NCBI RefSeq assembly: GCF_900107435.1
Contig: NZ_FNPZ01000002.1
Location: 574,979-638,978, forward strand
Direction: 5' to 3'
Source of the DNA: Herbiconiux ginsengi
Lineage (GTDB): Bacteria; Actinomycetota; Actinomycetes; Actinomycetales; Microbacteriaceae
Length of the DNA stretch: 64,000 nt
Below, one piece after another: positions 1-64,000 of this stretch. Position 1 is the first letter of the stretch; every line of letters starts with the position of its first letter. Made by a program: the position numbers and the translations under genes. Below the pieces are notes generated by a model, which worked only from the letters and a program-made list of their open reading frames with translations, was not told where the DNA came from and made no database searches.

Positions 1-611
1 CCACCCCCGACGCTCGCACGCACGCGCAGCGGCGCTGCGACGCCCTCACCGACCTCATCCTCGGCCGCCGCGACCGACCCCGCATCACCCCCACCGTGCT
101 CATCACCGCACCCGCCACCACCATCGCCGGTATCTCGGACGACCCCGGCACCCTGCACGGCTACGGACCCATCGACCCCGACACCACCCGTGCCATCGCC
201 GCGACCGCCCCCACCTTCCTCCACGCCCTCCTCCACCCCGAAACCGGCACCCCCACCACCATCACGCGCCACCGGCACCACCCAGTCGCCAGCCCCACCC
301 CCGCTTCGGGCCACGACCGGTACACCCCGTCACCCATCCTCCGCACCGCCCTGACCATGCTCGACGAAACCTGCCGATTCCCGGGCTGTGGGCGCCGCGC
401 CAACCGCTGCGAACTCGACCACACCAAGCCCTGGGCCGACGGCGGAACCACCACCCCCGACAACCTCGCCCACCTCTGCTCCCGACACCACCACCTCAAA
501 CACCAAAGCGGGTGGAAAGTCACCCAAGACCGACACGGCAGACGACACCTGACCTGGACCAGCCCCCGCGGCGCCACCTACACGACCACCCCCGACCCAC
601 CACCCCCGTGA
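1..611 (+). CDS. DUF222/HNH endonuclease-domain protein, C-terminal part
   Basis: The frame is open from the window edge (first full codon at base 3) to the stop at 609-611, so the 5' end lies outside the window. The visible part holds an HNH nuclease module with a zinc knuckle: CRFPGCGRR, then CELDHTKPW, a DGG/DNL stretch, and a final LCSRHHHLKH. This layout (C-x4-C...DH...C-x2-HH) is typical of the DUF222-HNH proteins that occur in many copies in Microbacteriaceae and Mycobacteriaceae. Their cellular role is unproven, and some may derive from mobile elements. The family call is firm. Nuclease activity is inferred from the intact DH and HH residues. Confidence 0.85.
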   Translation, partial: TPDARTHAQRRCDALTDLILGRRDRPRITPTVLITAPATTIAGISDDPGTLHGYGPIDPDTTRAIAATAPTFLHALLHPETGTPTTITRHRHHPVASPTPASGHDRYTPSPILRTALTMLDETCRFPGCGRRANRCELDHTKPWADGGTTTPDNLAHLCSRHHHLKHQSGWKVTQDRHGRRHLTWTSPRGATYTTTPDPPPP

Positions 612-722
612 ACCCGGGACGACCGGTCACGATGCACACAGCGCCGACCCCGACCCACCACCACCCTGACCCCCAGAGCAACCGGCCCGACGTCGCGCGC
701 AGTGTCGACCCCGAATGTTCGA

Positions 723-800
723 GGGGTGTGGTGGGTTTCGGGTTGGGGCGCCTTTGAGCTCCGCTCAACCGAAGCCCCAACCCGAAACCCACCACACCCC
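723..800. terminator. 27-bp perfect inverted repeat between convergent genes
   Basis: Arms 723-749 and 774-800 are exact reverse complements over 27 bases. The 24-base loop contains a second small hairpin (TTGAG at 754-758, CTCAA at 764-768). It lies between the plus-strand HNH gene and the minus-strand DUF2200 gene, where a bidirectional terminator would be useful. There is no U-tract on either side. It could instead be a palindromic repetitive element. Confidence 0.6.
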
Positions 801-875
801 GACCCCACCCGCACAGCACGCAACCTCGCACCCCGACCCCACCGGCTAGGCACCCACGCACCTCGCCGAACCGGC

Positions 876-894
876 CGATCGATCGATCGATCGA
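876..894. repeat. Short tandem CGAT repeat
   Basis: Nearly five units of the tetramer CGAT run from 876 to 894, just downstream of the DUF2200 stop codon. It is a simple-sequence tract and may vary in length by slippage. No function is evident. Confidence 0.8.
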
Positions 895-904
895 GAGCGA
901 GACC

Positions 905-1270
905 TTACCGGGCCGGCGCAGGCTCCCGCAGGATCGACGTCATCTTCTTGCCGCGAGCGACCTCGTCGACCAGCTTGTCCAGGTAGCGGATCTTCTGCAT
1001 CAGCGGGTCGTCGATCTCTTCCACCCGAATCCCACAGATCAAGCCCGTGATGAGAGTCGCATTGGGGTTCATCGCCGGCGCCTCAGCGAAGAAGGTCTCC
1101 AGATCGACCCCATCGGCGATCGCCTTCTGGAGACCGGACTCGTCGTATCCGGTCAGCCAGGTGATCACCTCGTCGAGCTCCGCCTGAGTGTGCTCCTTGC
1201 GCTCGACCTTCTTCACGTAGAGCGAGTAGATGGTGGCGAAGCTGGTGCCGAAAATCCGGTGTCCTGCCAT
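905..1270 (-). CDS. DUF2200 family protein
   Basis: This 121-residue protein starts MAGHRIFGTSFATIYSLYV, which is the hallmark opening of the DUF2200 family of small soluble bacterial proteins of unknown function. The length matches the family. I chose the ATG at 1270 because GGAGG sits a few bases upstream, and the longer open frame to 1357 adds residues that do not look like the family. There are no membrane segments or signal peptide. It is divergent from the small gene at 1384, and the 113 bases between them must hold both promoters. Confidence 0.85.
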   Translation of the reverse strand: MAGHRIFGTSFATIYSLYVKKVERKEHTQAELDEVITWLTGYDESGLQKAIADGVDLETFFAEAPAMNPNATLITGLICGIRVEEIDDPLMQKIRYLDKLVDEVARGKKMTSILREPAPAR

Positions 1271-1383
1271 GGCACTACCTCCTCGACCGCGAGTGATCTC
1301 ATGAACAGGGTAGCGGCCGGGCCGCACGACACGATAGAGAGGACACACGACCTCCACGCAGGAGTAATGACAGGAGATAGACG

Positions 1384-1563
1384 ATGAGCACCTTTGAGTT
1401 CGAAGCCGCGATCGCCGGAGCGAAGGAAGCCGCGAGCGCGGCCAGCTACGACATCCAGAAGCTCCCCGAGGACTCGATCGAGCGACAGGCCCTGCACGGC
1501 GTGATCACGGCCATCGATCGTCTGATTGAAGCCTTCGACGCGCAGACCGACGCGGAGGACTAG
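1384..1563 (+). CDS. Small acidic hypothetical protein (59 aa)
   Basis: This short gene encodes 59 residues starting MSTFEFEAAIAGAKEAA. It is acidic and probably all-helical, with amphipathic character and no membrane segment. Support comes from a good AGGAG site spaced 8 bases before the ATG, high GC at third codon positions, and a stop placed just before the convergent glycosylase gene. I do not recognise the family. It could be a small regulatory or accessory protein. Confidence 0.6.
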   Translation: MSTFEFEAAIAGAKEAASAASYDIQKLPEDSIERQALHGVITAIDRLIEAFDAQTDAED

Positions 1564-1570
1564 ATCCGCT

Positions 1571-2227
1571 TCAGACCCCGCCCGTGACGGGACTGGGCGC
1601 GGTTCCGCCGTACAGTTCGTCGGCTCGCCAGCAATACCAGGCGAGCACACTGCGGTACGGCCGGAACCGCTCCCCCAGCTCCAACAACTCCTTGGGCGTG
1701 GGCGTCGGCACCTGCCACGCCGACCCGTAGCCTTTGCGCACACCGAGATCACCGATCGGCAGCACATCGATGCGACCCAGGTGGATCATCGTGAAGATGT
1801 CAGCGGTCCACTCACCGATACCGCGCACGACGGTGAGTCCCGCCACGATCTGCTCATCGGTGAGGTCGGCGAGGGCCTCGTCATCGACCACCACGGTGCC
1901 GTCGTGCACCTTCGCCGAGAGATCGAGCACGGAAGCGGCCTTCGCCCCGGAGAGACCGACGGCGCGGAGCTCCTCCGGCGAGAACCGCAGGATGCTCTCG
2001 GGTTCGACGGCGTCGGACAGCAGCGCGACGAGCCTCCCGTAGATGGCCCGCGCGGCCGACCCGGCGAGCTGCTGATAGGTGATCGCCCGCACGAGGGCAG
2101 CGAAGTTGCTCTCCGTCGGAGTCGGCAGCCTGACCGGTCCGGTGACCTCGACGAGATGCGCGATCACCGGATCTCTCGCGACCAGCTCATCCGTGCCCCG
2201 ATCGTAGAGATCCTGCCGCGTCGTCAT
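1571..2227 (-). CDS. DNA-3-methyladenine glycosylase II-like (AlkA/HhH-GPD family)
   Basis: This 218-residue protein belongs to the helix-hairpin-helix glycosylase superfamily, which removes alkylated purines from DNA as the first step of base excision repair. The hairpin motif VRGIGEWTAD lies at about residues 134-143, and the catalytic aspartate is D160 in the motif LPIGDLGVRKG. The N-terminal AlkA lobe is absent, so this is the compact single-domain form common in actinobacteria. It is convergent with the small gene ending at 1563, with 7 bases between them. The exact substrate range cannot be told from sequence. Confidence 0.85.
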   Translation of the reverse strand: MTTRQDLYDRGTDELVARDPVIAHLVEVTGPVRLPTPTESNFAALVRAITYQQLAGSAARAIYGRLVALLSDAVEPESILRFSPEELRAVGLSGAKAASVLDLSAKVHDGTVVVDDEALADLTDEQIVAGLTVVRGIGEWTADIFTMIHLGRIDVLPIGDLGVRKGYGSAWQVPTPTPKELLELGERFRPYRSVLAWYCWRADELYGGTAPSPVTGGV

Positions 2228-2284
2228 GGCGCGAGACTAGCCGTGCCACGACGACGACGGAAGACCGACCCGCATCGATGTCGC

Positions 2285-2431
2285 TCAGGCCACATTGTGC
2301 AGGGCCTCGATCGTGGCATCGTAGCGACCCTCGATCTCGGAGAACCATAAGAACGTCACGGCTTCGACGAGAACCTCCATCGCATCCGGCTGCGCTTGCA
2401 GCAGCGCTTCGCGCGATGATGATCGGCACAC
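2285..2431 (-). pseudogene. Possible gene remnant or small ORF
   Basis: On the minus strand 48 codons run from a GTG at 2431 to TGA at 2285. The last 40 residues have strongly GC-biased third positions and look like real protein sequence (VLVEAVTFLWFSEIEGRYD), unlike chance frames nearby. No ribosome-binding site is obvious, and the frame stays open upstream without coding character. I read it as the degraded 3' end of a lost gene. A genuine 48-residue protein is possible. The family is not recognised. Confidence 0.3.
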
Positions 2432-2492
2432 CGGGCTTCCTGGCCCCCTCAGGGGCTGGCGCCACGGCGGCGAGCCGAGGAGGATGACCGAC

Positions 2493-3098
2493 ATGAGCGA
2501 GGCATCCGACAGTGCACGATCCGGCGGCGCACCCTCCGACAGCGGCCGGCCCGACCGCTGGAGCAAGGCGACCGTCTTCCCTGACATGTGGGTGAATCCC
2601 GATGACGATCCGCGGAACGTGGGAGGGAGCAGCCCCGACGGAGAATTGGCGACACTGCAGGGCTTCCTGACCGACTACCGGCTGACGCTCCGGATGAAGT
2701 GCGAGGGACTCGATCCCGAGCAACAGGCCCGCCGCTCGGTGCCTCCCTCGACGATGTCGCTGCTCGGCCTGCTGCGTCATCTCGCCGAGGTGGAGCGCGA
2801 CTGGCAGAACTGGATCACCACGGGCGATCCGCTGCCGCGACTGTATGGCGACGACGACGCCGATTTCGACGGAGCCGTGGCCGATCAGGCGGTCGTCGAC
2901 GAAGCCTCTGTCGCGCTCGCCCGGGAGCAGGCCGCGACCGATGCGCTGCTGGCCGGGCATCCGGACCTCGGAGAACGGATCGGCCGCGAGGACATCGCCG
3001 TTCGGGAACTGCTGGTGCACCGCATCGAGGAATACGCCCGGCACTGCGGGCACGCCGACCTGCTGCGCGAGTGCATCGACGGCCGCGTCGGCCAATGA
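2493..3098 (+). CDS. DinB-like/DUF664 family protein
   Basis: This 201-residue protein has the DinB/DUF664 four-helix-bundle pattern. Metal-ligand histidines appear in the motifs LLRHLAEVERDW and HRIEEYARHCGHADLLRE, and an N-terminal tail of about 30 residues precedes the domain. Members in actinobacteria include mycothiol- and bacillithiol-dependent enzymes, but many have no known reaction. I prefer the second ATG (2493) because AGGAGG ends at 2483, which leaves a 9-base spacer. The upstream ATG at 2484 would directly abut the site. Confidence 0.82.
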   Translation: MSEASDSARSGGAPSDSGRPDRWSKATVFPDMWVNPDDDPRNVGGSSPDGELATLQGFLTDYRLTLRMKCEGLDPEQQARRSVPPSTMSLLGLLRHLAEVERDWQNWITTGDPLPRLYGDDDADFDGAVADQAVVDEASVALAREQAATDALLAGHPDLGERIGREDIAVRELLVHRIEEYARHCGHADLLRECIDGRVGQ

Positions 3099-3110
3099 CC
3101 CCGCCGCCCG

Positions 3111-4070
3111 TCAGCCTCCGGGCGTGAGCACGATCCGGTCGCCCGAGGTCGGCGCATCGGCCCAGGCCTGCTCCACGTGCTCGAGCGGGACGGCTCGCAC
3201 GGCGAGTGCGAACGCATCACCGCTCACGGCAGCGACCAGGGCCTCGAGCTCGGTGAGGATGTCGCGCGTCGACACCGAACCCTGACCGCTGCCGAGCAGC
3301 TGCAGCCGCGTGGCCCGGAGTGCAGCGGAAGGGATCGCGGAATCCGCGCCCGCGACTGAGCCGATCTGGATCCAGCTCAGCAGCCGATCGTCATCCGTCC
3401 GGTTCGGCACGATGGCGCGCAGGGCGCTGCTGGTGGGCTCGCCCCAGAGATAGTCGAGCACCACGTCGACGTCTCGACCCGCTTCGGCGAGCGCGGCGGC
3501 GACCGCGCGCTCGTCGGGGCCGTCGAGCGCGACCGTCACGTCGGCGCCGAGGCCGGCCAGTCGATCGGCCCCTCGCCCGACCGCAGTCACCCGGCCCGCA
3601 CCGAGGTGCCTCGCGACCTGGATCGCGAGCCGGCCCGCGTTGCCGGTGGCCCCGAGCACGAGCACGCTCTGTCCGGGCCGGAGATCGATGCGCCGACGAA
3701 GGGCCACCCACGACGACATCGCCGGGTTCATCGCGGCCGCGATCCGGATCGGATCGGCGCCGGCGGGCAGCACGACGCTCCGTCGGAGGTCGATGACGGT
3801 CTGCTCGGCCATCGAACCGAGCGCGGAATCCGATTGCACGAAGTACCGCAACTCACCATCGGCCGTGCGGGCTACGCCGTCGATCCCCGGCACGAGAGGC
3901 AGCTCGTCGGTGCTGGTGTAGTGGGAGCCGTTCGCCTGCGAGAGCACACGCGGATGCAGGCCCGCAGCGACGACCGGCACCACCTGCTCGTGCGCGCCGA
4001 TCTCGACGGGGAGCGGGAACGTCTCGAAGCGAGGCGCACGATCGAAGCGGGTGACGACGGCGGCTTTCAT
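3111..4070 (-). CDS. MDR-superfamily zinc-type alcohol dehydrogenase/quinone oxidoreductase
   Basis: This 319-residue medium-chain dehydrogenase/reductase has an N-terminal GroES-like fold and a C-terminal Rossmann domain. The NAD(P)H loop reads VLVLGATGNAGRLAIQVA. No zinc-ligand cysteines are present, so it is of the zinc-independent quinone-reductase type. The ATG at 4070 has a clear AAGGAG site. It is divergent from the MarR gene at 4143, and the shared promoter contains two MarR-type palindromes, so it is probably the regulator's target. The physiological substrate is unknown, and detoxification of a small electrophile or quinone is a reasonable guess. Confidence 0.8.
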   Translation of the reverse strand: MKAAVVTRFDRAPRFETFPLPVEIGAHEQVVPVVAAGLHPRVLSQANGSHYTSTDELPLVPGIDGVARTADGELRYFVQSDSALGSMAEQTVIDLRRSVVLPAGADPIRIAAAMNPAMSSWVALRRRIDLRPGQSVLVLGATGNAGRLAIQVARHLGAGRVTAVGRGADRLAGLGADVTVALDGPDERAVAAALAEAGRDVDVVLDYLWGEPTSSALRAIVPNRTDDDRLLSWIQIGSVAGADSAIPSAALRATRLQLLGSGQGSVSTRDILTELEALVAAVSGDAFALAVRAVPLEHVEQAWADAPTSGDRIVLTPGG

Positions 4071-4085
4071 GGCTCTCCTTGTATA

Positions 4086-4122
4086 GTTGGTAATACGAAA
4101 CAGTTTAGTTCGTAATACCAAC
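4086..4122. promoter_or_regulatory. Twin MarR-type operator
   Basis: Two near-identical 13-mers of the form TTsGTAATACsAA lie at 4087-4099 and 4109-4121, with centres 22 bases apart (two helical turns). Each is an imperfect palindrome. They fill the gap between the MDR reductase and marR genes. The most likely ligand is the adjacent MarR protein acting on both promoters. Confidence 0.65.
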
Positions 4123-4142
4123 CAATGCAATCGGAGGCGACG

Positions 4143-4601
4143 ATGACATCATCAGCGCAGAACCCGGCGCCTTCGGATGACACGAGCGCACTGATCGACG
4201 GCCTGGCGCATTCGGCCTTCCTCACGATGGGTGCGCTGACCAGGATCGCCGCCGACCACGATCTCTCACTCACCCAGCTGCGCGTGCTGGCCATCCTGCG
4301 CGACCGCCGGTTGCGGATGACGGATCTCGCCGACTACCTGGGCCTCGAGAAGTCGACCTTGAGCGGGCTCGTCTCGCGGGCCGAGGCACGGGGGCTGGTC
4401 GGCCGGGCGCCCGATCCGTCCGACAAGCGGGCCGTGGAGGTCTTCCTCACCGACGACGGCTTGCACCTGGGTGCGCGCGTCACGGCCGAGATGACCGATC
4501 AGCTGGCGCCGCTGGTCTCCGCCCTGCGCCCGGCGGAGCGCCGTTCCCTGCACGAGTTGCTGGCGAAGGCACTCGATGCGACCGTTCCAATGAAAGCTTG
4601 A
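4143..4601 (+). CDS. MarR family transcriptional regulator
   Basis: This 152-residue winged-helix regulator has its recognition region in LRMTDLADYLGLEKSTLSGL, followed by the MarR wing with DPSDKR. Proteins of this family are dimeric repressors released by small aromatic or oxidising ligands. The ATG at 4143 is preceded by GGAGG with a 5-base spacer, which is a better choice than the ATG at 4125. The twin operator upstream suggests that it represses itself and the divergent reductase. Confidence 0.85.
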   Translation: MTSSAQNPAPSDDTSALIDGLAHSAFLTMGALTRIAADHDLSLTQLRVLAILRDRRLRMTDLADYLGLEKSTLSGLVSRAEARGLVGRAPDPSDKRAVEVFLTDDGLHLGARVTAEMTDQLAPLVSALRPAERRSLHELLAKALDATVPMKA

Positions 4602-4649
4602 CCCGCTCGCCGGAGGGTCCGGCACGGCGGTCAGGTGCCGTCCTCGCCC

Positions 4650-5519
4650 TCAGCCCGACGCAGCCGAAGTCACCGGCTCGGCGGGCGCCGTCGCGAGTGC
4701 TTGCAGGCCGGTGACGCGCAAGAGGTCGAGCTTCGCCTCATCCGCACTCCCGGGCGTGACCGTGTAGACCACGATGCGCAGGTCGCCGCCCGGCACGGTG
4801 AGCACGTCGCAGTCGACCGTGATCGGCCCGACGGGTGTGCGCGTGATGGTCTTGCGGCTGGAGCGGTGCTCCGCCACGCGCGCCTCGGCCCAACGGCGCT
4901 CGAACTCGGGCGATTCGGCCCGCAGCCGGGCCACGAGCCGGGCGAGCGACGGGTCGCGGGGGTACCGGCCGACGGCCGTGCGCAGATCGGCCGCGAGATC
5001 GCTCGCGAAATCCTCCTCGTGCTGGGCGTCGTACTCGATCCCGCTGTGGCCCGAGGTGAAATGCCGCCAGACGAGGTTGCGTTCGATTCCGACGTAGCGC
5101 GACGGATCGCCGGTCAGCGCGGCCCAGAGCGGATTCCAGAGCAGGATGTCATGGGTCGTCGTGAACACCGCGATCGGCACATCGCCGAGGCGGTCGACGA
5201 TGCGCTGCACCCCGGGCGTGACGTGCTGCGGCACCACGCCCCGGGTCGGCGGGGCGACTCCGGCGACCCGGTAGAGATGATCGCGCTCGTCTTCGGTGAG
5301 GCGCAGGGCGAGCGCCAGTGCCCCGAGCAATTGAGGAGACGGATGCGTCGCCCGACCCTGCTCGAGCCGCACGATGTAGTCGACGCTCACCCCGGCGAGC
5401 GCGGCGAGCTCTTCGCGGCGGAGGCCGGCGGTGCGCCGTCCGGCACCGGCGGGCATGCCGACATCCGCCGGACCGACCCGGTCGCGCCAGGATCGCAGCA
5501 CGCTGGCGAATTCGCTCAT
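4650..5519 (-). CDS. XRE-family regulator with MmyB-like ligand-binding domain
   Basis: This 289-residue protein has an N-terminal helix-turn-helix (LRREELAALAGVSVDYIVRLEQGR, about residues 33-56). It is followed by the PAS-like MmyB ligand-binding domain, recognisable by ILLWNPLWAALTGD, the ERNLVW stretch and a closing DLRIVVYTVTPG. MmyB-type regulators bind a lipid-like ligand, and most control a neighbouring short-chain dehydrogenase. That is the case here, since an SDR gene starts 101 bases away in the opposite direction. The ATG at 5519 begins the conserved domain, and the frame upstream of it is shadow. Confidence 0.87.
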   Translation of the reverse strand: MSEFASVLRSWRDRVGPADVGMPAGAGRRTAGLRREELAALAGVSVDYIVRLEQGRATHPSPQLLGALALALRLTEDERDHLYRVAGVAPPTRGVVPQHVTPGVQRIVDRLGDVPIAVFTTTHDILLWNPLWAALTGDPSRYVGIERNLVWRHFTSGHSGIEYDAQHEEDFASDLAADLRTAVGRYPRDPSLARLVARLRAESPEFERRWAEARVAEHRSSRKTITRTPVGPITVDCDVLTVPGGDLRIVVYTVTPGSADEAKLDLLRVTGLQALATAPAEPVTSAASG

Positions 5520-5608
5520 GTCTCCATCCTGCTCCCCCGCCCTGGGCACAGAGTGGTACTCCTGGTCCCCCTGTCGAAGAATGCCTGGGCGATCCGCGTC
5601 GCCGCCCG

Positions 5609-5620
5609 CAGTCTGGACGC
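5609..5620 (+). promoter_or_regulatory. -10-like element, probable leaderless start of the SDR gene
   Basis: CAGTCT at 5609-5614 is followed by 6 bases and then the ATG at 5621. This matches the NANNNT-N6-start pattern seen at several genes in the window. No ribosome-binding site is visible. Confidence 0.35.
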
Positions 5621-6301
5621 ATGACAACGACACTCATCACCGGGGCCAACAAGAGCCTCGGCCTCGAAACCGCTCGACGCCTGATCGACGCCGGCCACAC
5701 CGTCTACGCCGGGATGCGCGACCCCGCGAAGGGCGACGAAGCGCGCGCTCTCGGCGCCCATGTCGTGCAGCTCGACGTCACCGACCAGGCGAGCGTCGAT
5801 GCGGCCTTCGCCGCTTTACCCGAACTCGACGTGCTCGTGAACAACGCGGGCATCCTCGGAACCTCGTTCGGGGTCGACGACCTCTCCGTCGACGCCATGG
5901 CGCACGTGTTCGACACCAACGTGCTCGGCATCGTGCGCGTCACCCAGGCAGCCCTCCCCCTGCTCGGCCGCTCGGCGCATCCGGTCATCGTCAACGTGGC
6001 GTCGGGTGTCGGCTGGCCGCGCTTCCTCAGCACGGAGGGCCGCGACGAGTTCCCGGTTCCCGCCATCCCGTACGCCTCCTCGAAGGCCGCCGTGATCGCA
6101 CTCACGGTGCAGTACGCGAAGAACCTGCCGTCGTTCCGGGTCAACGTGAGCGACCCGGGCTACACCGCCACCGACTTCAACCACCACGGCGGTCACCAGA
6201 CCGTGACGGAGGGGACGGATGCGACGGTGCGCCTCGCGCAGGTCGCTCCCGACGGGCCCACGGGAGAGTTCCACGACCGGTTCGGCCGCATCGACTACTG
6301 A
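5621..6301 (+). CDS. Short-chain dehydrogenase/reductase
   Basis: This 226-residue classical SDR has the cofactor loop TGANKSLG (residues 7-14), the NNAG motif, and the active-site pair in PYASSK. The glycine pattern TGxxxSLG departs slightly from the usual TGxxxGIG. The substrate is unknown. It is divergently paired with the MmyB-type regulator, an arrangement seen in many actinobacteria that implies direct control. The start is the ATG at 5621, since earlier frame extensions overlap the regulator gene. Confidence 0.87.
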   Translation: MTTTLITGANKSLGLETARRLIDAGHTVYAGMRDPAKGDEARALGAHVVQLDVTDQASVDAAFAALPELDVLVNNAGILGTSFGVDDLSVDAMAHVFDTNVLGIVRVTQAALPLLGRSAHPVIVNVASGVGWPRFLSTEGRDEFPVPAIPYASSKAAVIALTVQYAKNLPSFRVNVSDPGYTATDFNHHGGHQTVTEGTDATVRLAQVAPDGPTGEFHDRFGRIDY

Positions 6302-6427
6302 GCGGCACTCGTCACGTCGTCGACGGCCCGGCAGAGCAGCCCGAGTTCCGCGGTGTTGCTCTCTCACGTCGCAGCCGGGGCGTTCGGGCTCGTGCTGCTC
6401 GCTTGCCGCAGACATCTCGGACATGCC

Positions 6428-7060
6428 CTAGGGGCGAGTGAGCACGAACGACGCGACGTGCGCACGCGGCGGCAGAGGCTCCTCGGCCCCGGTTGCCCGA
6501 AAGCCCTCGATCGCCAGTGCCGCGAACCGGCGGGCGGCCGCCACGCGGAGTTCGTCCGTGGCGGCCGACACTCCCCGGCCGGCCATCAGCACGAGCACGA
6601 GGTCGTCGATCACGATGTCGGAGCGCATCGCCCCGGTGGCCTGCGCCCGGCGGCACAGCTCGGCCAGGGCGCGCAGCATGCCGGCCCGATGGGCGGCGAA
6701 GTCGACGGCATCCGGGAAGGTCGACATGAAGGCGTCGATGAAGCCTTGATGGTGCGCGTTCAGCTCACCGATGCGGAACAGCACGGAGCTGAACCCGCGC
6801 CACGGATCGGGGTCGGCGCATCCTTCGGCCACGATCGCCCGACACGCCCGGAGCTCGTCGGTGAACGCCGCCTCGATGAGCGCCTGTTTGGTGGGATACC
6901 GGCGGTAGAGCGTCGCGGGCCCGACCCCGGCCCGGCGCGCGATCGCCCGCATGGGCACCTCGAGGCCGCGCTCGGAGAAGAGCTCTCGCGCCGCCTCGAG
7001 CACCCGCACGCGATTGTCCTCGGCGTCGGATCGCAGGATGTGAGGCAATGGTTCGGCCAT
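6428..7060 (-). CDS. TetR family transcriptional regulator
   Basis: This 210-residue repressor has a typical N-terminal helix-turn-helix (MRAIARRAGVGPATLYRRYPTK, about residues 36-57) and an all-helical ligand-binding domain. It is divergent from an MDR oxidoreductase 99 bases away, which is its likely target. A TAAAGT hexamer lies 7 bases before the ATG and no ribosome-binding site is seen, so the mRNA may be leaderless. The inducer is unknown. The 126 bases downstream of its stop, towards the SDR gene, contain nothing recognisable. Confidence 0.85.
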   Translation of the reverse strand: MAEPLPHILRSDAEDNRVRVLEAARELFSERGLEVPMRAIARRAGVGPATLYRRYPTKQALIEAAFTDELRACRAIVAEGCADPDPWRGFSSVLFRIGELNAHHQGFIDAFMSTFPDAVDFAAHRAGMLRALAELCRRAQATGAMRSDIVIDDLVLVLMAGRGVSAATDELRVAAARRFAALAIEGFRATGAEEPLPPRAHVASFVLTRP

Positions 7061-7067
7061 GCGTCTC

Positions 7068-7073
7068 ACTTTA
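7068..7073 (-). promoter_or_regulatory. -10-like element for tetR
   Basis: On the minus strand TAAAGT lies 7 bases before the ATG at 7060. The spacing suggests a leaderless or near-leaderless transcript. Confidence 0.4.
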
Positions 7074-7080
7074 CCCAAGT

Positions 7081-7094
7081 GGACGGGGGCGTCC
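7081..7094. promoter_or_regulatory. Possible TetR operator
   Basis: A short inverted repeat, GGACG-N4-CGTCC, sits in the tetR/oxidoreductase intergenic region next to the tetR -10 element. The arms are only 5 bases and GC-rich, so chance occurrence is quite possible. Confidence 0.25.
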
Positions 7095-7159
7095 GGTACC
7101 GTCACGGGAAGGCTCGGCAGACGCCGGCGAATCGGATGCGAACAGGAGCGACCACGACG

Positions 7160-8131
7160 ATGCAGGCAGTCACGATCCAGACCTTCGGCGATGCGGACGG
7201 AATGGCGGTGGTCGACCTTCCGGAGCCATCGGTCGAACCAGGACAGGTGCTGATCGAGGTCGAGGCGATCGGCGTGGGCGGTGTCGACGCGGTCATCCGG
7301 CGCGGCACGCTCGGAACATCGGGCTTCCGCACGGGCCTCGTGCCCGGCAGCGAGGTGGCCGGGCGCGTGATCGCTGTCGGCGACGACGCCGACGGGGCCT
7401 GGATGAACCGACGGGTGTGGGCCTTCAACGGCCTCGGCGGCGGCTACGCCGAGCGCGCGGTGGCGGCGGTCGACGACGTCACAGAGCTCCCCGACGGACT
7501 CTCCGCGACCGATGCGGTAACGCTCGGCAGCACCGGTCCGGTGGCACATTTCGCTCTTGCCCACGCGCGGTTCTCGAAGGCGGAATCGGTTCTGGTGCGA
7601 GGCGCGGCGGGCAGCATCGGCATCATGGCGGTGCAGCTGGCGGCGGCGGACGGGGCCGGTGCGATCGGGGTGACGACGTCCTCACCCGAACGCGGGCAGC
7701 GGCTGCGAGCGCTCGGCGCGACGCACGTGCTCGATCGCGCGGGCAGCGTCCTCGGCAGCGACGGCGCTGATCCGGCCGACTTCGACGTGATCATCGACAT
7801 CGTGGGCGGCCCGGACCTCCCGGCCTTTCTCGAACGGCTGGCCCCGAACGGACGCCTGGTCTCCGTCGGTGTCGTGGCCGGCTATCCCCTGGCCGATTTC
7901 GGGATGTCGCTGCTGCGGTCGTTCCAGCGTTCCCGGTCGTTCGCGACCTTCAGCCTCGACACCGTGCCCGTGCCGGAACGCGATCGCGTGCGCGCCGAGC
8001 AGTTCGCGTCGGCAGCCCGCGGCGACCTGCAGAGCGTGGTGCACGACGTGCTCCCGCTCGCGCGAGCCGCGGAGGCGCATCGCCGCATGGACGCCGGAGA
8101 GGTCTTCGGCCGCATCGTGCTCACGCCCTGA
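7160..8131 (+). CDS. MDR-superfamily NADPH:quinone-reductase-like protein
   Basis: This 323-residue zinc-independent medium-chain reductase has an N-terminal GroES-like domain and the cofactor loop VLVRGAAGSIGIMAVQLA in the central Rossmann domain. The closing HRRMDAGEVFGRIVLTP is typical of quinone-reductase and zeta-crystallin relatives. An AGGAG lies about 12 bases upstream of the ATG at 7160. It is divergent from a TetR repressor, so expression is probably induced by a small molecule. The substrate cannot be deduced. Confidence 0.85.
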   Translation: MQAVTIQTFGDADGMAVVDLPEPSVEPGQVLIEVEAIGVGGVDAVIRRGTLGTSGFRTGLVPGSEVAGRVIAVGDDADGAWMNRRVWAFNGLGGGYAERAVAAVDDVTELPDGLSATDAVTLGSTGPVAHFALAHARFSKAESVLVRGAAGSIGIMAVQLAAADGAGAIGVTTSSPERGQRLRALGATHVLDRAGSVLGSDGADPADFDVIIDIVGGPDLPAFLERLAPNGRLVSVGVVAGYPLADFGMSLLRSFQRSRSFATFSLDTVPVPERDRVRAEQFASAARGDLQSVVHDVLPLARAAEAHRRMDAGEVFGRIVLTP

Positions 8132-8169
8132 CACCCCGCTCCTCGACGGCTCCGCCGTTCCACGAGACC

Positions 8170-10572
8170 TCAGCGAGGGCGTCGACGGCGCAGGCGCGCG
8201 AGACGGTTCACGAGGGCGAGGAGGCGGAGGGCGCCGCGTCGACCGACCGCGGCCTCGCTGACCGTGGGGAACATGCGGAACGTCAGCTGCGCCACGACCT
8301 CCCCGGCCACCGCATCGACCGGCGCGCTGGCGGGCGCCCCGATGGTCTTCACGGCCTGTCGAGCCAGGTAGCGCTGGAGCAGGCGCCCGGCCACGGTCTG
8401 CTGCATGTCCCGAACCGCGGTGTCGAGCGTGTACGAGCCCGGGAGCGCAGCGACATTGGGCGGAAGCGGACGCCCGAGCAGGCGCTCGAAGTCGGCCGCG
8501 GGGAATCCGAGTGCCTGCGAAGGAATGCGATAAGCCGCGGGTTCGTCGTGGCGGAGGGGTTCCGCCGCATCCCCCGACAGTTCCACGCCGCCCTGCCACA
8601 GGATGTCGCGCGACGAACGCCCCACCCGGATCTCGAAGAGCCCCGGCTCGAGAACCCACCCCTGCGACACCGTGTTCCAGTAGGAGAACGCCCGCCGAGG
8701 TAGGCGGATGCTCACCCGTGTGTCGGCGCCCGGTTCGAGCGACACCTTCGCGAACCCCCGCAGTTCCTGCTCGGGCCGGAACACGCTCGACTCGACATCG
8801 TGCACGTACACCTGCACCACGTCCGAGCCCGCCCGAGAGCCCGTGTTCGTGACCACCAGCTGCACCGAGACCTCGTCACCGCCGGGCGACACCGCGACCG
8901 CGACATCCGACCATACGAAGCTCGTGTACGAGAGCCCGTGCCCGAAGGGGAACGCGACCTCCGCCCCCACACTGTCGAAGTAGCGGTAGCCCACGTAGAG
9001 GCTCTCGCGGTACTCGGCCGTGGCCGGTCCGTTCGGCAGACGGGACACCGGATGCGCGGCGTACGTGCGCGGAAAGGTCTCCGCGAGCCGCCCGCCGGGC
9101 TCCGCCTCGCCGAGCAGCACCTCGGCCATCGCACTGCCCGAGGCCTGTCCGCCGAGGTAGCCCTCCACGATCGCCGGCACCTTCTGCCGCCACGGCAGCT
9201 CGGCGGGCGACCCGTTCTGCAGCACCACGACCGTGTTCGGATTGACCGCGGCCACCGCCTCGACGAGACGATCGTGCGAATCCGGAAGTCGCAGGTGCGT
9301 GCGGTCGACCCCTTCGGTCTCGAAGACCTCGGGCAGGCCGATCACCACCACCGCGACATCCGCTGCCCGCGCCGCCGCCTGCGCCTCGGCGAGCTGGGCC
9401 GGCGTCGACTCGTGGTGCGTCAGGTCGTAGCCCGGAGCGGAGGTCACGGCGTCGGGCCCCAGCATGGAGGTGAGCGAGGAGAGCAACGTGTCGACCCGCG
9501 TCGGCACCACGTGCGAACTGCCGGCGCCCTGGAATCGGGGGTCGGACGCGAATGCCCCGATCACCGCGACCCGGCTGCCCGGCCGGAGCGGAAGCGTCTC
9601 GTCGTCGTTCTTCAGCAGCACGGTGCCGGCGGCCGACGCCTCGCGAGCGAGTCGGTGATGGGCGTCGAGGTCGGGCGGGTCGACCGGAGCGGTCGCCGCA
9701 TCCGCGTGCCGCTCCACCAGGGCCAGGATGCGCTCCACCGAAGCATCGAGCGCCTCCCGCGACAGCGTCCCGGCCCGCAGCGCGTCGAGCACGTACCGGT
9801 CGTCGCGAACGCCGAGTCCCGGCATCGCGAGATCGTTGCCGGCCGGGATCGACAGCGTGCGATCCCAGGCCGCGCCCCAGTCGGAGACCACGAGACCCTC
9901 GAAGCCCCATTCCCCGCGCAGCACCTCGTTCAGCAGTCGGCCGTTCTCGGTGCAATGCGACCCGTTCAGCTGGTTGTAGGCGGCCATCACGGTGGCCGGC
10001 CGCTCCTCGATGACGACGGATTCGAAGCTCGCGAGATACAGCTCCCGGAGAGCACGCTCGTCGACCACCGCGTCGATGCCGTACCGGCGCTGCTCGGTGT
10101 TGTTGGCGGCGAAGTGCTTGAGCGAGGCCCCGATGCCGGTGCTCTGCACCCCGCTCACCCAGGCGGCGCCCATCCGCGCCGAGAGGTGCGGGTCTTCGGA
10201 GAAGTACTCGAAGTTACGGCCACCCACGGGCGTCCGTTTGAGGTTGACGCCGGGACCGAGCAGCACCGCGATCCCGTGTCCCGCGGCTTCGCGACCGAGA
10301 GCCTCACCCACCCGGCGCACGAGGGCCGGGTCCCAACTCGACCCCAGGGCAGCCGCCGTGGGGAAACAGGTGGCCGGATGCGAGGCGAACATCGACATAC
10401 CCGATCCGTCGTGCGGCTTCCGCACCCCGTGCGGCCCGTCGCCGAGCCGCACGGCCGGGATGCCGAGCCGCTCGACGGCCGATGTCGTCCAGGAATCCGC
10501 TCCGGCCGTGAGGGAGACCTTCTCGGCATCGGTCAGCTGCGCGAGAAGCTCGGCGGGAGTCGTGTCTGGCAT
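8170..10572 (-). CDS. Glycoside hydrolase family 3 (beta-glucosidase-like)
   Basis: This 800-residue enzyme has the GH3 layout: a TIM-barrel domain (residues about 1-290), an alpha/beta sandwich (about 310-560) and a fibronectin-III-like C-terminal domain. The KHFAANN motif and the nucleophile D231 in VVSDWGAAWD are present. It hydrolyses a beta-linked gluco- or xylo-oligosaccharide from its non-reducing end. No signal peptide is visible, so it probably acts on imported sugars in the cytoplasm. The ATG at 10572 has GGAGG close upstream. No sugar transporter gene is adjacent. It is divergent from the glycosyltransferase gene. Confidence 0.9.
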   Translation of the reverse strand: MPDTTPAELLAQLTDAEKVSLTAGADSWTTSAVERLGIPAVRLGDGPHGVRKPHDGSGMSMFASHPATCFPTAAALGSSWDPALVRRVGEALGREAAGHGIAVLLGPGVNLKRTPVGGRNFEYFSEDPHLSARMGAAWVSGVQSTGIGASLKHFAANNTEQRRYGIDAVVDERALRELYLASFESVVIEERPATVMAAYNQLNGSHCTENGRLLNEVLRGEWGFEGLVVSDWGAAWDRTLSIPAGNDLAMPGLGVRDDRYVLDALRAGTLSREALDASVERILALVERHADAATAPVDPPDLDAHHRLAREASAAGTVLLKNDDETLPLRPGSRVAVIGAFASDPRFQGAGSSHVVPTRVDTLLSSLTSMLGPDAVTSAPGYDLTHHESTPAQLAEAQAAARAADVAVVVIGLPEVFETEGVDRTHLRLPDSHDRLVEAVAAVNPNTVVVLQNGSPAELPWRQKVPAIVEGYLGGQASGSAMAEVLLGEAEPGGRLAETFPRTYAAHPVSRLPNGPATAEYRESLYVGYRYFDSVGAEVAFPFGHGLSYTSFVWSDVAVAVSPGGDEVSVQLVVTNTGSRAGSDVVQVYVHDVESSVFRPEQELRGFAKVSLEPGADTRVSIRLPRRAFSYWNTVSQGWVLEPGLFEIRVGRSSRDILWQGGVELSGDAAEPLRHDEPAAYRIPSQALGFPAADFERLLGRPLPPNVAALPGSYTLDTAVRDMQQTVAGRLLQRYLARQAVKTIGAPASAPVDAVAGEVVAQLTFRMFPTVSEAAVGRRGALRLLALVNRLARLRRRRPR

Positions 10573-10616
10573 CTGCCTCCATGGTAGACGGGCCCGGCCT
10601 CTGCCAGACTTGCGGC

Positions 10617-11483
10617 GTGACCACCGAAAACCTGCCCTCTGTCTCGATCGTGATCCCGGCCTACAACGAGGAGTCCGGCATCCGGCACTGCCTCGTGGCG
10701 GCCATCGAACAGACCGTGCCCGCGCACGAGATCATCGTGGTCGACAACAAGTCGACCGACGGCACGCGCGCCGCCGTCGAGGCGATGCAGGTGGCGTTCC
10801 CGGAGGCGAACCTCCGGCTCATCGAGCAGGATGCGGAGCAGGGCATTACCCCCACCCGCAACGCCGGTTTCGACGCGGCGACCGGCACGGTGATCGGCCG
10901 GATCGACGCCGACTCGGCCCTCGAACCCGACTGGGTGGAACAGGTGCAGAAGGCCTTCGCCACGGGCGAGTTCGTGGCGGCCAGCGGCCCGGTGGAGTAC
11001 TACGACATGCCGATGCGCGCCTTCGGCCACCACGCCGACGACACCTTCCGCAAGATCCAGGTGAAGCTCGCCGGCAAGTACGTCTTTCTCTTCGGCACGA
11101 ACATGGCCATCACGAAGGAGGCCTGGCTCGCTGTTCGCGACGACACCTGCCCCGACCGCGAAGACCTCATGCACGAAGACATCGACCTCGCGGTGCACCT
11201 GGCGCTCAAGGGCCTCAAGGTCGGCTACGTGTCGGCGATGGTGGTGGGGATGTCGGCGCGGCGCCTGGATTCCTCGCCGAAGGACTACCTCTACTACGTC
11301 GAGCGCTTCGAACGCACCTATGCCCACCACGGCATCCACGACGTGCGGTTGCTCGCACCCATGGCCGTCTTCCTCGGCATCTACCCCGCGCTGCACGCCG
11401 AACGCCGGTTGCACGAGCACCACACGGCACAGGCGTGGGGCGGGGTGCCGCGCCAGGCGGCCGGCGAAGCGCCGAGCGTCTGA
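10617..11483 (+). CDS. Glycosyltransferase family 2
   Basis: This 288-residue GT-A fold transferase shows VSIVIPAYNEESG at the start, IIVVDNKSTDGT, the DAD-type metal motif in GRIDADSALEPDWV, and an HED motif (LMHEDIDLAVH) that places the catalytic base. It has no clear membrane span, so it is a soluble or peripheral enzyme acting on a lipid or cell-envelope acceptor. I prefer the GTG at 10617. It is preceded by CAGACT-N6, which fits the leaderless pattern in this window. The ATG at 10581 would add 12 unconserved-looking residues. Confidence 0.85.
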   Translation: MTTENLPSVSIVIPAYNEESGIRHCLVAAIEQTVPAHEIIVVDNKSTDGTRAAVEAMQVAFPEANLRLIEQDAEQGITPTRNAGFDAATGTVIGRIDADSALEPDWVEQVQKAFATGEFVAASGPVEYYDMPMRAFGHHADDTFRKIQVKLAGKYVFLFGTNMAITKEAWLAVRDDTCPDREDLMHEDIDLAVHLALKGLKVGYVSAMVVGMSARRLDSSPKDYLYYVERFERTYAHHGIHDVRLLAPMAVFLGIYPALHAERRLHEHHTAQAWGGVPRQAAGEAPSV

Positions 11484-11590
11484 CGCCCCGGCAGCAGGGT
11501 GCGAGCGGGGACTTCGGACTTCCCGGCGGCGATGGTCTCGCCGTGGTGCCCTTCGGTCATGGGTCCTCGGCTCTCTCGATCGAGCGTGCC

Positions 11591-11755
11591 CTAGACGCGG
11601 CGGTTGCCCGTGAGCATCCGCACGATGAAGACGATGACCGCGAGCACGAGCAGGATCAGGCCCACCCAGAGCAGGAAGTTCAGCGACGACACGAAGCCGC
11701 CGGTGAACAACAGGATGACCGCGATGACCGCGATGACGATGAGCAAGATGTTCAT
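11591..11755 (-). CDS. Small two-span membrane protein (54 aa)
   Basis: This 54-residue, almost wholly hydrophobic protein starts MNILLIVIAVIAVILLF. It has two predicted membrane helices (about 2-20 and 26-47) and a basic tail TGNRRV. Similar tiny proteins are common and unnamed in Microbacteriaceae. AAAGGAG is well placed before the ATG at 11755. It lies downstream of the kinase/lipoprotein pair, with 61 bases between, and could be co-transcribed with them. The function is unknown. Confidence 0.7.
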   Translation of the reverse strand: MNILLIVIAVIAVILLFTGGFVSSLNFLLWVGLILLVLAVIVFIVRMLTGNRRV

Positions 11756-11816
11756 GGGGTTCTCCTTTGTGGGGGATGTCGGCCGTCGGCCGCTTTCGCC
11801 ACCCTGCGGTGGACGT

Positions 11817-12263
11817 CTATTTGTCCTTCCCGGGCTTGTCGGGCTTGTCGGGCCTGTCGTCGCCCTTGTCGTTCTTTCCGCCGTTCCCCGGGCCGCCGGT
11901 GACCGATTCCGTGCCGCCGGAGCCGTCGGTGGTCGCAGGTGCGTTCGTCGGCGCAACCTCCGGGGCGGATCGCAGGTCCGAACGCACCTGGTCGATGGCG
12001 CCCTGGATCGCTGTCGCCCGCGACGCCGAGAGGTCCCCCGCCGACGATGCCGTGTCGAGTTGTTCTTGCAGTGCGTCCAGGGTCGCCAGCGCTCCGGCGG
12101 AATCGCCGGCCGCGGCCTGCTCAGCAGCCGTAACGACGGTCGATTGCATCAGTTCGCCGGTGCCCGACGCGATCTCGGCGGGTGCCCCGGTCGCGCATCC
12201 GCTCAGCGCGACCGCGAGGGCGAACGGAATCGTCACGAGCATCTGACGTCGGCGCCGGCTCAT
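11817..12263 (-). CDS. Putative lipoprotein with Lys/Asp/Pro-rich tail
   Basis: This 148-residue protein has a lipoprotein signal peptide (basic start MSRRRRQ, hydrophobic stretch, lipobox LSGC). A helical segment of about 80 residues follows (DALQEQLDTASSAG, IQGAIDQVRSDL). The C-terminal part is low-complexity, rich in Gly/Asn, with an unusual charged tail of KPDKPG-type repeats. Its ATG overlaps the stop of the upstream kinase gene (12260-12263), so translation is coupled. It is probably membrane-anchored on the outside and may work with the kinase, for example as a sensor or modulator. No family is recognised. Confidence 0.75.
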   Translation of the reverse strand: MSRRRRQMLVTIPFALAVALSGCATGAPAEIASGTGELMQSTVVTAAEQAAAGDSAGALATLDALQEQLDTASSAGDLSASRATAIQGAIDQVRSDLRSAPEVAPTNAPATTDGSGGTESVTGGPGNGGKNDKGDDRPDKPDKPGKDK

Positions 12264-13453
12264 GGTGTCACCGAATCCAGGAGCTGACGGAAATGCGTGC
12301 CCAGAGGTTCGTCGAGGATGGGCAGTGGCGGCGCGGCGGAAGGGCTCGAGGTGCTGAGAGCCCAGATGAGGAGTCCGACGATGACCACGATGACCACGAG
12401 AGCGACGGCGGACACGATCATCAACCGACGCCGCGTCGGCGAAGGCCCCGTGGCGAGGGGGCCGGAGTCGGTCACCGGTTCGATGACCGGCCCACCCGGC
12501 TCCGGAAGCACCCGGGTCGCCGCGGTGGGAAGCACCTCCGTCGGGTCGGTTCTGGGAAGGCTCTCCGTCGCGGTGGGAAGCACATCCGTCGGGTCGGCGG
12601 AAGTATGCCCCTTCGCGCCGAGACGGCCGGCCGCGAGCACGACCTCGAGCGCGGTCGGTCGCTGGGCGGCTTCCCGGGCGGTCATCGCGTCGAGCAGCGA
12701 CGTCCACTCGTAGCCCACCGAGCCGGGGATGACCGGATCGCGGGACAGCCGCGCCAGAGCTGCTTCGTGCGTGCCCGATTGCGGAAACGCTCGTTCCCCG
12801 GTCAAAGCCTCGATCAGCACGAGCCCGAGCGCATAGATGTCGGACGCCGGTGCGGGTTCGGCGCCGCGCACCTGTTCCGGGCTGAGGTAGGCCGCCGTTC
12901 CCACGAGCGTGCCGGGAGTCGTGACCCGAGTCGAGTCGACGAGGTAGGCGATGCCGAAGTCGGCCAGCTTCGCCCGGTATTCCGCACCCGGCACGTGCGG
13001 GCGCCGGAGGAGCACGTTCGACGGTTTGATGTCCCGGTGCACGATACCGGCCTCGTGCACGACGTGCAGCGCCTCGGCGAGATCGCGCGCCATCGCGGCG
13101 ACGTCTCCGCTCGCGAGCGGCCCCTCGGCGATGCGTTCGCGGAGGGTCGGGCCCTCGACGTACTCCATTACGAGATAGTTCGAGCCGCCTTCCGCCAGGT
13201 GGGCGTCGAACAGGGTGACCAGCGAGGGGTGGTTGAGTGACGCCAGCAGACGGGTCTCGGATGACGTGCGCTCCGGCTCCGCCGCGGCATCGCGGAAGAC
13301 CTTCACCGCGACGGTGCGCCCGAGCGTCTCGTCACGCGCCCGGTACACCACGCCCATCCCACCCACCCCGATCCGCGAATCGAGGAGATAGCGCCCGTCG
13401 AGGAGTTCGCCGGTGCTCGGCGAACTCTCGGGTGTCACCTCCGACAAGGTCAT
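12260..13453 (-). CDS. Membrane Ser/Thr protein kinase (Hanks type)
   Basis: This 397-residue kinase has the glycine loop IGVGGMGVVY (28-37), the ATP-anchoring lysine K51, the catalytic loop HRDIKPSN (139-146), DFG and APE-region motifs (AYLSPEQ). A juxtamembrane linker carries the repeated motif DPTDVLPTA/DPTEVLPTA, which offers threonines for autophosphorylation. One membrane helix (about 345-367) is followed by a short external tail of about 30 residues without PASTA domains. It is coupled to the lipoprotein gene downstream. Its targets are unknown. Confidence 0.9.
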   Translation of the reverse strand: MTLSEVTPESSPSTGELLDGRYLLDSRIGVGGMGVVYRARDETLGRTVAVKVFRDAAAEPERTSSETRLLASLNHPSLVTLFDAHLAEGGSNYLVMEYVEGPTLRERIAEGPLASGDVAAMARDLAEALHVVHEAGIVHRDIKPSNVLLRRPHVPGAEYRAKLADFGIAYLVDSTRVTTPGTLVGTAAYLSPEQVRGAEPAPASDIYALGLVLIEALTGERAFPQSGTHEAALARLSRDPVIPGSVGYEWTSLLDAMTAREAAQRPTALEVVLAAGRLGAKGHTSADPTDVLPTATESLPRTDPTEVLPTAATRVLPEPGGPVIEPVTDSGPLATGPSPTRRRLMIVSAVALVVIVVIVGLLIWALSTSSPSAAPPLPILDEPLGTHFRQLLDSVTP

Positions 13454-13458
13454 CCGGC

Positions 13459-13719
13459 TCAGACCAGCGGGTCGTTCGTGTCGCGCGTGCTGCGCGTCAC
13501 CTGCTCGCCGCTGGCCGGGTCGACGGCGGTGCGGGTGGTCGCCGTCGACTGGCGGCGGCGGAGCAGGAAGACGAGGCTGATGAGGAACACGACGACGCCG
13601 GCACCCATCAGGATGTACCCGATCAGGGAGAGGTTCACGACTCCGCCGAGATCGATGTTCACCGCGAACGCCAGGATGGCTCCGATCACGAACAATGCGA
13701 TCCCTGTACCGATACCCAT
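13459..13719 (-). CDS. DUF6458 family membrane protein
   Basis: This 86-residue protein starts MGIGTGIALFVIGAILAFAV. It has two hydrophobic helices joined by an N-x-D-x-GG segment (NIDLGGVVNLSLIG) and a polar, basic tail. This is the pattern of the actinobacterial DUF6458 family, whose function is unknown. The ATG at 13719 has a strong AGGAGG site. It is followed 5 bases later by the kinase gene on the same strand, so the set DUF6458-kinase-lipoprotein is probably one operon. Confidence 0.82.
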   Translation of the reverse strand: MGIGTGIALFVIGAILAFAVNIDLGGVVNLSLIGYILMGAGVVVFLISLVFLLRRRQSTATTRTAVDPASGEQVTRSTRDTNDPLV

Positions 13720-13829
13720 GATGTCCTCCTCTTCCGGGGCGACGTCTTCGCCCCATCCGGCCCGCAGGGCTGATAATCCACTGACGAAATACCAGGACCA
13801 CAGGGCCATCTGGTGACATGCCTACCATG

Positions 13830-13855
13830 ATTGAGTCAATAGCGATTGAGTCAAT
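13830..13855. promoter_or_regulatory. Twin ArsR-type operator
   Basis: Two identical palindromes ATTGA-G-TCAAT lie at 13830-13840 and 13845-13855, with centres 15 bases apart. They end 18 bases before the ATG of the ArsR-fusion gene. The position and form fit autoregulation by an ArsR-type dimer. Confidence 0.65.
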
Positions 13856-13873
13856 TTCGATGGGTGCGAAATC

Positions 13874-14545
13874 ATGACCGAACTGAGACGTCGAGTGGCG
13901 GTCTTCGCCGCGTTGGCCGATGCGACCCGCCTTCGCATCGTCGACCTGCTGACTCTGGGCGACCTCGCGTCGTCGGAGATCGAGCTTCTCCTGAAGCTCA
14001 GATCCAACCTCGTCGCCCATCACCTGCGGGTGCTGGAGAAGGCCGGGATCGTGTCACGATCGCGATCGGAATTCGACAGGCGACGCACCTACATGGGCTT
14101 GCGACCCGAGGTCTTCGACACTCTCACGCCGGGCCGGGTCGAGGTTCCGGATCGGGTGATCTTCGTGTGCACGGCGAACTCGGCCCGATCGCAATTGGCC
14201 GAGGCGATCTGGCGCGAGTCGAGTGACATCCCCGCGGTGTCGGCCGGTGTCGACCCGGGTGCGGATGTCAACCCGGCGGCGGTGGAGGCGGCGGCCCGGC
14301 ACGGCCTCGTCATCGACGAGTCGAAGCGCCCCCTCCACGTCGACGAGGTGCTCGACCGCGATGCCGACCACGATCTCGTCATCACGGTGTGCGACGGAGC
14401 ACACGAACGGATGCTCGGCCGCGACGACCTGCACTGGTCGATCCCCGACCCTGCCCCCGTCGGCAGCCCCGAAGCCTTCGACGCCGCATTCGCGCTCATC
14501 GCGCAGCGCATCCGCGGTCTCTCCTCGCGTCTCACCACTGCTTAG
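13874..14545 (+). CDS. Fusion of ArsR-type regulator and LMW-phosphatase/arsenate-reductase domain
   Basis: The 223 residues form two modules. Residues 1-85 are an ArsR winged helix (ALADATRLRIVDLL, SNLVAHHLRVLEKAG). Residues 93-215 are a low-molecular-weight tyrosine phosphatase fold with the P-loop C99-TANSA-R105-S and the general acid D192-P193. This phosphatase type includes mycothiol-dependent arsenate reductases of actinobacteria. The fusion would place a metalloid sensor and an arsenate-processing enzyme on one chain. No arsenite exporter gene is nearby, so the substrate could be something other than arsenate. Confidence 0.85.
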   Translation: MTELRRRVAVFAALADATRLRIVDLLTLGDLASSEIELLLKLRSNLVAHHLRVLEKAGIVSRSRSEFDRRRTYMGLRPEVFDTLTPGRVEVPDRVIFVCTANSARSQLAEAIWRESSDIPAVSAGVDPGADVNPAAVEAAARHGLVIDESKRPLHVDEVLDRDADHDLVITVCDGAHERMLGRDDLHWSIPDPAPVGSPEAFDAAFALIAQRIRGLSSRLTTA

Positions 14546-14638
14546 GGCGACGGGGCTCCTCCGGCTAAGAAAGCTGGAAGAAATCGGGACGATCGTTGAC
14601 AGGGTAGACACCCGATCGACTCCCGAATCGAGCCCACG

Positions 14639-16063
14639 ATGACCACACGAACAGCGCCCGCCCCGCTGGCCGACCGCCGCCGAGACCGCGATCCCGTCGA
14701 TCGCGCCCGCCGCATCCGCGGGCGCCGGCGGATGCGTGCCGCCGACCTGATGATCGCGCTGTGCTGGTCGTCGGTCGCCATGGCCGTCTCGCTCTGGCTG
14801 GCCTACGGCGGTCTCGCTCAGATCACCGACACCGCCTCCGCCCTGACCGCGGCGGGGATCGTGACCGGGCTCGTGGGCACGGATCTGATCCTCGTGATGC
14901 TCGTGCTCGCCGCTCGCATCCCGGCGATCGACCGGGTCGTCGGGCAGGACACGGCGATGGCGTTCCATCGCCGTCTCGGCAAGCCGGCTCTCTACCTGAT
15001 CCTCGCCCACGGCGTGCTGCTCACCATCGGGTACGCGATGACCGACGGCTCCACCGTCGTCGCCGAGACGGTCAGCCTCTTCCAAGGGCCCGACATGGCA
15101 CTCGCCTACCTCGGGCTCGGGCTGCTGGTGGCGGTGGTCGTGACGTCGGTGGTGGCCGTGCGCCGGCGCTTCTCCTACGAGGCCTGGCATCTCGTCCACC
15201 TGCTGAGCTATGTCGCCGTGCTCGCTGCCGTGCCGCACCAGTTGAGCGCCGGCGGCGTTCTGGCCGACGGCACAGCGCAGCGCATCTACTGGATCGCGCT
15301 CTACGTGCTCGCGTTCGGTTCGATCGGCGTCTTCCGCTTCCTGGTGCCCGCCATCCGGAGCGCGCGACACGACATCCGGGTCGCGGGCGTCGAGCGCGTC
15401 GCACCCGGCGTGGTCTCCCTCTACCTCACCGGACGCGATCTCGATCGACTGCAGACCCGCGGCGGCCAGTACGCGATCTGGCGCTTCTGGACCGGCAGCA
15501 CCTGGTGGCACGCGCATCCGATCTCCTTCTCCGCGGTGCCGACGGCGACGAGCGCGCGGATCACCGTGCGGGACCTCGGCTCGGGCAGCGCGGCGATCGG
15601 CCGGGTACGCCCGGGCACCCGGGTCTCGATCGAAGGGCCCTACGGCGTGTTCACCGACGCGCACCGGGTCGCGCCGAAGCTGGCCGTCATCGCGGCCGGG
15701 ATCGGCATCACCCCGATCCGGTCGTTGCTCGAACACTCCGATCTGCGGCCCGGTGAGGCGACCGTCATCCTGCGCGGCACCGACCCTGCCCAGAGCTACC
15801 TGTGGAACGAGATCGGCGCCCTCCGGAGCATGCGCGGCAACGCGGTCTACACGATGCTGGGTTCCCGGCCGCCTGGACTCGCCACCTGGATGTCGGCCGA
15901 GGCGCTCTCGCGCGGAGTCACGATCACGTCGGCCTTCCCCGACCTGCTGCACTCCGACCTGTACGTCTGCGGGCCGCAGTCCTGGGCCGATCTGGTCGTC
16001 CGCGACGCCCGCGCCGCCGGGCTGCCCGACGAGCAGATCCACCTCGAGAGGTTCGACTGGTGA
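14639..16063 (+). CDS. Ferric-reductase-like membrane flavohaem oxidoreductase
   Basis: This 474-residue protein has an N-terminal basic tail, about six membrane helices with haem-ligand histidines (FHRRLG, LILAHG, WHLVHLLSY), and a cytoplasmic ferredoxin-reductase module. That module carries the FAD motif HPISFSAVP, the NAD(P) loop GIGITPIRSL and the terminal CGPQSW. It would pass electrons from NAD(P)H across the membrane to haem. Its stop overlaps the start of the FMN-binding protein gene (GTGA, 16060-16063). The three-gene set suggests electrons go on to a covalently bound extracytoplasmic flavin. Confidence 0.88.
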   Translation: MTTRTAPAPLADRRRDRDPVDRARRIRGRRRMRAADLMIALCWSSVAMAVSLWLAYGGLAQITDTASALTAAGIVTGLVGTDLILVMLVLAARIPAIDRVVGQDTAMAFHRRLGKPALYLILAHGVLLTIGYAMTDGSTVVAETVSLFQGPDMALAYLGLGLLVAVVVTSVVAVRRRFSYEAWHLVHLLSYVAVLAAVPHQLSAGGVLADGTAQRIYWIALYVLAFGSIGVFRFLVPAIRSARHDIRVAGVERVAPGVVSLYLTGRDLDRLQTRGGQYAIWRFWTGSTWWHAHPISFSAVPTATSARITVRDLGSGSAAIGRVRPGTRVSIEGPYGVFTDAHRVAPKLAVIAAGIGITPIRSLLEHSDLRPGEATVILRGTDPAQSYLWNEIGALRSMRGNAVYTMLGSRPPGLATWMSAEALSRGVTITSAFPDLLHSDLYVCGPQSWADLVVRDARAAGLPDEQIHLERFDW

Positions 16064-16569
16064 GGGCCCGCGCGCTCGCTCTGAGCATCCTCTCTTCGGC
16101 CGCCGTGATCACGGTCGGCTGGCAGCTCGGCTCGCAGGGGCAGGCCGGCACGTCCGTCGACTCGGCAGCGACCGCGCCGGCGGCACCGACGACGACCGCA
16201 CCCGAGGCGTCGGCCCCGGCGACGACCGGCCCGGCGACGTCGGCACCGGCGACCACCGCTCCGCAGACGTCGGCACCGGCCGCGACCGGTCCCTCCGGCA
16301 CGTTCACGGGCACCTCCGCCGCGACCCGGTTCGGCGACGTGCAGGTGCAGATCACGGTCGAGAACGGCTCCATCACGGATGTCGTGGCCCTCCACCTGAC
16401 CGACCGGGATCCGCGGTCGGTGTCGATCAGCAACCGCGCGGCGCCCGTGCTGCGCGAGCAGGTGCTCGCCGCGCAGTCGGCGAACGTGCAGGGAGTGTCC
16501 GGCGCCACCTACACCAGCGACGGCTACCTGAGCTCGCTGCAGTCGGCCCTCGACCAGGCAGGGCTCTGA
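16060..16569 (+). CDS. Secreted FMN-binding domain protein
   Basis: This 169-residue protein has an N-terminal signal or anchor segment (residues 6-22), a Thr/Ala/Pro-rich linker of about 45 residues with ATTAP- and TSAPA-type repeats, and an FMN-binding domain (about 80-169). The domain carries the flavinylation motif SGAT (147-150), where FMN would be attached through phosphate to T150. It is translated from a GTG that overlaps the previous stop. It is the likely acceptor of electrons from the membrane reductase and the substrate of the ApbE-like protein encoded next. Confidence 0.88.
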   Translation: MRARALALSILSSAAVITVGWQLGSQGQAGTSVDSAATAPAAPTTTAPEASAPATTGPATSAPATTAPQTSAPAATGPSGTFTGTSAATRFGDVQVQITVENGSITDVVALHLTDRDPRSVSISNRAAPVLREQVLAAQSANVQGVSGATYTSDGYLSSLQSALDQAGL

Positions 16570-16571
16570 TC

Positions 16572-17327
16572 ATGACCGTGCACGTGTTCGACACCATGGG
16601 CACGACCGTCAGCCTGCGATTCCCCGGCGACCTGCCCACGGCCGACACGCTGAGCGGAGTCGAAGACGCCTTCCGCACGTTCGACCTCCGGTTCAGCCTC
16701 TACCGCGACGGCTCGGAGATCAGCCGCGTGGCTCGCGGCGAGGTGCCGCTGCACCGGTCGAGCGCCGTGCTCCGCGACATGTACGCCGAGGCGCTCGAAT
16801 GGCACCGCCGCACGGCGGGCGCCTTCACCCCGCATCGACCCGACGGGATCATCGACCTCTCCGGCATCGTCAAGGCCGCCGCGATCGAGGCCGGCGGGCG
16901 CGTGCTCGATGCCGCCGGCGAGGGGCACTGGCTGCTCAACGCCGGTGGCGACATCCTCTCGCAGGGTACGTTCCGCGGCGCTCCGTGGCGCGTCGGCGTC
17001 GTCGACCCGGGCGACCGGACCGCGTTGCTCTGCGGGGTCGGGTTCACCGGCGCGCGCCGCGCGCTCGCGACCTCGGGAACAGCCGAGCGCGGCGAGCACG
17101 TCTGGCGGGTCGATGCATCCGGTGAGCCCACCTTCCGGCAGGTGTCGGTGCTGGCCGACGACATCGTGACCGCCGACGTGTTGGCCACGGCGATCCTGTC
17201 GGGAGGACCCGCCCGCTGCCAGGAGATGCTCGATCGCTTCGATGTCGATGCGCTCATCGTCGACGCCGAGGGGCGATTGACGGCGACTCCGGGTCTGGCG
17301 ACTTCCGCCGGACTCGCCCCGGCATGA
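16572..17327 (+). CDS. apbE: FAD:protein FMN transferase (ApbE-like)
   Basis: This 251-residue ApbE-family protein would transfer FMN from FAD onto a threonine of the FMN-binding protein. The sequence shows HVFDTMGTTVSL at the start, IIDLSGIVKAAAI, the NAGGDI motif and a metal-binding DDIVTADVLATA near the C-terminus. It lacks a signal peptide or lipobox, unlike the exported ApbE of Gram-negative bacteria. Flavinylation would therefore have to occur in the cytoplasm or by another route. It starts 2 bases after the FMN-binding protein gene. Confidence 0.87.
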   Translation: MTVHVFDTMGTTVSLRFPGDLPTADTLSGVEDAFRTFDLRFSLYRDGSEISRVARGEVPLHRSSAVLRDMYAEALEWHRRTAGAFTPHRPDGIIDLSGIVKAAAIEAGGRVLDAAGEGHWLLNAGGDILSQGTFRGAPWRVGVVDPGDRTALLCGVGFTGARRALATSGTAERGEHVWRVDASGEPTFRQVSVLADDIVTADVLATAILSGGPARCQEMLDRFDVDALIVDAEGRLTATPGLATSAGLAPA

Positions 17328-17350
17328 GCCCGGGCCGGCACGGCGATCCC

Positions 17351-17362
17351 TATACTTCGACC
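17351..17362 (+). promoter_or_regulatory. -10 element, probable leaderless start of the response regulator gene
   Basis: TATACT at 17351-17356 is followed by 6 bases and the ATG at 17363. This suits transcription starting at the A of ATG. There is no ribosome-binding site. It implies the two-component genes have their own promoter apart from any read-through from the flavin genes. Confidence 0.55.
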
Positions 17363-18031
17363 ATGTCGGACCACGCCCGCATCCTGCTCGTCGAGGACGA
17401 CGCGCGCCTCGCGCAGATGCTCGACCAGCTGCTGACGGCCGAGGGATACCACACGGTGGTGGCGCGCGACGGGCAGCGGGCGTTGCACGAAGGGCTCACC
17501 CAGGAGTTCGACGCGATCGTGCTCGACCGCGGCCTCCCGATCATCGAGGGCCTCGACGTGCTCACCCGGTTGCGCGGCCGGGGCGTCCTCACCCCCGCTC
17601 TCGTGCTCTCCGCACTGGGCAACCCGGCCGACCGCGTGGAGGGGCTCGACCGCGGAGCGGAGGACTATCTCGGCAAGCCGTTCGACATCGAGGAGCTGCT
17701 CGCCCGCATCCGCGCGCTCCTGCGGCGTCATCGCAGTTCCGTGCCCGTGCTCGCCCTGCCCGACGGGAGCCTCGACACCACGGGCCGCTCCGTCACCACC
17801 TCGGGCGGTGAGAACGTCATCCTCTCCGAACGCGAGGCCCACCTCCTCGAACGGCTCGCCCGCCGGCCGACCCAGGTCTTCGAACGCGACGACCTGCTCG
17901 CGACCGTCTTCCCCGACGCCGACGACCCCGGCGTGGTCGACACCTACGTGCACTACCTGCGCAAGAAGCTCGGCCGGCAGACCATCACGACGGTGCGCGG
18001 GATCGGCTACCGTCTCGGACCGCTGCCGTGA
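17363..18031 (+). CDS. OmpR/PhoB-type response regulator
   Basis: This 222-residue protein has an N-terminal receiver domain with acidic pocket EDD (11-13), phospho-acceptor D55 in IVLDRGLP and conserved K near YLGKPFD. It is followed by a winged-helix DNA-binding domain ending VRGIGYRLG. The start ATG is at 17363 under a TATACT box. Its stop overlaps the GTG of the histidine kinase (GTGA), so the pair is coupled. The closeness to the flavin-transfer genes suggests control of that module, which is an inference from position. Confidence 0.9.
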   Translation: MSDHARILLVEDDARLAQMLDQLLTAEGYHTVVARDGQRALHEGLTQEFDAIVLDRGLPIIEGLDVLTRLRGRGVLTPALVLSALGNPADRVEGLDRGAEDYLGKPFDIEELLARIRALLRRHRSSVPVLALPDGSLDTTGRSVTTSGGENVILSEREAHLLERLARRPTQVFERDDLLATVFPDADDPGVVDTYVHYLRKKLGRQTITTVRGIGYRLGPLP

Positions 18032-19302
18032 CCGCGGCCCGTTCGGTGCGGAGGTCGCGCGGTCGCCGGCCGGACGACGACCTCCGTGGAGCCGCGCTGC
18101 GCCTCACCGCGCAGTTCACCGGCCTCGTCTTGATCCTGCTCGCCGTGGTCGGCGGCATCGTGTTCGCCATCGTGGCCAACAGCATCGCGGAATCGAGCGA
18201 ACGGGCGCTCGAGGCGGCCACCCAGATCGATTCCCCCGAGGATGCACCCGAGGGCACCTACGTCACGATCGTCGACGGACACACGGGTGGACAGGTCGTC
18301 ACACCGCCGGGGATGCCGGCCGCGCTCCTCGACACCGCCGCGATCCAGTCGGTGGCCGCCGGTGGGAGCGACGTGCGCTCGGAGCGCACCGTCGACGGGC
18401 GGAGCTACCTCCTGCTCACCACCTCGTCGACCGCCGATCGCAACCACGATCGTGTCGTGCAGGTGGCCGTCGATCAGCACGAGAGCGCCGAGGAACTCAC
18501 GCGGCTCGTCACCGCACTGCTGATCGCCGCCGCCGTGGCCGCCGTGCTCGCCTTCGTCGCGGCCTATCTGATGGCCCGACGCGCGATCCGCCCGCTCGCC
18601 GAGGCGCTCGCGCTGCAGCGCCGGTTCGTGGCCGACGCCAGCCACGAGCTGCGCACCCCGCTCACGCTGCTGAGCACTCGGGCCCAGCTGCTCCAGCGGC
18701 GGGGCCGGTCGGGCCTGCCGGCCGATGTGACCGCATCCGTCGACGAGATCGTGACCGACACCCGCGCGCTCACCGAGATCCTCGACGATCTGCTCATCGC
18801 CGCCGACCCGCGGAGCGTCGCCGAACCGGTGACGGTGGATGTCGCGGCCGTCGCCGACGAGGCCGTCTCGTTGCTCCGTGACGACGCTCTCGCCCGTGGG
18901 ATCGTTCTGCGCCGATCCGGCAGCACCGCACCGGTGCTCGTCGCCGGGTCGCGAGCCGCACTCCTCCGGCTCGTCATCGCGCTGGCGACAAACGCGCTCG
19001 ACCATGCGCGCGGAGCCGTCGAGGTGGATGTCCGGGCGACGGGAGCCCTGGCCGTCGTGCGCGTCGACGACGACGGGACAGGCTTCGCCCCCGAGATCGC
19101 CGCGAATGCGTTCGAGCGTTTCGCCAGCGGCCGAGCCACCGAGCCCTCCTCGGCCGGCGGCATCCGTCATTACGGGCTGGGCCTCGCCATCGTGGCCGAG
19201 ATCACCCGCCGGCACCACGGGACGGTCACGATCGACCGCTCCGCTCCGGGCGGCGCGGTCGTGTGTTCGATCCCCCTCCAGGCGCCGGAGCGGGGACGCT
19301 GA
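18028..19302 (+). CDS. Membrane sensor histidine kinase
   Basis: This 424-residue kinase has two membrane helices (about 25-47 and 162-184) enclosing an extracytoplasmic sensor of about 115 residues. A HisKA domain with H206 in DASHELRTPLT and a HATPase domain (N-box ATNALDHA, DDDGTGF, GLGLAIV) follow. It is the partner of the response regulator immediately upstream. The sensor region has no recognised fold and the stimulus is unknown. A GTG start overlapping the regulator stop gives an equimolar, coupled pair. Confidence 0.9.
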   Translation: MTAARSVRRSRGRRPDDDLRGAALRLTAQFTGLVLILLAVVGGIVFAIVANSIAESSERALEAATQIDSPEDAPEGTYVTIVDGHTGGQVVTPPGMPAALLDTAAIQSVAAGGSDVRSERTVDGRSYLLLTTSSTADRNHDRVVQVAVDQHESAEELTRLVTALLIAAAVAAVLAFVAAYLMARRAIRPLAEALALQRRFVADASHELRTPLTLLSTRAQLLQRRGRSGLPADVTASVDEIVTDTRALTEILDDLLIAADPRSVAEPVTVDVAAVADEAVSLLRDDALARGIVLRRSGSTAPVLVAGSRAALLRLVIALATNALDHARGAVEVDVRATGALAVVRVDDDGTGFAPEIAANAFERFASGRATEPSSAGGIRHYGLGLAIVAEITRRHHGTVTIDRSAPGGAVVCSIPLQAPERGR

Positions 19303-19327
19303 CGCGTCTCGCCGGTGGCGGAGCGTC

Positions 19328-20248
19328 TCAGTCGGCCGCGACGACGTCGAGGGCGTGCTGCAGGTCGGCCGGGTAGTGGCTCTCGAACGAGACGTACTCG
19401 CGTGTCTCCGGATGCACGAACCCCAGTCGCATCGCGTGCAGCCACTGCCGCGTCAGCCCCAGTCGAGCCGAGAGCACGGGGTCGGCGCCGTACATCGTGT
19501 CGCCGCAGCATGGATGCCGCTGCGCCGCCATGTGCACCCGGATCTGATGCGTGCGCCCCGTCTCGAGGTGCACCTCCAGGAGCGTCGCCGCCCGGAAGGC
19601 TTCGAGCGTCTCGTAGTGCGTGACCGACGGCTTGCCCGCGGCGGTGACCGCGAACTTCCAGTCCGACTTCGGATGCCGCCCGATGGGTGCATCGATCGTG
19701 CCGGCGAACGGATCCGGATGGCCCTGCACGAGCGCGTGGTAGATCTTGTCGACCTCGCGGTCGTGGAATGCGCGCTTCAGCCAGGTGTAGGCCGCCTCCG
19801 ACTTCGCGACGACCATCAGTCCGCTGGTGCCGGCATCCAGCCGGTGCACGATGCCCGCCCGCTCGGCAGCGCCGCTCGTCGCGATGCGATATCCGGCCCC
19901 GGCCAAGGCGCCGAGCACGGTGGGGCCGTCCCAGCCGACCGACGGATGCGCGGCCACGCCGACGGGCTTGTCCACCACGATGATGCTGTCGTCGTCGTAG
20001 ACCACGGTCAGTTCGGGCACGATCACGGGCACGATCTGCGGCTCCTCGCGGGGCGACCACTCGACCGAGAGCCAGGTGTCGCGGCGCAGCTTGTCCGACT
20101 TGCCGACCGTGCGTCCGTCGACCGTCACTCCCCCGGCGTCGACGACCTCGGCGGCGAAGGTGCGGGAGAATCCGAGGAGCTTGGCGATACCGGCATCCAC
20201 ACGGACTCCGTCGAGACCGTCGGGAACGGGAAGGGTGCGCGATTCCAT
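19328..20248 (-). CDS. rluD: RluD-type 23S rRNA pseudouridine synthase
   Basis: This 306-residue protein has an N-terminal S4 RNA-binding domain (residues about 15-75) and an RluA/RluD catalytic domain with the aspartate D138 in HRLDAGTSG. It converts uridines to pseudouridine in large-subunit rRNA. The assignment to RluD rather than RluA/C rests on the S4 domain and on its place after lspA, which is common in bacteria. Its ATG overlaps the lspA stop (ATGA). It is the last gene of the divIVA-lspA-rluD run. Confidence 0.87.
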
Positions 20249-20838
20249 CAGACCTGCTCGCGGTTGTCGTTGCCGGGGCCCACCACGGTGTCGTCGGCGT
20301 CGGCATCCTGCTCGCTCTGTTTCTGCACCACGTGACGCTTGCCGTCGAGGCCGATGCCGCGGATGGTGAGGATGAGGAACAGCACCATCGCCGCGGTGAT
20401 CGACACGTCGGCGAGGTTGAAGATGGCCGGCAGCAGCGGAATGGTGATGAAGTCGATCACGTGCCCGACACCGAAGCCGGGCTCCTTGAACAGCCGGTCG
20501 ATCAGGTTGCCGATCGTTCCGCCGAGCAGCAGGCCGAACACCACGGCCCACGCGAGCGAGCGGATGCGCCGCGCGAACCAGACGATGAAGACGGTGACGG
20601 CGGCGGCGAGGATCGAGAAGATCCAGGTGTACGCGTTTCCGATCGAGAACGCGGCACCGGAGTTCTTCACAAAGTGAAATTGGATGAGGTCGCCCACGAC
20701 CGGGACGACCTCACCCAATTCAAGATTCTGTACGACCAGAAGCTTCGTGATCTGATCGAGGGCGATCGACGCTGCTGCGACGGCCGCCAGGACGATCAGG
20801 ACCCGGGGACGAACTCTCGAACGTTCCCTATCCGCCAA
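20248..20838 (-). CDS. lspA: Lipoprotein signal peptidase (signal peptidase II)
   Basis: This 196-residue membrane peptidase cleaves prolipoproteins at the lipidated cysteine. It has four membrane helices and the catalytic aspartates D114 (GNLIDR) and D144 (FNLADV). The only start codon consistent with a complete first helix is a TTG at 20838, which overlaps the last codons of divIVA by 11 bases. A polar C-terminal tail of about 35 residues is longer than in most homologues. The window itself encodes lipoprotein substrates for it. Confidence 0.92.
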
Positions 20839-21463
20839 AACCGCTGAAGCTCGACGACGGGCTCTTCTCGCTGTCGACGCTCGACGACGTGAGATCCTTC
20901 AGCTGGTCTTCGATGTAGGTCTTCAGACCCGCACGGTAGTCCTTCTCGAAGGTGCGCAGCTCGTCGATGCGGTGCTCGATGCCGGCCTTCTCCTGGTTGA
21001 GGCGAGCCAGCTCGTTGCGCTGCTTGGTCTCGGCCTCGGCCACGATGCGGGCGGCGGTCGCGTGACCCTCCGCGATGAGGGCGTCGCGCTTGTCGGCGCC
21101 TTCCTTCACGTGCTCGTCGTGCAGGCGGCGCGCCAGCTGCAGGAGGTTCGTGGTGGAGCCGGCCTCGTCTTCGATGTCGGAACCCGTGGTGGCGGCGACG
21201 GGCGCCGGAACCTCGGCGACGGGGGCGGGTGCCTCGACGACCTCTTCGACGACCGCGGCGGCCTCGACCGGCGCAGCGACGGCGGCCACGGGGGCGCCAC
21301 CGGTCTCGAGCTGAGCCTTCAGCTCCTCGTTCTCCTGTGTCAGACGGCGAAGCTCGACGACGACCTCGTCGAGGAAGTCATCCACCTCGTCCTGGTCGTA
21401 ACCTTCACGGAACTTGGTCTGAGAAAATCTCTTGTTAACAACATCTTCCGGAGTTAACGCCAT
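20828..21463 (-). CDS. divIVA: DivIVA/Wag31 polar growth protein
   Basis: This 211-residue coiled-coil protein starts with the conserved DivIVA lipid-binding region (MALTPEDVVNKRFSQTKF, then GYDQDEVDDFLDEVV). An Ala/Val/Pro-rich spacer (residues about 55-95) and a long second coiled coil (about 105-195) follow. In actinobacteria it marks cell poles and recruits the elongation machinery. It forms oligomers at negatively curved membranes. A 128-base leader upstream separates it from yggT and contains an inverted repeat, so it probably has its own promoter. Confidence 0.93.
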   Translation of the reverse strand: MALTPEDVVNKRFSQTKFREGYDQDEVDDFLDEVVVELRRLTQENEELKAQLETGGAPVAAVAAPVEAAAVVEEVVEAPAPVAEVPAPVAATTGSDIEDEAGSTTNLLQLARRLHDEHVKEGADKRDALIAEGHATAARIVAEAETKQRNELARLNQEKAGIEHRIDELRTFEKDYRAGLKTYIEDQLKDLTSSSVDSEKSPSSSFSGFGG

Positions 21464-21502
21464 GGTTTTCCACCCTTATTGCTTTGACAACAGTGATAAC
21501 GC

Positions 21503-21520
21503 GTTGCTAACCGTAGCAAC
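21503..21520. promoter_or_regulatory. Inverted repeat in the divIVA leader
   Basis: GTTGCTA-N4-TAGCAAC forms a perfect 7-base palindrome about 40 bases upstream of the divIVA start. It could be an operator or part of a promoter. The binding protein is not known. Confidence 0.4.
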
Positions 21521-21591
21521 ATTCCCGACGAACGTCCCGTGAACGGGGCGATCAGTTTGAGGAGCCGTTGTGTTCAGGATACATGGGCACC

Positions 21592-21897
21592 CTATTGCGA
21601 GCGCACGAAACCGGCCACCGAGAGCGCGATGATGACGATGAGCATCACGATGCTCCACCCGAAATCCAGGGCGATCGAGCCCACTCGGAGGGGTGGGATC
21701 ACGCGCCGGAAGAACCGAATCGGCGGGTCGGTGACCGTGTAGGTCACCTCGGCGAGCACGAGGAGGGCCCCGGCCGGCCGCCAGTCACGGCGAACCGTCC
21801 GGACGAGGTCCAGGATGAACCGGCCCCACATCAGGAAGAAGTACAGCAGCAGCGCGAAATAGACGACGGTCGCGATGATGATGACGAGTGAACCCAC
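21592..21897 (-). CDS. YggT family membrane protein
   Basis: This 101-residue integral membrane protein has two hydrophobic regions (about 3-28 and 75-98) flanking the conserved VTDPPIRFFRRVIPP motif of the YggT family. The family is usually encoded next to sepF and divIVA and is thought to help in division or envelope integrity, though its molecular role is unclear. It starts at a GTG (21897) 7 bases after the sepF stop, so it is co-transcribed with sepF. Confidence 0.88.
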   Translation of the reverse strand: MGSLVIIIATVVYFALLLYFFLMWGRFILDLVRTVRRDWRPAGALLVLAEVTYTVTDPPIRFFRRVIPPLRVGSIALDFGWSIVMLIVIIALSVAGFVRSQ

Positions 21898-21904
21898 TCA
21901 GCAA

Positions 21905-22396
21905 TTATGACTGGACGAAGAAGGAAGATTCTGCGCGAGCCTCGCCACCGGCGTCTCCGGAGACCGAGACGTGCGACGGCGAGAGCAGGAAGACCTTGCT
22001 CGTGACGCGCTCGATCTTGCCGTAGAGGCCCTGCGAGAGGCCGCCGGCGAAGTCGATCAGACGGCGCGCGTCGGCATCCGTCATCTGCGACAGGTTGATG
22101 ATGACCGGGATGCCTTCGCGGAAGTTCTCGGCGATGACCTGGGCGTCCTTGTACTGCTTGGGGTGGACGGTGAGGATCTCATTCATTTCAGCAGGAGCCA
22201 CATTCTTCGTGTGCGAGGTCTTGCGGAGCGGCGTGACCGGAGCGCGGTTCGCGGCGGGCGCCTGGGAGACGGTCGCCTGAGGGTGCGGATGCGGCACAGG
22301 AGCCACGGGCGCGGCCTGAGCGGGCGCCTCGTCGTATTCGAGTTCTTCGTCGGCGAGACCCAGGTAAACCATGGTCTTGCGCAGTGGGTTTGCCAT
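21905..22396 (-). CDS. sepF: Cell division protein SepF
   Basis: This 163-residue SepF tethers the Z-ring to the membrane. The N-terminus ([18 protein letters not shown]) is the amphipathic membrane-binding helix. A Pro/Ala-rich linker follows and the C-terminal domain (about 75-155) contains [20 protein letters not shown], the part that dimerises and binds the FtsZ tail. In actinobacteria, which lack FtsA, SepF is the main anchor. The ATG at 22396 has GGAGG with a 5-base spacer. Confidence 0.94.
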
Positions 22397-22435
22397 GCGA
22401 ACCTCCGGTAGCGGTAACTTTTCCTACCCCCGAGA

Positions 22436-23125
22436 TTAAACGCGCACGGGCCGGTTTCCCGTGATTGCGGTGCCGATGCGGAGGTGTGTCGCGCCTTCGG
22501 CGATCGCTTCGCGGAAGTCGTGCGACATCCCGGCGGACATCGCGGTCGCACCCGGCACCGCCCGCGCGACGGCCTCGCCGAGCTCCCGAAGGCGCGCGAA
22601 GGCGGCACGGGGCTCTTCATCCAGCGGGGCGACGCCCATCACACCCAGGAGCCGCAGCCCCTCGGCCGCGGCGATCGCGTCGGCGAGGGCCGGCACCTCC
22701 ACGGGCCGCGCTCCCCCGCGTTCGGGGTCGTCGGTGAGGTTGACCTGCAGGAAGACGTCGAGCGGCGGCGAGCCCGCTGCCAGCGCCGCCACGAGGGGTT
22801 CGCGGTCGATCGAGTGGATGACGCGGGCGTAGTCGCGCACCTGGCGCGCCTTCTTGGTCTGCAATTGCCCGATGAAGTGCCAGCTGAGGTCGAGATCGGC
22901 GAGCTCGGCCGCCTTCTCCCGCGCCTCCTGGTGCCGGTTCTCACCGAAATCGCGCACCCCGAGGGCGTGGAGGTCACGCACCAGGGAGGCGGGGTGGAAC
23001 TTCGTCACGACGATCGTGGTGAGATCGGCCGGATCGCGGCCCGCCTCGCGGGCGGCGTCGGCGATCCGGCCGGTCACCTCGGTCAGGCGCTCGGCGAGCG
23101 ACGGGCCGCCCGGGAGCTCGGTCAC
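22436..23125 (-). CDS. YggS/PLPBP pyridoxal-phosphate homeostasis protein
   Basis: This 229-residue single-domain TIM barrel resembles the N-terminal half of alanine racemase. The PLP lysine lies in TIVVTKFHP (about residue 42), and FGENRHQEA and the phosphate-binding HLRIGTAI are present. Family members bind PLP without a clear reaction and keep vitamin B6 and amino-acid pools balanced. The gene sits between ftsZ (7-base gap) and sepF (39-base gap), its usual place in Gram-positive genomes. It starts at a GTG. Confidence 0.92.
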   Translation of the reverse strand: MTELPGGPSLAERLTEVTGRIADAAREAGRDPADLTTIVVTKFHPASLVRDLHALGVRDFGENRHQEAREKAAELADLDLSWHFIGQLQTKKARQVRDYARVIHSIDREPLVAALAAGSPPLDVFLQVNLTDDPERGGARPVEVPALADAIAAAEGLRLLGVMGVAPLDEEPRAAFARLRELGEAVARAVPGATAMSAGMSHDFREAIAEGATHLRIGTAITGNRPVRV

Positions 23126-23132
23126 CGGCGGT

Positions 23133-24344
23133 CTACTTCAGGAAGTCGGGGACGTCCAGGTCGGCGTCGTCGTCTTCGGAAGCCGGGTCGAGGGCGACCG
23201 TGCCGGTGAGCCCGAGGTCGCTCGCCGGCGACGACCAGCTCTGCTGCTGGGGCACGGGAGTCTCTTCGGCGGCCTCGGTCTTCTGCTCGCGGCGGAGCGT
23301 CGCCGTGGCGGCGCCTCCGCGACCGAATGGGTCGCTCTCCTCCTTCGCCGCGACGAAGCCGCCGCGACGGGTGTCCCCGGCGACCTGGGGATTGGGATCT
23401 CCACCGTCGAAGCCGGCCGCGATCACCGTGACGCGCACCTCGTCGCCGAGGGTGTCGTCGATCACGGCGCCGAAGATGATGTTGGCCTCCGGGTGAACGG
23501 CATCCTGCACCAGTTTGGCGGCGTCGTTGATCTCGAAGATGCCGAGGTTCGATCCGCCCTGGATGGAGAGCAGCACGCCGTGTGCGCCGTCGATGGAGGC
23601 CTCGAGCAGCGGGCTCGCCACCGCCAGCTCGGCCGCCTTGATGGCGCGGTCGGCTCCCCGCGACGAACCGATGCCCATGAGGGCCGATCCTGCCCCCTGC
23701 ATGACCGACTTCACGTCGGCGAAGTCGAGGTTGATGAGTCCAGGGGTGGTGATGAGGTCGGTGATGCCCTGAACACCGGCCAGCAGTACCTGATCGGCCG
23801 TGGAGAAGGCCTCGAGCATGCTGATGCCGCGGTCGCTGATCTCGAGCAGGCGGTCGTTGGGCACCACGATGAGGGTGTCGACCTCGTTCTTCAGCGTGGC
23901 CACGCCGTCTTCGGCCTGAGCCGCTCGGCGCTTGCCCTCGAAGCCGAAGGGCTTGGTGACGACACCGATCGTCAACGCGCCGATCGACTTCGCGATGCGG
24001 GCCACCACGGGGGCGCCACCGGTTCCGGTTCCGCCACCCTCACCCGCGGTCACGAACACCATGTCGGCGCCGGCGAGGGCCTCTTCGATCTCCTCGGCAT
24101 GGTCTTCGGCGGCGCGGCGACCCACCTCGGGGTCGGCTCCGGCGCCGAGCCCGCGGGTGATCTCGCGACCGACGTCGAGCTTCACGTCGGCGTCGCTCAT
24201 CAGCAGCGCCTGAGCGTCCGTGTTGATGGCGATGAATTCGACTCCGCGAAGACCGAGCTCGATCATGCGGTTCACGGCGTTCACGCCGCCGCCGCCGATG
24301 CCGACGACCTTGATTACGGCTAGGTAGTTCTGGTTTGAAGTCAC
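23133..24344 (-). CDS. ftsZ: Cell division protein FtsZ
   Basis: This 403-residue tubulin homologue forms the Z-ring. The GTP-binding signature GGGTGTG is at residues 103-109, the T7 loop contains the catalytic NLDFADV stretch, and the linker is variable. The tail ends DVPDFLK, the segment bound by SepF. Translation starts at a GTG (24344) with GGAGG 6 bases upstream. A hairpin follows ftsQ upstream and an AT-rich repeat region lies in the leader, so ftsZ seems to have its own promoter within the cluster. Confidence 0.97.
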
Positions 24345-24381
24345 GTCCGGCCTCCGCTGGTCTTCAAGGGTCTGAAACCTT

Positions 24382-24406
24382 AAAGTTCAACTTGAAAGTT
24401 AAAGTT
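24382..24406 (-). promoter_or_regulatory. Candidate FtsR operator in the ftsZ leader
   Basis: This stretch is AT-rich in a GC-rich genome. It holds three AAAGTT units (24382-24387, 24395-24400, 24401-24406 on the plus strand) and two overlapping perfect palindromes, AAGTT-C-AACTT (24383-24393) and AACTT-GA-AAGTT (24389-24400). It lies 38-62 bases upstream of the ftsZ start. In Corynebacterium glutamicum a MerR-type regulator, FtsR, acts at a conserved site before ftsZ. An FtsR-like gene is present at 57340-58080. Confidence 0.55.
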
Positions 24407-24495
24407 ATTCCGAGTATGTATTTCCTAGAAATGAACCTAGGTGACGATACCCGGGCGGCCCACGACGCCGCGCCGCGTGTCGCGATTGCTTCCCA

Positions 24496-24558
24496 CATCG
24501 ACCCGTCAGTTCGTGCCGCTTTGGGCGCTCCATAGCGGCACGAACTGACGGGTCGATG
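24496..24558. terminator. 25-bp hairpin after ftsQ, dispersed repeat copy 1
   Basis: Perfect arms 24496-24520 and 24534-24558 with a 13-base loop begin 7 bases past the ftsQ stop. There is no U-tract. The sequence matches the hairpin at 63354-63412 almost exactly, with a compensating pair change in the stem. It may end or attenuate transcription between ftsQ and ftsZ. Confidence 0.6.
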
Positions 24559-24565
24559 GGGGTGT

Positions 24566-26071
24566 TCAGCGGATCACGGGGCTCTGCGGGCTGGAGACGT
24601 CGTACTCCACCGGCAGCGACGGGTCCTGAGTGGCGATCAGCCGCTCCAGGATGCGCGCCTTCAGGTCGGAGTCCTCGGCATCGCCCCAGACCACACGCTG
24701 ACCGGCGCCCGTGAACACCATGGTGACGCTGTCGGGGGTGGTGCCGCTGATGCGGTCGACCTGCGTGATCAGGGCGTCCGGGAGCGACATCAGCACTGCC
24801 GCGGCCGCCCGGAAGCCCGGACTGCCGATCTCGGTGCCGGTGAGATCGAGCACGGGGAACCCGGCGATGCGCTCCGGCGACTGCTGCACGGTCACGCCCG
24901 CGGCGTCGATGAGGTTGAAGCCCGCATCGGTCTGCAGCTGCGCCACCGGGCGACGCTCGACGATCCGCACCGCCAGCGTGTCGGGCGGGCGGGCCTCGAC
25001 GGAGTACGACTCGATGTAGGAGAACTGCGCCAGGTCGCGCTCGATCGCACCGTAGTCGACCAGGGCGAGCGGGCGGCCGAGCTGATCGTCGAGCGCCGTG
25101 GTGACCGTCGCCGGGTCGAGACGGCTGAGCCCTTCGACGGCGACCGTGCGCACCGCCAGGAGCGGTGAGTAGGCGGCGAGCAGCACCACGACCACGAGGG
25201 CGGCGACGGATGCGCCGGAGATCAGCCAGGCCATGCGGCGGCGGCGCGACCGCTGCGTGAAGCGCCGCGCTTCCGACTTCTCGTACCGCCGGCGTTCTCG
25301 GACGGCCGCCCGCAGCGTCGACTGGGCACGTGCCGGCGCCTTCTCCGCACGCCCCGTCGAGGTCGGACGCGGCAGCGAGGTGCTGGTGGCGGAGGAGTTC
25401 GTGCTGGCGGCGGAGCCCGCACCGGCGACAACCGAGCCGGCCGAGCGCGACGACCCGCCGAGGGGTGTGGTCGCGTTCTGGTCGACCGGCTTGCGGGGCG
25501 CTGTGCGCCCGGGTTTGCCGGCGAGCGGCGCGATGGCGTTCTCGTCGACCGGCTTGCGGGGCTTACGGCCGGCCTTCTTGCCGAGCGGCACCGTGGCGTT
25601 CTGGTCGGCCGATGCGACGGGCGGCCCGGATGGCGGCAGGCCGGCAGGCGACGACGCCGGCGTGGTCCACCACGGCGTGCCGCCCGACGCACGGCGGGAC
25701 GGACGTGCGGGCGGCGTCGGCTGATCGGCTCGCGGCGATGCGAGCCCTTCGTCCGACGGCGCGGCGGCACGAGAGGAATCCGCGGCCGGGCGGATCGAGC
25801 GGGGCAGTGGATCGAGGGGAGCCGTCTCGGCGTCGCGCACGGTCACCGGCGCTCGGCCGCGTGACGCCGCGGGCCGGGGCCGGTCCGTGCCGGACGCCGA
25901 CCGCGCTCGCGCACCTGCGGGGGGCACTTCGGTGCTCGCCGCATCCCCACCCGCTGCATCGGGGGCGGCACGGCGCTTCTTCGGCGTGCCGCGCGACGAT
26001 CGGCCGCCCGGGGCCGGAGGGTCGACCGGCGGCGGCGGTGGAGGCGGCGTGATGCCCGGTGGTCGCTTCAC
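24566..26071 (-). CDS. ftsQ: Cell division protein FtsQ with very long N-terminal extension
   Basis: The 501 residues comprise a cytoplasmic region of about 280 residues rich in Pro, Ala, Arg and Ser, one membrane helix (281-302), a POTRA domain (about 305-375) and the FtsQ domain. Three repeats of the form DQNATxPLG occur at about 155-164, 175-184 and 196-205. FtsQ links the early and late divisome. Typical FtsQ proteins have short cytoplasmic tails, so the extension is notable. The start is a GTG at 26071 overlapping the murC stop (GTGA). Confidence 0.9.
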
Positions 26072-27498
26072 TCTCCTCCCGCACCCGCACGGGAGGACGA
26101 CGAGGCCGAGGCCTGCTCGAGCGAATCGAGCAGCTGCGGCACGATGAGGTTCACGTCGCCGCAGCCGAGGGTGATCACGAAGTCTCCGGGCTGGGCATAC
26201 GACGCCATGAAGTCGGCAGCGCGCTGCCAGTCGTCGATGTAGGCCACGTGCGACGGGTCGGCGAACCGCGAGGAGACGGTCTCGCCGGTCACGCCCGGGA
26301 CGGGGTCTTCGCGTGCCCCGCACACGTCGAGCACGATGGTGAAGTCGGCGGTGCGCTCGAGCGTCTCGGCGAACTCCCCCGCCATCAGCTGGGTGCGGCT
26401 GTAGAGGTGCGGCTGGTGCACGGCGATGATGCGCCCCTCGCCCACCACCGTGCGCGCCGCCGTGAGCGCCGCCTCGACCTCGGTGGGGTGGTGCGCGTAG
26501 TCGTCGTAGACGCTCACGCCGCCGACCGTGCCGTGCAGTTCGAAACGGCGGCCGGTGCCGCCGAACGATCCCACGGCGGCGATGGCCGCATCCGGAGCGA
26601 AACCGAGCCCCACCAGCACGGCCACGGCGCCGGCGGCGTTGATGGCGTTGTGGTGACCGGGCACGCGCAGCACGCCCGGGTAGCTCACGCGCTCGTGCTC
26701 GATGACGTAGCGCACCGGGCCGGAGGTGTCGATCGAGTGCACCCGGAAGTCGGCGTCGGGCGCCTCGCCGAAGGTCAGCACCCGCGGGTGGGAGACCCGC
26801 GACGACACGCGGAGCGCTCCCGCGTCGTCGGAGGAGATCACGACGAACTCGGAGGCCGCGTCGGCGAACCGCACGAAGGCATCCTCCACCGCTTCCACCG
26901 AGCCGTAGTGGTCGAGGTGGTCGGGGTCGACGTTCGTGATCAGCGCCACTGCCGTGTCGTAGAGCAGGAAGGAACCGTCGGATTCGTCGGCCTCCACCAC
27001 GAAGATCCCGCCGTCGCCGAGGGCGGAGCTCGTGCCGAGCTCGGAGATGACGCCGCCGTTCACGAACGAGGGCTCCTGCTCGAGTTCGAGCAACGCGGTC
27101 ACGATCATGCCGGTCGAGGTGGTCTTGCCGTGCGCCCCGGCCACGGCGATGAGGCGTTGCTTGTTCACCAGCCAGGCCAGTGCCTGCGAGCGGTGCAGGA
27201 TGGTCAGCCCGCGTTCCTGGGCGGCAAGGTACTCGGGGTTGTCGGCCCAGAGCGCACTCGTCACCACGAGCGTGTCGGCGTCACCGATGTTCGCGGCGTC
27301 GTGCCCGACGGTCACCGGGATGTCCAGGGCCCGCAGTTTCGCCGCGGTCTTCGAGTCGCTGCGGTCGGAGCCGGTGACGGTGAGGCCGGATGCCTTGAAC
27401 AGGCGCGCGATTCCGCTCATGCCGGCGCCGCCGATGCCGACGAAATGCACGGCGCCGAGGGTTTCGGGAATCTCGATCGAGAGGTCGGGCTTGATCAC
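26068..27498 (-). CDS. murC: UDP-N-acetylmuramate--L-alanine ligase MurC
   Basis: This 476-residue ligase adds the first residue of the peptidoglycan peptide. It has the UDP-binding loop [11 protein letters not shown] (21-31), the ATP loop GAHGKTTS (121-128) and the Mur-ligase motifs [10 protein letters not shown] and DDYAHHPTE. In some organisms of this family glycine replaces L-alanine at this step, which sequence cannot settle. The GTG start at 27498 follows a 46-base gap after murG, the largest between murF and ftsQ. Confidence 0.96.
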
Positions 27499-27544
27499 GG
27501 GTTCACACTCTTTTCAGCGACAACAGACCGACACAACGTTACGC

Positions 27545-28642
27545 TCACGCCGACGCCCCCTCGTTCAGGGACTTCTCGATCAGGGCGACGAGACGGGCTG
27601 CCGCGTCGGGGATGCCAACGCTCCGGGCAGCCGTCTTCATGCCCGTGATGCGCTCCGTGTCCGCCAGCAGCGGAACGACTTCGCGGTCGACCCAGGCCGG
27701 CAGGAACTCGGCATCCGTCACCAGGATGGCGCCTCCCGCGTCGACGAGGTCGCGCGCGTTGTAGCGCTGTTCGCCGTTGCCTACGGGATAGGGAACGAGC
27801 ACGCCCGGCACGCCGACCACCGCGAACTCGGAGAGCGTCGACGATCCGGCGCGCGAGATGGCGAAGTCGGCCACGGCGAGGGCGAGATCCATCCGGTCGC
27901 AGTACTCGAGGAAGACGTAGCCGGGGAGCTCCGGGTCATCGACCTCGGAGCGGTTGCCCGCGATGTGCAGCACGTTCCAGCCGGCGTGGAGCACGGCCAG
28001 CGCGGAGGCATGCACGGTGGCGTTGATGCGGCGGGCACCGAGCGACCCGCCCGTCACCAGCAGGGTCGGGCGCGAGGCGTCGAGGCCGAAGAACTCGTGG
28101 GCGGCCGTGGCCGCTGCCCTCCGCGCCGCGGGATCGGCCAGTGCCGTGACCTCCGCGCGCAACGGCATCCCCGTGAGCACGGCGTGCCGCAGCGGCGTGG
28201 CCGCGAAGCTCACGCCGACCCAGGTCGTGTAGCGCGCGCCGAGCCGGTTGGCGAGACCGGGCTTCGCGTTGCCCTCATGGATGACGAAGGGCACCCGTGC
28301 GCGCCGCGCCGCCAGATAGCCGGGCGCCGACGCATAGCCTCCGAACCCCACCACCACATCGACACCGCGCGACCGGATGATGTCGGTCACCGAGGCGATC
28401 GTGCGCCGGAACGCACCGGGAAAGCGCAGTGCGGCGCCGTTCGGCCGCCTCGGGAACGGCAGCTTGGGTATGGTCAGCAGTTCGTAGCCGCGCTCCGGAA
28501 CGAGCCGGGCCTCGAGTCCCTCGGCGGTGCCCAGCACGATGATCTCGGCCGAGGGGTCGCGGCGGCGCAGTTCATCGGCCGTGGCGAGCAGCGGGTTCAC
28601 GTGTCCCGCCGTGCCGCCTCCGGCGAGCAGATACCTGGTCAT
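27545..28642 (-). CDS. murG: UDP-GlcNAc:lipid I N-acetylglucosaminyltransferase MurG
   Basis: This 365-residue GT-B transferase converts lipid I to lipid II on the inner face of the membrane. The first glycine loop GGGTAGHVNP is at residues 8-17, HEGNAKPGLANR follows, and the donor-binding segment ISRAGSSTLSEFAVVGVP is present. The ATG at 28642 overlaps the ftsW stop by 4 bases, so the two are translationally coupled. Confidence 0.96.
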   Translation of the reverse strand: MTRYLLAGGGTAGHVNPLLATADELRRRDPSAEIIVLGTAEGLEARLVPERGYELLTIPKLPFPRRPNGAALRFPGAFRRTIASVTDIIRSRGVDVVVGFGGYASAPGYLAARRARVPFVIHEGNAKPGLANRLGARYTTWVGVSFAATPLRHAVLTGMPLRAEVTALADPAARRAAATAAHEFFGLDASRPTLLVTGGSLGARRINATVHASALAVLHAGWNVLHIAGNRSEVDDPELPGYVFLEYCDRMDLALAVADFAISRAGSSTLSEFAVVGVPGVLVPYPVGNGEQRYNARDLVDAGGAILVTDAEFLPAWVDREVVPLLADTERITGMKTAARSVGIPDAAARLVALIEKSLNEGASA

Positions 28643-29874
28643 CGCCGCCGCGTGCTCTCGGAGGCGCTCGTGAGGGCGTTCTCGCGCGCGATGGAGAGCA
28701 CGATGCCGATCGCCGCCAGGGTCGTGAGCAGGGCGGAGCCGCCCGACGATATCAAGGGCAACGGCACGCCGAGCACCGGCAGCACCCCCAGCACCACGGC
28801 GATGTTCACGAACGCCTGGCCGATCAGCCACACCATCACCGCACCGGTCACGACCTTCGAGAACATGTCGTTCGACGAGCGGATGATGCGGATGAACGCG
28901 ATGGCCAGCGCGATGAACAGCAGCAGCACCACGATCGCGCCCACGAGCCCGAGTTCTTCGCCGATGATCGCGAAGATGTAGTCGTTGTCGGCCGCGGGCA
29001 GCCACGACCACTTCGCCTTGGAGTTGCCGAGGCCCACCCCGAAGATGCCTCCGCCCGCAAGCGCCCACTCGCCGTGCTGGGCCTGCCAGTCGGTGCCCTG
29101 GTAGTCGGAACCCGATCCGTTGAAGAACGACATGATGCGGGTGGTGCGGCTCTCGCTCGAGAAAGCGACCACGATGGCGATCAGGGCGCCGGCGATCACC
29201 GGCAGCACCAGCATCCGGAGCTTGATGCCGGCGAAGAACAGGGCGCCGAACACGAGGCCGGCCATGATCATCACGGTTCCGAGGTCGCCGCCGAGCAGCA
29301 CCAGCAGGATGGCACCGCCGGCGACCGGGAGGATCGGGATGGCGACGTGCCCGAGCTTGCCGAGCAGCGCCTCCTTCTTGGCCAGGATGGCGCCCATCCA
29401 GATCACCAGCGCGAGCTTCACGAGTTCGGAGGGCTGGAAGGTGTAGCTGCCGATGGCGATCCAGTTGAGGTTGCCGCCGACCTCGTCGCCGAGCGGTGTG
29501 AACACGAGCAGCTGCACGCCGACGGCCACGAAGATGGCGAGCCACGCCCAGCGTTTGAAGAAGCGGATCGGCAGCCGCGAGACCACGAGCATGAGCGGGA
29601 TGCCGATGAGTGCAAAGAGCCCCTGCTTCCAGAACACCCCGAAGAAGCCCTGGCGTTCGGTGAAGGAGTCGATCGAGCTCGACGAGAGCACCATCACGAG
29701 GCCGAGCAGCACCAGGAAGAGCGTGGTGCCGAGCAGCAGGAAGTAGTTGCTCGACTCGGCGGTGAACACCTGGCCGAGCGAGATGCGGGCCGACTGGGTG
29801 CCGCTGGCCGTGCGTTCCGAACTGCTCGGTCTACGGCCGAATCGGGGGAGGCTCCGGGAGGGTGTCGTCACCAT
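28639..29874 (-). CDS. ftsW: SEDS peptidoglycan glycosyltransferase FtsW
   Basis: This 411-residue polytopic membrane protein of the SEDS family polymerises lipid II with FtsI at the septum. Family motifs include GGNLNWI, FQPSELVKLALVIW, the HGEWALAGGGIFGVGLGNSK loop and the closing PLISSGGSALL. The open frame reaches 29931, but the ATG at 29874 has GGGAGG 5 bases away and begins a more plausible cytoplasmic tail. This gives a 44-base overlap with the end of murD. Confidence 0.95.
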   Translation of the reverse strand: MVTTPSRSLPRFGRRPSSSERTASGTQSARISLGQVFTAESSNYFLLLGTTLFLVLLGLVMVLSSSSIDSFTERQGFFGVFWKQGLFALIGIPLMLVVSRLPIRFFKRWAWLAIFVAVGVQLLVFTPLGDEVGGNLNWIAIGSYTFQPSELVKLALVIWMGAILAKKEALLGKLGHVAIPILPVAGGAILLVLLGGDLGTVMIMAGLVFGALFFAGIKLRMLVLPVIAGALIAIVVAFSSESRTTRIMSFFNGSGSDYQGTDWQAQHGEWALAGGGIFGVGLGNSKAKWSWLPAADNDYIFAIIGEELGLVGAIVVLLLFIALAIAFIRIIRSSNDMFSKVVTGAVMVWLIGQAFVNIAVVLGVLPVLGVPLPLISSGGSALLTTLAAIGIVLSIARENALTSASESTRRR

Positions 29875-31384
29875 CACTACCTCCCACGTGCTTCCGCACC
29901 GCCTCCGCGAAACGCGTTCCTCGGTCGGCATAGTCTGCGAACTGGTCCATCGACGCCGCCGCCGGTGCCAACAGCACCACGTCTCCGGGCCGGGCCGCCG
30001 CGGCCGCCAAGGCGACCGCTGCGGACATTACGTCACTAGTCTCTTCGTCGTCGACCTCGAACAGCGGCAGCTCCGGCGCGTGTCGCTGGATGGATGCGAC
30101 CACTTCCGAACGGTCGACTCCGATCACCACCACGGCACGCACCCGGCCGCCCTCGTCGCCGACGGATGCCTGCACCAGCGGATCGATGTCGACGCCCTTC
30201 AAGAGCCCCCCGACCACCCACACGATCGACGGGTAGGCGCGCAACGACGCGGCCGCGGCGTGCGGATTCGTGGCCTTCGAGTCGTCGACCCAGGTCACTC
30301 CCCCGGCAGTCACCACGTGCTCGATGCGGTGCCGGTCGAGCGTGAACGACGCCAGGGCGGCACGGATGGCCTCGATGGGCGCGCCGTAGCTGCGGGCGAG
30401 GGCGCTGGCGGCCAGCACATCGGCGACGGTGTGCGGGGCGGCGAGTCCGCGCATCCGGAGTTCGTCGACGGTCACGATCTCGAGAGCCGAGTCGCGCCGG
30501 TCGTCGAGGAAGGCGCGGTCGCAGAGGATGCCGTCCACCACGCCGAAGTCGCTCGGGCCGGGAACGCCCAGCCCGAAGCCCACGGCGCGGGCGCCCTCGA
30601 TCACGTCGGCGTCCTCCACCATGCGCATGGTGAGCTCGTCGCCCTTGTTGTAGACGCAGGCGACCCGCGTGTTCGTGTAGACGCGCGCCTTCGCGGCGGC
30701 GTAGGCCTCGAAGGAGCCGTGCCAGTCGAGGTGGTCGTCGGCCACGTTCAGCACCACGGAGGCCCAGGGCGACATGCTCGAGGTGGAGTGCAACTGGTAG
30801 CTCGAGAGCTCCACCACCAGCACGTCGAAGCCCTGCGGGTCGCGGATGGCGTCGAGCACCGGGATGCCGATGTTGCCGCAGGGCGCCACCCGGAGGCCTC
30901 CGGCGAGCAGCATCGACGCGGTGAGCTGCACGGTGGTGGTCTTGCCGTTGGTGCCGGTGACGGCGATCCAGTCGGCGGGCCGGCCATCCGGCCGCACCAC
31001 CTTGTCGCGCAGGCGCCAGGCCAGCTCCACATCGCCCCATACGGGCGTACCGGCCGCTTCGGCCCAGACGATCAGCGCGTCGTCGGGGTGGTAGCCGGGT
31101 GAAGCCACCACGAGCTCCGGTTCGAAGTCGGCGAGCTCGGCCGGGATCTCGCCTGCGGGGGCGAGCACGTGGCGGGCGCCGATCACGGGCACCAGATCGG
31201 CGTATTCCTTCTTCGCACCGGCGGCCACGACGAGAACGGATGCGCCGAGCTCGGTGAGCGTGTCGGCCACCGAGAACCCGGTGACGCCGAGACCGAGCAC
31301 GGCCACCCGGAGACCCGACCAGTCGGCGTGCCAGCTGGTCAGAGTGTCGGGGCGCGAGGAAGCGGAGGCCGAGGCATCCGTCAT
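29831..31384 (-). CDS. murD: UDP-N-acetylmuramoylalanine--D-glutamate ligase MurD
   Basis: This 517-residue ligase adds D-glutamate to the UDP-MurNAc peptide. It has the UDP-binding LGLGVTGFS loop (30-38), the ATP loop TGTNGKTT (143-150) and the motifs DDHLDWHG and [12 protein letters not shown]. An ATG at 31384 overlaps the mraY stop (ATGA), which I prefer over the in-frame ATG four codons upstream. The C-terminal tail ([12 protein letters not shown]) overlaps the start of ftsW. Confidence 0.95.
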
Positions 31385-32475
31385 CGCGAGAGCCACTCGA
31401 GATAGAACGAGCCCACCGCACCGGCCACGAACAGCCCCGCGATGATCCAGAAGCGCACCACGATGGTGACCTCGGCCCAGCCCTTCATCTCGAAGTGGTG
31501 ATGCAGGGGGCTGGCCCGCCAGATGCGTTTGCCCTTGGTGAGCTTAAAGTAGGTGAGCTGCACGGCCACCTGGCCGGCCACGATCACGAAGATGCCGCCG
31601 ATCAGGATGAGCAGCAGTTCGGTGCGGGCGAGGATGGCGAGAGCCGCCAGCGCGCCGCCGAGCGCGAGCGAGCCGGTGTCGCCGAGGAAGATCTTCGCCG
31701 GGTTGGTGTTCCACCAGAGGAAGCCGATCAGGGCGCCGACGATCGTGGCGGCCACCACCGCCAGGTCGAGCGGGTCACGCACGTCGTAGCACTTGTCGAG
31801 CACGTCGGTGTCGAGCGTGACGTTGGCGCAGCTCTGGTTGAACTGCCAGAACCCGATGATCACGAAAGAGCCGATGGCCAGGATGCTCGACCCGGGTGCG
31901 AGCCCGTCGAGCCCGTCGGTGAGGTTCACGGCGTTCGACGTGGTCATGACGATGAGGCAGATCCACACCACGAAGGCGATGATGCCGAACACCAGGCCCC
32001 AGGAGAGGAAGTCGAAGGGCAGATCGCGGATGAACGAGATCTGCGTGGAGGCCGGCGTCTCGCCCTGTTTGTTGGGGAACTGGATCGCGAGCAGCGCGAA
32101 GACGATGCCCACGATCACCTGGCCCACGATCTTCGCCACCGGGCTCAACCCGAGGCTGCGTTCCTTGTGCACCTTCATGAAGTCGTCGATGAAGCCGACC
32201 ACTCCGAGCCCCGTCATGAGGAACAGCACGAGGAGGCCGGAGATCGTGGGCGGCTCGCGCGTCAGCAGGGCCGACACGAAGTAGCCGAAGAGCACCGCGA
32301 GCAGGATGACGATGCCGCCCATGGTGGGCGTTCCGCGCTTCACGTGGTGCGCATCCGGGGTGTCGACGTTGATGAACTGGCCCCAGGCGAGGCGCTTGAA
32401 GATGCGGATGAACACCGGAGTCAGAAAGAGCGAGAACGCCAGTGAGAGCGAGGCCGAGGCGAGCAGGGTGATCAT
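31381..32475 (-). CDS. mraY: Phospho-MurNAc-pentapeptide transferase MraY
   Basis: This 364-residue enzyme with about ten membrane helices makes lipid I by joining phospho-MurNAc-pentapeptide to undecaprenyl phosphate. Motifs: KRGTPTMGG near the N-terminus, [22 protein letters not shown], and [12 protein letters not shown] with HHHFE near the C-terminus. Conserved aspartates for magnesium are all present. The ATG at 32475 overlaps the murF stop by 4 bases. Confidence 0.97.
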
Positions 32476-33914
32476 GCCGTCTCCCCTCCCAGAGAATGGG
32501 CCTCCGCGATGCGGTCGCCGAGGAACCGGAGGCCGGCCGAGTTCGACGACTTCACCAGGATCAGGTCGTCGGGCCGGGTGTCGGCCTCGATCAGGGCGTA
32601 GGCCTCGTCGGCGGTCTCGACGAAGATCGCCTCCCCGCCCCACGAGCCCTCGTGCTCCGCGGCCAGGTGGATGGCGCGGGCGCCCTCGCCCACCACGATC
32701 AGGCGGTGGATGTTGAACCGCACCACCATGCGGCCGATGCGGTCGTGCTCCTCGACGGAGTACGGGCCGAGTTCGCTCATCTCGCCGAGCACCGCGGTGG
32801 TGCGCTGCTCGGGCGTGGCGATGAGGGCGATCGTCTTGAGGGCCGCGGCCATGGAATCGGGGCTGGCGTTGTAGGCGTCGTTGATCACGCGCACGCCGTC
32901 GCGGCCGCCCATCACCTCCATGCGCCAGCGCTCGGCGCGGGTGACCACCTCGAGACCGGAGACGATGTCGACCGCCGGCACGCCGAGCACATGGGCCGCG
33001 GCGGCCGCCGCGAGGGCGTTCATCACGTGGTGCTCGCCGAGCACGGCGAAGCGCACGGCATGCGCCGATCCGTCAGGCAGGTGCAGCACGAAGGAGGTGC
33101 CCGACGCGGTGGCGTCGATGTCGGTCGCGCGCACCGCGGCGGAGTCGGAGAGCCCGAACCAGAGCACCTGCGCCGCCGTCTTCTCGGCCATGCCGGCCAC
33201 CCGCGCGTCGTCGCGGTTCAGCACGGCGACGTCGCCCGGCTCCAGGTCTTGCACCATCTCGGTCTTCGTGGCGAGGGTGGTCTCGATGCCGCCGAACTCG
33301 CCGGCGTGCGCGAGGCCCACGGTGAGCACCACGCCGACATCCGGCTTCGCCATGCGGATCAGCCGCGTGATCTCGCCCTTGCCGCTCGCACCCATCTCGG
33401 CCACGAGGAAGCGGGTGGAGGGGGTGAGCTTCAGCATGGTGAGGGGGGCGCCGACCTCGTTGTTGAACGAGTCGCGCGGGGCGACGGTCTCGCCCACGCG
33501 CTCGAGGATGGCGCGCAACAGGTTCTTGGTGGTGGTCTTGCCGTTCGACCCCGTGATGCCGACGATCTTCAGGTCTCCGGATGCGCGCACCCGGGCCACG
33601 ACGTCGGTCGCGAAATACCCGAGCGCGAGCACCGAATCGGCCACCACGATCTGCGGAACCGCGAGCTCGACGGGGTGCTCCACCACCACGAGGGCGGCGC
33701 CGGCCTCGACGGCCGAACCCACGAAGCGGTGGCCGTCGTCGAACTCGCCGCGTTTGGCGACGAAGACGTCACCCTCGCCGATCAGCCGCGAATCGGTGTC
33801 GACCGTTCCGTTCACGACCGTCGCCGGAGAATACCCGGCAGCCTCCGCGGCATCGGTGATCACGAGTTCGCCCTGGAGCGCCTCCGCGATCTCGGTCAGA
33901 GTGAGATCGAGCAT
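32472..33914 (-). CDS. murF: UDP-MurNAc-tripeptide--D-Ala-D-Ala ligase MurF
   Basis: This 480-residue ligase adds the D-Ala-D-Ala dipeptide. It shows [14 protein letters not shown] at the N-terminus, the ATP loop TGSNGKTT (121-128), the carbamylated-lysine region and the [11 protein letters not shown] motif typical of MurF. The ATG at 33914 follows the murE stop by 3 bases, and the 3' end overlaps mraY by 4 bases. Confidence 0.96.
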
Positions 33915-33917
33915 GTG

Positions 33918-35510
33918 TCAGAGCCATCCGTGTTCGTGCAGCGCGTTCCGCGCGTCGTCGCGAGCGGAGTAGGGGATCCGCTCCCCCGCCACCTCGTGGT
34001 AGTTCTCGTGTCCGGGGCCGGCGTAGAGGATCACGTCACCCTCTCCGGCGATCGAGAGGGCTTTGCGGAAGGCCGCGCGCGGTTCGGCGACCTCGTAGAT
34101 CTCCCGCTCCGGAACCGCGGCGCGGGCCGCGTCGAGCAGCACCCGGCGGATCGCCGCGGGGTCTTCGTAGCGCGGGTGGAAGTCGGTGATCACCACGGCA
34201 TCCGCGAGCCGGGCGGCGATCGAGCCCATCTCCTCGCGCTTGGAGGGGTCGCGGTCGCCGTCGGCGCCGAAGAGCATGATGATGCGGCCGTCGGTGACGC
34301 GGCGGATCGACTCCAGGGTCGAGGTGAAGGCATCGGGGCTGTGTCCGTAGTCGATGTAGACCACAGGCCCCCGTTCGCCGGAGATCTTCTCGGCGCGGCC
34401 CGGGATGTAGACGTCGATGCCGGCGACACGGCCTTCTTCGAGCCCACGCTCGTGGCCCTCGTCGTCTTCGGAGGGCTCGTTCAGGGCGTGGGCGATGGCG
34501 CCGAGGTCGAAGCCCGACTCCACCAGCATCACGATGGCAAGGGCCGCGTTGGCGGCCATGTGACTGCCGAGCAGGGGCACCGAGGTCGAGAGCTCACGGC
34601 GCTCGGGGCCCCGGAGGGTGAACGCGGTGCGGTCGGCCGTCTCCTCGTCGATGGTGAGCGTCCACTCCGCATCGGCGTTCACGTCGGTGGAGATGGTGGT
34701 GAGCGGGATGCGCGACTCGGCCACCAGACGGGCGCCCCAGGGCCCGTCGACGATCACGACGCCGCGGCGGGCCCGGTCGGGCTGGAAGAGCTCCCGCTTG
34801 GCCTCGAAGTAGACGTCCATGGTCTCGTAGTCGTCGAGGTGGTCATGGGTGAGGTTGGTGAAACCCACCACGTCGAAGACGATGCCGTCGACACGGTGCT
34901 GCGTGATGGCCTGGGCCGACACCTCGAGGATGACGGAGCGCACGTGCGCCTCGCGCATCCGGGCCAGCATGGCGTGGATCTCGGTGGCCTCGGGGGTGGT
35001 GAGCTTCGACACGATGGTGACGTCGCCGATCCGTCGCTCCGCCGTGGTGCTGAGGCCCGCCACGATGCCGAGCTGGCGGAGGATCGCCTCGAGGATGTAG
35101 GCGACGCTGGTCTTGCCGTTGGTGCCGGTGACGCCGAACATCGTCGGCGGCTCCTCGCGGGTTCGGTAGATCCAGGCGGCCAGCTCGCCGAGCGCGAGAC
35201 GCGGCTCGGGGGTGACGATCACGGGCAGGCCGGCTTCGGCTGCGAGGGCGACGCCTTCGGGGTCGGTCAGCACGGCCACGGCGCCGGCTTCGCGCGCGGC
35301 GGCCGCGAACGACGCCCCGTGGAACTTCTTGCCCTTGAGGCCCACGTACAGGTCGCCGGGCACGACGTCGCGCGAGGAGATGGTGATGCCCGAGACGGTC
35401 TCGGAGACCGGCGTGCCCACCTGGTCGAAGCCGAAGTCTTCGACCAGGTGCGGGAGCGACCGTGCGATCGGATGCTCCGGTCGGAGAGCCGAGGAACCCC
35501 GATCAGTCAC
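33918..35510 (-). CDS. murE: UDP-MurNAc-dipeptide ligase MurE (third-residue-adding enzyme)
   Basis: This 530-residue ligase has ATP loop VTGTNGKTS (127-135), SSRDVVPGDLYVGLKG near the start and the HDHLDDYETMDVYFEAK motif. The position where meso-diaminopimelate enzymes carry DNPR reads DFHPR (443-447), which argues for another third residue such as lysine, ornithine, diaminobutyrate or homoserine. I chose the GTG at 35510, which has AGGAG 4-5 bases upstream. A TTG at 35528 overlapping the ftsI stop is the alternative. Confidence 0.94.
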   Translation of the reverse strand: MTDRGSSALRPEHPIARSLPHLVEDFGFDQVGTPVSETVSGITISSRDVVPGDLYVGLKGKKFHGASFAAAAREAGAVAVLTDPEGVALAAEAGLPVIVTPEPRLALGELAAWIYRTREEPPTMFGVTGTNGKTSVAYILEAILRQLGIVAGLSTTAERRIGDVTIVSKLTTPEATEIHAMLARMREAHVRSVILEVSAQAITQHRVDGIVFDVVGFTNLTHDHLDDYETMDVYFEAKRELFQPDRARRGVVIVDGPWGARLVAESRIPLTTISTDVNADAEWTLTIDEETADRTAFTLRGPERRELSTSVPLLGSHMAANAALAIVMLVESGFDLGAIAHALNEPSEDDEGHERGLEEGRVAGIDVYIPGRAEKISGERGPVVYIDYGHSPDAFTSTLESIRRVTDGRIIMLFGADGDRDPSKREEMGSIAARLADAVVITDFHPRYEDPAAIRRVLLDAARAAVPEREIYEVAEPRAAFRKALSIAGEGDVILYAGPGHENYHEVAGERIPYSARDDARNALHEHGWL

Positions 35511-35524
35511 TGGTCTCCTCGTGC

Positions 35525-37309
35525 TCAATACGTCGTGGGAAGGTCCGGGCCCGGCACGCCCGAAGGCAGTACCCGGTGTTCCTTCAGAACCTGCGACATG
35601 ATCTTCTGGAAGACCGGTGCCGCCGCCAAACCGTTCTCAATGGTAACGGGCTTCGCGATGGTGACCGAAACGACGTACTGCGGGTCGTCGGCCGGAGCGA
35701 GTCCGGCGAGCGAGGTGATGTAGCTGTCGCCGTAGGCTCCCGAGCCGTCGCTCATCTGCGCCGTGCCGGTCTTGGCGGCCACCCGGTAGCCCGGGATCTG
35801 CAGGTCGGCGGAGGCGTATCCGCCGGTGGCCACGGTCTCCAGCATGTTGATCGTGTCGGTCGCGGCCTGCGGCGACACGACCTGCTCGCCGGTGGTGTCG
35901 GGAACCTGCGTCACCGTGCCGTCGGCCTGCTTGCATCCGGAGACCAGCTGCACCGGCAGACGCACGCCGCCGTTGCCGAGGGCCTGGTAGACGCTCGCCA
36001 TCTGCACCGCCGTGGTGGCGAGACCCTGGCCGAAGGTGGTGGTGAGGTTGGTCTGGTCGTCCCACTCGTCGACGGGGTGCAGGATGCCGCCCGACTCGCC
36101 CGGGAAGCCCACCTCGCTCGAGGAGCCGATGTGGAACTTGGTCATGTAGTCGAAGCGCTGCTGCGGCGAGAGCAGTTCGCCGAGCATCGCCGTTCCGGTG
36201 TTCGACGACTCCTGGATGACACCGGCGAAGGTGAGCCGCAACGGATCGACGTGGAACTCGCTGTCGCGGGTCGACGCACCGTTCGGGTCGGTGAAGATGT
36301 AGGGCGCCTCCACCTGCGTGCCGACGTTCGCGAGACCGGCGTCGAGAACGGAGGCCGCGGTGAGCGCCTTGAAGGTCGAGCCGGGTTCGAAGGGGGCCTG
36401 GAACGCGATCGACCCGCGGTCTTCGGTGGGGGTCGCGTCGAGGTTGTTCGGGTCGACGCTCGGGTAGTCGGCCACGGCGAGCAGCTTTCCGGTTTTGACC
36501 TCCTGCACCACCACGGTGCCCCAGGCCGCCCCGGTCTCCTGCACGCGGGCGGCGAGGGCCTGCTGCGAGAACCACTGCAGATCGCTGTCGATGGTGAGCA
36601 TCGCCGTTCCGCCGGGCTCGGCCTCGGTGGTGGTGACGGTGCTGCCCGGGATGGCGACGCCGTCGGCGCCGCGTTCGTAGGTCTGCACGCCGTCGGTGCC
36701 GGTGAGGCACTGGTTCTCGATCTGCTCGACACCCGCGCTGCCGGTGGCCTCGCCCGCCTCGTCCTCACCCATGAAGCCCACCACGCTGCCGGCGACGGCT
36801 CCGTTCGGGTAGGTGCGCACCGGGTTCGAGGAGTAGTAGAGCCAGGGGATGCCGAGATCGCGGATGGAGCGGAACGCGTCGACGTCGATCCCGCGCACGA
36901 CGTAGGCGAAGTTCGATGAGGGGTCGGCGGTGAGGATGCCGTACACCTGGTCGGCCGTCTGCCCGGTGATCGCGGCGATCTCGCCGGCCGCCTGGGTGGG
37001 GGTGACCGTCGTCGTCGCGCCCTCGTCGTCCGTGCGGTCGAAGTCGGTGACCGATTTCGGCGAGGCCGTCACGTCGTAGCGCAGCACCGTGGTGGCCAGC
37101 ACGGTTCCGTCGTTGTCGACGATGTCGCCGCGCAGGCCGTAGGTGGTGGTCTCGGCCGAGAGTTTGTCGAAGGATGCCGCGTTGAGCGTGTCGGCCTGCA
37201 CCACCTGGATGGTGACGAGGCGCACCACGAAGACGGCCACGACGGCCACCACCGCGAACACCGCCACGGTGGCTCGGCGACGGGTGCTGCGGCTGGCGGT
37301 TGCGTTCAC
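35525..37309 (-). CDS. ftsI: Septal penicillin-binding protein FtsI (PBP3, transpeptidase)
   Basis: This 594-residue class B PBP has a short cytoplasmic tail, one membrane helix (about 14-35), a PBP-dimer domain and a transpeptidase domain. The active-site serine is S311 in the SxxK motif (S-T-F-K), and ESSNTG and KTGTAQ supply the second and third motifs. It cross-links septal peptidoglycan and works with FtsW. Translation starts at a GTG. A 36-base gap separates it from ftsL. Confidence 0.96.
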   Translation of the reverse strand: MNATASRSTRRRATVAVFAVVAVVAVFVVRLVTIQVVQADTLNAASFDKLSAETTTYGLRGDIVDNDGTVLATTVLRYDVTASPKSVTDFDRTDDEGATTTVTPTQAAGEIAAITGQTADQVYGILTADPSSNFAYVVRGIDVDAFRSIRDLGIPWLYYSSNPVRTYPNGAVAGSVVGFMGEDEAGEATGSAGVEQIENQCLTGTDGVQTYERGADGVAIPGSTVTTTEAEPGGTAMLTIDSDLQWFSQQALAARVQETGAAWGTVVVQEVKTGKLLAVADYPSVDPNNLDATPTEDRGSIAFQAPFEPGSTFKALTAASVLDAGLANVGTQVEAPYIFTDPNGASTRDSEFHVDPLRLTFAGVIQESSNTGTAMLGELLSPQQRFDYMTKFHIGSSSEVGFPGESGGILHPVDEWDDQTNLTTTFGQGLATTAVQMASVYQALGNGGVRLPVQLVSGCKQADGTVTQVPDTTGEQVVSPQAATDTINMLETVATGGYASADLQIPGYRVAAKTGTAQMSDGSGAYGDSYITSLAGLAPADDPQYVVSVTIAKPVTIENGLAAAPVFQKIMSQVLKEHRVLPSGVPGPDLPTTY

Positions 37310-37345
37310 GACGAGTTCTCCAGCGGTCGGATCATGCGGCGGAGG

Positions 37346-37942
37346 TCACCGCGTTGTCGGAGAGGGAAGCGCACCCTGCCACGGTACGTCGGGCTGCACC
37401 TCGGGTGCGGGAGGCGCGCTCTCGGCGCCGGCGGCTCCGGCGCCCGCCGCGGTCGCTCCCGCGACCGTCGGCGGCGTCAGAAGTGAGTTCGGCACGAGCG
37501 CCTGACCGCCCGTGACCGAAGTTCCGGCGGCCGCGACGGGCGAACCGAGCACGGCCCCGTCGGACAGACGCAGGTAGACCGGCGCACTGTTGGTCACCAT
37601 GCCGAGGGATTCGGCACTCGCCGCCAGGTTCTGGGGCGAGGAGAGCTTGTCGAACTGCTCGGAGAGCACCTGGTTGCTGCGGTCGAGCTCCTTCTGCTGC
37701 GACTGCAGCGAGGAGATCTCGTAAGCGCCGTCGGAGAGGCCGATCGAGAGCAGCAGCTGGGTCACCACGATGGCGAGCACCCCGGTCACCACCACGGCGG
37801 CATACGCGATCTTCGGCCGGGCCCGCTTCTGGCTGCGGGTCGGCACGATCTCGATGTGCGGGGTGATCGCGGGGAGGTCGTGAGCGGGTTCGGCGATGCT
37901 CGTGCGCGGTCGCGCCATGAAGGCGCCGGCCAGGTTCGTCAT
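37346..37942 (-). CDS. ftsL: FtsL-like divisome protein
   Basis: This 198-residue single-span protein sits between rsmH and ftsI, the usual place of ftsL. A basic cytoplasmic tail of about 45 residues is followed by a membrane helix (about 46-70) and a short coiled coil ([20 protein letters not shown]). The C-terminus is rich in Pro and Ala. FtsL sequences are poorly conserved, so the call depends on topology and position. The ATG overlaps the rsmH stop (ATGA). Confidence 0.82.
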
Positions 37943-38913
37943 GCGATCCTCCTGATCTTCTCGGCTGCGCGGAGGCGCACGGGGATGGCGCGCGGATTGC
38001 GCGCACGCTCCTCGTCGTCGGCGAGTTCGGCGCCGCGCACGAGGAGTTTGAGTTCAGGGCGGTGTTGCGGCAGTTCGACGGGCAGGCCGGCCGGTGCGGT
38101 CGACGACGCGCGTGCCTGGAACTCGCGCTTCACGATGCGGTCTTCAAGCGACTGGAAGGCGAGCACCACGATCCGCCCACCGACGACGAGGGCGTCGATG
38201 GCCAGCGGGATGGCGCGCTCGAGCACCGCGAGCTCGGCGTTGACCTCGATGCGCAGCGCTTGGAAGACGCGCTTGGCGGGGTGGCCCGAGTGCGAGAACT
38301 TCGCCGGGGTCGCCGCCTGGATGATCTCGACCAGCCGGCCGGAGCGCAGGATCGGCCCGTTCGCCCGCTCGGCGACGATGTGCCGGGCGTAACGGTCGGC
38401 GAGCTTCTCCTCGCCGTAGTCGCGGAAGATGCGGCGCAGATCCGCTTCGGAGTAGGTGGCGATGATCTCGGCGGCGGTGAACTCGGCCGTGTCGTCCATC
38501 CTCATGTCGAGGGGCGCGTCTTTGGAGTAGGAGAAGCCGCGCTCCACCTGGTCGACCTGCATCGACGAGATGCCGAGGTCGAAGAGGATTCCCTCGACCG
38601 CGTCGATGCCGAGGCTCTCGAGCGCCTCGTCGATCTCGTCGTAGACGCAGTGCACGAGGTCGATCCGGTCGGCGAACGGTGCGAGACGCTCCCCGGCGAG
38701 CCGCAAGGCGTTGGGGTCGCGGTCGAGTCCCACGAGGTGGAGTTCGGGAAAGGCACGGAGGAAGGCCTCGGCGTGACCGCCGAGGCCGAGGGTGCAGTCC
38801 ACGAGCACCGCCCCGGGCGCGCCGAGGGCGGGCCCGAGCAGTTCGAGGGTGCGCTCGAGCATGACGGAGGTGTGGATCTCACTGAAGTCGGTGGGCTGTT
38901 CGTCCATCGGCAT
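37939..38913 (-). CDS. rsmH: 16S rRNA (cytosine-1402-N4)-methyltransferase RsmH
   Basis: This protein of about 324 residues uses S-adenosylmethionine to methylate C1402 of 16S rRNA. Motifs: [28 protein letters not shown] (SAM loop), [25 protein letters not shown] and [12 protein letters not shown]. The start is uncertain. ATG codons at 38913 and 38907 and a more upstream one at 38949 are in frame, and none has a strong ribosome site. It is the second gene of the cluster after mraZ. Confidence 0.93.
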
Positions 38914-39011
38914 CCGGATTCTGCTTCGCAACCCCTGATCCCCATCCATTCCGACCTGGCACCGGGGAAGTGCGCCAGGGCGATGAACGGCTGGGAGTCA
39001 GGGGCAACGAC

Positions 39012-39443
39012 TCAGAACAGGCCCGGGATCACCTCCTCGTCGGTCTCGGAGAAGGCGGCTTCTTGAGCTTCGAGATAGGTGTTCCAGGCCTCGGCGTCCC
39101 AGATCTCCGCCCGGCTGCCGGCGCCGATCACCACGAGGTCGCGGTCGAGCTTGGCGTAGGAGCGGAGGGGCGCCGGAACCGTGACGCGGTGCTGCTTGTC
39201 GGGGGTCTCGGCGCTCGCGCCGGAGAGGAAGACGCGGAGGTAGTCGCGCGCCTGCTTGCTGGTGACCGGCGCCTGCCGGATCTTCTCGTGCAGCTCTTCG
39301 AACTCACGGGTCGAGAACACGTAGATGCAGTTCTCCTGACCGCGGGTCATGACGACGCCCCCGGCCAGTTCGTCGCGGAACTTCGCCGGCAGGATGATGC
39401 GCCCTTTTTCGTCGAGCTTGGGGGCATAGGTGCCAAGGAACAT
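39012..39443 (-). CDS. mraZ: Transcriptional regulator MraZ
   Basis: This 143-residue protein has two SpoVT-AbrB-like domains, each with the Asp-x-x-Gly-Arg signature ([17 protein letters not shown] and a second copy [14 protein letters not shown], which is partly degenerate). MraZ is a ring-shaped DNA-binding protein that controls the dcw cluster it heads. The start at 39443 ([15 protein letters not shown]) matches the family. A GTG one codon earlier is also possible. GGGGAGGG lies just upstream, and MraZ-box-like repeats lie 42-64 bases upstream. Confidence 0.95.
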
Positions 39444-39484
39444 CACCCTCCCCTTACTCTTCCGGCCAGAATTGTGGGCTACAA

Positions 39485-39507
39485 CTCCACTTTACTCCAC
39501 TTCCCAC
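39485..39507 (-). promoter_or_regulatory. MraZ-box-like direct repeats before mraZ
   Basis: Read on the minus strand, GTGGGA (39507-39502), GTGGAG (39500-39495) and GTGGAG (39490-39485) lie in tandem, the last two exactly 10 bases apart. Such TGGNN repeats before mraZ are the known binding sites of MraZ in other bacteria. Autoregulation of the cluster is expected. Confidence 0.65.
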
Positions 39508-39580
39508 CACCAAACAATGAATCTCGTTCTATTGGCGCGTCGGAGCTCCCTCAAGGGCCCGATTTCATGCGGATCTCACG

Positions 39581-39613
39581 GGTGGAGGGAAATGGAGGGA
39601 TTTCACCTCCACC
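39581..39613. promoter_or_regulatory. Stem-loop with inverted TGGAGGG repeats
   Basis: On the plus strand TGGAGGG recurs with a 10-base period (39583, 39593). The region also folds: arm 39581-39593 pairs with 39600-39613 apart from one bulged base. It lies between the DUF3040 terminator and the mraZ promoter. It may be a second, inverted MraZ-binding array, or an extra termination/processing hairpin. Confidence 0.4.
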
Positions 39614-39640
39614 GGGAGGGTTCGGGGCGAAAAAGGGCAC

Positions 39641-39668
39641 AAAAAAAGACCGGCCCGAAGGCCGGTCT
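39641..39668 (-). terminator. Rho-independent terminator after the DUF3040 gene
   Basis: On the minus strand a 9-base stem (AGACCGGCC / GGCCGGTCT) with a TTCG tetraloop is followed by seven T residues. It lies 23 bases past the DUF3040 stop. It isolates the dcw cluster from upstream transcription. Confidence 0.9.
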
Positions 39669-39690
39669 CAATTCAGGGAGGAAAGTGGAG

Positions 39691-40089
39691 TCACTCCTCG
39701 CGGTCGTCGCGACGCTCCCAGCGGTCACCCAGTCGATCCATGAATCCGGACTTGTTCGACGATGAAGACGATCCAGACGGGCGCGCGGCACCCGAGGTGC
39801 CGGTGGGGGAAGTGGAGGCGCCTCGCCCGCGCTTGCTGCGGCGGAGGGCGAGCAGCACGCCGCCGAACATGGCGATGAAGCCCACCAGACCGATCAACGG
39901 CTGATGGAAGATCACGCCGCCGATGACGATGCCCAGGCCGAGAATTCCGACGAGGATTCCCAGCACGAGCGCGCCGTAGTTCAATCGGCCTCGGCCACCA
40001 CCGACCGCCGACACGAAATCGGCATCGTTGTGGTAGAGGCTGCGCTCCATCTCATCGAGGAGTCTCTGTTCTTGCTCCGAAAGCGGCAT
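39691..40089 (-). CDS. DUF3040 family membrane protein
   Basis: This 132-residue protein starts MPLSEQEQRLLDEMERSLYHND, the conserved cytoplasmic region of the actinobacterial DUF3040 family. Two membrane helices follow (about 39-58 and 62-81), with a Ser/Gly/Arg-rich tail. The family is found beside mraZ in many actinobacteria and has no known function. GAGGTG precedes the ATG at 40089, and TACAAT 43 bases upstream is a likely -10 box. Confidence 0.9.
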   Translation of the reverse strand: MPLSEQEQRLLDEMERSLYHNDADFVSAVGGGRGRLNYGALVLGILVGILGLGIVIGGVIFHQPLIGLVGFIAMFGGVLLALRRSKRGRGASTSPTGTSGAARPSGSSSSSNKSGFMDRLGDRWERRDDREE

Positions 40090-40131
40090 CCTATTTCACC
40101 TCAGGCTCGGGACCGATGCGTGGTAGTGCTG

Positions 40132-40137
40132 ATTGTA
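40132..40137 (-). promoter_or_regulatory. -10 element for the DUF3040 gene
   Basis: TACAAT on the minus strand lies 43 bases upstream of the DUF3040 start. It is close to the oppositely directed -10 box of the polyprenyl synthase gene. No clear -35 box is seen. Confidence 0.45.
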
Positions 40138-40153
40138 GTGCGCGCAGTCTGGC

Positions 40154-40165
40154 TAGGCTAGGCGA
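40154..40165 (+). promoter_or_regulatory. -10-like element, probable leaderless start of the polyprenyl synthase gene
   Basis: TAGGCT at 40154-40159 is followed by 6 bases and the GTG at 40166. There is no ribosome-binding site, in line with a leaderless mRNA. Confidence 0.45.
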
Positions 40166-41275
40166 GTGATGGAAAGCCCGCGCCTAGTCAATCTCGTCGA
40201 CGCACGAATCAACGAATTTCTCGCATCGCGTGACTCCATTCTCGTCCGCATCGCCCCGGAACTCCGCCCGTTCGCGCAGTTCTCAAGGGATCTTCTCAGC
40301 GGCGGAAAACGGTTCCGCGCGCAGTTCTGCTACTGGGGCTGGCGGGCGGTCTCGCCGGCCAACAATTCCACCGCCGTGCCGGGCGAAGCGGAGCTGGATG
40401 CGCTGGTCGACCTCTGCGCCGGACTCGAGCTCTTCCACGCCGCGGCACTGGTGCACGACGACATCATCGACAACTCCGACACCCGCCGTGGGATGCCGGC
40501 CGTGCACCGTCGCTTCGAGGCGCTGCACCGCGAAGAGAACTGGCGTGGCACTGGAAACAGCTTCGGCGAAGGCAGCGCCATCCTGCTCGGCGACCTGCTG
40601 CTCGCCTGGAGCGACGAGCTCATCTCGCGCGCCGTGCTCGCCGCACCGTCTCTGCAGACGCTCATCGCCACCCGCGAGGCCGTCGACGTGATGCGCACCG
40701 AGGTCACGCTCGGGCAGTACCTCGACCTGCTCGAGGAGCGGGCCTGGGCTACCACCGATCCGGCGCAGTCGCTCACCCGCGCCGAGCGTGTCATCGTCTA
40801 CAAATCGGCGAAGTACAGCGTGGAGGCGCCGCTGCAGATCGGCGCGTCGCTGCGCGGCGCCACGCTCCCCCAGCTGGACAGCCTGCGCCGCTTCGGCCTG
40901 CCGCTCGGCATCGCCTTCCAGCTCCGCGATGACGTGCTGGGGGTCTTCGGCGACGCCGCCCGCACCGGCAAGCCGAGCGGCGACGACCTCCGCGAGGGCA
41001 AGCGCACCGTTCTGGTCTCGCTCACCCGCGCGAAGCTCGACAGCTCGGCGCGCCGGCTCTTCGACGAACTGCTCGGCGATCCCGACCTCGACGAGGCGCA
41101 GATCCGGATGCTGCAGCAGACCATGCGCGACACCGGCGCCGTCGCCGAGGTGGAGACGATGATCGGCGAGCGGGTGCGCACCGCCCTCGGGGAACTCGAG
41201 CGAGCGCCGATCGGCGACACGTCACGCGCCGAACTGGCGAGCCTCGCCCGCACGATCACGCAGCGCGAGACCTGA
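40166..41275 (+). CDS. Polyprenyl diphosphate synthase
   Basis: This 369-residue trans-isoprenyl diphosphate synthase condenses isopentenyl diphosphate with an allylic diphosphate. GGKRFRAQF is followed by the first aspartate-rich motif DDIID (98-102) and, near residue 255, the second (QLRDDVLGVFGD). The chain length of the product is not certain; geranylgeranyl or a longer menaquinone side chain are likely. The GTG at 40166 is favoured by the TAGGCT-N6 element, and an ATG follows directly. By gene order it corresponds to idsA2 of M. tuberculosis. Confidence 0.88.
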   Translation: MMESPRLVNLVDARINEFLASRDSILVRIAPELRPFAQFSRDLLSGGKRFRAQFCYWGWRAVSPANNSTAVPGEAELDALVDLCAGLELFHAAALVHDDIIDNSDTRRGMPAVHRRFEALHREENWRGTGNSFGEGSAILLGDLLLAWSDELISRAVLAAPSLQTLIATREAVDVMRTEVTLGQYLDLLEERAWATTDPAQSLTRAERVIVYKSAKYSVEAPLQIGASLRGATLPQLDSLRRFGLPLGIAFQLRDDVLGVFGDAARTGKPSGDDLREGKRTVLVSLTRAKLDSSARRLFDELLGDPDLDEAQIRMLQQTMRDTGAVAEVETMIGERVRTALGELERAPIGDTSRAELASLARTITQRET

Positions 41276-41286
41276 CGGGCAGAACC

Positions 41287-41628
41287 TCAGAAGGCCAGCG
41301 CCTGCGCCACCCGGCGCACCTCGGCCTTGCGGCCGGCGCGCAACGCCTCGATCGGCGCGATGTCGAGCAGATCGTTCGGAACGAGCAGCCACTCCACGAT
41401 CTCGTCGTCGGTGAAGTGGTTGTCGGTGAGCAGGATGATGGTGCCGCGGAGCTCGGTGAGCGGTTCGCCGTCGCGCAAGAAGCTCGCCGGCACCGAGAGC
41501 ACGCCGTCGCGTCGGGTGCCCACCAGATGGCGGTCTTCGATCAGTCGCCGCACCTTGCTGGGGGTCAGGCCGAGCAGCTCGACGAGGTCGGGAACGGTCA
41601 GCCATTCGGTGGCGGGCAGATCAGTCAC
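41287..41628 (-). CDS. Rv2175c-like winged-helix DNA-binding protein
   Basis: This 113-residue protein has an N-terminal helix-turn-helix (WLTVPDLVELLGLTPSKVRR) and a C-terminal domain with FTDDEIVEWLL. Both match the actinobacterial Rv2175c family. In M. tuberculosis this protein is phosphorylated by the neighbouring kinase PknL, which abolishes DNA binding. Here the PASTA kinase is divergently encoded 134 bases away. I chose the GTG at 41628; the ATG at 41679 would add 17 residues of non-family sequence. Confidence 0.85.
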   Translation of the reverse strand: MTDLPATEWLTVPDLVELLGLTPSKVRRLIEDRHLVGTRRDGVLSVPASFLRDGEPLTELRGTIILLTDNHFTDDEIVEWLLVPNDLLDIAPIEALRAGRKAEVRRVAQALAF

Positions 41629-41750
41629 GCATACAGATTGCCATGCATCCTGGTCGGCGCAACAATTTCCTTTCGTCACGAATAGATAAAGATGGGTGTC
41701 GGAACCGCAACCACTCGGTGTCTATGCGGCTAAGTGGATACCGCGCTCCC

Positions 41751-41762
41751 TAAACTCGAAGC
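41751..41762 (+). promoter_or_regulatory. -10 element, probable leaderless start of the PASTA kinase gene
   Basis: TAAACT at 41751-41756 is followed by 6 bases and the GTG at 41763. No ribosome-binding site is visible. Confidence 0.55.
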
Positions 41763-43741
<1,979 letters not shown>

Positions 43742-43742
<1 letters not shown>

Positions 43743-43787
43743 AACGCGAACGGCCCCGGTTCGACTGTACCGGGGCCGTTCGCGTTC
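43742..43787. terminator. 18-bp hairpin between the convergent kinase and DAHP synthase genes
   Basis: Arms 43742-43759 and 43770-43787 are perfectly complementary, with a 10-base loop. The stem begins at the kinase stop codon and ends 40 bases before the aroG stop. There is no U-tract. It is probably a bidirectional terminator. Confidence 0.7.
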
Positions 43788-43827
43788 CAGGTTGTGGCGT
43801 CCGCCGCCGCGCTGGTCGGACCGGCGG

Positions 43828-45243
43828 TCAACGACCGCCGTTCGTGGCCACGAGCTCCTCGGCCACGAGGAATGCCAGTTCGAGCGACTGCATGTGGTTG
43901 AGGCGCGGGTCGCAGAGCGACTCGTAGCGAGTGGCCAGGGTCGCCTCGTCGATGTGCTCCGAGCCGCCGAGGCACTCGGTGACGTCGTCGCCGGTCAGCT
44001 CCACGTGGATGCCGCCCGGGTGGGTGCCCACGGCGCGGTGCGCCTCGAAGAAGCCCTTGACCTCGTCGACCACATCGTCGAAACGACGCGTCTTGTAGCC
44101 GTTCGGCGTGGTGAGGCCGTTGCCGTGCATCGGGTCGGTGACCCAGAGCGGCTTGGCGTCCGACCCCTTGATGGCCTCCAGGAGCGGCGGAAGGGCGTCG
44201 CGGATCTTGCCCGCGCCCATCCGGGTGATGAAGGTCAATCGGCCCGGCTCCCGGTCGGGGTCGAGCTTGTCGATCAGCCGCAGCATGTCGTCCGGAGTCG
44301 TCGACGGGCCGAGCTTGACGCCCAACGGGTTGCGAACGCGCGACAGGAAGTCGACGTGCGCGCCGTCGAGGTCACGCGTGCGCTCCCCGATCCAGACGAA
44401 GTGGCTCGAGGTGTTGTAGGGCAGCCCCGTGCGCGAGTCGATGCGCGTCATCGGCCGCTCGTAGTCGAACAGCAGCGCCTCGTGGCTCACGAAGAACTCG
44501 GTGCGTTTCAGCGCCTCGAAGTCGGCGCCGCACGCCACCATGAACTTCACGGCGCGGTCGATCTCGCCGGCCAGCTGCTCGTAGCGCACGTTCGCGGGGT
44601 TCGAGGTGAAGCCCTTGTTCCAGGTGTGCACCTGACGGAGGTCGGCGAAGCCGCCCTGCGTGAAGGCGCGGATGAGGTTGAGGGTCGACGCGGCCACGTG
44701 GTAGCCGTCGAGCATCCGGTTCGGGTTCGCGGTGCGCGACTCCGGGGTGAAGTCGTAGCCGTTCACGATGTCGCCGCGGTAGGCCGGCAGGGTGACGCCG
44801 TTGCGCGTCTCTGTGTCGCTCGAGCGGGGCTTGGCGAACTGACCCGCCATCCGGCCCATCTTGATCACGGGCATCGAGGCGCCGTAGGTGAGCACGACGG
44901 CCATCTGCAGCACGGTCTTGACCCGATCCTTGATCTGGTCGGCCGTGGCACCCGCGAACGTCTCGGCACAGTCGCCGCCCTGCAGCAGGAAGGCCTGCCC
45001 GTTGGCGGCCGCGGCGAGGCGGTCGCGCAGATTGTCGACCTCACCGGCGAACACCAGCGGCGGGAAGGAGGCGAGGTCACGCGAGACGGCTTCGACGGCG
45101 TTCTGATCGGGCCATTCCGGCTGTTGCTTCACCGGAAGGGTGCGCCAATAGTCCAGACCCGCAATCACCGATTCATCCGCTTCGACGATTTGCTCTGTTG
45201 GATCTACCACTGGTTCGTTTCCCGTATCTGTTTGGTGTCTCAC
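43828..45243 (-). CDS. aroG: Class II 3-deoxy-7-phosphoheptulonate synthase
   Basis: This 471-residue type II DAHP synthase makes the first intermediate of the shikimate pathway from phosphoenolpyruvate and erythrose 4-phosphate. Conserved segments include FLLQGGDCAETFAG, KMGRMAGQFAKPRSS, ITRMGAGKIRDALPPLL, VTDPMHGNG and GGIHVELTGDDVTECLGG. The length agrees with the plant and actinobacterial type. A GTG start overlaps the stop of the PlsC-like gene (GTGA), so it is translated last in the glk-plsC-aroG operon. Confidence 0.95.
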   Translation of the reverse strand: MRHQTDTGNEPVVDPTEQIVEADESVIAGLDYWRTLPVKQQPEWPDQNAVEAVSRDLASFPPLVFAGEVDNLRDRLAAAANGQAFLLQGGDCAETFAGATADQIKDRVKTVLQMAVVLTYGASMPVIKMGRMAGQFAKPRSSDTETRNGVTLPAYRGDIVNGYDFTPESRTANPNRMLDGYHVAASTLNLIRAFTQGGFADLRQVHTWNKGFTSNPANVRYEQLAGEIDRAVKFMVACGADFEALKRTEFFVSHEALLFDYERPMTRIDSRTGLPYNTSSHFVWIGERTRDLDGAHVDFLSRVRNPLGVKLGPSTTPDDMLRLIDKLDPDREPGRLTFITRMGAGKIRDALPPLLEAIKGSDAKPLWVTDPMHGNGLTTPNGYKTRRFDDVVDEVKGFFEAHRAVGTHPGGIHVELTGDDVTECLGGSEHIDEATLATRYESLCDPRLNHMQSLELAFLVAEELVATNGGR

Positions 45244-45941
45244 TGGGAGACAGGCCGCGCGACGCTCGCGCGTTTCTCCTTTACCGAAGTCGCATACACG
45301 TCGGCGTATTCCTGGCCGCCTAAGCGGTGGAGCTCGTACATGATCTCGTCGGTCACGGAGCGAAGGATGAACCGGTCGGATTCCAATCCCTCGAACCTAG
45401 AGAAATCTAACGGCTTGCCGATGATGATGCCAATTCGCCGGATCTTGGGGATCTTCGACCCGATGGGCATCACCTTCTCGGTGTCGATCATGGCGACCGG
45501 GATGATCGGCACGTGCGCTTCGAGCACCATCCGGGCCACTCCCGTGCGTCCCCGGTAGAGCTTCGCATCGGGGCTCCGGGTGCCCTCCGGGTAGATGCCC
45601 AGCAGGTCGCCGCGGCCCAGCACCTTCAAGCCCGTGTTGAGCGACGCCTCCGAGGCCTTGCCGCCCGAGCGGTCGATGGGCAATTGACCGGAGGCGATGA
45701 AGAACAGCCGCACCAGCCAGCCCTTGATGCCCTTGCCGGTGAAGTACTCGCTCTTGGCGAGGAAGGAGACCTGTCGGTCGACCACCACCGGCAGGAACAC
45801 CGAGTCGCTGAACGAGAGGTGGTTCGAGGCGAGGATGGCGGCGCCCTTGGCGGGGATGTTCTCGAGGCCGATCACCCAGGGCCGGAAGAAGGTCTTGAGG
45901 ATCGGGGCGACCACGAGGTACTTCGCGAGGAAATAGAACAT
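45240..45941 (-). CDS. 1-acyl-sn-glycerol-3-phosphate acyltransferase-like (PlsC family)
   Basis: This 233-residue acyltransferase has the catalytic motif NHLSFSDS (40-47, H-x4-D) and the acceptor-binding motif YPEGTRSPD. It would transfer an acyl chain to lysophosphatidic acid or a related glycolipid at the membrane. The first 20 residues are hydrophobic and may anchor it. By position it matches Rv2182c of M. tuberculosis. It lies 6 bases after the glucokinase gene and overlaps aroG by 4 bases. Confidence 0.9.
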   Translation of the reverse strand: MFYFLAKYLVVAPILKTFFRPWVIGLENIPAKGAAILASNHLSFSDSVFLPVVVDRQVSFLAKSEYFTGKGIKGWLVRLFFIASGQLPIDRSGGKASEASLNTGLKVLGRGDLLGIYPEGTRSPDAKLYRGRTGVARMVLEAHVPIIPVAMIDTEKVMPIGSKIPKIRRIGIIIGKPLDFSRFEGLESDRFILRSVTDEIMYELHRLGGQEYADVYATSVKEKRASVARPVSQ

Positions 45942-45947
45942 CGGGCC

Positions 45948-46895
45948 TCAGATCGTCTCGGCGTAGCGGCGGGCGAGGTCGGCGGCCCCGACCACCCCGG
46001 CATCGTTGACGAGCTCGGCGATGCGGAACTCGGGCTCCGGGTGGTAGCCCCGGGCCGGCAGCGCTTCGAGGAAGGCGAGCCGGATCGGGTCGAGCAGAAC
46101 GTCGCCCGACTGCGCGACTCCCCCGCCGATCACGAAGAGCTGCGGATCGAGCACCGCGGCGAGACTCGCGCAGGCCTGGCCGAGCCAGGTGCCCAGTGTG
46201 CGGAGCGCCGAGAGAGCGCCCGGGTCGCCGATGGAGACCAGCTCCGAGATGTCCTGCCCGGTCAGCACGCCGTTCCGCGAGCGCACCGAGGCGAGCACCT
46301 GGCCGATGCCGCCCGCATCCGCGAGCTCGTTGGCCATCCGGAGCAGCGCCCGGCCGGAGCCGTACTGCTCGATGCAGCCGTGCGCGCCGCAGCCGCAGGG
46401 CAGGCCGTTCGGCACCACGCGCAGGTGGCCGAGCTCGGCGCCGGCGCCGAAACCGCCGCGGAACAGGCGGTCGCCGCTCACGATCGCGCCGCCCACTCCC
46501 GTGCCGATGGTGAGGATGACCATGTCGCTGACCAGGCGCCCCGCGCCGAAGCGGAACTCGGCCCAGCCCGCGGCGTTCGCGTCGTTCTCGATGATGATCG
46601 GCAGATCGAGGCGCTTCTCGAGCTTCTCGCGGAACGGCTCCTCGCGCCAGTTGATGTTGGGGGCGTAGTAGACCACCGACTGCGAAGCATCGATGAAGCC
46701 TGCGGCCGCCACACCGACGGCGGCGATCTCCTCGCCCTGGGAGAGGTGCTTGACCATCTCGACCACGGTGTCTTCGATCACCTGCGGCTCGGAAGCGGAG
46801 GTCGGGCGGCGGTCGTGCGCGATGATGTGGCCCAGTTCGTCGACTACGGCGCCGGCGATCTTCGTGCCACCGATATCGATTCCGATGGCGCGCAT
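45948..46895 (-). CDS. glk: ROK-family glucokinase
   Basis: This 315-residue sugar kinase has the phosphate-binding start IGIDIGGTKIAGAVVD and the ENDANAAGWAE motif with the catalytic aspartate. Its ROK zinc site reads GHLRVVPNGLPCGCGAHGC. It phosphorylates glucose or a related hexose with ATP. There is no N-terminal helix-turn-helix, so it is an enzyme rather than a ROK repressor. The ATG at 46895 follows GGAAGG by about 11 bases. It is the first gene of the glk-plsC-aroG operon. Confidence 0.9.
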   Translation of the reverse strand: MRAIGIDIGGTKIAGAVVDELGHIIAHDRRPTSASEPQVIEDTVVEMVKHLSQGEEIAAVGVAAAGFIDASQSVVYYAPNINWREEPFREKLEKRLDLPIIIENDANAAGWAEFRFGAGRLVSDMVILTIGTGVGGAIVSGDRLFRGGFGAGAELGHLRVVPNGLPCGCGAHGCIEQYGSGRALLRMANELADAGGIGQVLASVRSRNGVLTGQDISELVSIGDPGALSALRTLGTWLGQACASLAAVLDPQLFVIGGGVAQSGDVLLDPIRLAFLEALPARGYHPEPEFRIAELVNDAGVVGAADLARRYAETI

Positions 46896-47000
46896 GCGAG
46901 GTGGTTCCTTCCGCCGGGGTGTCATCGCATCCAGGGAAGCCCCGGATGCACCAAGTAGAGTGTAGATGAGTTGCACTCGACCGGTACCAAAGGAGTTGCC

Positions 47001-48824
47001 GTGGACCAGTATTCCGTTCCCCCCGTTGTCACAGCAGACCCCGACGCGAACGCCAGCGACCTGCTCGTCGAGCGGGTTCGTCTCACCCCCGACGGCCCGC
47101 TGTTCGCGGTGCCCGAGGGCTCCGGATGGCGCGACATCACCGCCGCCGAATTCCTCGCGCAGGTGCGGGCCATCGCGAAGGGCCTGATCGGCTCGGGCAT
47201 CCAGCCCGGAGACAAGATCGGCCTGATGTGCAAGACCCGCTACGAGTGGACCTTGATCGACTTCGCCACCTGGTTCGCCGGGGCCGTGCTCGTGCCGGTC
47301 TACGAGACCTCCGCCCCGGCGCAGGTGCAGTGGAACCTCAGCGACTCCGGTGCGGTCGCCGTGATCGTCGAGACCGCCGACCACTTCGCACGCTTCGACG
47401 AGGTGCACGCGGATCTGCCTCTCGTGACCCAGGTCTGGCAGGTCGACCTGGGCGACCTCGACAAGCTGGCCGCCGCGGGCGTCGACGTCTCCGACGAGGA
47501 GTTGGAGCGCCGCCGCACGCTGGCCAAGGGCTCGGATCTCGCGACCCTCATCTACACCTCGGGCACCACCGGGCGACCGAAGGGCTGCATCCTCACCCAC
47601 TCGAACTTCGTGGAGCTCTCGCGCAACGCCGCCGTCGCGATGAAAGACGTCGTGCAGCCGGGCGCCTCCACTCTGCTGTTCATCACCACGGCGCACGTCT
47701 TCGCGCGTTTCATCGCGGTGCTGAGCGTGCACGCGGGCGTGAAGGTGGGACACCAGGCCGACACGAAGCAGCTGCTGCCGGCGCTCGGGTCGTTCAAGCC
47801 CACGTTCCTGCTGGCCGTGCCGCGCGTGTTCGAGAAGGTCTACAACTCCTCGGAGCAGAAGGCCGAGACCGGGGGCAAGGGCAAGATCTTCCGCCGGGCC
47901 GCGGCCGTGGCGGTGGAGCACTCCGAAGCGCTCGACGCCGGCAAGGTGCCATTGGGGCTGAAGATCAAGTTCGCCCTGTTCGACCGCCTCGTCTATTCGA
48001 AGCTGCGCACGGCGCTCGGAGGCAACGTGAAGTACGCGGTGTCGGGCTCCGCGCCACTCGGGCACCGGCTGGGGCACTTCTACCGGAGCCTCGGCGTGAA
48101 GATCCTCGAGGGCTACGGCCTCACCGAGACCACGGCGCCCGCCACGGTGAACCTGACCGACAAGTTCAAGATCGGCACCGTCGGTCCCGCTCTTCCAGGC
48201 GTGGGCATCAAGATCGCCGATGACGGCGAGATCTGGGTGAAGGGCATCAACGTCTTCGCCGGCTACTGGCAGAACGAGGCGGCGACGGCCGAGGTGATGG
48301 ACGGCGAGTGGTTCAAGACCGGCGACATCGGTTCGCTCGACGACGACGGCTTCCTCACCATCACGGGCCGCAAGAAGGAGATCATCGTCACCGCCGGTGG
48401 CAAGAACGTGGCCCCGGCCGTACTCGAAGACCCCATCCGTGCGAACCCGCTGGTGGGTCAGGTCGTCGTCGTGGGCGACCAGAAGCCGTTCATCGCCGCA
48501 CTCATCACGCTCGACGCGGAGATGCTGCCGGTCTGGCTCGGCAACAACGGCCAGCCGACCACACTCACCCTCGCCGAGGCGGCCGAGAACCCGGCGGTGC
48601 TCGCCGAGATCCAGCGAGCCGTGGATGCGGCGAACGCGCTGGTCTCGCGCGCCGAGTCGATCCGCAAATTCGTGGTGCTCTCGACCGACTTCACCGAGGC
48701 CAGCGGGCACCTCACCCCGAAACTCACGATCAAGCGCAACGTCATCCTGAAAGACTTCGCTTCCACCATCGAGGGCATCTACAACGCGGCCCCCGCCACC
48801 GAGGGCCAGTCACTGGTGCACTGA
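47001..48824 (+). CDS. Long-chain fatty acyl-CoA synthetase (FadD15-like)
   Basis: This 607-residue AMP-forming ligase activates long-chain fatty acids. The phosphate loop TLIYTSGTTGRPKG lies at about 182-195, and GYGLTETTAPATVN and the hinge KTGDIGSLDDDGFLTITGRKKE follow. The GTG at 47001 has AAAGGAG 5 bases upstream and is preferred to a TTG ten codons earlier. It is divergent from the glucokinase operon. By gene order and type it resembles FadD15 of M. tuberculosis. Confidence 0.92.
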   Translation: MDQYSVPPVVTADPDANASDLLVERVRLTPDGPLFAVPEGSGWRDITAAEFLAQVRAIAKGLIGSGIQPGDKIGLMCKTRYEWTLIDFATWFAGAVLVPVYETSAPAQVQWNLSDSGAVAVIVETADHFARFDEVHADLPLVTQVWQVDLGDLDKLAAAGVDVSDEELERRRTLAKGSDLATLIYTSGTTGRPKGCILTHSNFVELSRNAAVAMKDVVQPGASTLLFITTAHVFARFIAVLSVHAGVKVGHQADTKQLLPALGSFKPTFLLAVPRVFEKVYNSSEQKAETGGKGKIFRRAAAVAVEHSEALDAGKVPLGLKIKFALFDRLVYSKLRTALGGNVKYAVSGSAPLGHRLGHFYRSLGVKILEGYGLTETTAPATVNLTDKFKIGTVGPALPGVGIKIADDGEIWVKGINVFAGYWQNEAATAEVMDGEWFKTGDIGSLDDDGFLTITGRKKEIIVTAGGKNVAPAVLEDPIRANPLVGQVVVVGDQKPFIAALITLDAEMLPVWLGNNGQPTTLTLAEAAENPAVLAEIQRAVDAANALVSRAESIRKFVVLSTDFTEASGHLTPKLTIKRNVILKDFASTIEGIYNAAPATEGQSLVH

Positions 48825-48849
48825 CCCCCTCCCCGACCTCCTCGCGAGA

Positions 48850-48896
48850 CGCCAAAATCCGCCCTTCCCGTCGACCGGGAAGGGCGGATTTTGGCG
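48850..48896. terminator. 21-bp hairpin between convergent genes
   Basis: Arms 48850-48870 and 48876-48896 are perfectly complementary with a 5-base loop (TCGAC), and the pairing extends further outward after one mismatch. It lies between the acyl-CoA synthetase and the cell-wall-binding protein genes. The arms end in AAAA/TTTT-containing sequence, but no separate U-tract follows. It is probably a bidirectional terminator. Confidence 0.7.
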
Positions 48897-48909
48897 ACTC
48901 GGGAAGGCA

Positions 48910-50181
48910 TCAGCAGGGCTTGAGCGCCTCCACTGCAGTGCCGAGTGTGTTGGGGCCGCCGAGCACCACGATCTTCGTGGGCTCGAGCCGCACGATCTCC
49001 TGCAGCACCGAGGCCGGCACGCAGTTCTGCTGCACGAGGTAGATCGGGTTGCCGGCCTCACCGGCCACGGGAGCGGCACTCAGGGCATCCGGGAACACCA
49101 GGCCACTCGCGAGATAGATGGTCGAGGTCGCCAGGAACTCCTGATTGACTGCGACGGCCGCCTCGAAGCGGTCGGCGCCGCTGGCCCGGGTGACGACGAA
49201 CGGTGTCTCGAGCGCCGTCTGCAGAGCCTGGCTGACCGAGGCGGTTCCCCCGACGATCTGGATGTTCGACGCCCCGATCGCATCGAGCAGCGCGGTCTCG
49301 GCAGCCGTCGGCTTCGTCTCTGCGCCGTTCACGAGCAGCACCGGGCCGTTCTTCGCGACGGCGGCGGGTGAAGCGGCCAAGGCATCCGGGAAGTTGGCCC
49401 CCGATGCCAGGTAGACCCAGTTCGACGCGGGCACCCCGACATCGGCGTTCGCGATGAGGTTGCGCGACACCTCGTAGCGGTCGGCGCCGCCGATCCGCTG
49501 CACGTCGGCACCGGGGACGGCCGCCTTCAGCGTGGCGAGAACGCCGTCAGCCACCGAGGCCGCTCCACCGACAACCACGATCTTCTTGGGCTTGAGGCGC
49601 ACGATCTCGGCCTGGGCTCCGGCCGGCAGGGAACCCGCGGTCGTGAGAAGCAGCGGCGCGCCGTGCACACCGGCGACCGACCCGGCGCTGAGAGCATCGG
49701 CGAACTTCTCACCACTGGCCACGTACACCGTTTCGGCGTCGGTGAACGTCGCCTTCGAGATCTGCACCGCCTGATCGTAGCGATCGACGCCCTTGATGCG
49801 ACTGACGGCGGGTGTGGCCGACACGATCATGGTGCAGTCGATCGTCTTCGCCGGCAGGTCTTCGAACGTGGCCTTGACGGTGAAGGTCGTTGTTCCGGTA
49901 GCCGTCGGCGTGCCCTCGAACTGGTACGGCACCCGCCTGGCGACGTCACCGGTCAGTGTCACTCCGGTGGGGAGCACACCGGCCGAGATCGACACGGTAG
50001 CGCTCTTGTCATAGAGATCGAGGGCCGGTGTCGCCGCGATGGGGATGCCGCGCACCGCCCTCGCGGGCGGACACACCGGGTTGTAGACCTCGATAGCGGA
50101 GGCCGGACCGGCGGCCAGAAGTGAGCCGGCGAGAGCGACGAGTGCGAGCGCACCGGCGCCGGAAAGAAGGGTGGGTTTCAC
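48910..50181 (-). CDS. Secreted cell-wall-binding repeat 2 (CWB2) protein
   Basis: This 423-residue protein has a Sec signal peptide ending PASA, an Ig-like region of about 90 residues and three CWB2 repeats. The repeats open with RIKGVDRYDQAVQIS, RIGGADRYEVSRNLI and RASGADRFEAAVAVN, and each contains a VYVASG...FADALSA-like segment. CWB2 modules attach proteins to anionic cell-wall polymers. Four cysteines could form disulfides. The start is a GTG at 50181 (MKPTLLSGAG). No catalytic domain is seen, so it may be a structural or adhesive surface protein. Confidence 0.88.
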   Translation of the reverse strand: MKPTLLSGAGALALVALAGSLLAAGPASAIEVYNPVCPPARAVRGIPIAATPALDLYDKSATVSISAGVLPTGVTLTGDVARRVPYQFEGTPTATGTTTFTVKATFEDLPAKTIDCTMIVSATPAVSRIKGVDRYDQAVQISKATFTDAETVYVASGEKFADALSAGSVAGVHGAPLLLTTAGSLPAGAQAEIVRLKPKKIVVVGGAASVADGVLATLKAAVPGADVQRIGGADRYEVSRNLIANADVGVPASNWVYLASGANFPDALAASPAAVAKNGPVLLVNGAETKPTAAETALLDAIGASNIQIVGGTASVSQALQTALETPFVVTRASGADRFEAAVAVNQEFLATSTIYLASGLVFPDALSAAPVAGEAGNPIYLVQQNCVPASVLQEIVRLEPTKIVVLGGPNTLGTAVEALKPC

Positions 50182-50266
50182 GATAGGTTCTTTCTGATGA
50201 TGGCAAGGACGGGTATCCATCCATCGTCCGAGCGAACCGGCTCCGGGGGTTATGGGTACTTGATAC

Positions 50267-50758
50267 TCAGAACCAGGAGCTCTCCCGCACCTGGCGCATG
50301 GCCTCGCGGCGCGTGGGCTTGTCGAGGCGGTCGAGGTAGAGCAGGCCGTCGAGGTGGTCGGTCTCGTGCTGCAGCGCCTGCGCCAGAACTCCCGTGCCGG
50401 AGACCTCGACGGGGTTGCCGTCGAGGTCGATCCCGGTGGCCCGGGCGAACGGATACCGCGACGTCTTGAACCACAGCTCGGGCACCGACAGACAGCCTTC
50501 GTCGATGAGCTCGGGCTCCCCCGACACCTCGACCAGCACGGGGTTCAGGATGTAGCCCACCTCCCCGTCGACGTTGTAGCTGAACGCCCGCAGGTTCACG
50601 CCGATCTGCGACGCGGCGACGCCGGCCCGCCCCGGCACCTGCACGCTGTCGAGGAGGTCGGCGACGAGCGAGCGCACGCGGTCGTCGATCTCGCCGATCG
50701 GATCGGACACGGTCTTCAACACGGGATCGCCGAAGAGACGGATCTCACGAACGGTCAC
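50267..50758 (-). CDS. def: Peptide deformylase
   Basis: This 163-residue metalloenzyme removes the N-formyl group from new proteins. All three motifs are present: GVAASQIG (46-53), EGCLSVP with C89 and QHETDHLDG with H131, E132 and H135. The cysteine and two histidines bind the iron. It starts at a GTG (50758), 39 bases after the pyruvate carboxylase stop on the same strand, so it may be co-transcribed with it. Confidence 0.95.
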
Positions 50759-50797
50759 AGTAGGGGTGCTTCTCTCAGTTCAGGATCAGGAGTCGGT

Positions 50798-53700
50798 TCA
50801 AGCGCCGGGGGTGACGACCACGATCAGATCGCCGGCCTCCACCTGCTGGGTCTTCGGGATGGCCAGCCGGGTCACGACACCGGCGACCGGCGTGGTGATC
50901 GCGGCCTCCATCTTCATGGCCTCGATCGTGGCGACGGCTTCGCCGGCGGCGACGGACACGCCTTCCTCGACCTTCAGGGTCACGACGCCCGAGAACGGGG
51001 CAGGCACCTGGCCGGGCTTGGATCCGTCGGCCTTCTCGGCCGCCTTGGTCTCCACGGTGATGCTGCGGTCACGCACGTTGACCGGGCGGAGCTGCCCGTT
51101 CAGCGTGGTCATGACCGTGCGCATCCCCTTGTCGTCGACCTCGCCGATCGCCTCGAGACCCACGAACAGGCGCACGCCCTTGCCGATCTCGACCACGTGC
51201 TCCACGCCCTGCGTGAGGCCGTAGAGGTAGTCGACGGTGTCGACCACCGAGAGGTCGCCGAACAGCTCGCGCATCTGCTCGAACTGGCGCGTGGGCGCCG
51301 GGAACAAGAGCCGGTTGAGAGTGGCACGACGCTCGAGGGCGTCGCCGCTCAGGGCTTCGCGATCCTCATCCGTGATCGGGGTGACCCCGATCTTGATGTC
51401 CTTGCCTTCGAGAACCTTGGTGCGGAACGGCTCGGGCCATCCGCCCGGCAACTCGCCGAGCTCCCCTGCCATGAAGCCGATCACGGAATCCGGGATGTCG
51501 TACTTCTGCGGGTTCTGCTCGAAATCGACCGGATCGGCCTTCACCGCGGCGAGATGCAGCGCGAGGTCGCCCACGACCTTCGACGACGGGGTGACCTTCG
51601 GGATGCGGCCCAGGATCTTGTTCGCCGCCGCATAGAGGTCTTCGATCAGCTCGAAGTCGTCGGCGAGGCCGAGCGCGATCGCCTGCTGGCGCAGGTTCGA
51701 CAGCTGCCCGCCCGGGATCTCGTGGTGGTACACCCGCCCCGTGGGGCCGGGCAGTCCCGACTCGAACGGCCGGTAGACCTGACGAACGGCCTCCCAGTAG
51801 GGCTCCAGGTCGGAGACGGCCTGCAGCGAGAGACCGGTGTCACGCTGCGTGTGTGCGAGGGCGGCGACCAGAGCGGATGCGCTGGGTTGCGACGTCGTGC
51901 CGGCCATCGGTGCGGATGCGACATCCACGGCATCGGCGCCTGCTTGGGAAGCGGCCAGGAGCGTCGCCAGCTGCCCGCCTGCGGTGTCGTGCGTGTGCAC
52001 GTGCACCGGGAGGTCGAAGTTCTCGCGGAACGCCGCCACGAGCTTCGCAGCGGCCGTGGGGCGCAGCAGGCCCGCCATGTCTTTGATGGCGAGGACGTGG
52101 GCACCACTGGCGACGATCTGCTCCGCCAGCTTGAGGTAGTAGTCGAGCGTGTAGAGGTCTTCGGCCGGGTCGAGCAGATCGCCGGTGTAGCAGACCGCGA
52201 CCTCCGCGATGGTCGTGCCGGTGGCCAGCACCGACTCGATCGCCGGACGCATCTGCTCGACGTCGTTCAGCGCGTCGAAGATGCGGAAGATGTCGACACC
52301 GGTGGAGGCCGCCTCCTTGACGAAGGCATCGGTCACCTCCGTGGGGTAGGGCGTGTAGCCGACGGTGTTACGGCCGCGCAGCAGCATCTGGATCGCCACG
52401 TTCGGCAGCGCCTCGCGCAGGCTGGCGAGCCGCTCCCACGGGTCCTCTCCGAGGAACCGCAGCGCCACGTCATAGGTGGCACCGCCCCAGGCCTCGACCG
52501 AGAGCAGCTGCGGCGTCATCCGCGCCACGTACGGCGCCACGGCCACGAGATCGCGGGTGCGCACGCGGGTCGCGAGCAGCGACTGGTGCGCGTCACGGAA
52601 GGTGGTCTCCGTAACAGCCAGGGCGGTCTGCGCGCGCAAGTCGGCGGCGAAGCCGACCGGGCCGAGCTCGAGCAGACGCTGACGCGATCCGTTCGGCGCC
52701 GGCGTGGACAGGTCGATCTTCGGCAGCTTGTGCGCCGGCTCCGCCGTGCCGACCCGCTGGCCGTTCGGCTGGTTCACCGTGACGTCGGAGAGCCAGTTCA
52801 GGATCTTCGTGCCGCGGTCCTTCGACTGGTGGCCGGCCAGAAGCTGCGGCCGCTCCTCGATGAAGGAGGTCGAGAGGTCGCCGGCGATGAAGTCGGGGTC
52901 GTCGAGCACGCCCTGCAGGAACGGGATGTTCGTCGAGACGCCACGGATGCGGAACTCGGCCAGCGCACGACGCGCCCGCCGCACCGCGGCCGGGAAATCG
53001 CGGCCCCGGCAGGTCATCTTCGCGAGCATCGAGTCGAAGTGGGGCGAGATCTGCGCACCGACGTCGACGGTGCCGCCATCCAGACGCACGCCTGCGCCAC
53101 CGGGCGAGCGGTACGCGGCGATCTTGCCGGTGTCGGGACGGAAGCCGGCCGTCGGGTCTTCGGTCGTGATGCGGCACTGCAGAGCAGCACCGTGCAGCAC
53201 GATGTCCTGCTGATGCAGACCGATCTCGTCGAAGGTCATACCCGACGCGATCATCATCTGCGACTGCACGAGGTCGACGTCCGTGACCTCCTCGGTCACC
53301 GTGTGCTCGACCTGGATGCGCGGGTTCATCTCGATGAACACGTGCATGCCCGCCCGGGGGCCGACCGTGTCGACGAGGAACTCCACCGTTCCCGCGTTGA
53401 CGTAGCCGATCGACTTCGCGAACTTGATGGCGTCGGAGTGCAGCGCCTCCCGCAGCTCGTCGCTGATGTTCGGAGCCGGCGCGATCTCCACGACCTTCTG
53501 GTTGCGGCGCTGCACCGAGCAATCCCGCTCGAACAGGTGCAGGGTCTCCCCCGCGCCATCGGCGAGGATCTGCACCTCGATGTGACGGGGGCGCAGCACG
53601 GCCTGCTCGAGGAACATGGTGGGGTCGCCGAACGCGCTGTCGGCCTCGCGCATCGCCGCTTCGAGGGCGCCGCGCAGCTCCTCGGGGGTCTCGACCCGGC

Positions 53701-54205
53701 GCATCCCGCGCCCGCCGCCGCCCGCGACCGCCTTCGCGAAGATCGGGAACCCGATCTCCTCTGCACCCGCCAGCAACTCTTCGATGTCACGCGTGGCCGG
53801 CGTCGACTTGAGCACCGGAACTCCCGCGGCGATCGCGTGCTCCTTCGCGGTGACCTTGTTGCCCGCCATCTCGAGCACGTGCTCGCCGGGGCCGATGAAC
53901 GTGATGCCGTTCTCCGCCGCTGCTTTGGCGAGCTCGGGGTTCTCCGACAGGAAGCCGTAGCCGGGGTAGATCGCGTCGGCGCCCGCTTCCTTCGCCACCC
54001 GGATGATCTCCGAGACATCGAGGTAGGCGCGCACCGGATGCCCGACCTCACCGATCTGATACGCCTCGTCGGCCTTCAGGCGGTGCATCGAGTTGCGATC
54101 CTCGTACGGGAACACCGCGACCGTCTTCGCACCGAGCTCATAAGCGGCCCGGAACGCCCGGATCGCGATCTCACCGCGGTTGGCAACCAGAATCTTCTTG
54201 AACAT
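50798..54205 (-). CDS. pyc: Pyruvate carboxylase
   Basis: This 1135-residue single-chain enzyme makes oxaloacetate from pyruvate, bicarbonate and ATP. It has an N-terminal biotin carboxylase domain (IYPGYGFLSEN, GGGGRGMR, EMNPRIQVEHTVTE), a central carboxyltransferase domain with the KDMAGLL metal-site motif and HVHTHDTAGG, and a C-terminal biotinyl domain. The biotinylated lysine is K1098 in EAMKME. The ATG at 54205 has AAAGG 5 bases upstream. It feeds the TCA cycle by anaplerosis. Confidence 0.97.
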   Translation of the reverse strand: MFKKILVANRGEIAIRAFRAAYELGAKTVAVFPYEDRNSMHRLKADEAYQIGEVGHPVRAYLDVSEIIRVAKEAGADAIYPGYGFLSENPELAKAAAENGITFIGPGEHVLEMAGNKVTAKEHAIAAGVPVLKSTPATRDIEELLAGAEEIGFPIFAKAVAGGGGRGMRRVETPEELRGALEAAMREADSAFGDPTMFLEQAVLRPRHIEVQILADGAGETLHLFERDCSVQRRNQKVVEIAPAPNISDELREALHSDAIKFAKSIGYVNAGTVEFLVDTVGPRAGMHVFIEMNPRIQVEHTVTEEVTDVDLVQSQMMIASGMTFDEIGLHQQDIVLHGAALQCRITTEDPTAGFRPDTGKIAAYRSPGGAGVRLDGGTVDVGAQISPHFDSMLAKMTCRGRDFPAAVRRARRALAEFRIRGVSTNIPFLQGVLDDPDFIAGDLSTSFIEERPQLLAGHQSKDRGTKILNWLSDVTVNQPNGQRVGTAEPAHKLPKIDLSTPAPNGSRQRLLELGPVGFAADLRAQTALAVTETTFRDAHQSLLATRVRTRDLVAVAPYVARMTPQLLSVEAWGGATYDVALRFLGEDPWERLASLREALPNVAIQMLLRGRNTVGYTPYPTEVTDAFVKEAASTGVDIFRIFDALNDVEQMRPAIESVLATGTTIAEVAVCYTGDLLDPAEDLYTLDYYLKLAEQIVASGAHVLAIKDMAGLLRPTAAAKLVAAFRENFDLPVHVHTHDTAGGQLATLLAASQAGADAVDVASAPMAGTTSQPSASALVAALAHTQRDTGLSLQAVSDLEPYWEAVRQVYRPFESGLPGPTGRVYHHEIPGGQLSNLRQQAIALGLADDFELIEDLYAAANKILGRIPKVTPSSKVVGDLALHLAAVKADPVDFEQNPQKYDIPDSVIGFMAGELGELPGGWPEPFRTKVLEGKDIKIGVTPITDEDREALSGDALERRATLNRLLFPAPTRQFEQMRELFGDLSVVDTVDYLYGLTQGVEHVVEIGKGVRLFVGLEAIGEVDDKGMRTVMTTLNGQLRPVNVRDRSITVETKAAEKADGSKPGQVPAPFSGVVTLKVEEGVSVAAGEAVATIEAMKMEAAITTPVAGVVTRLAIPKTQQVEAGDLIVVVTPGA

Positions 54206-54280
54206 CGAGACCTTTCGGGCGCATGCGCGTACAGCGAACAGTTAGGTTCTCTAAGCCTAGTGAAGGTAACGTAGTCGATT

Positions 54281-55093
54281 GTGCATGTACTCAGCGTCTC
54301 TTCCCTCAAGGGAGGTGTGGGCAAAACCACAGTGACGCTCGGGCTCGCCTCCGCGGCGTTCGCCAAGGGATTGCGTACCCTCGTCGTCGATCTCGACCCG
54401 CAGTCCGACGTGTCGACCGGCATGGACATCCGTGTCGCCGGTCACCTCAACGTCGCCGACGTGCTGGCCTCTCCCAAGGAGAAGGTCGTTCGAGCGGCCA
54501 TCGCCCCCTCGGGGTGGACGAAGGATCGCGGCGGCAAGATCGACGTGCTCATCGGCAGCCCGTCGGCACTGAACTTCGACGGCCCGCACCCTTCGATCCG
54601 TGACATCTGGAAGCTCGAGGAGGCCCTGGCCACCGTCGAGACCGAATACGATCTCGTGCTGATCGACTGCGCCCCATCGCTGAACGCGCTCACGCGCACC
54701 GCTTGGGCGGCATCCGATCGCGTCTCCGTGGTCACCGAGCCCGGCCTCTTCTCCGTGGCCGCCGCCGACCGCGCATTGCGCGCGATCGAAGAGATCCGCC
54801 GCGGACTCTCCCCCCGTCTGCAGCCGCTCGGCATCATCGTGAACCGCGTGCGGTCGCAGTCGCTCGAGCACCAGTTCCGCATCAAGGAGCTGCGCGACAT
54901 GTTCGGGCCGCTCGTGCTCTCGCCCCAGCTGCCGGAGCGCACCTCGCTGCAGCAGGCGCAGGGTGCCGCGAAGCCGCTCCACGTCTGGCCCGGCGAAGGC
55001 GCGCAGGAGATGGCGCGCAACTTCGACCTGCTGCTCGAGCGCGTGATGCGCACGGGGCGCGTGGGCGAATACGCCGACGTCACGAAGGCCTAG
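54281..55093 (+). CDS. ParA/MinD-type ATPase without ParB partner
   Basis: This 270-residue deviant Walker ATPase has LKGGVGKTT (9-17), VVDLDPQSDVS and VLIDCAPS. No ParB or parS-like repeats are visible nearby, so it is an orphan ParA, perhaps positioning a protein cluster rather than the chromosome. It starts at a GTG (54281); TAACGT 8 bases upstream may be a -10 box, since no ribosome site is clear. It is divergent from pyc. Its stop overlaps that of the convergent marR gene. Confidence 0.85.
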   Translation: MHVLSVSSLKGGVGKTTVTLGLASAAFAKGLRTLVVDLDPQSDVSTGMDIRVAGHLNVADVLASPKEKVVRAAIAPSGWTKDRGGKIDVLIGSPSALNFDGPHPSIRDIWKLEEALATVETEYDLVLIDCAPSLNALTRTAWAASDRVSVVTEPGLFSVAAADRALRAIEEIRRGLSPRLQPLGIIVNRVRSQSLEHQFRIKELRDMFGPLVLSPQLPERTSLQQAQGAAKPLHVWPGEGAQEMARNFDLLLERVMRTGRVGEYADVTKA

Positions 55094-55575
55094 CTCGCCG
55101 ACCACTCACCGCCGTCGCGGATCGACCGGAGGATGCGCCGGCTGATCTCCCGGAGCTGCTTCTTCTGCGCGGTCGTCAGCGGGTCGAGCACCAAGCGGTG
55201 CACCGTCTCGACGTGGCCGGGTGTCGCCTGTGCGTACGCCTCCTGACCATCCTTCGTGAGAGTGGCGAGGGTGAAGCGGCCGTCGGACGGATCGGGTCGG
55301 CGCCGCACCCAGCCCCTCGACTCCAGGCGTGCGACCGCACGCGAGAGTCGCGACAGCGAGCTGTTCGCGTAGCCGGCCAGCACGCTCATGCGCAGGGTCT
55401 GTTCGGGAGCGTCGGCCAGGGCGTAGAGGATGCCGTACTCGAAGTGCGTGAGGTCCCCATCGCGCAGTAACTGGGCGTCCAGGGCCGCTGGAAGCCATTC
55501 GAGCACCGTCGCCAGGGTCGCCCAGGTCTGCAGATCGTCGCCCCGGAGGGCCGCGCTTTCGGTGTCATCCGTCAT
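55090..55575 (-). CDS. MarR family transcriptional regulator
   Basis: This 161-residue winged-helix protein shows the MarR core (LTHFEYGILYALADAP, MSVLAGYANSSLSRLSRAVARLESRGWV, DPSDGRFTLATLTKDG). It is divergent from an SDR gene with two strong palindromes between them, so it probably represses both genes. TAGTCT lies exactly 6 bases before the ATG, which suggests a leaderless mRNA. The inducing ligand is unknown. Confidence 0.88.
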   Translation of the reverse strand: MTDDTESAALRGDDLQTWATLATVLEWLPAALDAQLLRDGDLTHFEYGILYALADAPEQTLRMSVLAGYANSSLSRLSRAVARLESRGWVRRRPDPSDGRFTLATLTKDGQEAYAQATPGHVETVHRLVLDPLTTAQKKQLREISRRILRSIRDGGEWSAS

Positions 55576-55581
55576 GCCGCC

Positions 55582-55587
55582 AGACTA
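55582..55587 (-). promoter_or_regulatory. -10-like element for the second marR gene
   Basis: On the minus strand TAGTCT is followed by 6 bases and the ATG at 55575. The first operator palindrome (55594-55613) would cover the spacer and -35 region of this promoter. Confidence 0.45.
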
Positions 55588-55593
55588 GCAGTG

Positions 55594-55647
55594 TGACTTG
55601 ACTGAGCAAGTCATCATGCTACCGTTTCACTTGACTGAGCAAGTGAA
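55594..55647. promoter_or_regulatory. Twin perfect MarR operators
   Basis: Two palindromes share the 16-base core ACTTGACTGAGCAAGT: TGACTTG-N6-CAAGTCA at 55594-55613 and TTCACTTG-N6-CAAGTGAA at 55626-55647. Their centres are 33 bases apart, about three helical turns. The second ends 9 bases before the SDR start. They are the likely sites of the adjacent MarR protein. Confidence 0.8.
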
Positions 55648-55656
55648 TGGAGAGAC

Positions 55657-56448
55657 ATGGATCTCGAGTTGAGTGGAAAACGCGCCTTCGTGAGCGGATC
55701 GACGCAGGGCATCGGATACGCGATCGCGAGGGCCCTTCTCGACGAGGGGGCGACCGTCGTCGTCAATGGACGACGTGACGAGACCGTGCAGAGCGCGGTA
55801 CGACGATTGAAGGCCGAGAACCCCGGCGCGGCGGTTTCGGGAATCGCTGCCGACTTCGGCCGGCCGGCCGAAGTCGCCCGATTGCTGGAACGCCTGGGCG
55901 AGGTCGACATCCTGGTGAACAATGTCGGGATCTTCGAGGTCGCCGCCTTCGACGACATCCCTGACGACGACTGGCAGCGCTACTTCGACGTCAACATGAT
56001 GAGCGGCGTGCGGCTCGCGCGCAACGCGCTCCCCCGCATGCTGTCCGAGAACTGGGGCCGCATCATCTTCATCGGCACCGAGTCGGCGGTGAACGTTCCG
56101 GCCGACATGCTGCACTACGGCACCACCAAGGCCGCGATGCTCGCCCTGAGCAACGGTCTGGCGAAGCTCACCCGGGGAACCGAGGTGACGGTGAACACCA
56201 TCCTGGGCGGGCCGACGTACTCCGACGGAGTCGCGCGAGCCGTCGAGCAGATCTCCGAGGCGCAGGGCATGCCGACCGACGACCTGAAGGCCGCGATCAT
56301 CGGAGGCAACCAGACCTCGCTCCTGCAGCGCTTCATCGATCCGAGCGAGATCGCGAACCTCGCCGTCTACCTGGCCAGCCCACTCTCCTCAGCCACGAAC
56401 GGCGCCGCGCTCCGCGCCGACGGCGGAGTCCTCACCACCACCCTCTAG
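55657..56448 (+). CDS. Short-chain dehydrogenase/reductase
   Basis: This 263-residue classical SDR has the cofactor loop SGSTQGIG (13-20), DILVNNVG, and the active-site tyrosine and lysine in HYGTTKAA with a serine in IGTES. The arginines after the second strand (NGRRDE) suggest NADPH. The substrate is unknown. The ATG at 55657 has GGAGAG upstream. It is controlled most likely by the divergent MarR protein. The 186 bases after its stop hold no feature I could recognise. Confidence 0.88.
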   Translation: MDLELSGKRAFVSGSTQGIGYAIARALLDEGATVVVNGRRDETVQSAVRRLKAENPGAAVSGIAADFGRPAEVARLLERLGEVDILVNNVGIFEVAAFDDIPDDDWQRYFDVNMMSGVRLARNALPRMLSENWGRIIFIGTESAVNVPADMLHYGTTKAAMLALSNGLAKLTRGTEVTVNTILGGPTYSDGVARAVEQISEAQGMPTDDLKAAIIGGNQTSLLQRFIDPSEIANLAVYLASPLSSATNGAALRADGGVLTTTL

Positions 56449-56634
56449 TCGTGCGGCTGCCGCTCCCTCCAAGACGAGAACGAAACACAACAGGCCCTTC
56501 TCGACGACCCAGGGTGAGCGCGCGGCCGCTGTGCGACCGCTCGCGAACATATCGCCTCGCGCCGCAGAAGCGGCGGAGCGAGCAACGAGCGACGCGCGAC
56601 CGCAGGCCGCGCATCGCGGGAAATGGCTCGGTGC

Positions 56635-57183
56635 CTATACCGCTTTACGAGCAGCGCGGCGGGCGGCCAACTCGTCTGCCGGGTCGAGAACGACGGAGTC
56701 GAGTTCGACCAGGCTGTTCTCGACCTCGCGGAGCACCTTGCCCACGGCGATGCCGAACACACCCTGCCCACGGCTCACGAGGTCGATGACCTCGTCGTTC
56801 GAGGTGCAGAGGTAGACGCTCGCGCCGTCGCTCATCAGAGTCGTCTGTGCGAGGTCGTTGATGCCCGACTCGCGCAGCTGGTTGATGGCGGTGCGGATCT
56901 GCTGCAGCGAGATCCCCGTGTCGAGCAACCGTTTGACGAGCTTGAGCACGAGGATGTCGCGGAAGCCGTAGAGACGCTGCGACCCCGAGCCGGCGGCTCC
57001 GCGCACGGTGGGCTCGACCAGTGCGGTGCGCGCCCAGTAGTCGAGCTGACGGTAGGTGATCCCCGCGGCGCGCGCGGCGACGGCCCCACGATATCCGCTC
57101 GCGTCATCGAGGTCGGGAAGACCATCGGTGAACAGGAGTCCGAGATCGTAGCGCGAATCGTCGTCCTGGATCAACTCGCTCAT
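56635..57183 (-). CDS. MerR family regulator (Rv1830-like)
   Basis: This 182-residue protein has a MerR-type winged helix (ARAAGITYRQLDYWARTALVEP, about 36-57, and SGSQRLYGFRDILVL). A C-terminal region of about 90 residues follows that lacks metal-binding cysteines. In actinobacteria this gene follows garA, an ftsR-type gene and usually a bifunctional-nuclease gene; here the nuclease gene is missing. The M. tuberculosis relative Rv1830 is linked to cell division and growth resumption. A GAAGG site lies before the ATG at 57183. Confidence 0.87.
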   Translation of the reverse strand: MSELIQDDDSRYDLGLLFTDGLPDLDDASGYRGAVAARAAGITYRQLDYWARTALVEPTVRGAAGSGSQRLYGFRDILVLKLVKRLLDTGISLQQIRTAINQLRESGINDLAQTTLMSDGASVYLCTSNDEVIDLVSRGQGVFGIAVGKVLREVENSLVELDSVVLDPADELAARRAARKAV

Positions 57184-57339
57184 CAGCGCCTTCCATCGTC
57201 CGGGGCATCCGGTACTCGTCTTGTGCTTACCCCACGCTATCGATGCTGACTCCGCGGGGCAACGACATCACCACTTCGGCGCGCGGCGTGTCGCGCGTCC
57301 GACCGAATCGTTATCGGCCTCCGGCCCCGCCGTTCCGGG

Positions 57340-58080
57340 CTAGGGCGCGATCCGGCCGAGTGCCGAGCGGATGAGACTGGATCGCACGATCTCGAGCTGC
57401 CCCGCGATCTCCATCGCCAACTCGGCGACCTTGGCCCGGCTCGACGGGTCACGGCGCCGCGCCACCGGCATCAGCGCGCTCTCGATCAGGCCGAGCTCGC
57501 GTTCGGTGGCCTGCCGGAAGCCGCGCAGGTGCCGCGGCTCGATGCCGCTGCGCTGCAGTTCGACGAGGGCCTTCAACACCACGAGCGAATCTTCACCATA
57601 GGAATCGGCCGGGGTCAGCACCGAAGCGGAGAACGCGTCCTGCACCAGCATCGGTGTGGCACCGGCTTCGCGGGTGAGGTCGTCGCGGCTCAGCCGGCGA
57701 CCGGTCTGCAGGATGGACGCCCCGCCGGGAAGAGCCGAACCGGGCATCGGCGGGTTGAGCCCCGCATCCACGTCGGCCAGGTAGTCCTTGATGACGGCCA
57801 GCGGCAGGTAGCAGTCGCGCTGCATGGTGAGGATGAGGCGCAGCCGGCTCAGATCGTTCTGCGAGAACTTTCGGTAGCCCGACTGGGTGCGGGCCGGATG
57901 CACCAGGCCACGCTCCTCGAGGAAGCGCAGCTTCGACGGGGTCAGGTCGGGGAAGTCGGCGGTGAGCTTCGAGAGCACCTGACCGATGCCGAGGAGTTGC
58001 GACGAGCCGGATGCGGTGCTCGCCGAGGATGCGGAGGAACGCGCCCCCCGCTCCGGAGAAGGCTGAACTGCGGCCGCCAC
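57340..58080 (-). CDS. ftsR: MerR-type regulator, FtsR-like
   Basis: This 246-residue protein has a low-complexity start rich in Ser/Ala (about 25 residues) and a MerR-type domain (IGQVLSKLTADFPDLTPSKLRFLEERGLV...SGYRKFSQNDLSRLRLI). A long helical C-terminus with a DDLTREAGATPMLVQDAFSA segment follows. Its place directly after the GarA/OdhI gene matches C. glutamicum FtsR, which activates ftsZ. The GTG at 58080 shares one base with the garA stop (TAGTG). The ftsZ leader in this window carries a matching repeat region. Confidence 0.85.
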   Translation of the reverse strand: MAAAVQPSPERGARSSASSASTASGSSQLLGIGQVLSKLTADFPDLTPSKLRFLEERGLVHPARTQSGYRKFSQNDLSRLRLILTMQRDCYLPLAVIKDYLADVDAGLNPPMPGSALPGGASILQTGRRLSRDDLTREAGATPMLVQDAFSASVLTPADSYGEDSLVVLKALVELQRSGIEPRHLRGFRQATERELGLIESALMPVARRRDPSSRAKVAELAMEIAGQLEIVRSSLIRSALGRIAP

Positions 58081-58562
58081 TACTCTCCCGCTGCGGTGAC
58101 CACGTCGATGCGCGACGGGTAGAACGTGAGGCGGAACTTGCCGATCTGCACCTCGGCGCCGTCGTCGAGCAACGCGTCGTCGACGCGCACGCCTTCGACG
58201 TAGGTGCCGTTCAGCGAACCGAGGTCGCGCACCTGGAAGGTGTGGCCGTGGCGGGAGAACTCCGCGTGGCGGCGCGAGACCGTCACATCGTCGAGGAAGA
58301 TGTCGGCATTGGGGTGACGGCCCACCGTGCTGACGTTGGTGTCGAGCAGGAACCGGGCGCCCGAATTGGGGCCACGCCGCACGATCAGCAGGGCCGAACC
58401 CGACGGCAGCGCCGCGATCGACTCCAGCTCTTCGCTGGTGACGCCGCCCTCGAGAGCAGCGAGCTGCGCCGCGAACTCGCCCGTGAGCGACAACGTCGTG
58501 TCGCCCGTCGTGGTGGGGACGGGGATGCTCGTCGTGTGTTCGATGTTCGCGTCGTTCGTCAT
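58080..58562 (-). CDS. garA: FHA-domain regulator GarA/OdhI
   Basis: This 160-residue protein has a flexible N-terminus with the phospho-acceptor segment TGDTTLSLTGEF (19-30, T22 or T23) and a C-terminal FHA domain (VGRHPNADIFLDD, SRRHAEF, LGSLNGTYV). When unphosphorylated it inhibits 2-oxoglutarate dehydrogenase and redirects glutamate metabolism. Phosphorylation by PknB/PknG-type kinases makes the FHA domain bind its own tail and switches it off. Kinase genes are present in the window at 12260 and 41763. Confidence 0.92.
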   Translation of the reverse strand: MTNDANIEHTTSIPVPTTTGDTTLSLTGEFAAQLAALEGGVTSEELESIAALPSGSALLIVRRGPNSGARFLLDTNVSTVGRHPNADIFLDDVTVSRRHAEFSRHGHTFQVRDLGSLNGTYVEGVRVDDALLDDGAEVQIGKFRLTFYPSRIDVVTAAGE

Positions 58563-58648
58563 CCGGCTGCCCTCCTTGCTCCGACCAGCGTAGCCGATCG
58601 CGGCGCCTCGCCAACCGGGAATTGCCCCTGGGAATGCCGAGCGCGGCC

Positions 58649-58660
58649 TACACTTCTCCC
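58649..58660 (+). promoter_or_regulatory. -10 element, probable leaderless start of the DUF1295 gene
   Basis: TACACT at 58649-58654 is followed by 6 bases and the ATG at 58661, with no ribosome-binding site. Confidence 0.55.
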
Positions 58661-59503
58661 ATGGCTCCGTTGATTGCTTCGATCTGGGTGTTCGCCGCGA
58701 TCTGCTTGGTGGTCTGGGTCGCTTCTCTGATCACCCGGGAGTACTCCTGGGTCGACCGGATCTGGTCGGTCATCCCGATCGTCTACGTCTGGATCTTCGC
58801 CGGGGCAGCCGGGTTCGCCGACCTGCGCCTCGACCTGCTGGCCGTGGCGGTCACCCTGTGGGGCGCCCGCCTCACCTTCAACTTCTCGCGCAAGGGCGGC
58901 TACGCGCCCGGCGGCGAGGACTACCGCTGGGCCGTGCTGCGGGCCCGGATGACGCCGTGGCAGTTCCAGATCTTCAACTTCTTCTTCATCACGATCTACC
59001 AGAACGTCATCCTGCTGCTCATCACGCTGCCCGCCTTCATGATGTTCGAGCATCGCGCGACGCCGTTCGGCCTGCTCGACGCTCTGCTCTTCGTGGTCTT
59101 CCTGGCCTTCCTCGTGGGCGAGACGGTGGCCGATCAGCAGCAGTGGACCTTCCAGCAGTGGAAGAAGAGGGAGATCGCGGCGGGTCGGGATGCGCGGCCG
59201 CGCTTCGTGCAGACCGGCCTGTTCCGTTTCTCCCGCCACCCGAACTTCTTCTTCGAGCAAGCGCAGTGGTGGGTGGTTTTCTTCATCGGGGCGACGGCCG
59301 CCGGCACCGTCTTCCAGTGGACCGTGGCGGGCGCCGCCCTGCTCACGATCCTCTTCATCGGGTCGACCGTCTTCACCGAGAGCATCACGCTCTCGAAGTA
59401 CCCGGAGTACGCCGACTACAAGAAGCGGACGTCCGCCCTCATCCCGTGGTTCCCCGGGAAGACGACGGACGTCCAGGTGCCGAAATCGGCCGAGGTCAGT
59501 TGA
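58661..59503 (+). CDS. DUF1295 family membrane protein (steroid 5-alpha-reductase-like)
   Basis: This 280-residue protein has about six membrane helices and the C-terminal motif LFRFSRHPNFFFEQAQWW followed by YPEYADYKKRTSALIPWFPG. These are the marks of the DUF1295 and isoprenylcysteine-methyltransferase/steroid-reductase superfamily. It may reduce or methylate a lipid using a soluble cofactor; the true reaction is unknown. The ATG at 58661 is favoured by the leaderless-type box. Its last 8 bases overlap the end of the convergent aldo/keto reductase gene. Confidence 0.87.
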   Translation: MAPLIASIWVFAAICLVVWVASLITREYSWVDRIWSVIPIVYVWIFAGAAGFADLRLDLLAVAVTLWGARLTFNFSRKGGYAPGGEDYRWAVLRARMTPWQFQIFNFFFITIYQNVILLLITLPAFMMFEHRATPFGLLDALLFVVFLAFLVGETVADQQQWTFQQWKKREIAAGRDARPRFVQTGLFRFSRHPNFFFEQAQWWVVFFIGATAAGTVFQWTVAGAALLTILFIGSTVFTESITLSKYPEYADYKKRTSALIPWFPGKTTDVQVPKSAEVS

Positions 59504-60326
59504 TCTCGAGCGGATGACCGCCGTTGCGGCCGTCCTCACCGCGATCGAGCGTCGCGATCGTGGCGATCTCGGCCGACGTCAGCTCGAAGTCGAAGATGTC
59601 GAAGTTCTCGGCCATCCGGTCTTTGTTGTTGCTCTTCGGGATGACGATGTTGCCGATCTGGGTGTGCCAGCGCAGGATCGTCTGCGGCACGGACTTGCCG
59701 TGCGCCGCGGCGATGCCGACGAGTTCGTCGGACTGGTTGATCTTGCCCTGGCCGAGGGGACCCCAGGCTTCGATGGCGATGCCCTGCGCGGCCGCGAAAG
59801 CACGGAGCTCGGCCTGCTGGAAGTCGACGTGCAGCTCCACCTGGTCGACCGCGGGAACCACGCCGGTCTCGGCGATCACACGTTCGAGGTGGTCGATGGT
59901 GAAGTTCGAGACACCGATCGCTTTCGCCCGTCCGGATGCCTGGATCTCGATCAGCGAGCGCCAGGCCTCGACGAAGGTGTCCTTCTCCGGCGTCGGCCAG
60001 TGGATGAGGTAGAGGTCGACGTAATCGGTGCGCAGGCGGGCGAGGCTCTTCTCGAAGGCCTCCTGCGCATTCGTCTGGTCGGCGTTCCAGAGCTTGGTGG
60101 TGATGAAGAGGTCTTCGCGGGCGATTCCCGATTCGTGCACGGCGTGCCCGACGCCTTCTTCGTTCTGATAGATCTTCGCGGTGTCGAGGTGGCGGTAGCC
60201 CACGTCGAGGGCGTCGCGCACGATGCGGTTGGTCTTGTCCGGGTCGACGCGGAACACGCCGAAGCCGAGCTGGGGAATCTCGATCCCGTTGTTGAGCGTG
60301 ACGGTGGGAACGGTGTTTTCAGTCAT
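59496..60326 (-). CDS. Aldo/keto reductase (2,5-diketo-gluconate reductase type)
   Basis: This 276-residue TIM-barrel oxidoreductase has the full catalytic tetrad D48, Y53, K78 and H109 (YRHLDTAKIYQNE, TTKLWN, YLIHWP). The NADPH-binding IPKSNNKDRMAEN loop is also present. It resembles the AKR5 group that reduces 2,5-diketo-D-gluconate and small aldehydes. The substrate here is undetermined. It is convergent with the DUF1295 gene, overlapping by 8 bases. Confidence 0.92.
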   Translation of the reverse strand: MTENTVPTVTLNNGIEIPQLGFGVFRVDPDKTNRIVRDALDVGYRHLDTAKIYQNEEGVGHAVHESGIAREDLFITTKLWNADQTNAQEAFEKSLARLRTDYVDLYLIHWPTPEKDTFVEAWRSLIEIQASGRAKAIGVSNFTIDHLERVIAETGVVPAVDQVELHVDFQQAELRAFAAAQGIAIEAWGPLGQGKINQSDELVGIAAAHGKSVPQTILRWHTQIGNIVIPKSNNKDRMAENFDIFDFELTSAEIATIATLDRGEDGRNGGHPLEIN

Positions 60327-60357
60327 TCGACCACCCTATTCCTCCGCCCTCATGCCC

Positions 60358-60789
60358 CTAATCGTCTTCGGTGACCAGACTCTGAACGATGAGGTCGAGC
60401 ACGGCCTCCCCGTATGCGTCTTCGGCGGTGAGCGCTTCGTAGCCACGCAGCGTGCCGCGGATGACCGCGCTCACCACGAAGAGCGGGTCTCCGCCGTCTC
60501 GGTCGACCGCGAGCGACCGGAAACCGTCACGCAGCAGCTCCCGCAGCTGGTCTTCGCGCGGTAGCCACAGCGTGTCGGAGACGTCGACCGAGTCGAGGGC
60601 CCATTCTGTGGTGCCGTTGAAGCCGATCAGCTGGCCGGACGGGAAATCGTGCACTTCGACGGTCATCTCGGCGACGGTGAACACGTCTCCGGCCGCCTCG
60701 GAGGTCTCGATGACGAAGCTGTCACCCGAGCGCGGGTGCCATCGGAGACCGGCGGTGCGGAGGGCGCGGGCGAGCTCGATGGAGATCAT
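60358..60789 (-). CDS. Conserved actinobacterial protein of unknown function
   Basis: This 143-residue acidic soluble protein starts MISIELARALRTAGLRWHP. It contains MTVEVHDFPSGQLIGFNGTTEWALDSV and WLPREDQLRELL. Very similar short proteins occur across Microbacteriaceae and Cellulomonadaceae, often named as pilus assembly protein CpaE without good reason, since no ATPase motif is present. There is no membrane segment. The start at 60789 has no clear ribosome-binding site. The gene lies 31 bases upstream of the aldo/keto reductase start, on the same strand. Confidence 0.75.
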   Translation of the reverse strand: MISIELARALRTAGLRWHPRSGDSFVIETSEAAGDVFTVAEMTVEVHDFPSGQLIGFNGTTEWALDSVDVSDTLWLPREDQLRELLRDGFRSLAVDRDGGDPLFVVSAVIRGTLRGYEALTAEDAYGEAVLDLIVQSLVTEDD

Positions 60790-60860
60790 CAGCCCATCAT
60801 TCCAGCGTTCGGTGCCCGGCACCGGGACGGATCGGCAGATCGTTGGCTAACGTGGAGGTA

Positions 60861-62312
60861 ATGGCTATCGAGCGACGGACCTTCCTGGCTGGGGCGATCT
60901 CGGCCGCCTCCCTCGCCGCGCTCGCGGCCTGCACCCCTCCCAAGCCGGTGCCGCCGACGGCGACCGTCACCACCACTCCGACCCCACCTTCTCTCGTGCC
61001 GCGCCCGGCGTCGTTCCTGCGGAGCGCGTGGGCCACCGATCCCTACTCGCTCGGGTCGTTCAGCATGACGCCTGTGGGCGCGACTCCGGCCGACCGGGCG
61101 GCGCTGCGCGACACCGTTGCGAGCCGGGTGTTCTTCGCCGGCGAAGCCACCTCGAGCGAGTTCCCCGGCACGGTGATCGGCGCCGATGCCTCCGGAACCG
61201 CAGTCGCCGATCGTGTCGCGGCGCTCGCCCGTCCCGACGATCGGATCGCCGTGATCGGCGCCGGGATGGCCGGCGCGACGGCCGCCCGGGCCCTGGCCGA
61301 CTCCGGATTCGACGTGGTGGTGATCGAGGCCCGCGACCGCGTCGGCGGCCGGATCGACACGCGGGAGGGCGGCGACTGGCCTTTCCCGGTGGAACTCGGT
61401 GCGGCATCCGTCTCCGGCGACACCCTCGACCAGCTGCTGCGGACGAACGCCGTCGGCACCATCTCGCTCGACGCGACGCGCGAGACCCGCACCCTCGACG
61501 GCGTGGTGGTGCCGCCGTCGACCGTCGGGCCGAACGCCGTCACCACCGCCGTCGACTGGGCCCGGGCGCAGCCGACCGACACCTCCCTCGCGAGCGCGCT
61601 CTCCGCATCCGGCGCGTCTGCCCTTTCTACGGCACCCGCGCCTGACGGCGTCTCGCCCAGCGACGAACTGACCCACTACCTCGAGACGGCGATCGCGAGC
61701 GAATACGGCGCGAACTCGTTCCGCCTCTCGGCCGGCTACGGTCTCGACCGCGCGGGCCTCGCGGCCGGTGGTTCGCTCGTGGTGGGCGGGCTCGAATCCG
61801 TGATCGAGAGCGCCCTCGACGACCTCGACGTGCTGCTGTCGAGCATCGTCATCCGGATCGCCTACGACGACGACGGCGTGAGCCTGCGGCTCGGCACCGG
61901 CGAATCGCTGTCGGTCGACCGGGTCGTGGTGACGGTGCCGATCGGCGTGCTGCAGGCGGGCACCATCGAGTTCGACCCCGCCCTGCCCGAGGCGACGACC
62001 ACCTCGATCGAGGCACTCGGTATGGGAACCCTCGAGCAGCTCTGGCTGCGCTTCGACGAGCCGTTCTGGTCGACCGATGCCACGGTGCTCTCGGTGGTCG
62101 ACGAGACCTCCGAGATCGCCGAGTGGATCAACCTGCTGCCGGCGACCGGTCAGCCGATCCTGGTGGGGCTGACGGCGGCCGAAGACGTGCCGGTGACGCT
62201 GAAGCAGAGCGACGACGAGTTCATCGAGGCGGCGCTGCGGACGCTCGTTCCGTTCGTCGACGAGTCGCTCTCGACCGCAACGCCCTCGCCGACCCCGACA
62301 ATCGTGCCCTGA
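60861..62312 (+). CDS. Exported flavin amine oxidase-like protein with permuted domain order
   Basis: This 483-residue protein has a twin-arginine-type lipoprotein signal (MAIERRTFLAG, then LAAC at about 21-24). Residues 55-122 (WATDPYSLGSFSM, then FFAGEATSSEFPGTVIGADASG) match what is normally the C-terminal end of flavin amine oxidases. The FAD Rossmann motif (VIGAGMAGATAARAL at 131-145, EARDRVGGR) comes after it, and the chain stops where that C-terminal segment would be expected. It is probably a membrane-anchored FAD oxidase of amines or amino acids. I chose the ATG with TAACGT 7 bases and GGAGG 2 bases upstream. Confidence 0.87.
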   Translation: MAIERRTFLAGAISAASLAALAACTPPKPVPPTATVTTTPTPPSLVPRPASFLRSAWATDPYSLGSFSMTPVGATPADRAALRDTVASRVFFAGEATSSEFPGTVIGADASGTAVADRVAALARPDDRIAVIGAGMAGATAARALADSGFDVVVIEARDRVGGRIDTREGGDWPFPVELGAASVSGDTLDQLLRTNAVGTISLDATRETRTLDGVVVPPSTVGPNAVTTAVDWARAQPTDTSLASALSASGASALSTAPAPDGVSPSDELTHYLETAIASEYGANSFRLSAGYGLDRAGLAAGGSLVVGGLESVIESALDDLDVLLSSIVIRIAYDDDGVSLRLGTGESLSVDRVVVTVPIGVLQAGTIEFDPALPEATTTSIEALGMGTLEQLWLRFDEPFWSTDATVLSVVDETSEIAEWINLLPATGQPILVGLTAAEDVPVTLKQSDDEFIEAALRTLVPFVDESLSTATPSPTPTIVP

Positions 62313-62958
62313 GTCGCGCGTCGGCGCGTTCGCTCAGCGGAAGGAGCGGATGCAATCGGCTGATCGCCACGAGACCTGCCTGGATTCCCGCGAACAGCCC
62401 GATCGCGATGCCGCAGTAGAGGGCGAACTCCCCCGGGCCGCTCACCTGGTCGGGGTCGAGGAAGAAGTAGGGGTACCAGCGCACGATCGACCCACGGATC
62501 AGCGTGAACACGCCCCAGACCACCGGGAAGACCAGCACGATCGCGGCTGTGCGCCAGGGGATGCGCACCCGGCCGACCCCGATGAACCAGTCGAGCACCA
62601 CGAACGCCGGTATCCAGAAATGCAGGATCTGGCTCGACCACGGCACGTCGATGCGGTAGTGGTGGCTCCCGGCCTGCGAGACGATCAACCCGAAGACGAT
62701 TCCCGACACGACGACGTAGGTCGTGACGATGGCGCGTACGCTCGCCAGGAACGGACCCATCCGGTGGCCCACCAGCAACAGGGCGCCGGAGGCGCCGAGC
62801 ACCACCACGTTCACCAGATTCGACTGGAACGTGAAATAGCTGAAGTAGTTGATGGTGGAGAAGGTGCTGAAACCGAGCACGTAGTCGAAGTCGAAGATCA
62901 GGGCGATGGCGCCCAGCACGCCGACCGCGAGGCGCACGAGACCGAAAGCACGTCGCAC
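62221..62958 (-). CDS. Pr6Pr-type membrane protein
   Basis: This 245-residue protein has six membrane helices and the loop motif TINYFSYFTFQSNLVNVVV together with SHHYRIDVPWSSQILHFWIP and WYPYFFLDP. These match the Pr6Pr (FAR-17a/AIG1-like) family of bacterial membrane proteins of unknown function. The start is a GTG at 62958 with a GGAG about 8 bases away. The basic C-terminal 28 residues are encoded opposite the last 92 bases of the amine oxidase gene, an unusually long convergent overlap. Confidence 0.83.
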   Translation of the reverse strand: MRRAFGLVRLAVGVLGAIALIFDFDYVLGFSTFSTINYFSYFTFQSNLVNVVVLGASGALLLVGHRMGPFLASVRAIVTTYVVVSGIVFGLIVSQAGSHHYRIDVPWSSQILHFWIPAFVVLDWFIGVGRVRIPWRTAAIVLVFPVVWGVFTLIRGSIVRWYPYFFLDPDQVSGPGEFALYCGIAIGLFAGIQAGLVAISRLHPLLPLSERADARLRARLSGSARALRSRATRRRTERASAAPPR

Positions 62959-63062
62959 GCGGGCTCCGATCGTCTGCTCCTGGTCTGCTCCGCACGGCAG
63001 GTGCGCCCACGGAACGAGGTCGTCTTTCGAGGGTAGTCGCTCTCGCGTGGCAGGATTTCAGG

Positions 63063-63341
63063 ATGGTGCGTCGGCGTGTGGTGGTGCGGGGACAGGTGCA
63101 GGGGGTCGGCTACCGCTGGGCAGCGCGCGACCAGGCCGTCGCGCTGGGGGTGACGGGTTTCGTGCAGAACCTCCGCGACGGGTCGGTGCTCGCCGAGGTG
63201 GAGGGCTCGGCCGCTGCGGTCGACGCGATGGTGCAGTGGATGCGCTCGGGCCCGCCCGGCGCCACCGTCACGTCGATCGAGATCGATGCGGATGCCGCGC
63301 TGGACACGCCCATATCGGCCGGTTTCGAGATCCGCCACTGA
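63063..63341 (+). CDS. Acylphosphatase
   Basis: This 92-residue enzyme hydrolyses carboxyl-phosphate bonds. It has the phosphate loop GQVQGVGYR with catalytic R18, and N36 in VQNLRDGSV. The length and both motifs match the family. CAGGAT-N6 precedes the ATG at 63063, in line with the leaderless pattern. A hairpin 12 bases past its stop separates it from the convergent PPK2 gene. Confidence 0.93.
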   Translation: MVRRRVVVRGQVQGVGYRWAARDQAVALGVTGFVQNLRDGSVLAEVEGSAAAVDAMVQWMRSGPPGATVTSIEIDADAALDTPISAGFEIRH

Positions 63342-63353
63342 GCACCAGGCGCA

Positions 63354-63412
63354 TCGACCCGTCACTTCGTGCCGCTTTGGTTCTCGCAAAGCGGCACGAA
63401 GTGACGGGTCGA
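63354..63412. terminator. 26-bp hairpin between convergent genes, dispersed repeat copy 2
   Basis: Perfect arms 63354-63379 and 63387-63412 with a 7-base loop lie between acylphosphatase and PPK2 genes. The left flank and arm (63352-63380) match 24496-24524 at 28 of 29 positions, and the single stem difference is compensated in the opposite arm. No U-tract is present. Confidence 0.7.
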
Positions 63413-63426
63413 CGTGTGCGGGTTGC

Positions 63427-64000
63427 TCAGATCGAGACGCCGTACGCGGTGGGCGACTCGTTCTCGCCGCTCTCGTAGACCCGTTCGGCCGATCCGACGA
63501 TGAGAGGATCGGGTGCGCCGACGATCTCGGCATCGCGTTCGGCGTAGTCGAAGAGGCTCAGCACATGGCGCATCGCCTCGAGCCGGGCACGCTTCTTGTC
63601 GTTGCTCTTCACCACGGTCCAGGGCGCGAGATCGGTGTCGGTGGCGGCGAACATGGCCTCTTTGGCAACCGTGTACGAGTCCCACTTGTCGAGCGAGGCG
63701 ATGTCCATCGGGCTCAGCTTCCACTGGCGCACGGGATCGACCTGGCGGATGGCGAAACGGGTGAGCTGCTCGCTCTTGGAGACCGAGAACCAGAACTTCA
63801 CCACGTCGATGCCGTCTTGCACGAGCATCCGCTCGAAGGCCGGGGCCTGTTGCAGGAACTCCTCGTACTGGCGGTCGTCGCAGAAACCCATCACGCGCTC
63901 GACGCCCGACCGGTTGTACCAGGAGCGGTCGAACATCACCATCTCGCCGGCGGCCGGGAAGTGCTGCACGTAGCGCTGGAAATACCACTGGGTGCTCTCG
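63427..64000 (-). CDS. Polyphosphate kinase 2 family protein, 5' end outside window
   Basis: The frame is open to the window edge, so the N-terminal part with the Walker A loop is missing. The visible 190 residues include QWYFQRYVQHFPAAGE, MVMFDRSWYNRSGVERVMGF (Walker B-like DRSWYNR) and QWKLSPMD. These are signatures of the PPK2 family, which transfers phosphate between polyphosphate and nucleotides. The class (nucleoside mono- or diphosphate acceptor) cannot be set from this part. It is convergent with acylphosphatase. Confidence 0.92.
   Translation of the reverse strand, partial: ESTQWYFQRYVQHFPAAGEMVMFDRSWYNRSGVERVMGFCDDRQYEEFLQQAPAFERMLVQDGIDVVKFWFSVSKSEQLTRFAIRQVDPVRQWKLSPMDIASLDKWDSYTVAKEAMFAATDTDLAPWTVVKSNDKKRARLEAMRHVLSLFDYAERDAEIVGAPDPLIVGSAERVYESGENESPTAYGVSI

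Follow-up and report, generated by a model that had tools for sequence, protein, structure and literature searches.

A flavin amine oxidase-like gene of Herbiconiux ginsengi with a circularly permuted segment order

An open reading frame at positions 60861-62312 (plus strand) of the window, that is, of the whole 64,000-nucleotide stretch of Herbiconiux ginsengi DNA analysed, was found to encode a flavin amine oxidase-like protein of 483 amino acids whose segments are permuted. That it is a natural circular permutation of a flavin amine oxidase is regarded as practically certain, and that it has an FAD-binding amine oxidase fold as very probable. The overall reading, a permuted polyamine oxidase/LSD-like flavin enzyme that is exported, lipid-anchored and altered in its chemistry, is considered likely. 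Permutation was proposed in the original prediction, made from the sequence, and is borne out by the order of profile matches, by the existence of homologues with either order, by breakpoints that agree, by low dN/dS and by a confident structure model.

In a profile search PF01593 matched the protein at 190.8 bits (cut-off 19.8). The match was split over three stretches that lie out of order: along the DNA, 60990-61217 corresponded to profile positions 367-442, 61266-61433 to 1-53 and 61713-62276 to 175-367. Alignment to human LSD2 (phmmer) agreed, query residues 44-121, 128-165 and 299-407 pairing with chain residues 698-775, 338-375 and 521-629, respectively. The C-terminal-type (C), Rossmann (N) and middle (M) segments are accordingly arranged as C-N-M, as had been predicted, and not as the N-M-C of flavin amine oxidases (PF01593). 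The predicted ranges, about 55-122 for the C-terminal-type segment and 131-145 for the Rossmann motif, held to within a few residues by profile and LSD2 alignment, the former now being set at about 46-122. PF01593 was also matched by all 27 members of A1, a set of aligned permuted proteins, at E 1e-5. An NCBIfam search of the window protein returned matches to the Rossmann part only, all of them below cut-off.

All parts of the gene are on the plus strand. Residues 1-24 (60861..60932) make up a predicted Tat-type lipoprotein signal with twin arginines at 5-6 and a lipobox cysteine at 24, followed by a Pro/Thr-rich linker of residues 25-45 (60933..60995), with low model confidence up to about residue 40. 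The C-terminal-type segment stands next, at the front of the protein (residues 46-122, 60996..61226), and carries in turn the motifs W-x-DP, FFAGEAT and GTVxGAxxSG. A new joint, residues 123-127 (61227..61241), leads from the old C-terminal helix into Rossmann strand 1. The FAD-binding Rossmann segment spans residues 128-200 (61242..61460) and includes GAGMAG at 133-138, E156 and GGR at 162-164, and the middle or substrate-domain segment spans residues 201-467 (61461..62261). As predicted, the protein ends in a Pro/Thr-rich tail; this tail (residues 468-483, 62262..62309) is variable, lies opposite the 3' end of a Pr6Pr family gene and has pLDDT below 50 at residues 473-477 and 481-483.

The structure model was confident overall, with block means of only 63-76 at residues 181-200 and 291-310, and it placed a helix at 105-122 followed by a strand at 128-132. 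A structural alignment made with an aligner that keeps sequence order covered residues 125-472, the moved segment 46-122 lying outside it. The old C-terminal segment consists of a strand, the FAD-contacting GEAT loop and the last helix, now standing before Rossmann strand 1 and connected to it by a joint of about five residues. The length of this joint is constrained: from Gly112 in the old C-terminal helix to Gly133 of GxGxxG it measured 17-23 residues in 67 permuted proteins, with both quartiles at 20. In Rossmann-type folds the helix after a strand runs back to the start of the first strand, and this general feature would explain how so short a joint is workable. Judged from the sequence, the new ends sit in the loop between the last middle-segment helix and the W-x-DP strand; the gap from the position equal to 462 to the Trp equal to W57 is 12-19 residues in 45 canonical proteins. 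The protein would be expected to fold into one FAD-binding unit with the moved segment in its usual place, and the model is consistent with this.

The permuted amine oxidase of the original prediction stands, with the correction that it is no single odd gene and represents a lineage found across several actinobacterial families. Among the matches listed, at least 133 of 398 genomes of the same family carried the permuted gene, 129 by one alignment that begins no later than query residue 5 and reaches at least residue 366, with four more (G221, G330, G364 and G371) recognised by partial or split matches; this count reaches to about E 8e-31, and weaker permuted genes may be absent from it. The gene was present in 8 of the 11 genomes listed for the window's own genus. 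Outside the family it was found in six genomes of a phylum sample of 396 (G585, G488, G715, G540, G559 and G739, the last with a partial or degraded gene) and in ten of a class sample of 296 (G1023, G823, G920, G983, G1015, G991, G855, G1008, G1026 and G932), samples that overlap each other and both take in family genomes. The closest named matches came from the Corynebacterium-like bacterium B27, then from two of Herbiconiux. A genome scan with the single protein, which picks up close relatives only, gave 13 loci, namely eight permuted, two canonical (L017 and L018) and three short matches. No match was found on plasmids at E 1e-20.

Segment order was also read by comparing C, N and M pieces, taken from several homologues, with the collected loci. 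Counting duplicates, this gave 70 loci in C-N-M and 46 in N-M-C order; canonical genes have their C piece after the M piece, where the permuted proteins have both their ends. Both kinds occur together in some genomes, for example G078, G142, G258 and G296. A search of the coding strand of 57 permuted loci found no second C segment of the GEATS type in any of them. The dN/dS of the window gene was approximately 0.11, 0.19, 0.27 and 0.31 against L023, L009, L010 and L024, respectively. For the moved segment it was approximately 0.05-0.24, in an alignment whose positions can shift by a few codons, and since the ratio is low there too, selection acts on this segment as it does on the remainder of the gene.

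The N-terminus, RRTFLAG...LAAC, reads as a Tat motif with twin arginines and a lipobox cysteine, in keeping with the lipoprotein signal and Tat route that had been predicted ahead of the moved segment from the same kind of evidence. R5, R6 and C24 were invariant in all 27 A1 rows. A loose Tat-plus-lipobox pattern was satisfied by 59 of 67 permuted and 7 of 45 canonical rows; it errs both ways, some passes (L059, L105 and L106 at least) lying in upstream sequence and canonical rows L082, L083, L088 and L110 failing it, yet looking like Tat lipoproteins by eye. Seven of the eight failing permuted rows had twin arginines and a signal-peptidase-I-like site by eye, as did the Tat signals of most group D rows, and L123 had no signal by eye in the stretch examined. 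Nearly all permuted proteins thus look exported; canonical ones look mixed. The predicted Tat lipoprotein signal implies that the protein probably takes up FAD and folds before it is exported, and its new N-terminus would then tether it on the outside of the cell membrane.

The residues expected to contact FAD (GxGxxG, E, GGR and GE) are present as G133, G135, G138, E156, G163, R164, G94 and E95. The glycines at 133, 135, 138 and 163 and R164 were found in every permuted and canonical row, and E156 in all but one. A flavin-facing lysine was present in 45 of 45 canonical homologues, a count valid for that set only, as it was chosen by similarity to the query and not at random, and the alignment rows are not independent. 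The window protein has Gln393 (62037..62039, plus strand) in this column, the glutamine of GTLEQLWLRF aligning with a lysine of LSD2. According to the respective papers, this lysine is strictly conserved among the polyamine oxidases compared in PMC7576179, a Lys-to-Met mutant of the maize enzyme showed a 1400-fold loss of flavin reduction and K661A a loss of LSD1 activity (both PMC3184146), and the lysine position is tied to oxidase versus dehydrogenase behaviour (PMC12272882).

With its FAD-binding residues kept and its flavin-facing lysine replaced, the window protein is probably without ordinary oxidase chemistry. As a correction to the original prediction, an active oxidase should not be assumed, since Gln393 takes the place of the lysine. 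The lysine was absent from 33 of 67 permuted proteins. By groups drawn from a quick tree, of which A is the window's branch, it was present in 15/47 rows of A, 3/3 of A0, 7/7 of B, 2/2 of C and 7/8 of D, and it is gone in the window's genus. At least eight changes between lysine and other residues were counted on the quick tree over 52 permuted rows. Residue 67 varies as well. Tyr stands there in most canonical rows (39 of 45) and in every one of the 20 rows of groups A0, B, C and D; in group A it is confined to 3 of 47 rows and Phe is the most frequent residue. In the genus and in the 32 of 47 group A rows without the lysine, either the oxygen reaction or the underlying chemistry has probably changed.

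We lean slightly towards the reading that the protein is a redox enzyme acting on an amine-like substrate. An amine or similar small molecule would probably be oxidised outside the membrane, and an alternative electron acceptor in place of oxygen is a reasonable guess. The substrate is without a genomic hint, since no neighbour is common to the lineages, except Pr6Pr within one family: once clusters formed by the oxidase, its reading-frame shadows or Pr6Pr are set aside, no cluster of shared neighbours in other permuted lineages comprised more than 3 of 23 loci. A reading that overlaps with this one, and to which we give slightly less than an even chance, is that oxidase chemistry was lost and that in much of this family the protein is a flavin-binding non-oxidase, such as a dehydrogenase or a structural or sensory flavoprotein. 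It is favoured by the glutamine of the window protein, by the lack of lysine in 32 of 47 group A rows whose FAD-binding residues are nearly invariant, by the repeated changes on the tree and by the related NicA2 and Pnao, which are dehydrogenases according to PMC12272882 and PMC9396064. The lysine does however persist in the remaining group A rows, and a reconstructed dehydrogenase discussed in PMC12272882 retains it, so that lysine loss is no known mark of a dehydrogenase. NicA2/Pnao-type flavin amine dehydrogenases belong to the same superfamily and use an acceptor other than oxygen (PMC12272882, in part); they differ in having a cytochrome c partner, none having been identified for the window protein, and no permuted form of them is mentioned in the available part of that paper. 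Since this lysine has changed repeatedly within the permuted lineage, these proteins form a natural series in which to study what separates oxidases from dehydrogenases.

On the opposite strand, a convergent gene for a 245-residue Pr6Pr family membrane protein (62221..62958, minus strand; NF038065, 126.4 bits, cut-off 30) overlaps the oxidase reading frame by 92 bases. Of the 133 family genomes that carry the permuted gene, 124 had a convergent Pr6Pr match no more than 2.5 kb away, the two matches overlapping in 60 pairs; the median gap was 4.5 bases and the largest 1,141, measured between match ends, so that genes in between are possible. The nine genomes lacking a pair comprised three with the gene at a contig edge or the partner on another contig (G044, G176 and G299), one with the two genes approximately 15 kb apart (G331) and five group B genomes (G038, G289, G206, G251 and G363). 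Pr6Pr at E 2.5e-38 or better occurred without the permuted gene in two genomes, G090 and G029, by a cut that was chosen after viewing the list and below which scores go on without a gap. As homologues at E 1e-15 were found in 329 of 398 genomes, some of which have further copies, the pairing concerns the best-matching Pr6Pr group. At E 1e-4, no Pr6Pr match appeared in the loci of groups A0, B, C and D, whose flanks ranged from less than 1 kb to approximately 6.5 kb.

The pairing may be only a matter of 3' ends that overlap or abut and so do not come apart easily, the two genes being functionally unconnected, an explanation we hold at close to, though under, equal odds. Overlap in nearly half of the pairs speaks for it, as do the facts that convergent genes are not co-transcribed and that adjacency alone can make neighbours vanish together. 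Against it, the matches are at least 150 bases apart in 29 of the 124 pairs, the post hoc cut leaves two genomes with Pr6Pr and no permuted gene, and a comparison of 37 loci showed the neighbours on the other side (59496 and 60358) to adjoin the permuted gene in the genus alone. Thr43, His113, Trp161-Tyr-Pro-Tyr164 and Asp168 of Pr6Pr were invariant in 31 of 31 aligned orthologues, and Thr43 and His113 may resemble those of AIG1/ADTRP hydrolases. Pr6Pr of the window had no Pfam match at E 10, its family matched no Pfam family consistently, no relative of solved structure appeared at E 1, and the name occurred in no paper of the open-licence literature searched. The more far-reaching reading, in which the tether moved from the Rossmann end to the M/C hinge, the lysine was lost several times and the protein forms with Pr6Pr a two-gene membrane redox module using a non-oxygen acceptor, is unlikely.

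Turning to origin, four changes of order were needed on the quick tree, which was built from 52 permuted and 39 canonical rows (91 in all, reordered) and has 26 poorly supported branches among its 88 inner ones. Holding all 52 permuted rows as one clade cost 11.6 log-likelihood units and was not rejected (p-AU 0.275). The breakpoints match, and therefore a single origin of the permutation seems likelier than several. A likely route would be that the gene was duplicated in tandem in an ancestral actinobacterium, after which the copies fused and their outer ends were lost. Alternatively, the front segment could have come from a different amine oxidase gene by fusion, which we consider quite improbable. 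The best canonical matches of the C part and the N-M part were indeed at different loci in all 14 permuted proteins tested; the C segment however has only about 80 residues, the best scores are near ties and the canonical loci L081, L082 and L059/L061 recur in the top five for both parts. Pairwise distances of the C and N-M parts correlate in permuted (r 0.74, 52 rows) and canonical (r 0.82, 39 rows) proteins, a correlation counted against fusion that nevertheless fits an old fusion and a permutation alike. No part occurs twice and none is lost, which is what a permutation would give. An assembly artefact or a pseudogene is next to impossible: a broken copy exists (L071), but the order recurs in many separate assemblies, being common to 133 of 398 genomes, and dN/dS is low in the four pairs measured, so that joined fragments, a second C segment (57-locus check) and a pseudogene were all rejected.

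The permuted form is a new variation within the flavin amine oxidases, a large family that has been studied well. Compared with the polyamine oxidase/LSD type (PF01593; LSD1, LSD2, spermine oxidase and maize PAO), the window protein is alike in the sequence and fold of its Rossmann and middle parts, in the GEAT/W-x-DP segment and in its FAD residues; it differs in C-N-M order, the Tat-type lipoprotein signal and the glutamine at the lysine position. Its length presumably leaves no room for LSD1 tower or SWIRM domains. Canonical homologues of the same phylum (L061, L018 and L084-L086) share the enzyme family, twin arginines and lipobox; unlike the window protein, they are N-M-C and keep the lysine. 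MalS, according to PMC10223318, is likewise a natural circular permutation of an exported bacterial enzyme, although it is a glycoside hydrolase and unrelated. No permuted flavin amine oxidase was found among the matches listed in the open-licence literature, which takes in few subscription papers. Matching breakpoints over several actinobacterial families, together with canonical relatives in some of the same genomes, constitute a natural experiment on the order of folding, the position of the tether and the export of an already folded flavoprotein by the Tat route. The moved tail end, kept in many actinobacteria, is a test case for the rewiring of an enzyme with folding retained.

Several further observations were made in the loci surveyed. 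Upstream of the permuted gene, 60358-60822 (minus strand) encodes a 154-residue protein that matches neither Pfam nor NCBIfam; among the 37 loci, it accompanies the permuted gene in the genus alone. In L071 the permuted gene is broken between the C and N pieces, with the C piece in another frame, and contains a stop when read through; in L098 a canonical gene is broken into two frames. L018 (Mycobacterium bohemicum) holds tandem canonical amine oxidase genes at 2550-3632 and 5088-6335, an arrangement of the kind from which duplication, fusion and end loss could yield a permutation. L061 and L059 (genus g74, same family) are canonical-order relatives and possible guides to the ancestor before the permutation, L061 carrying a Tat-lipoprotein-like signal.
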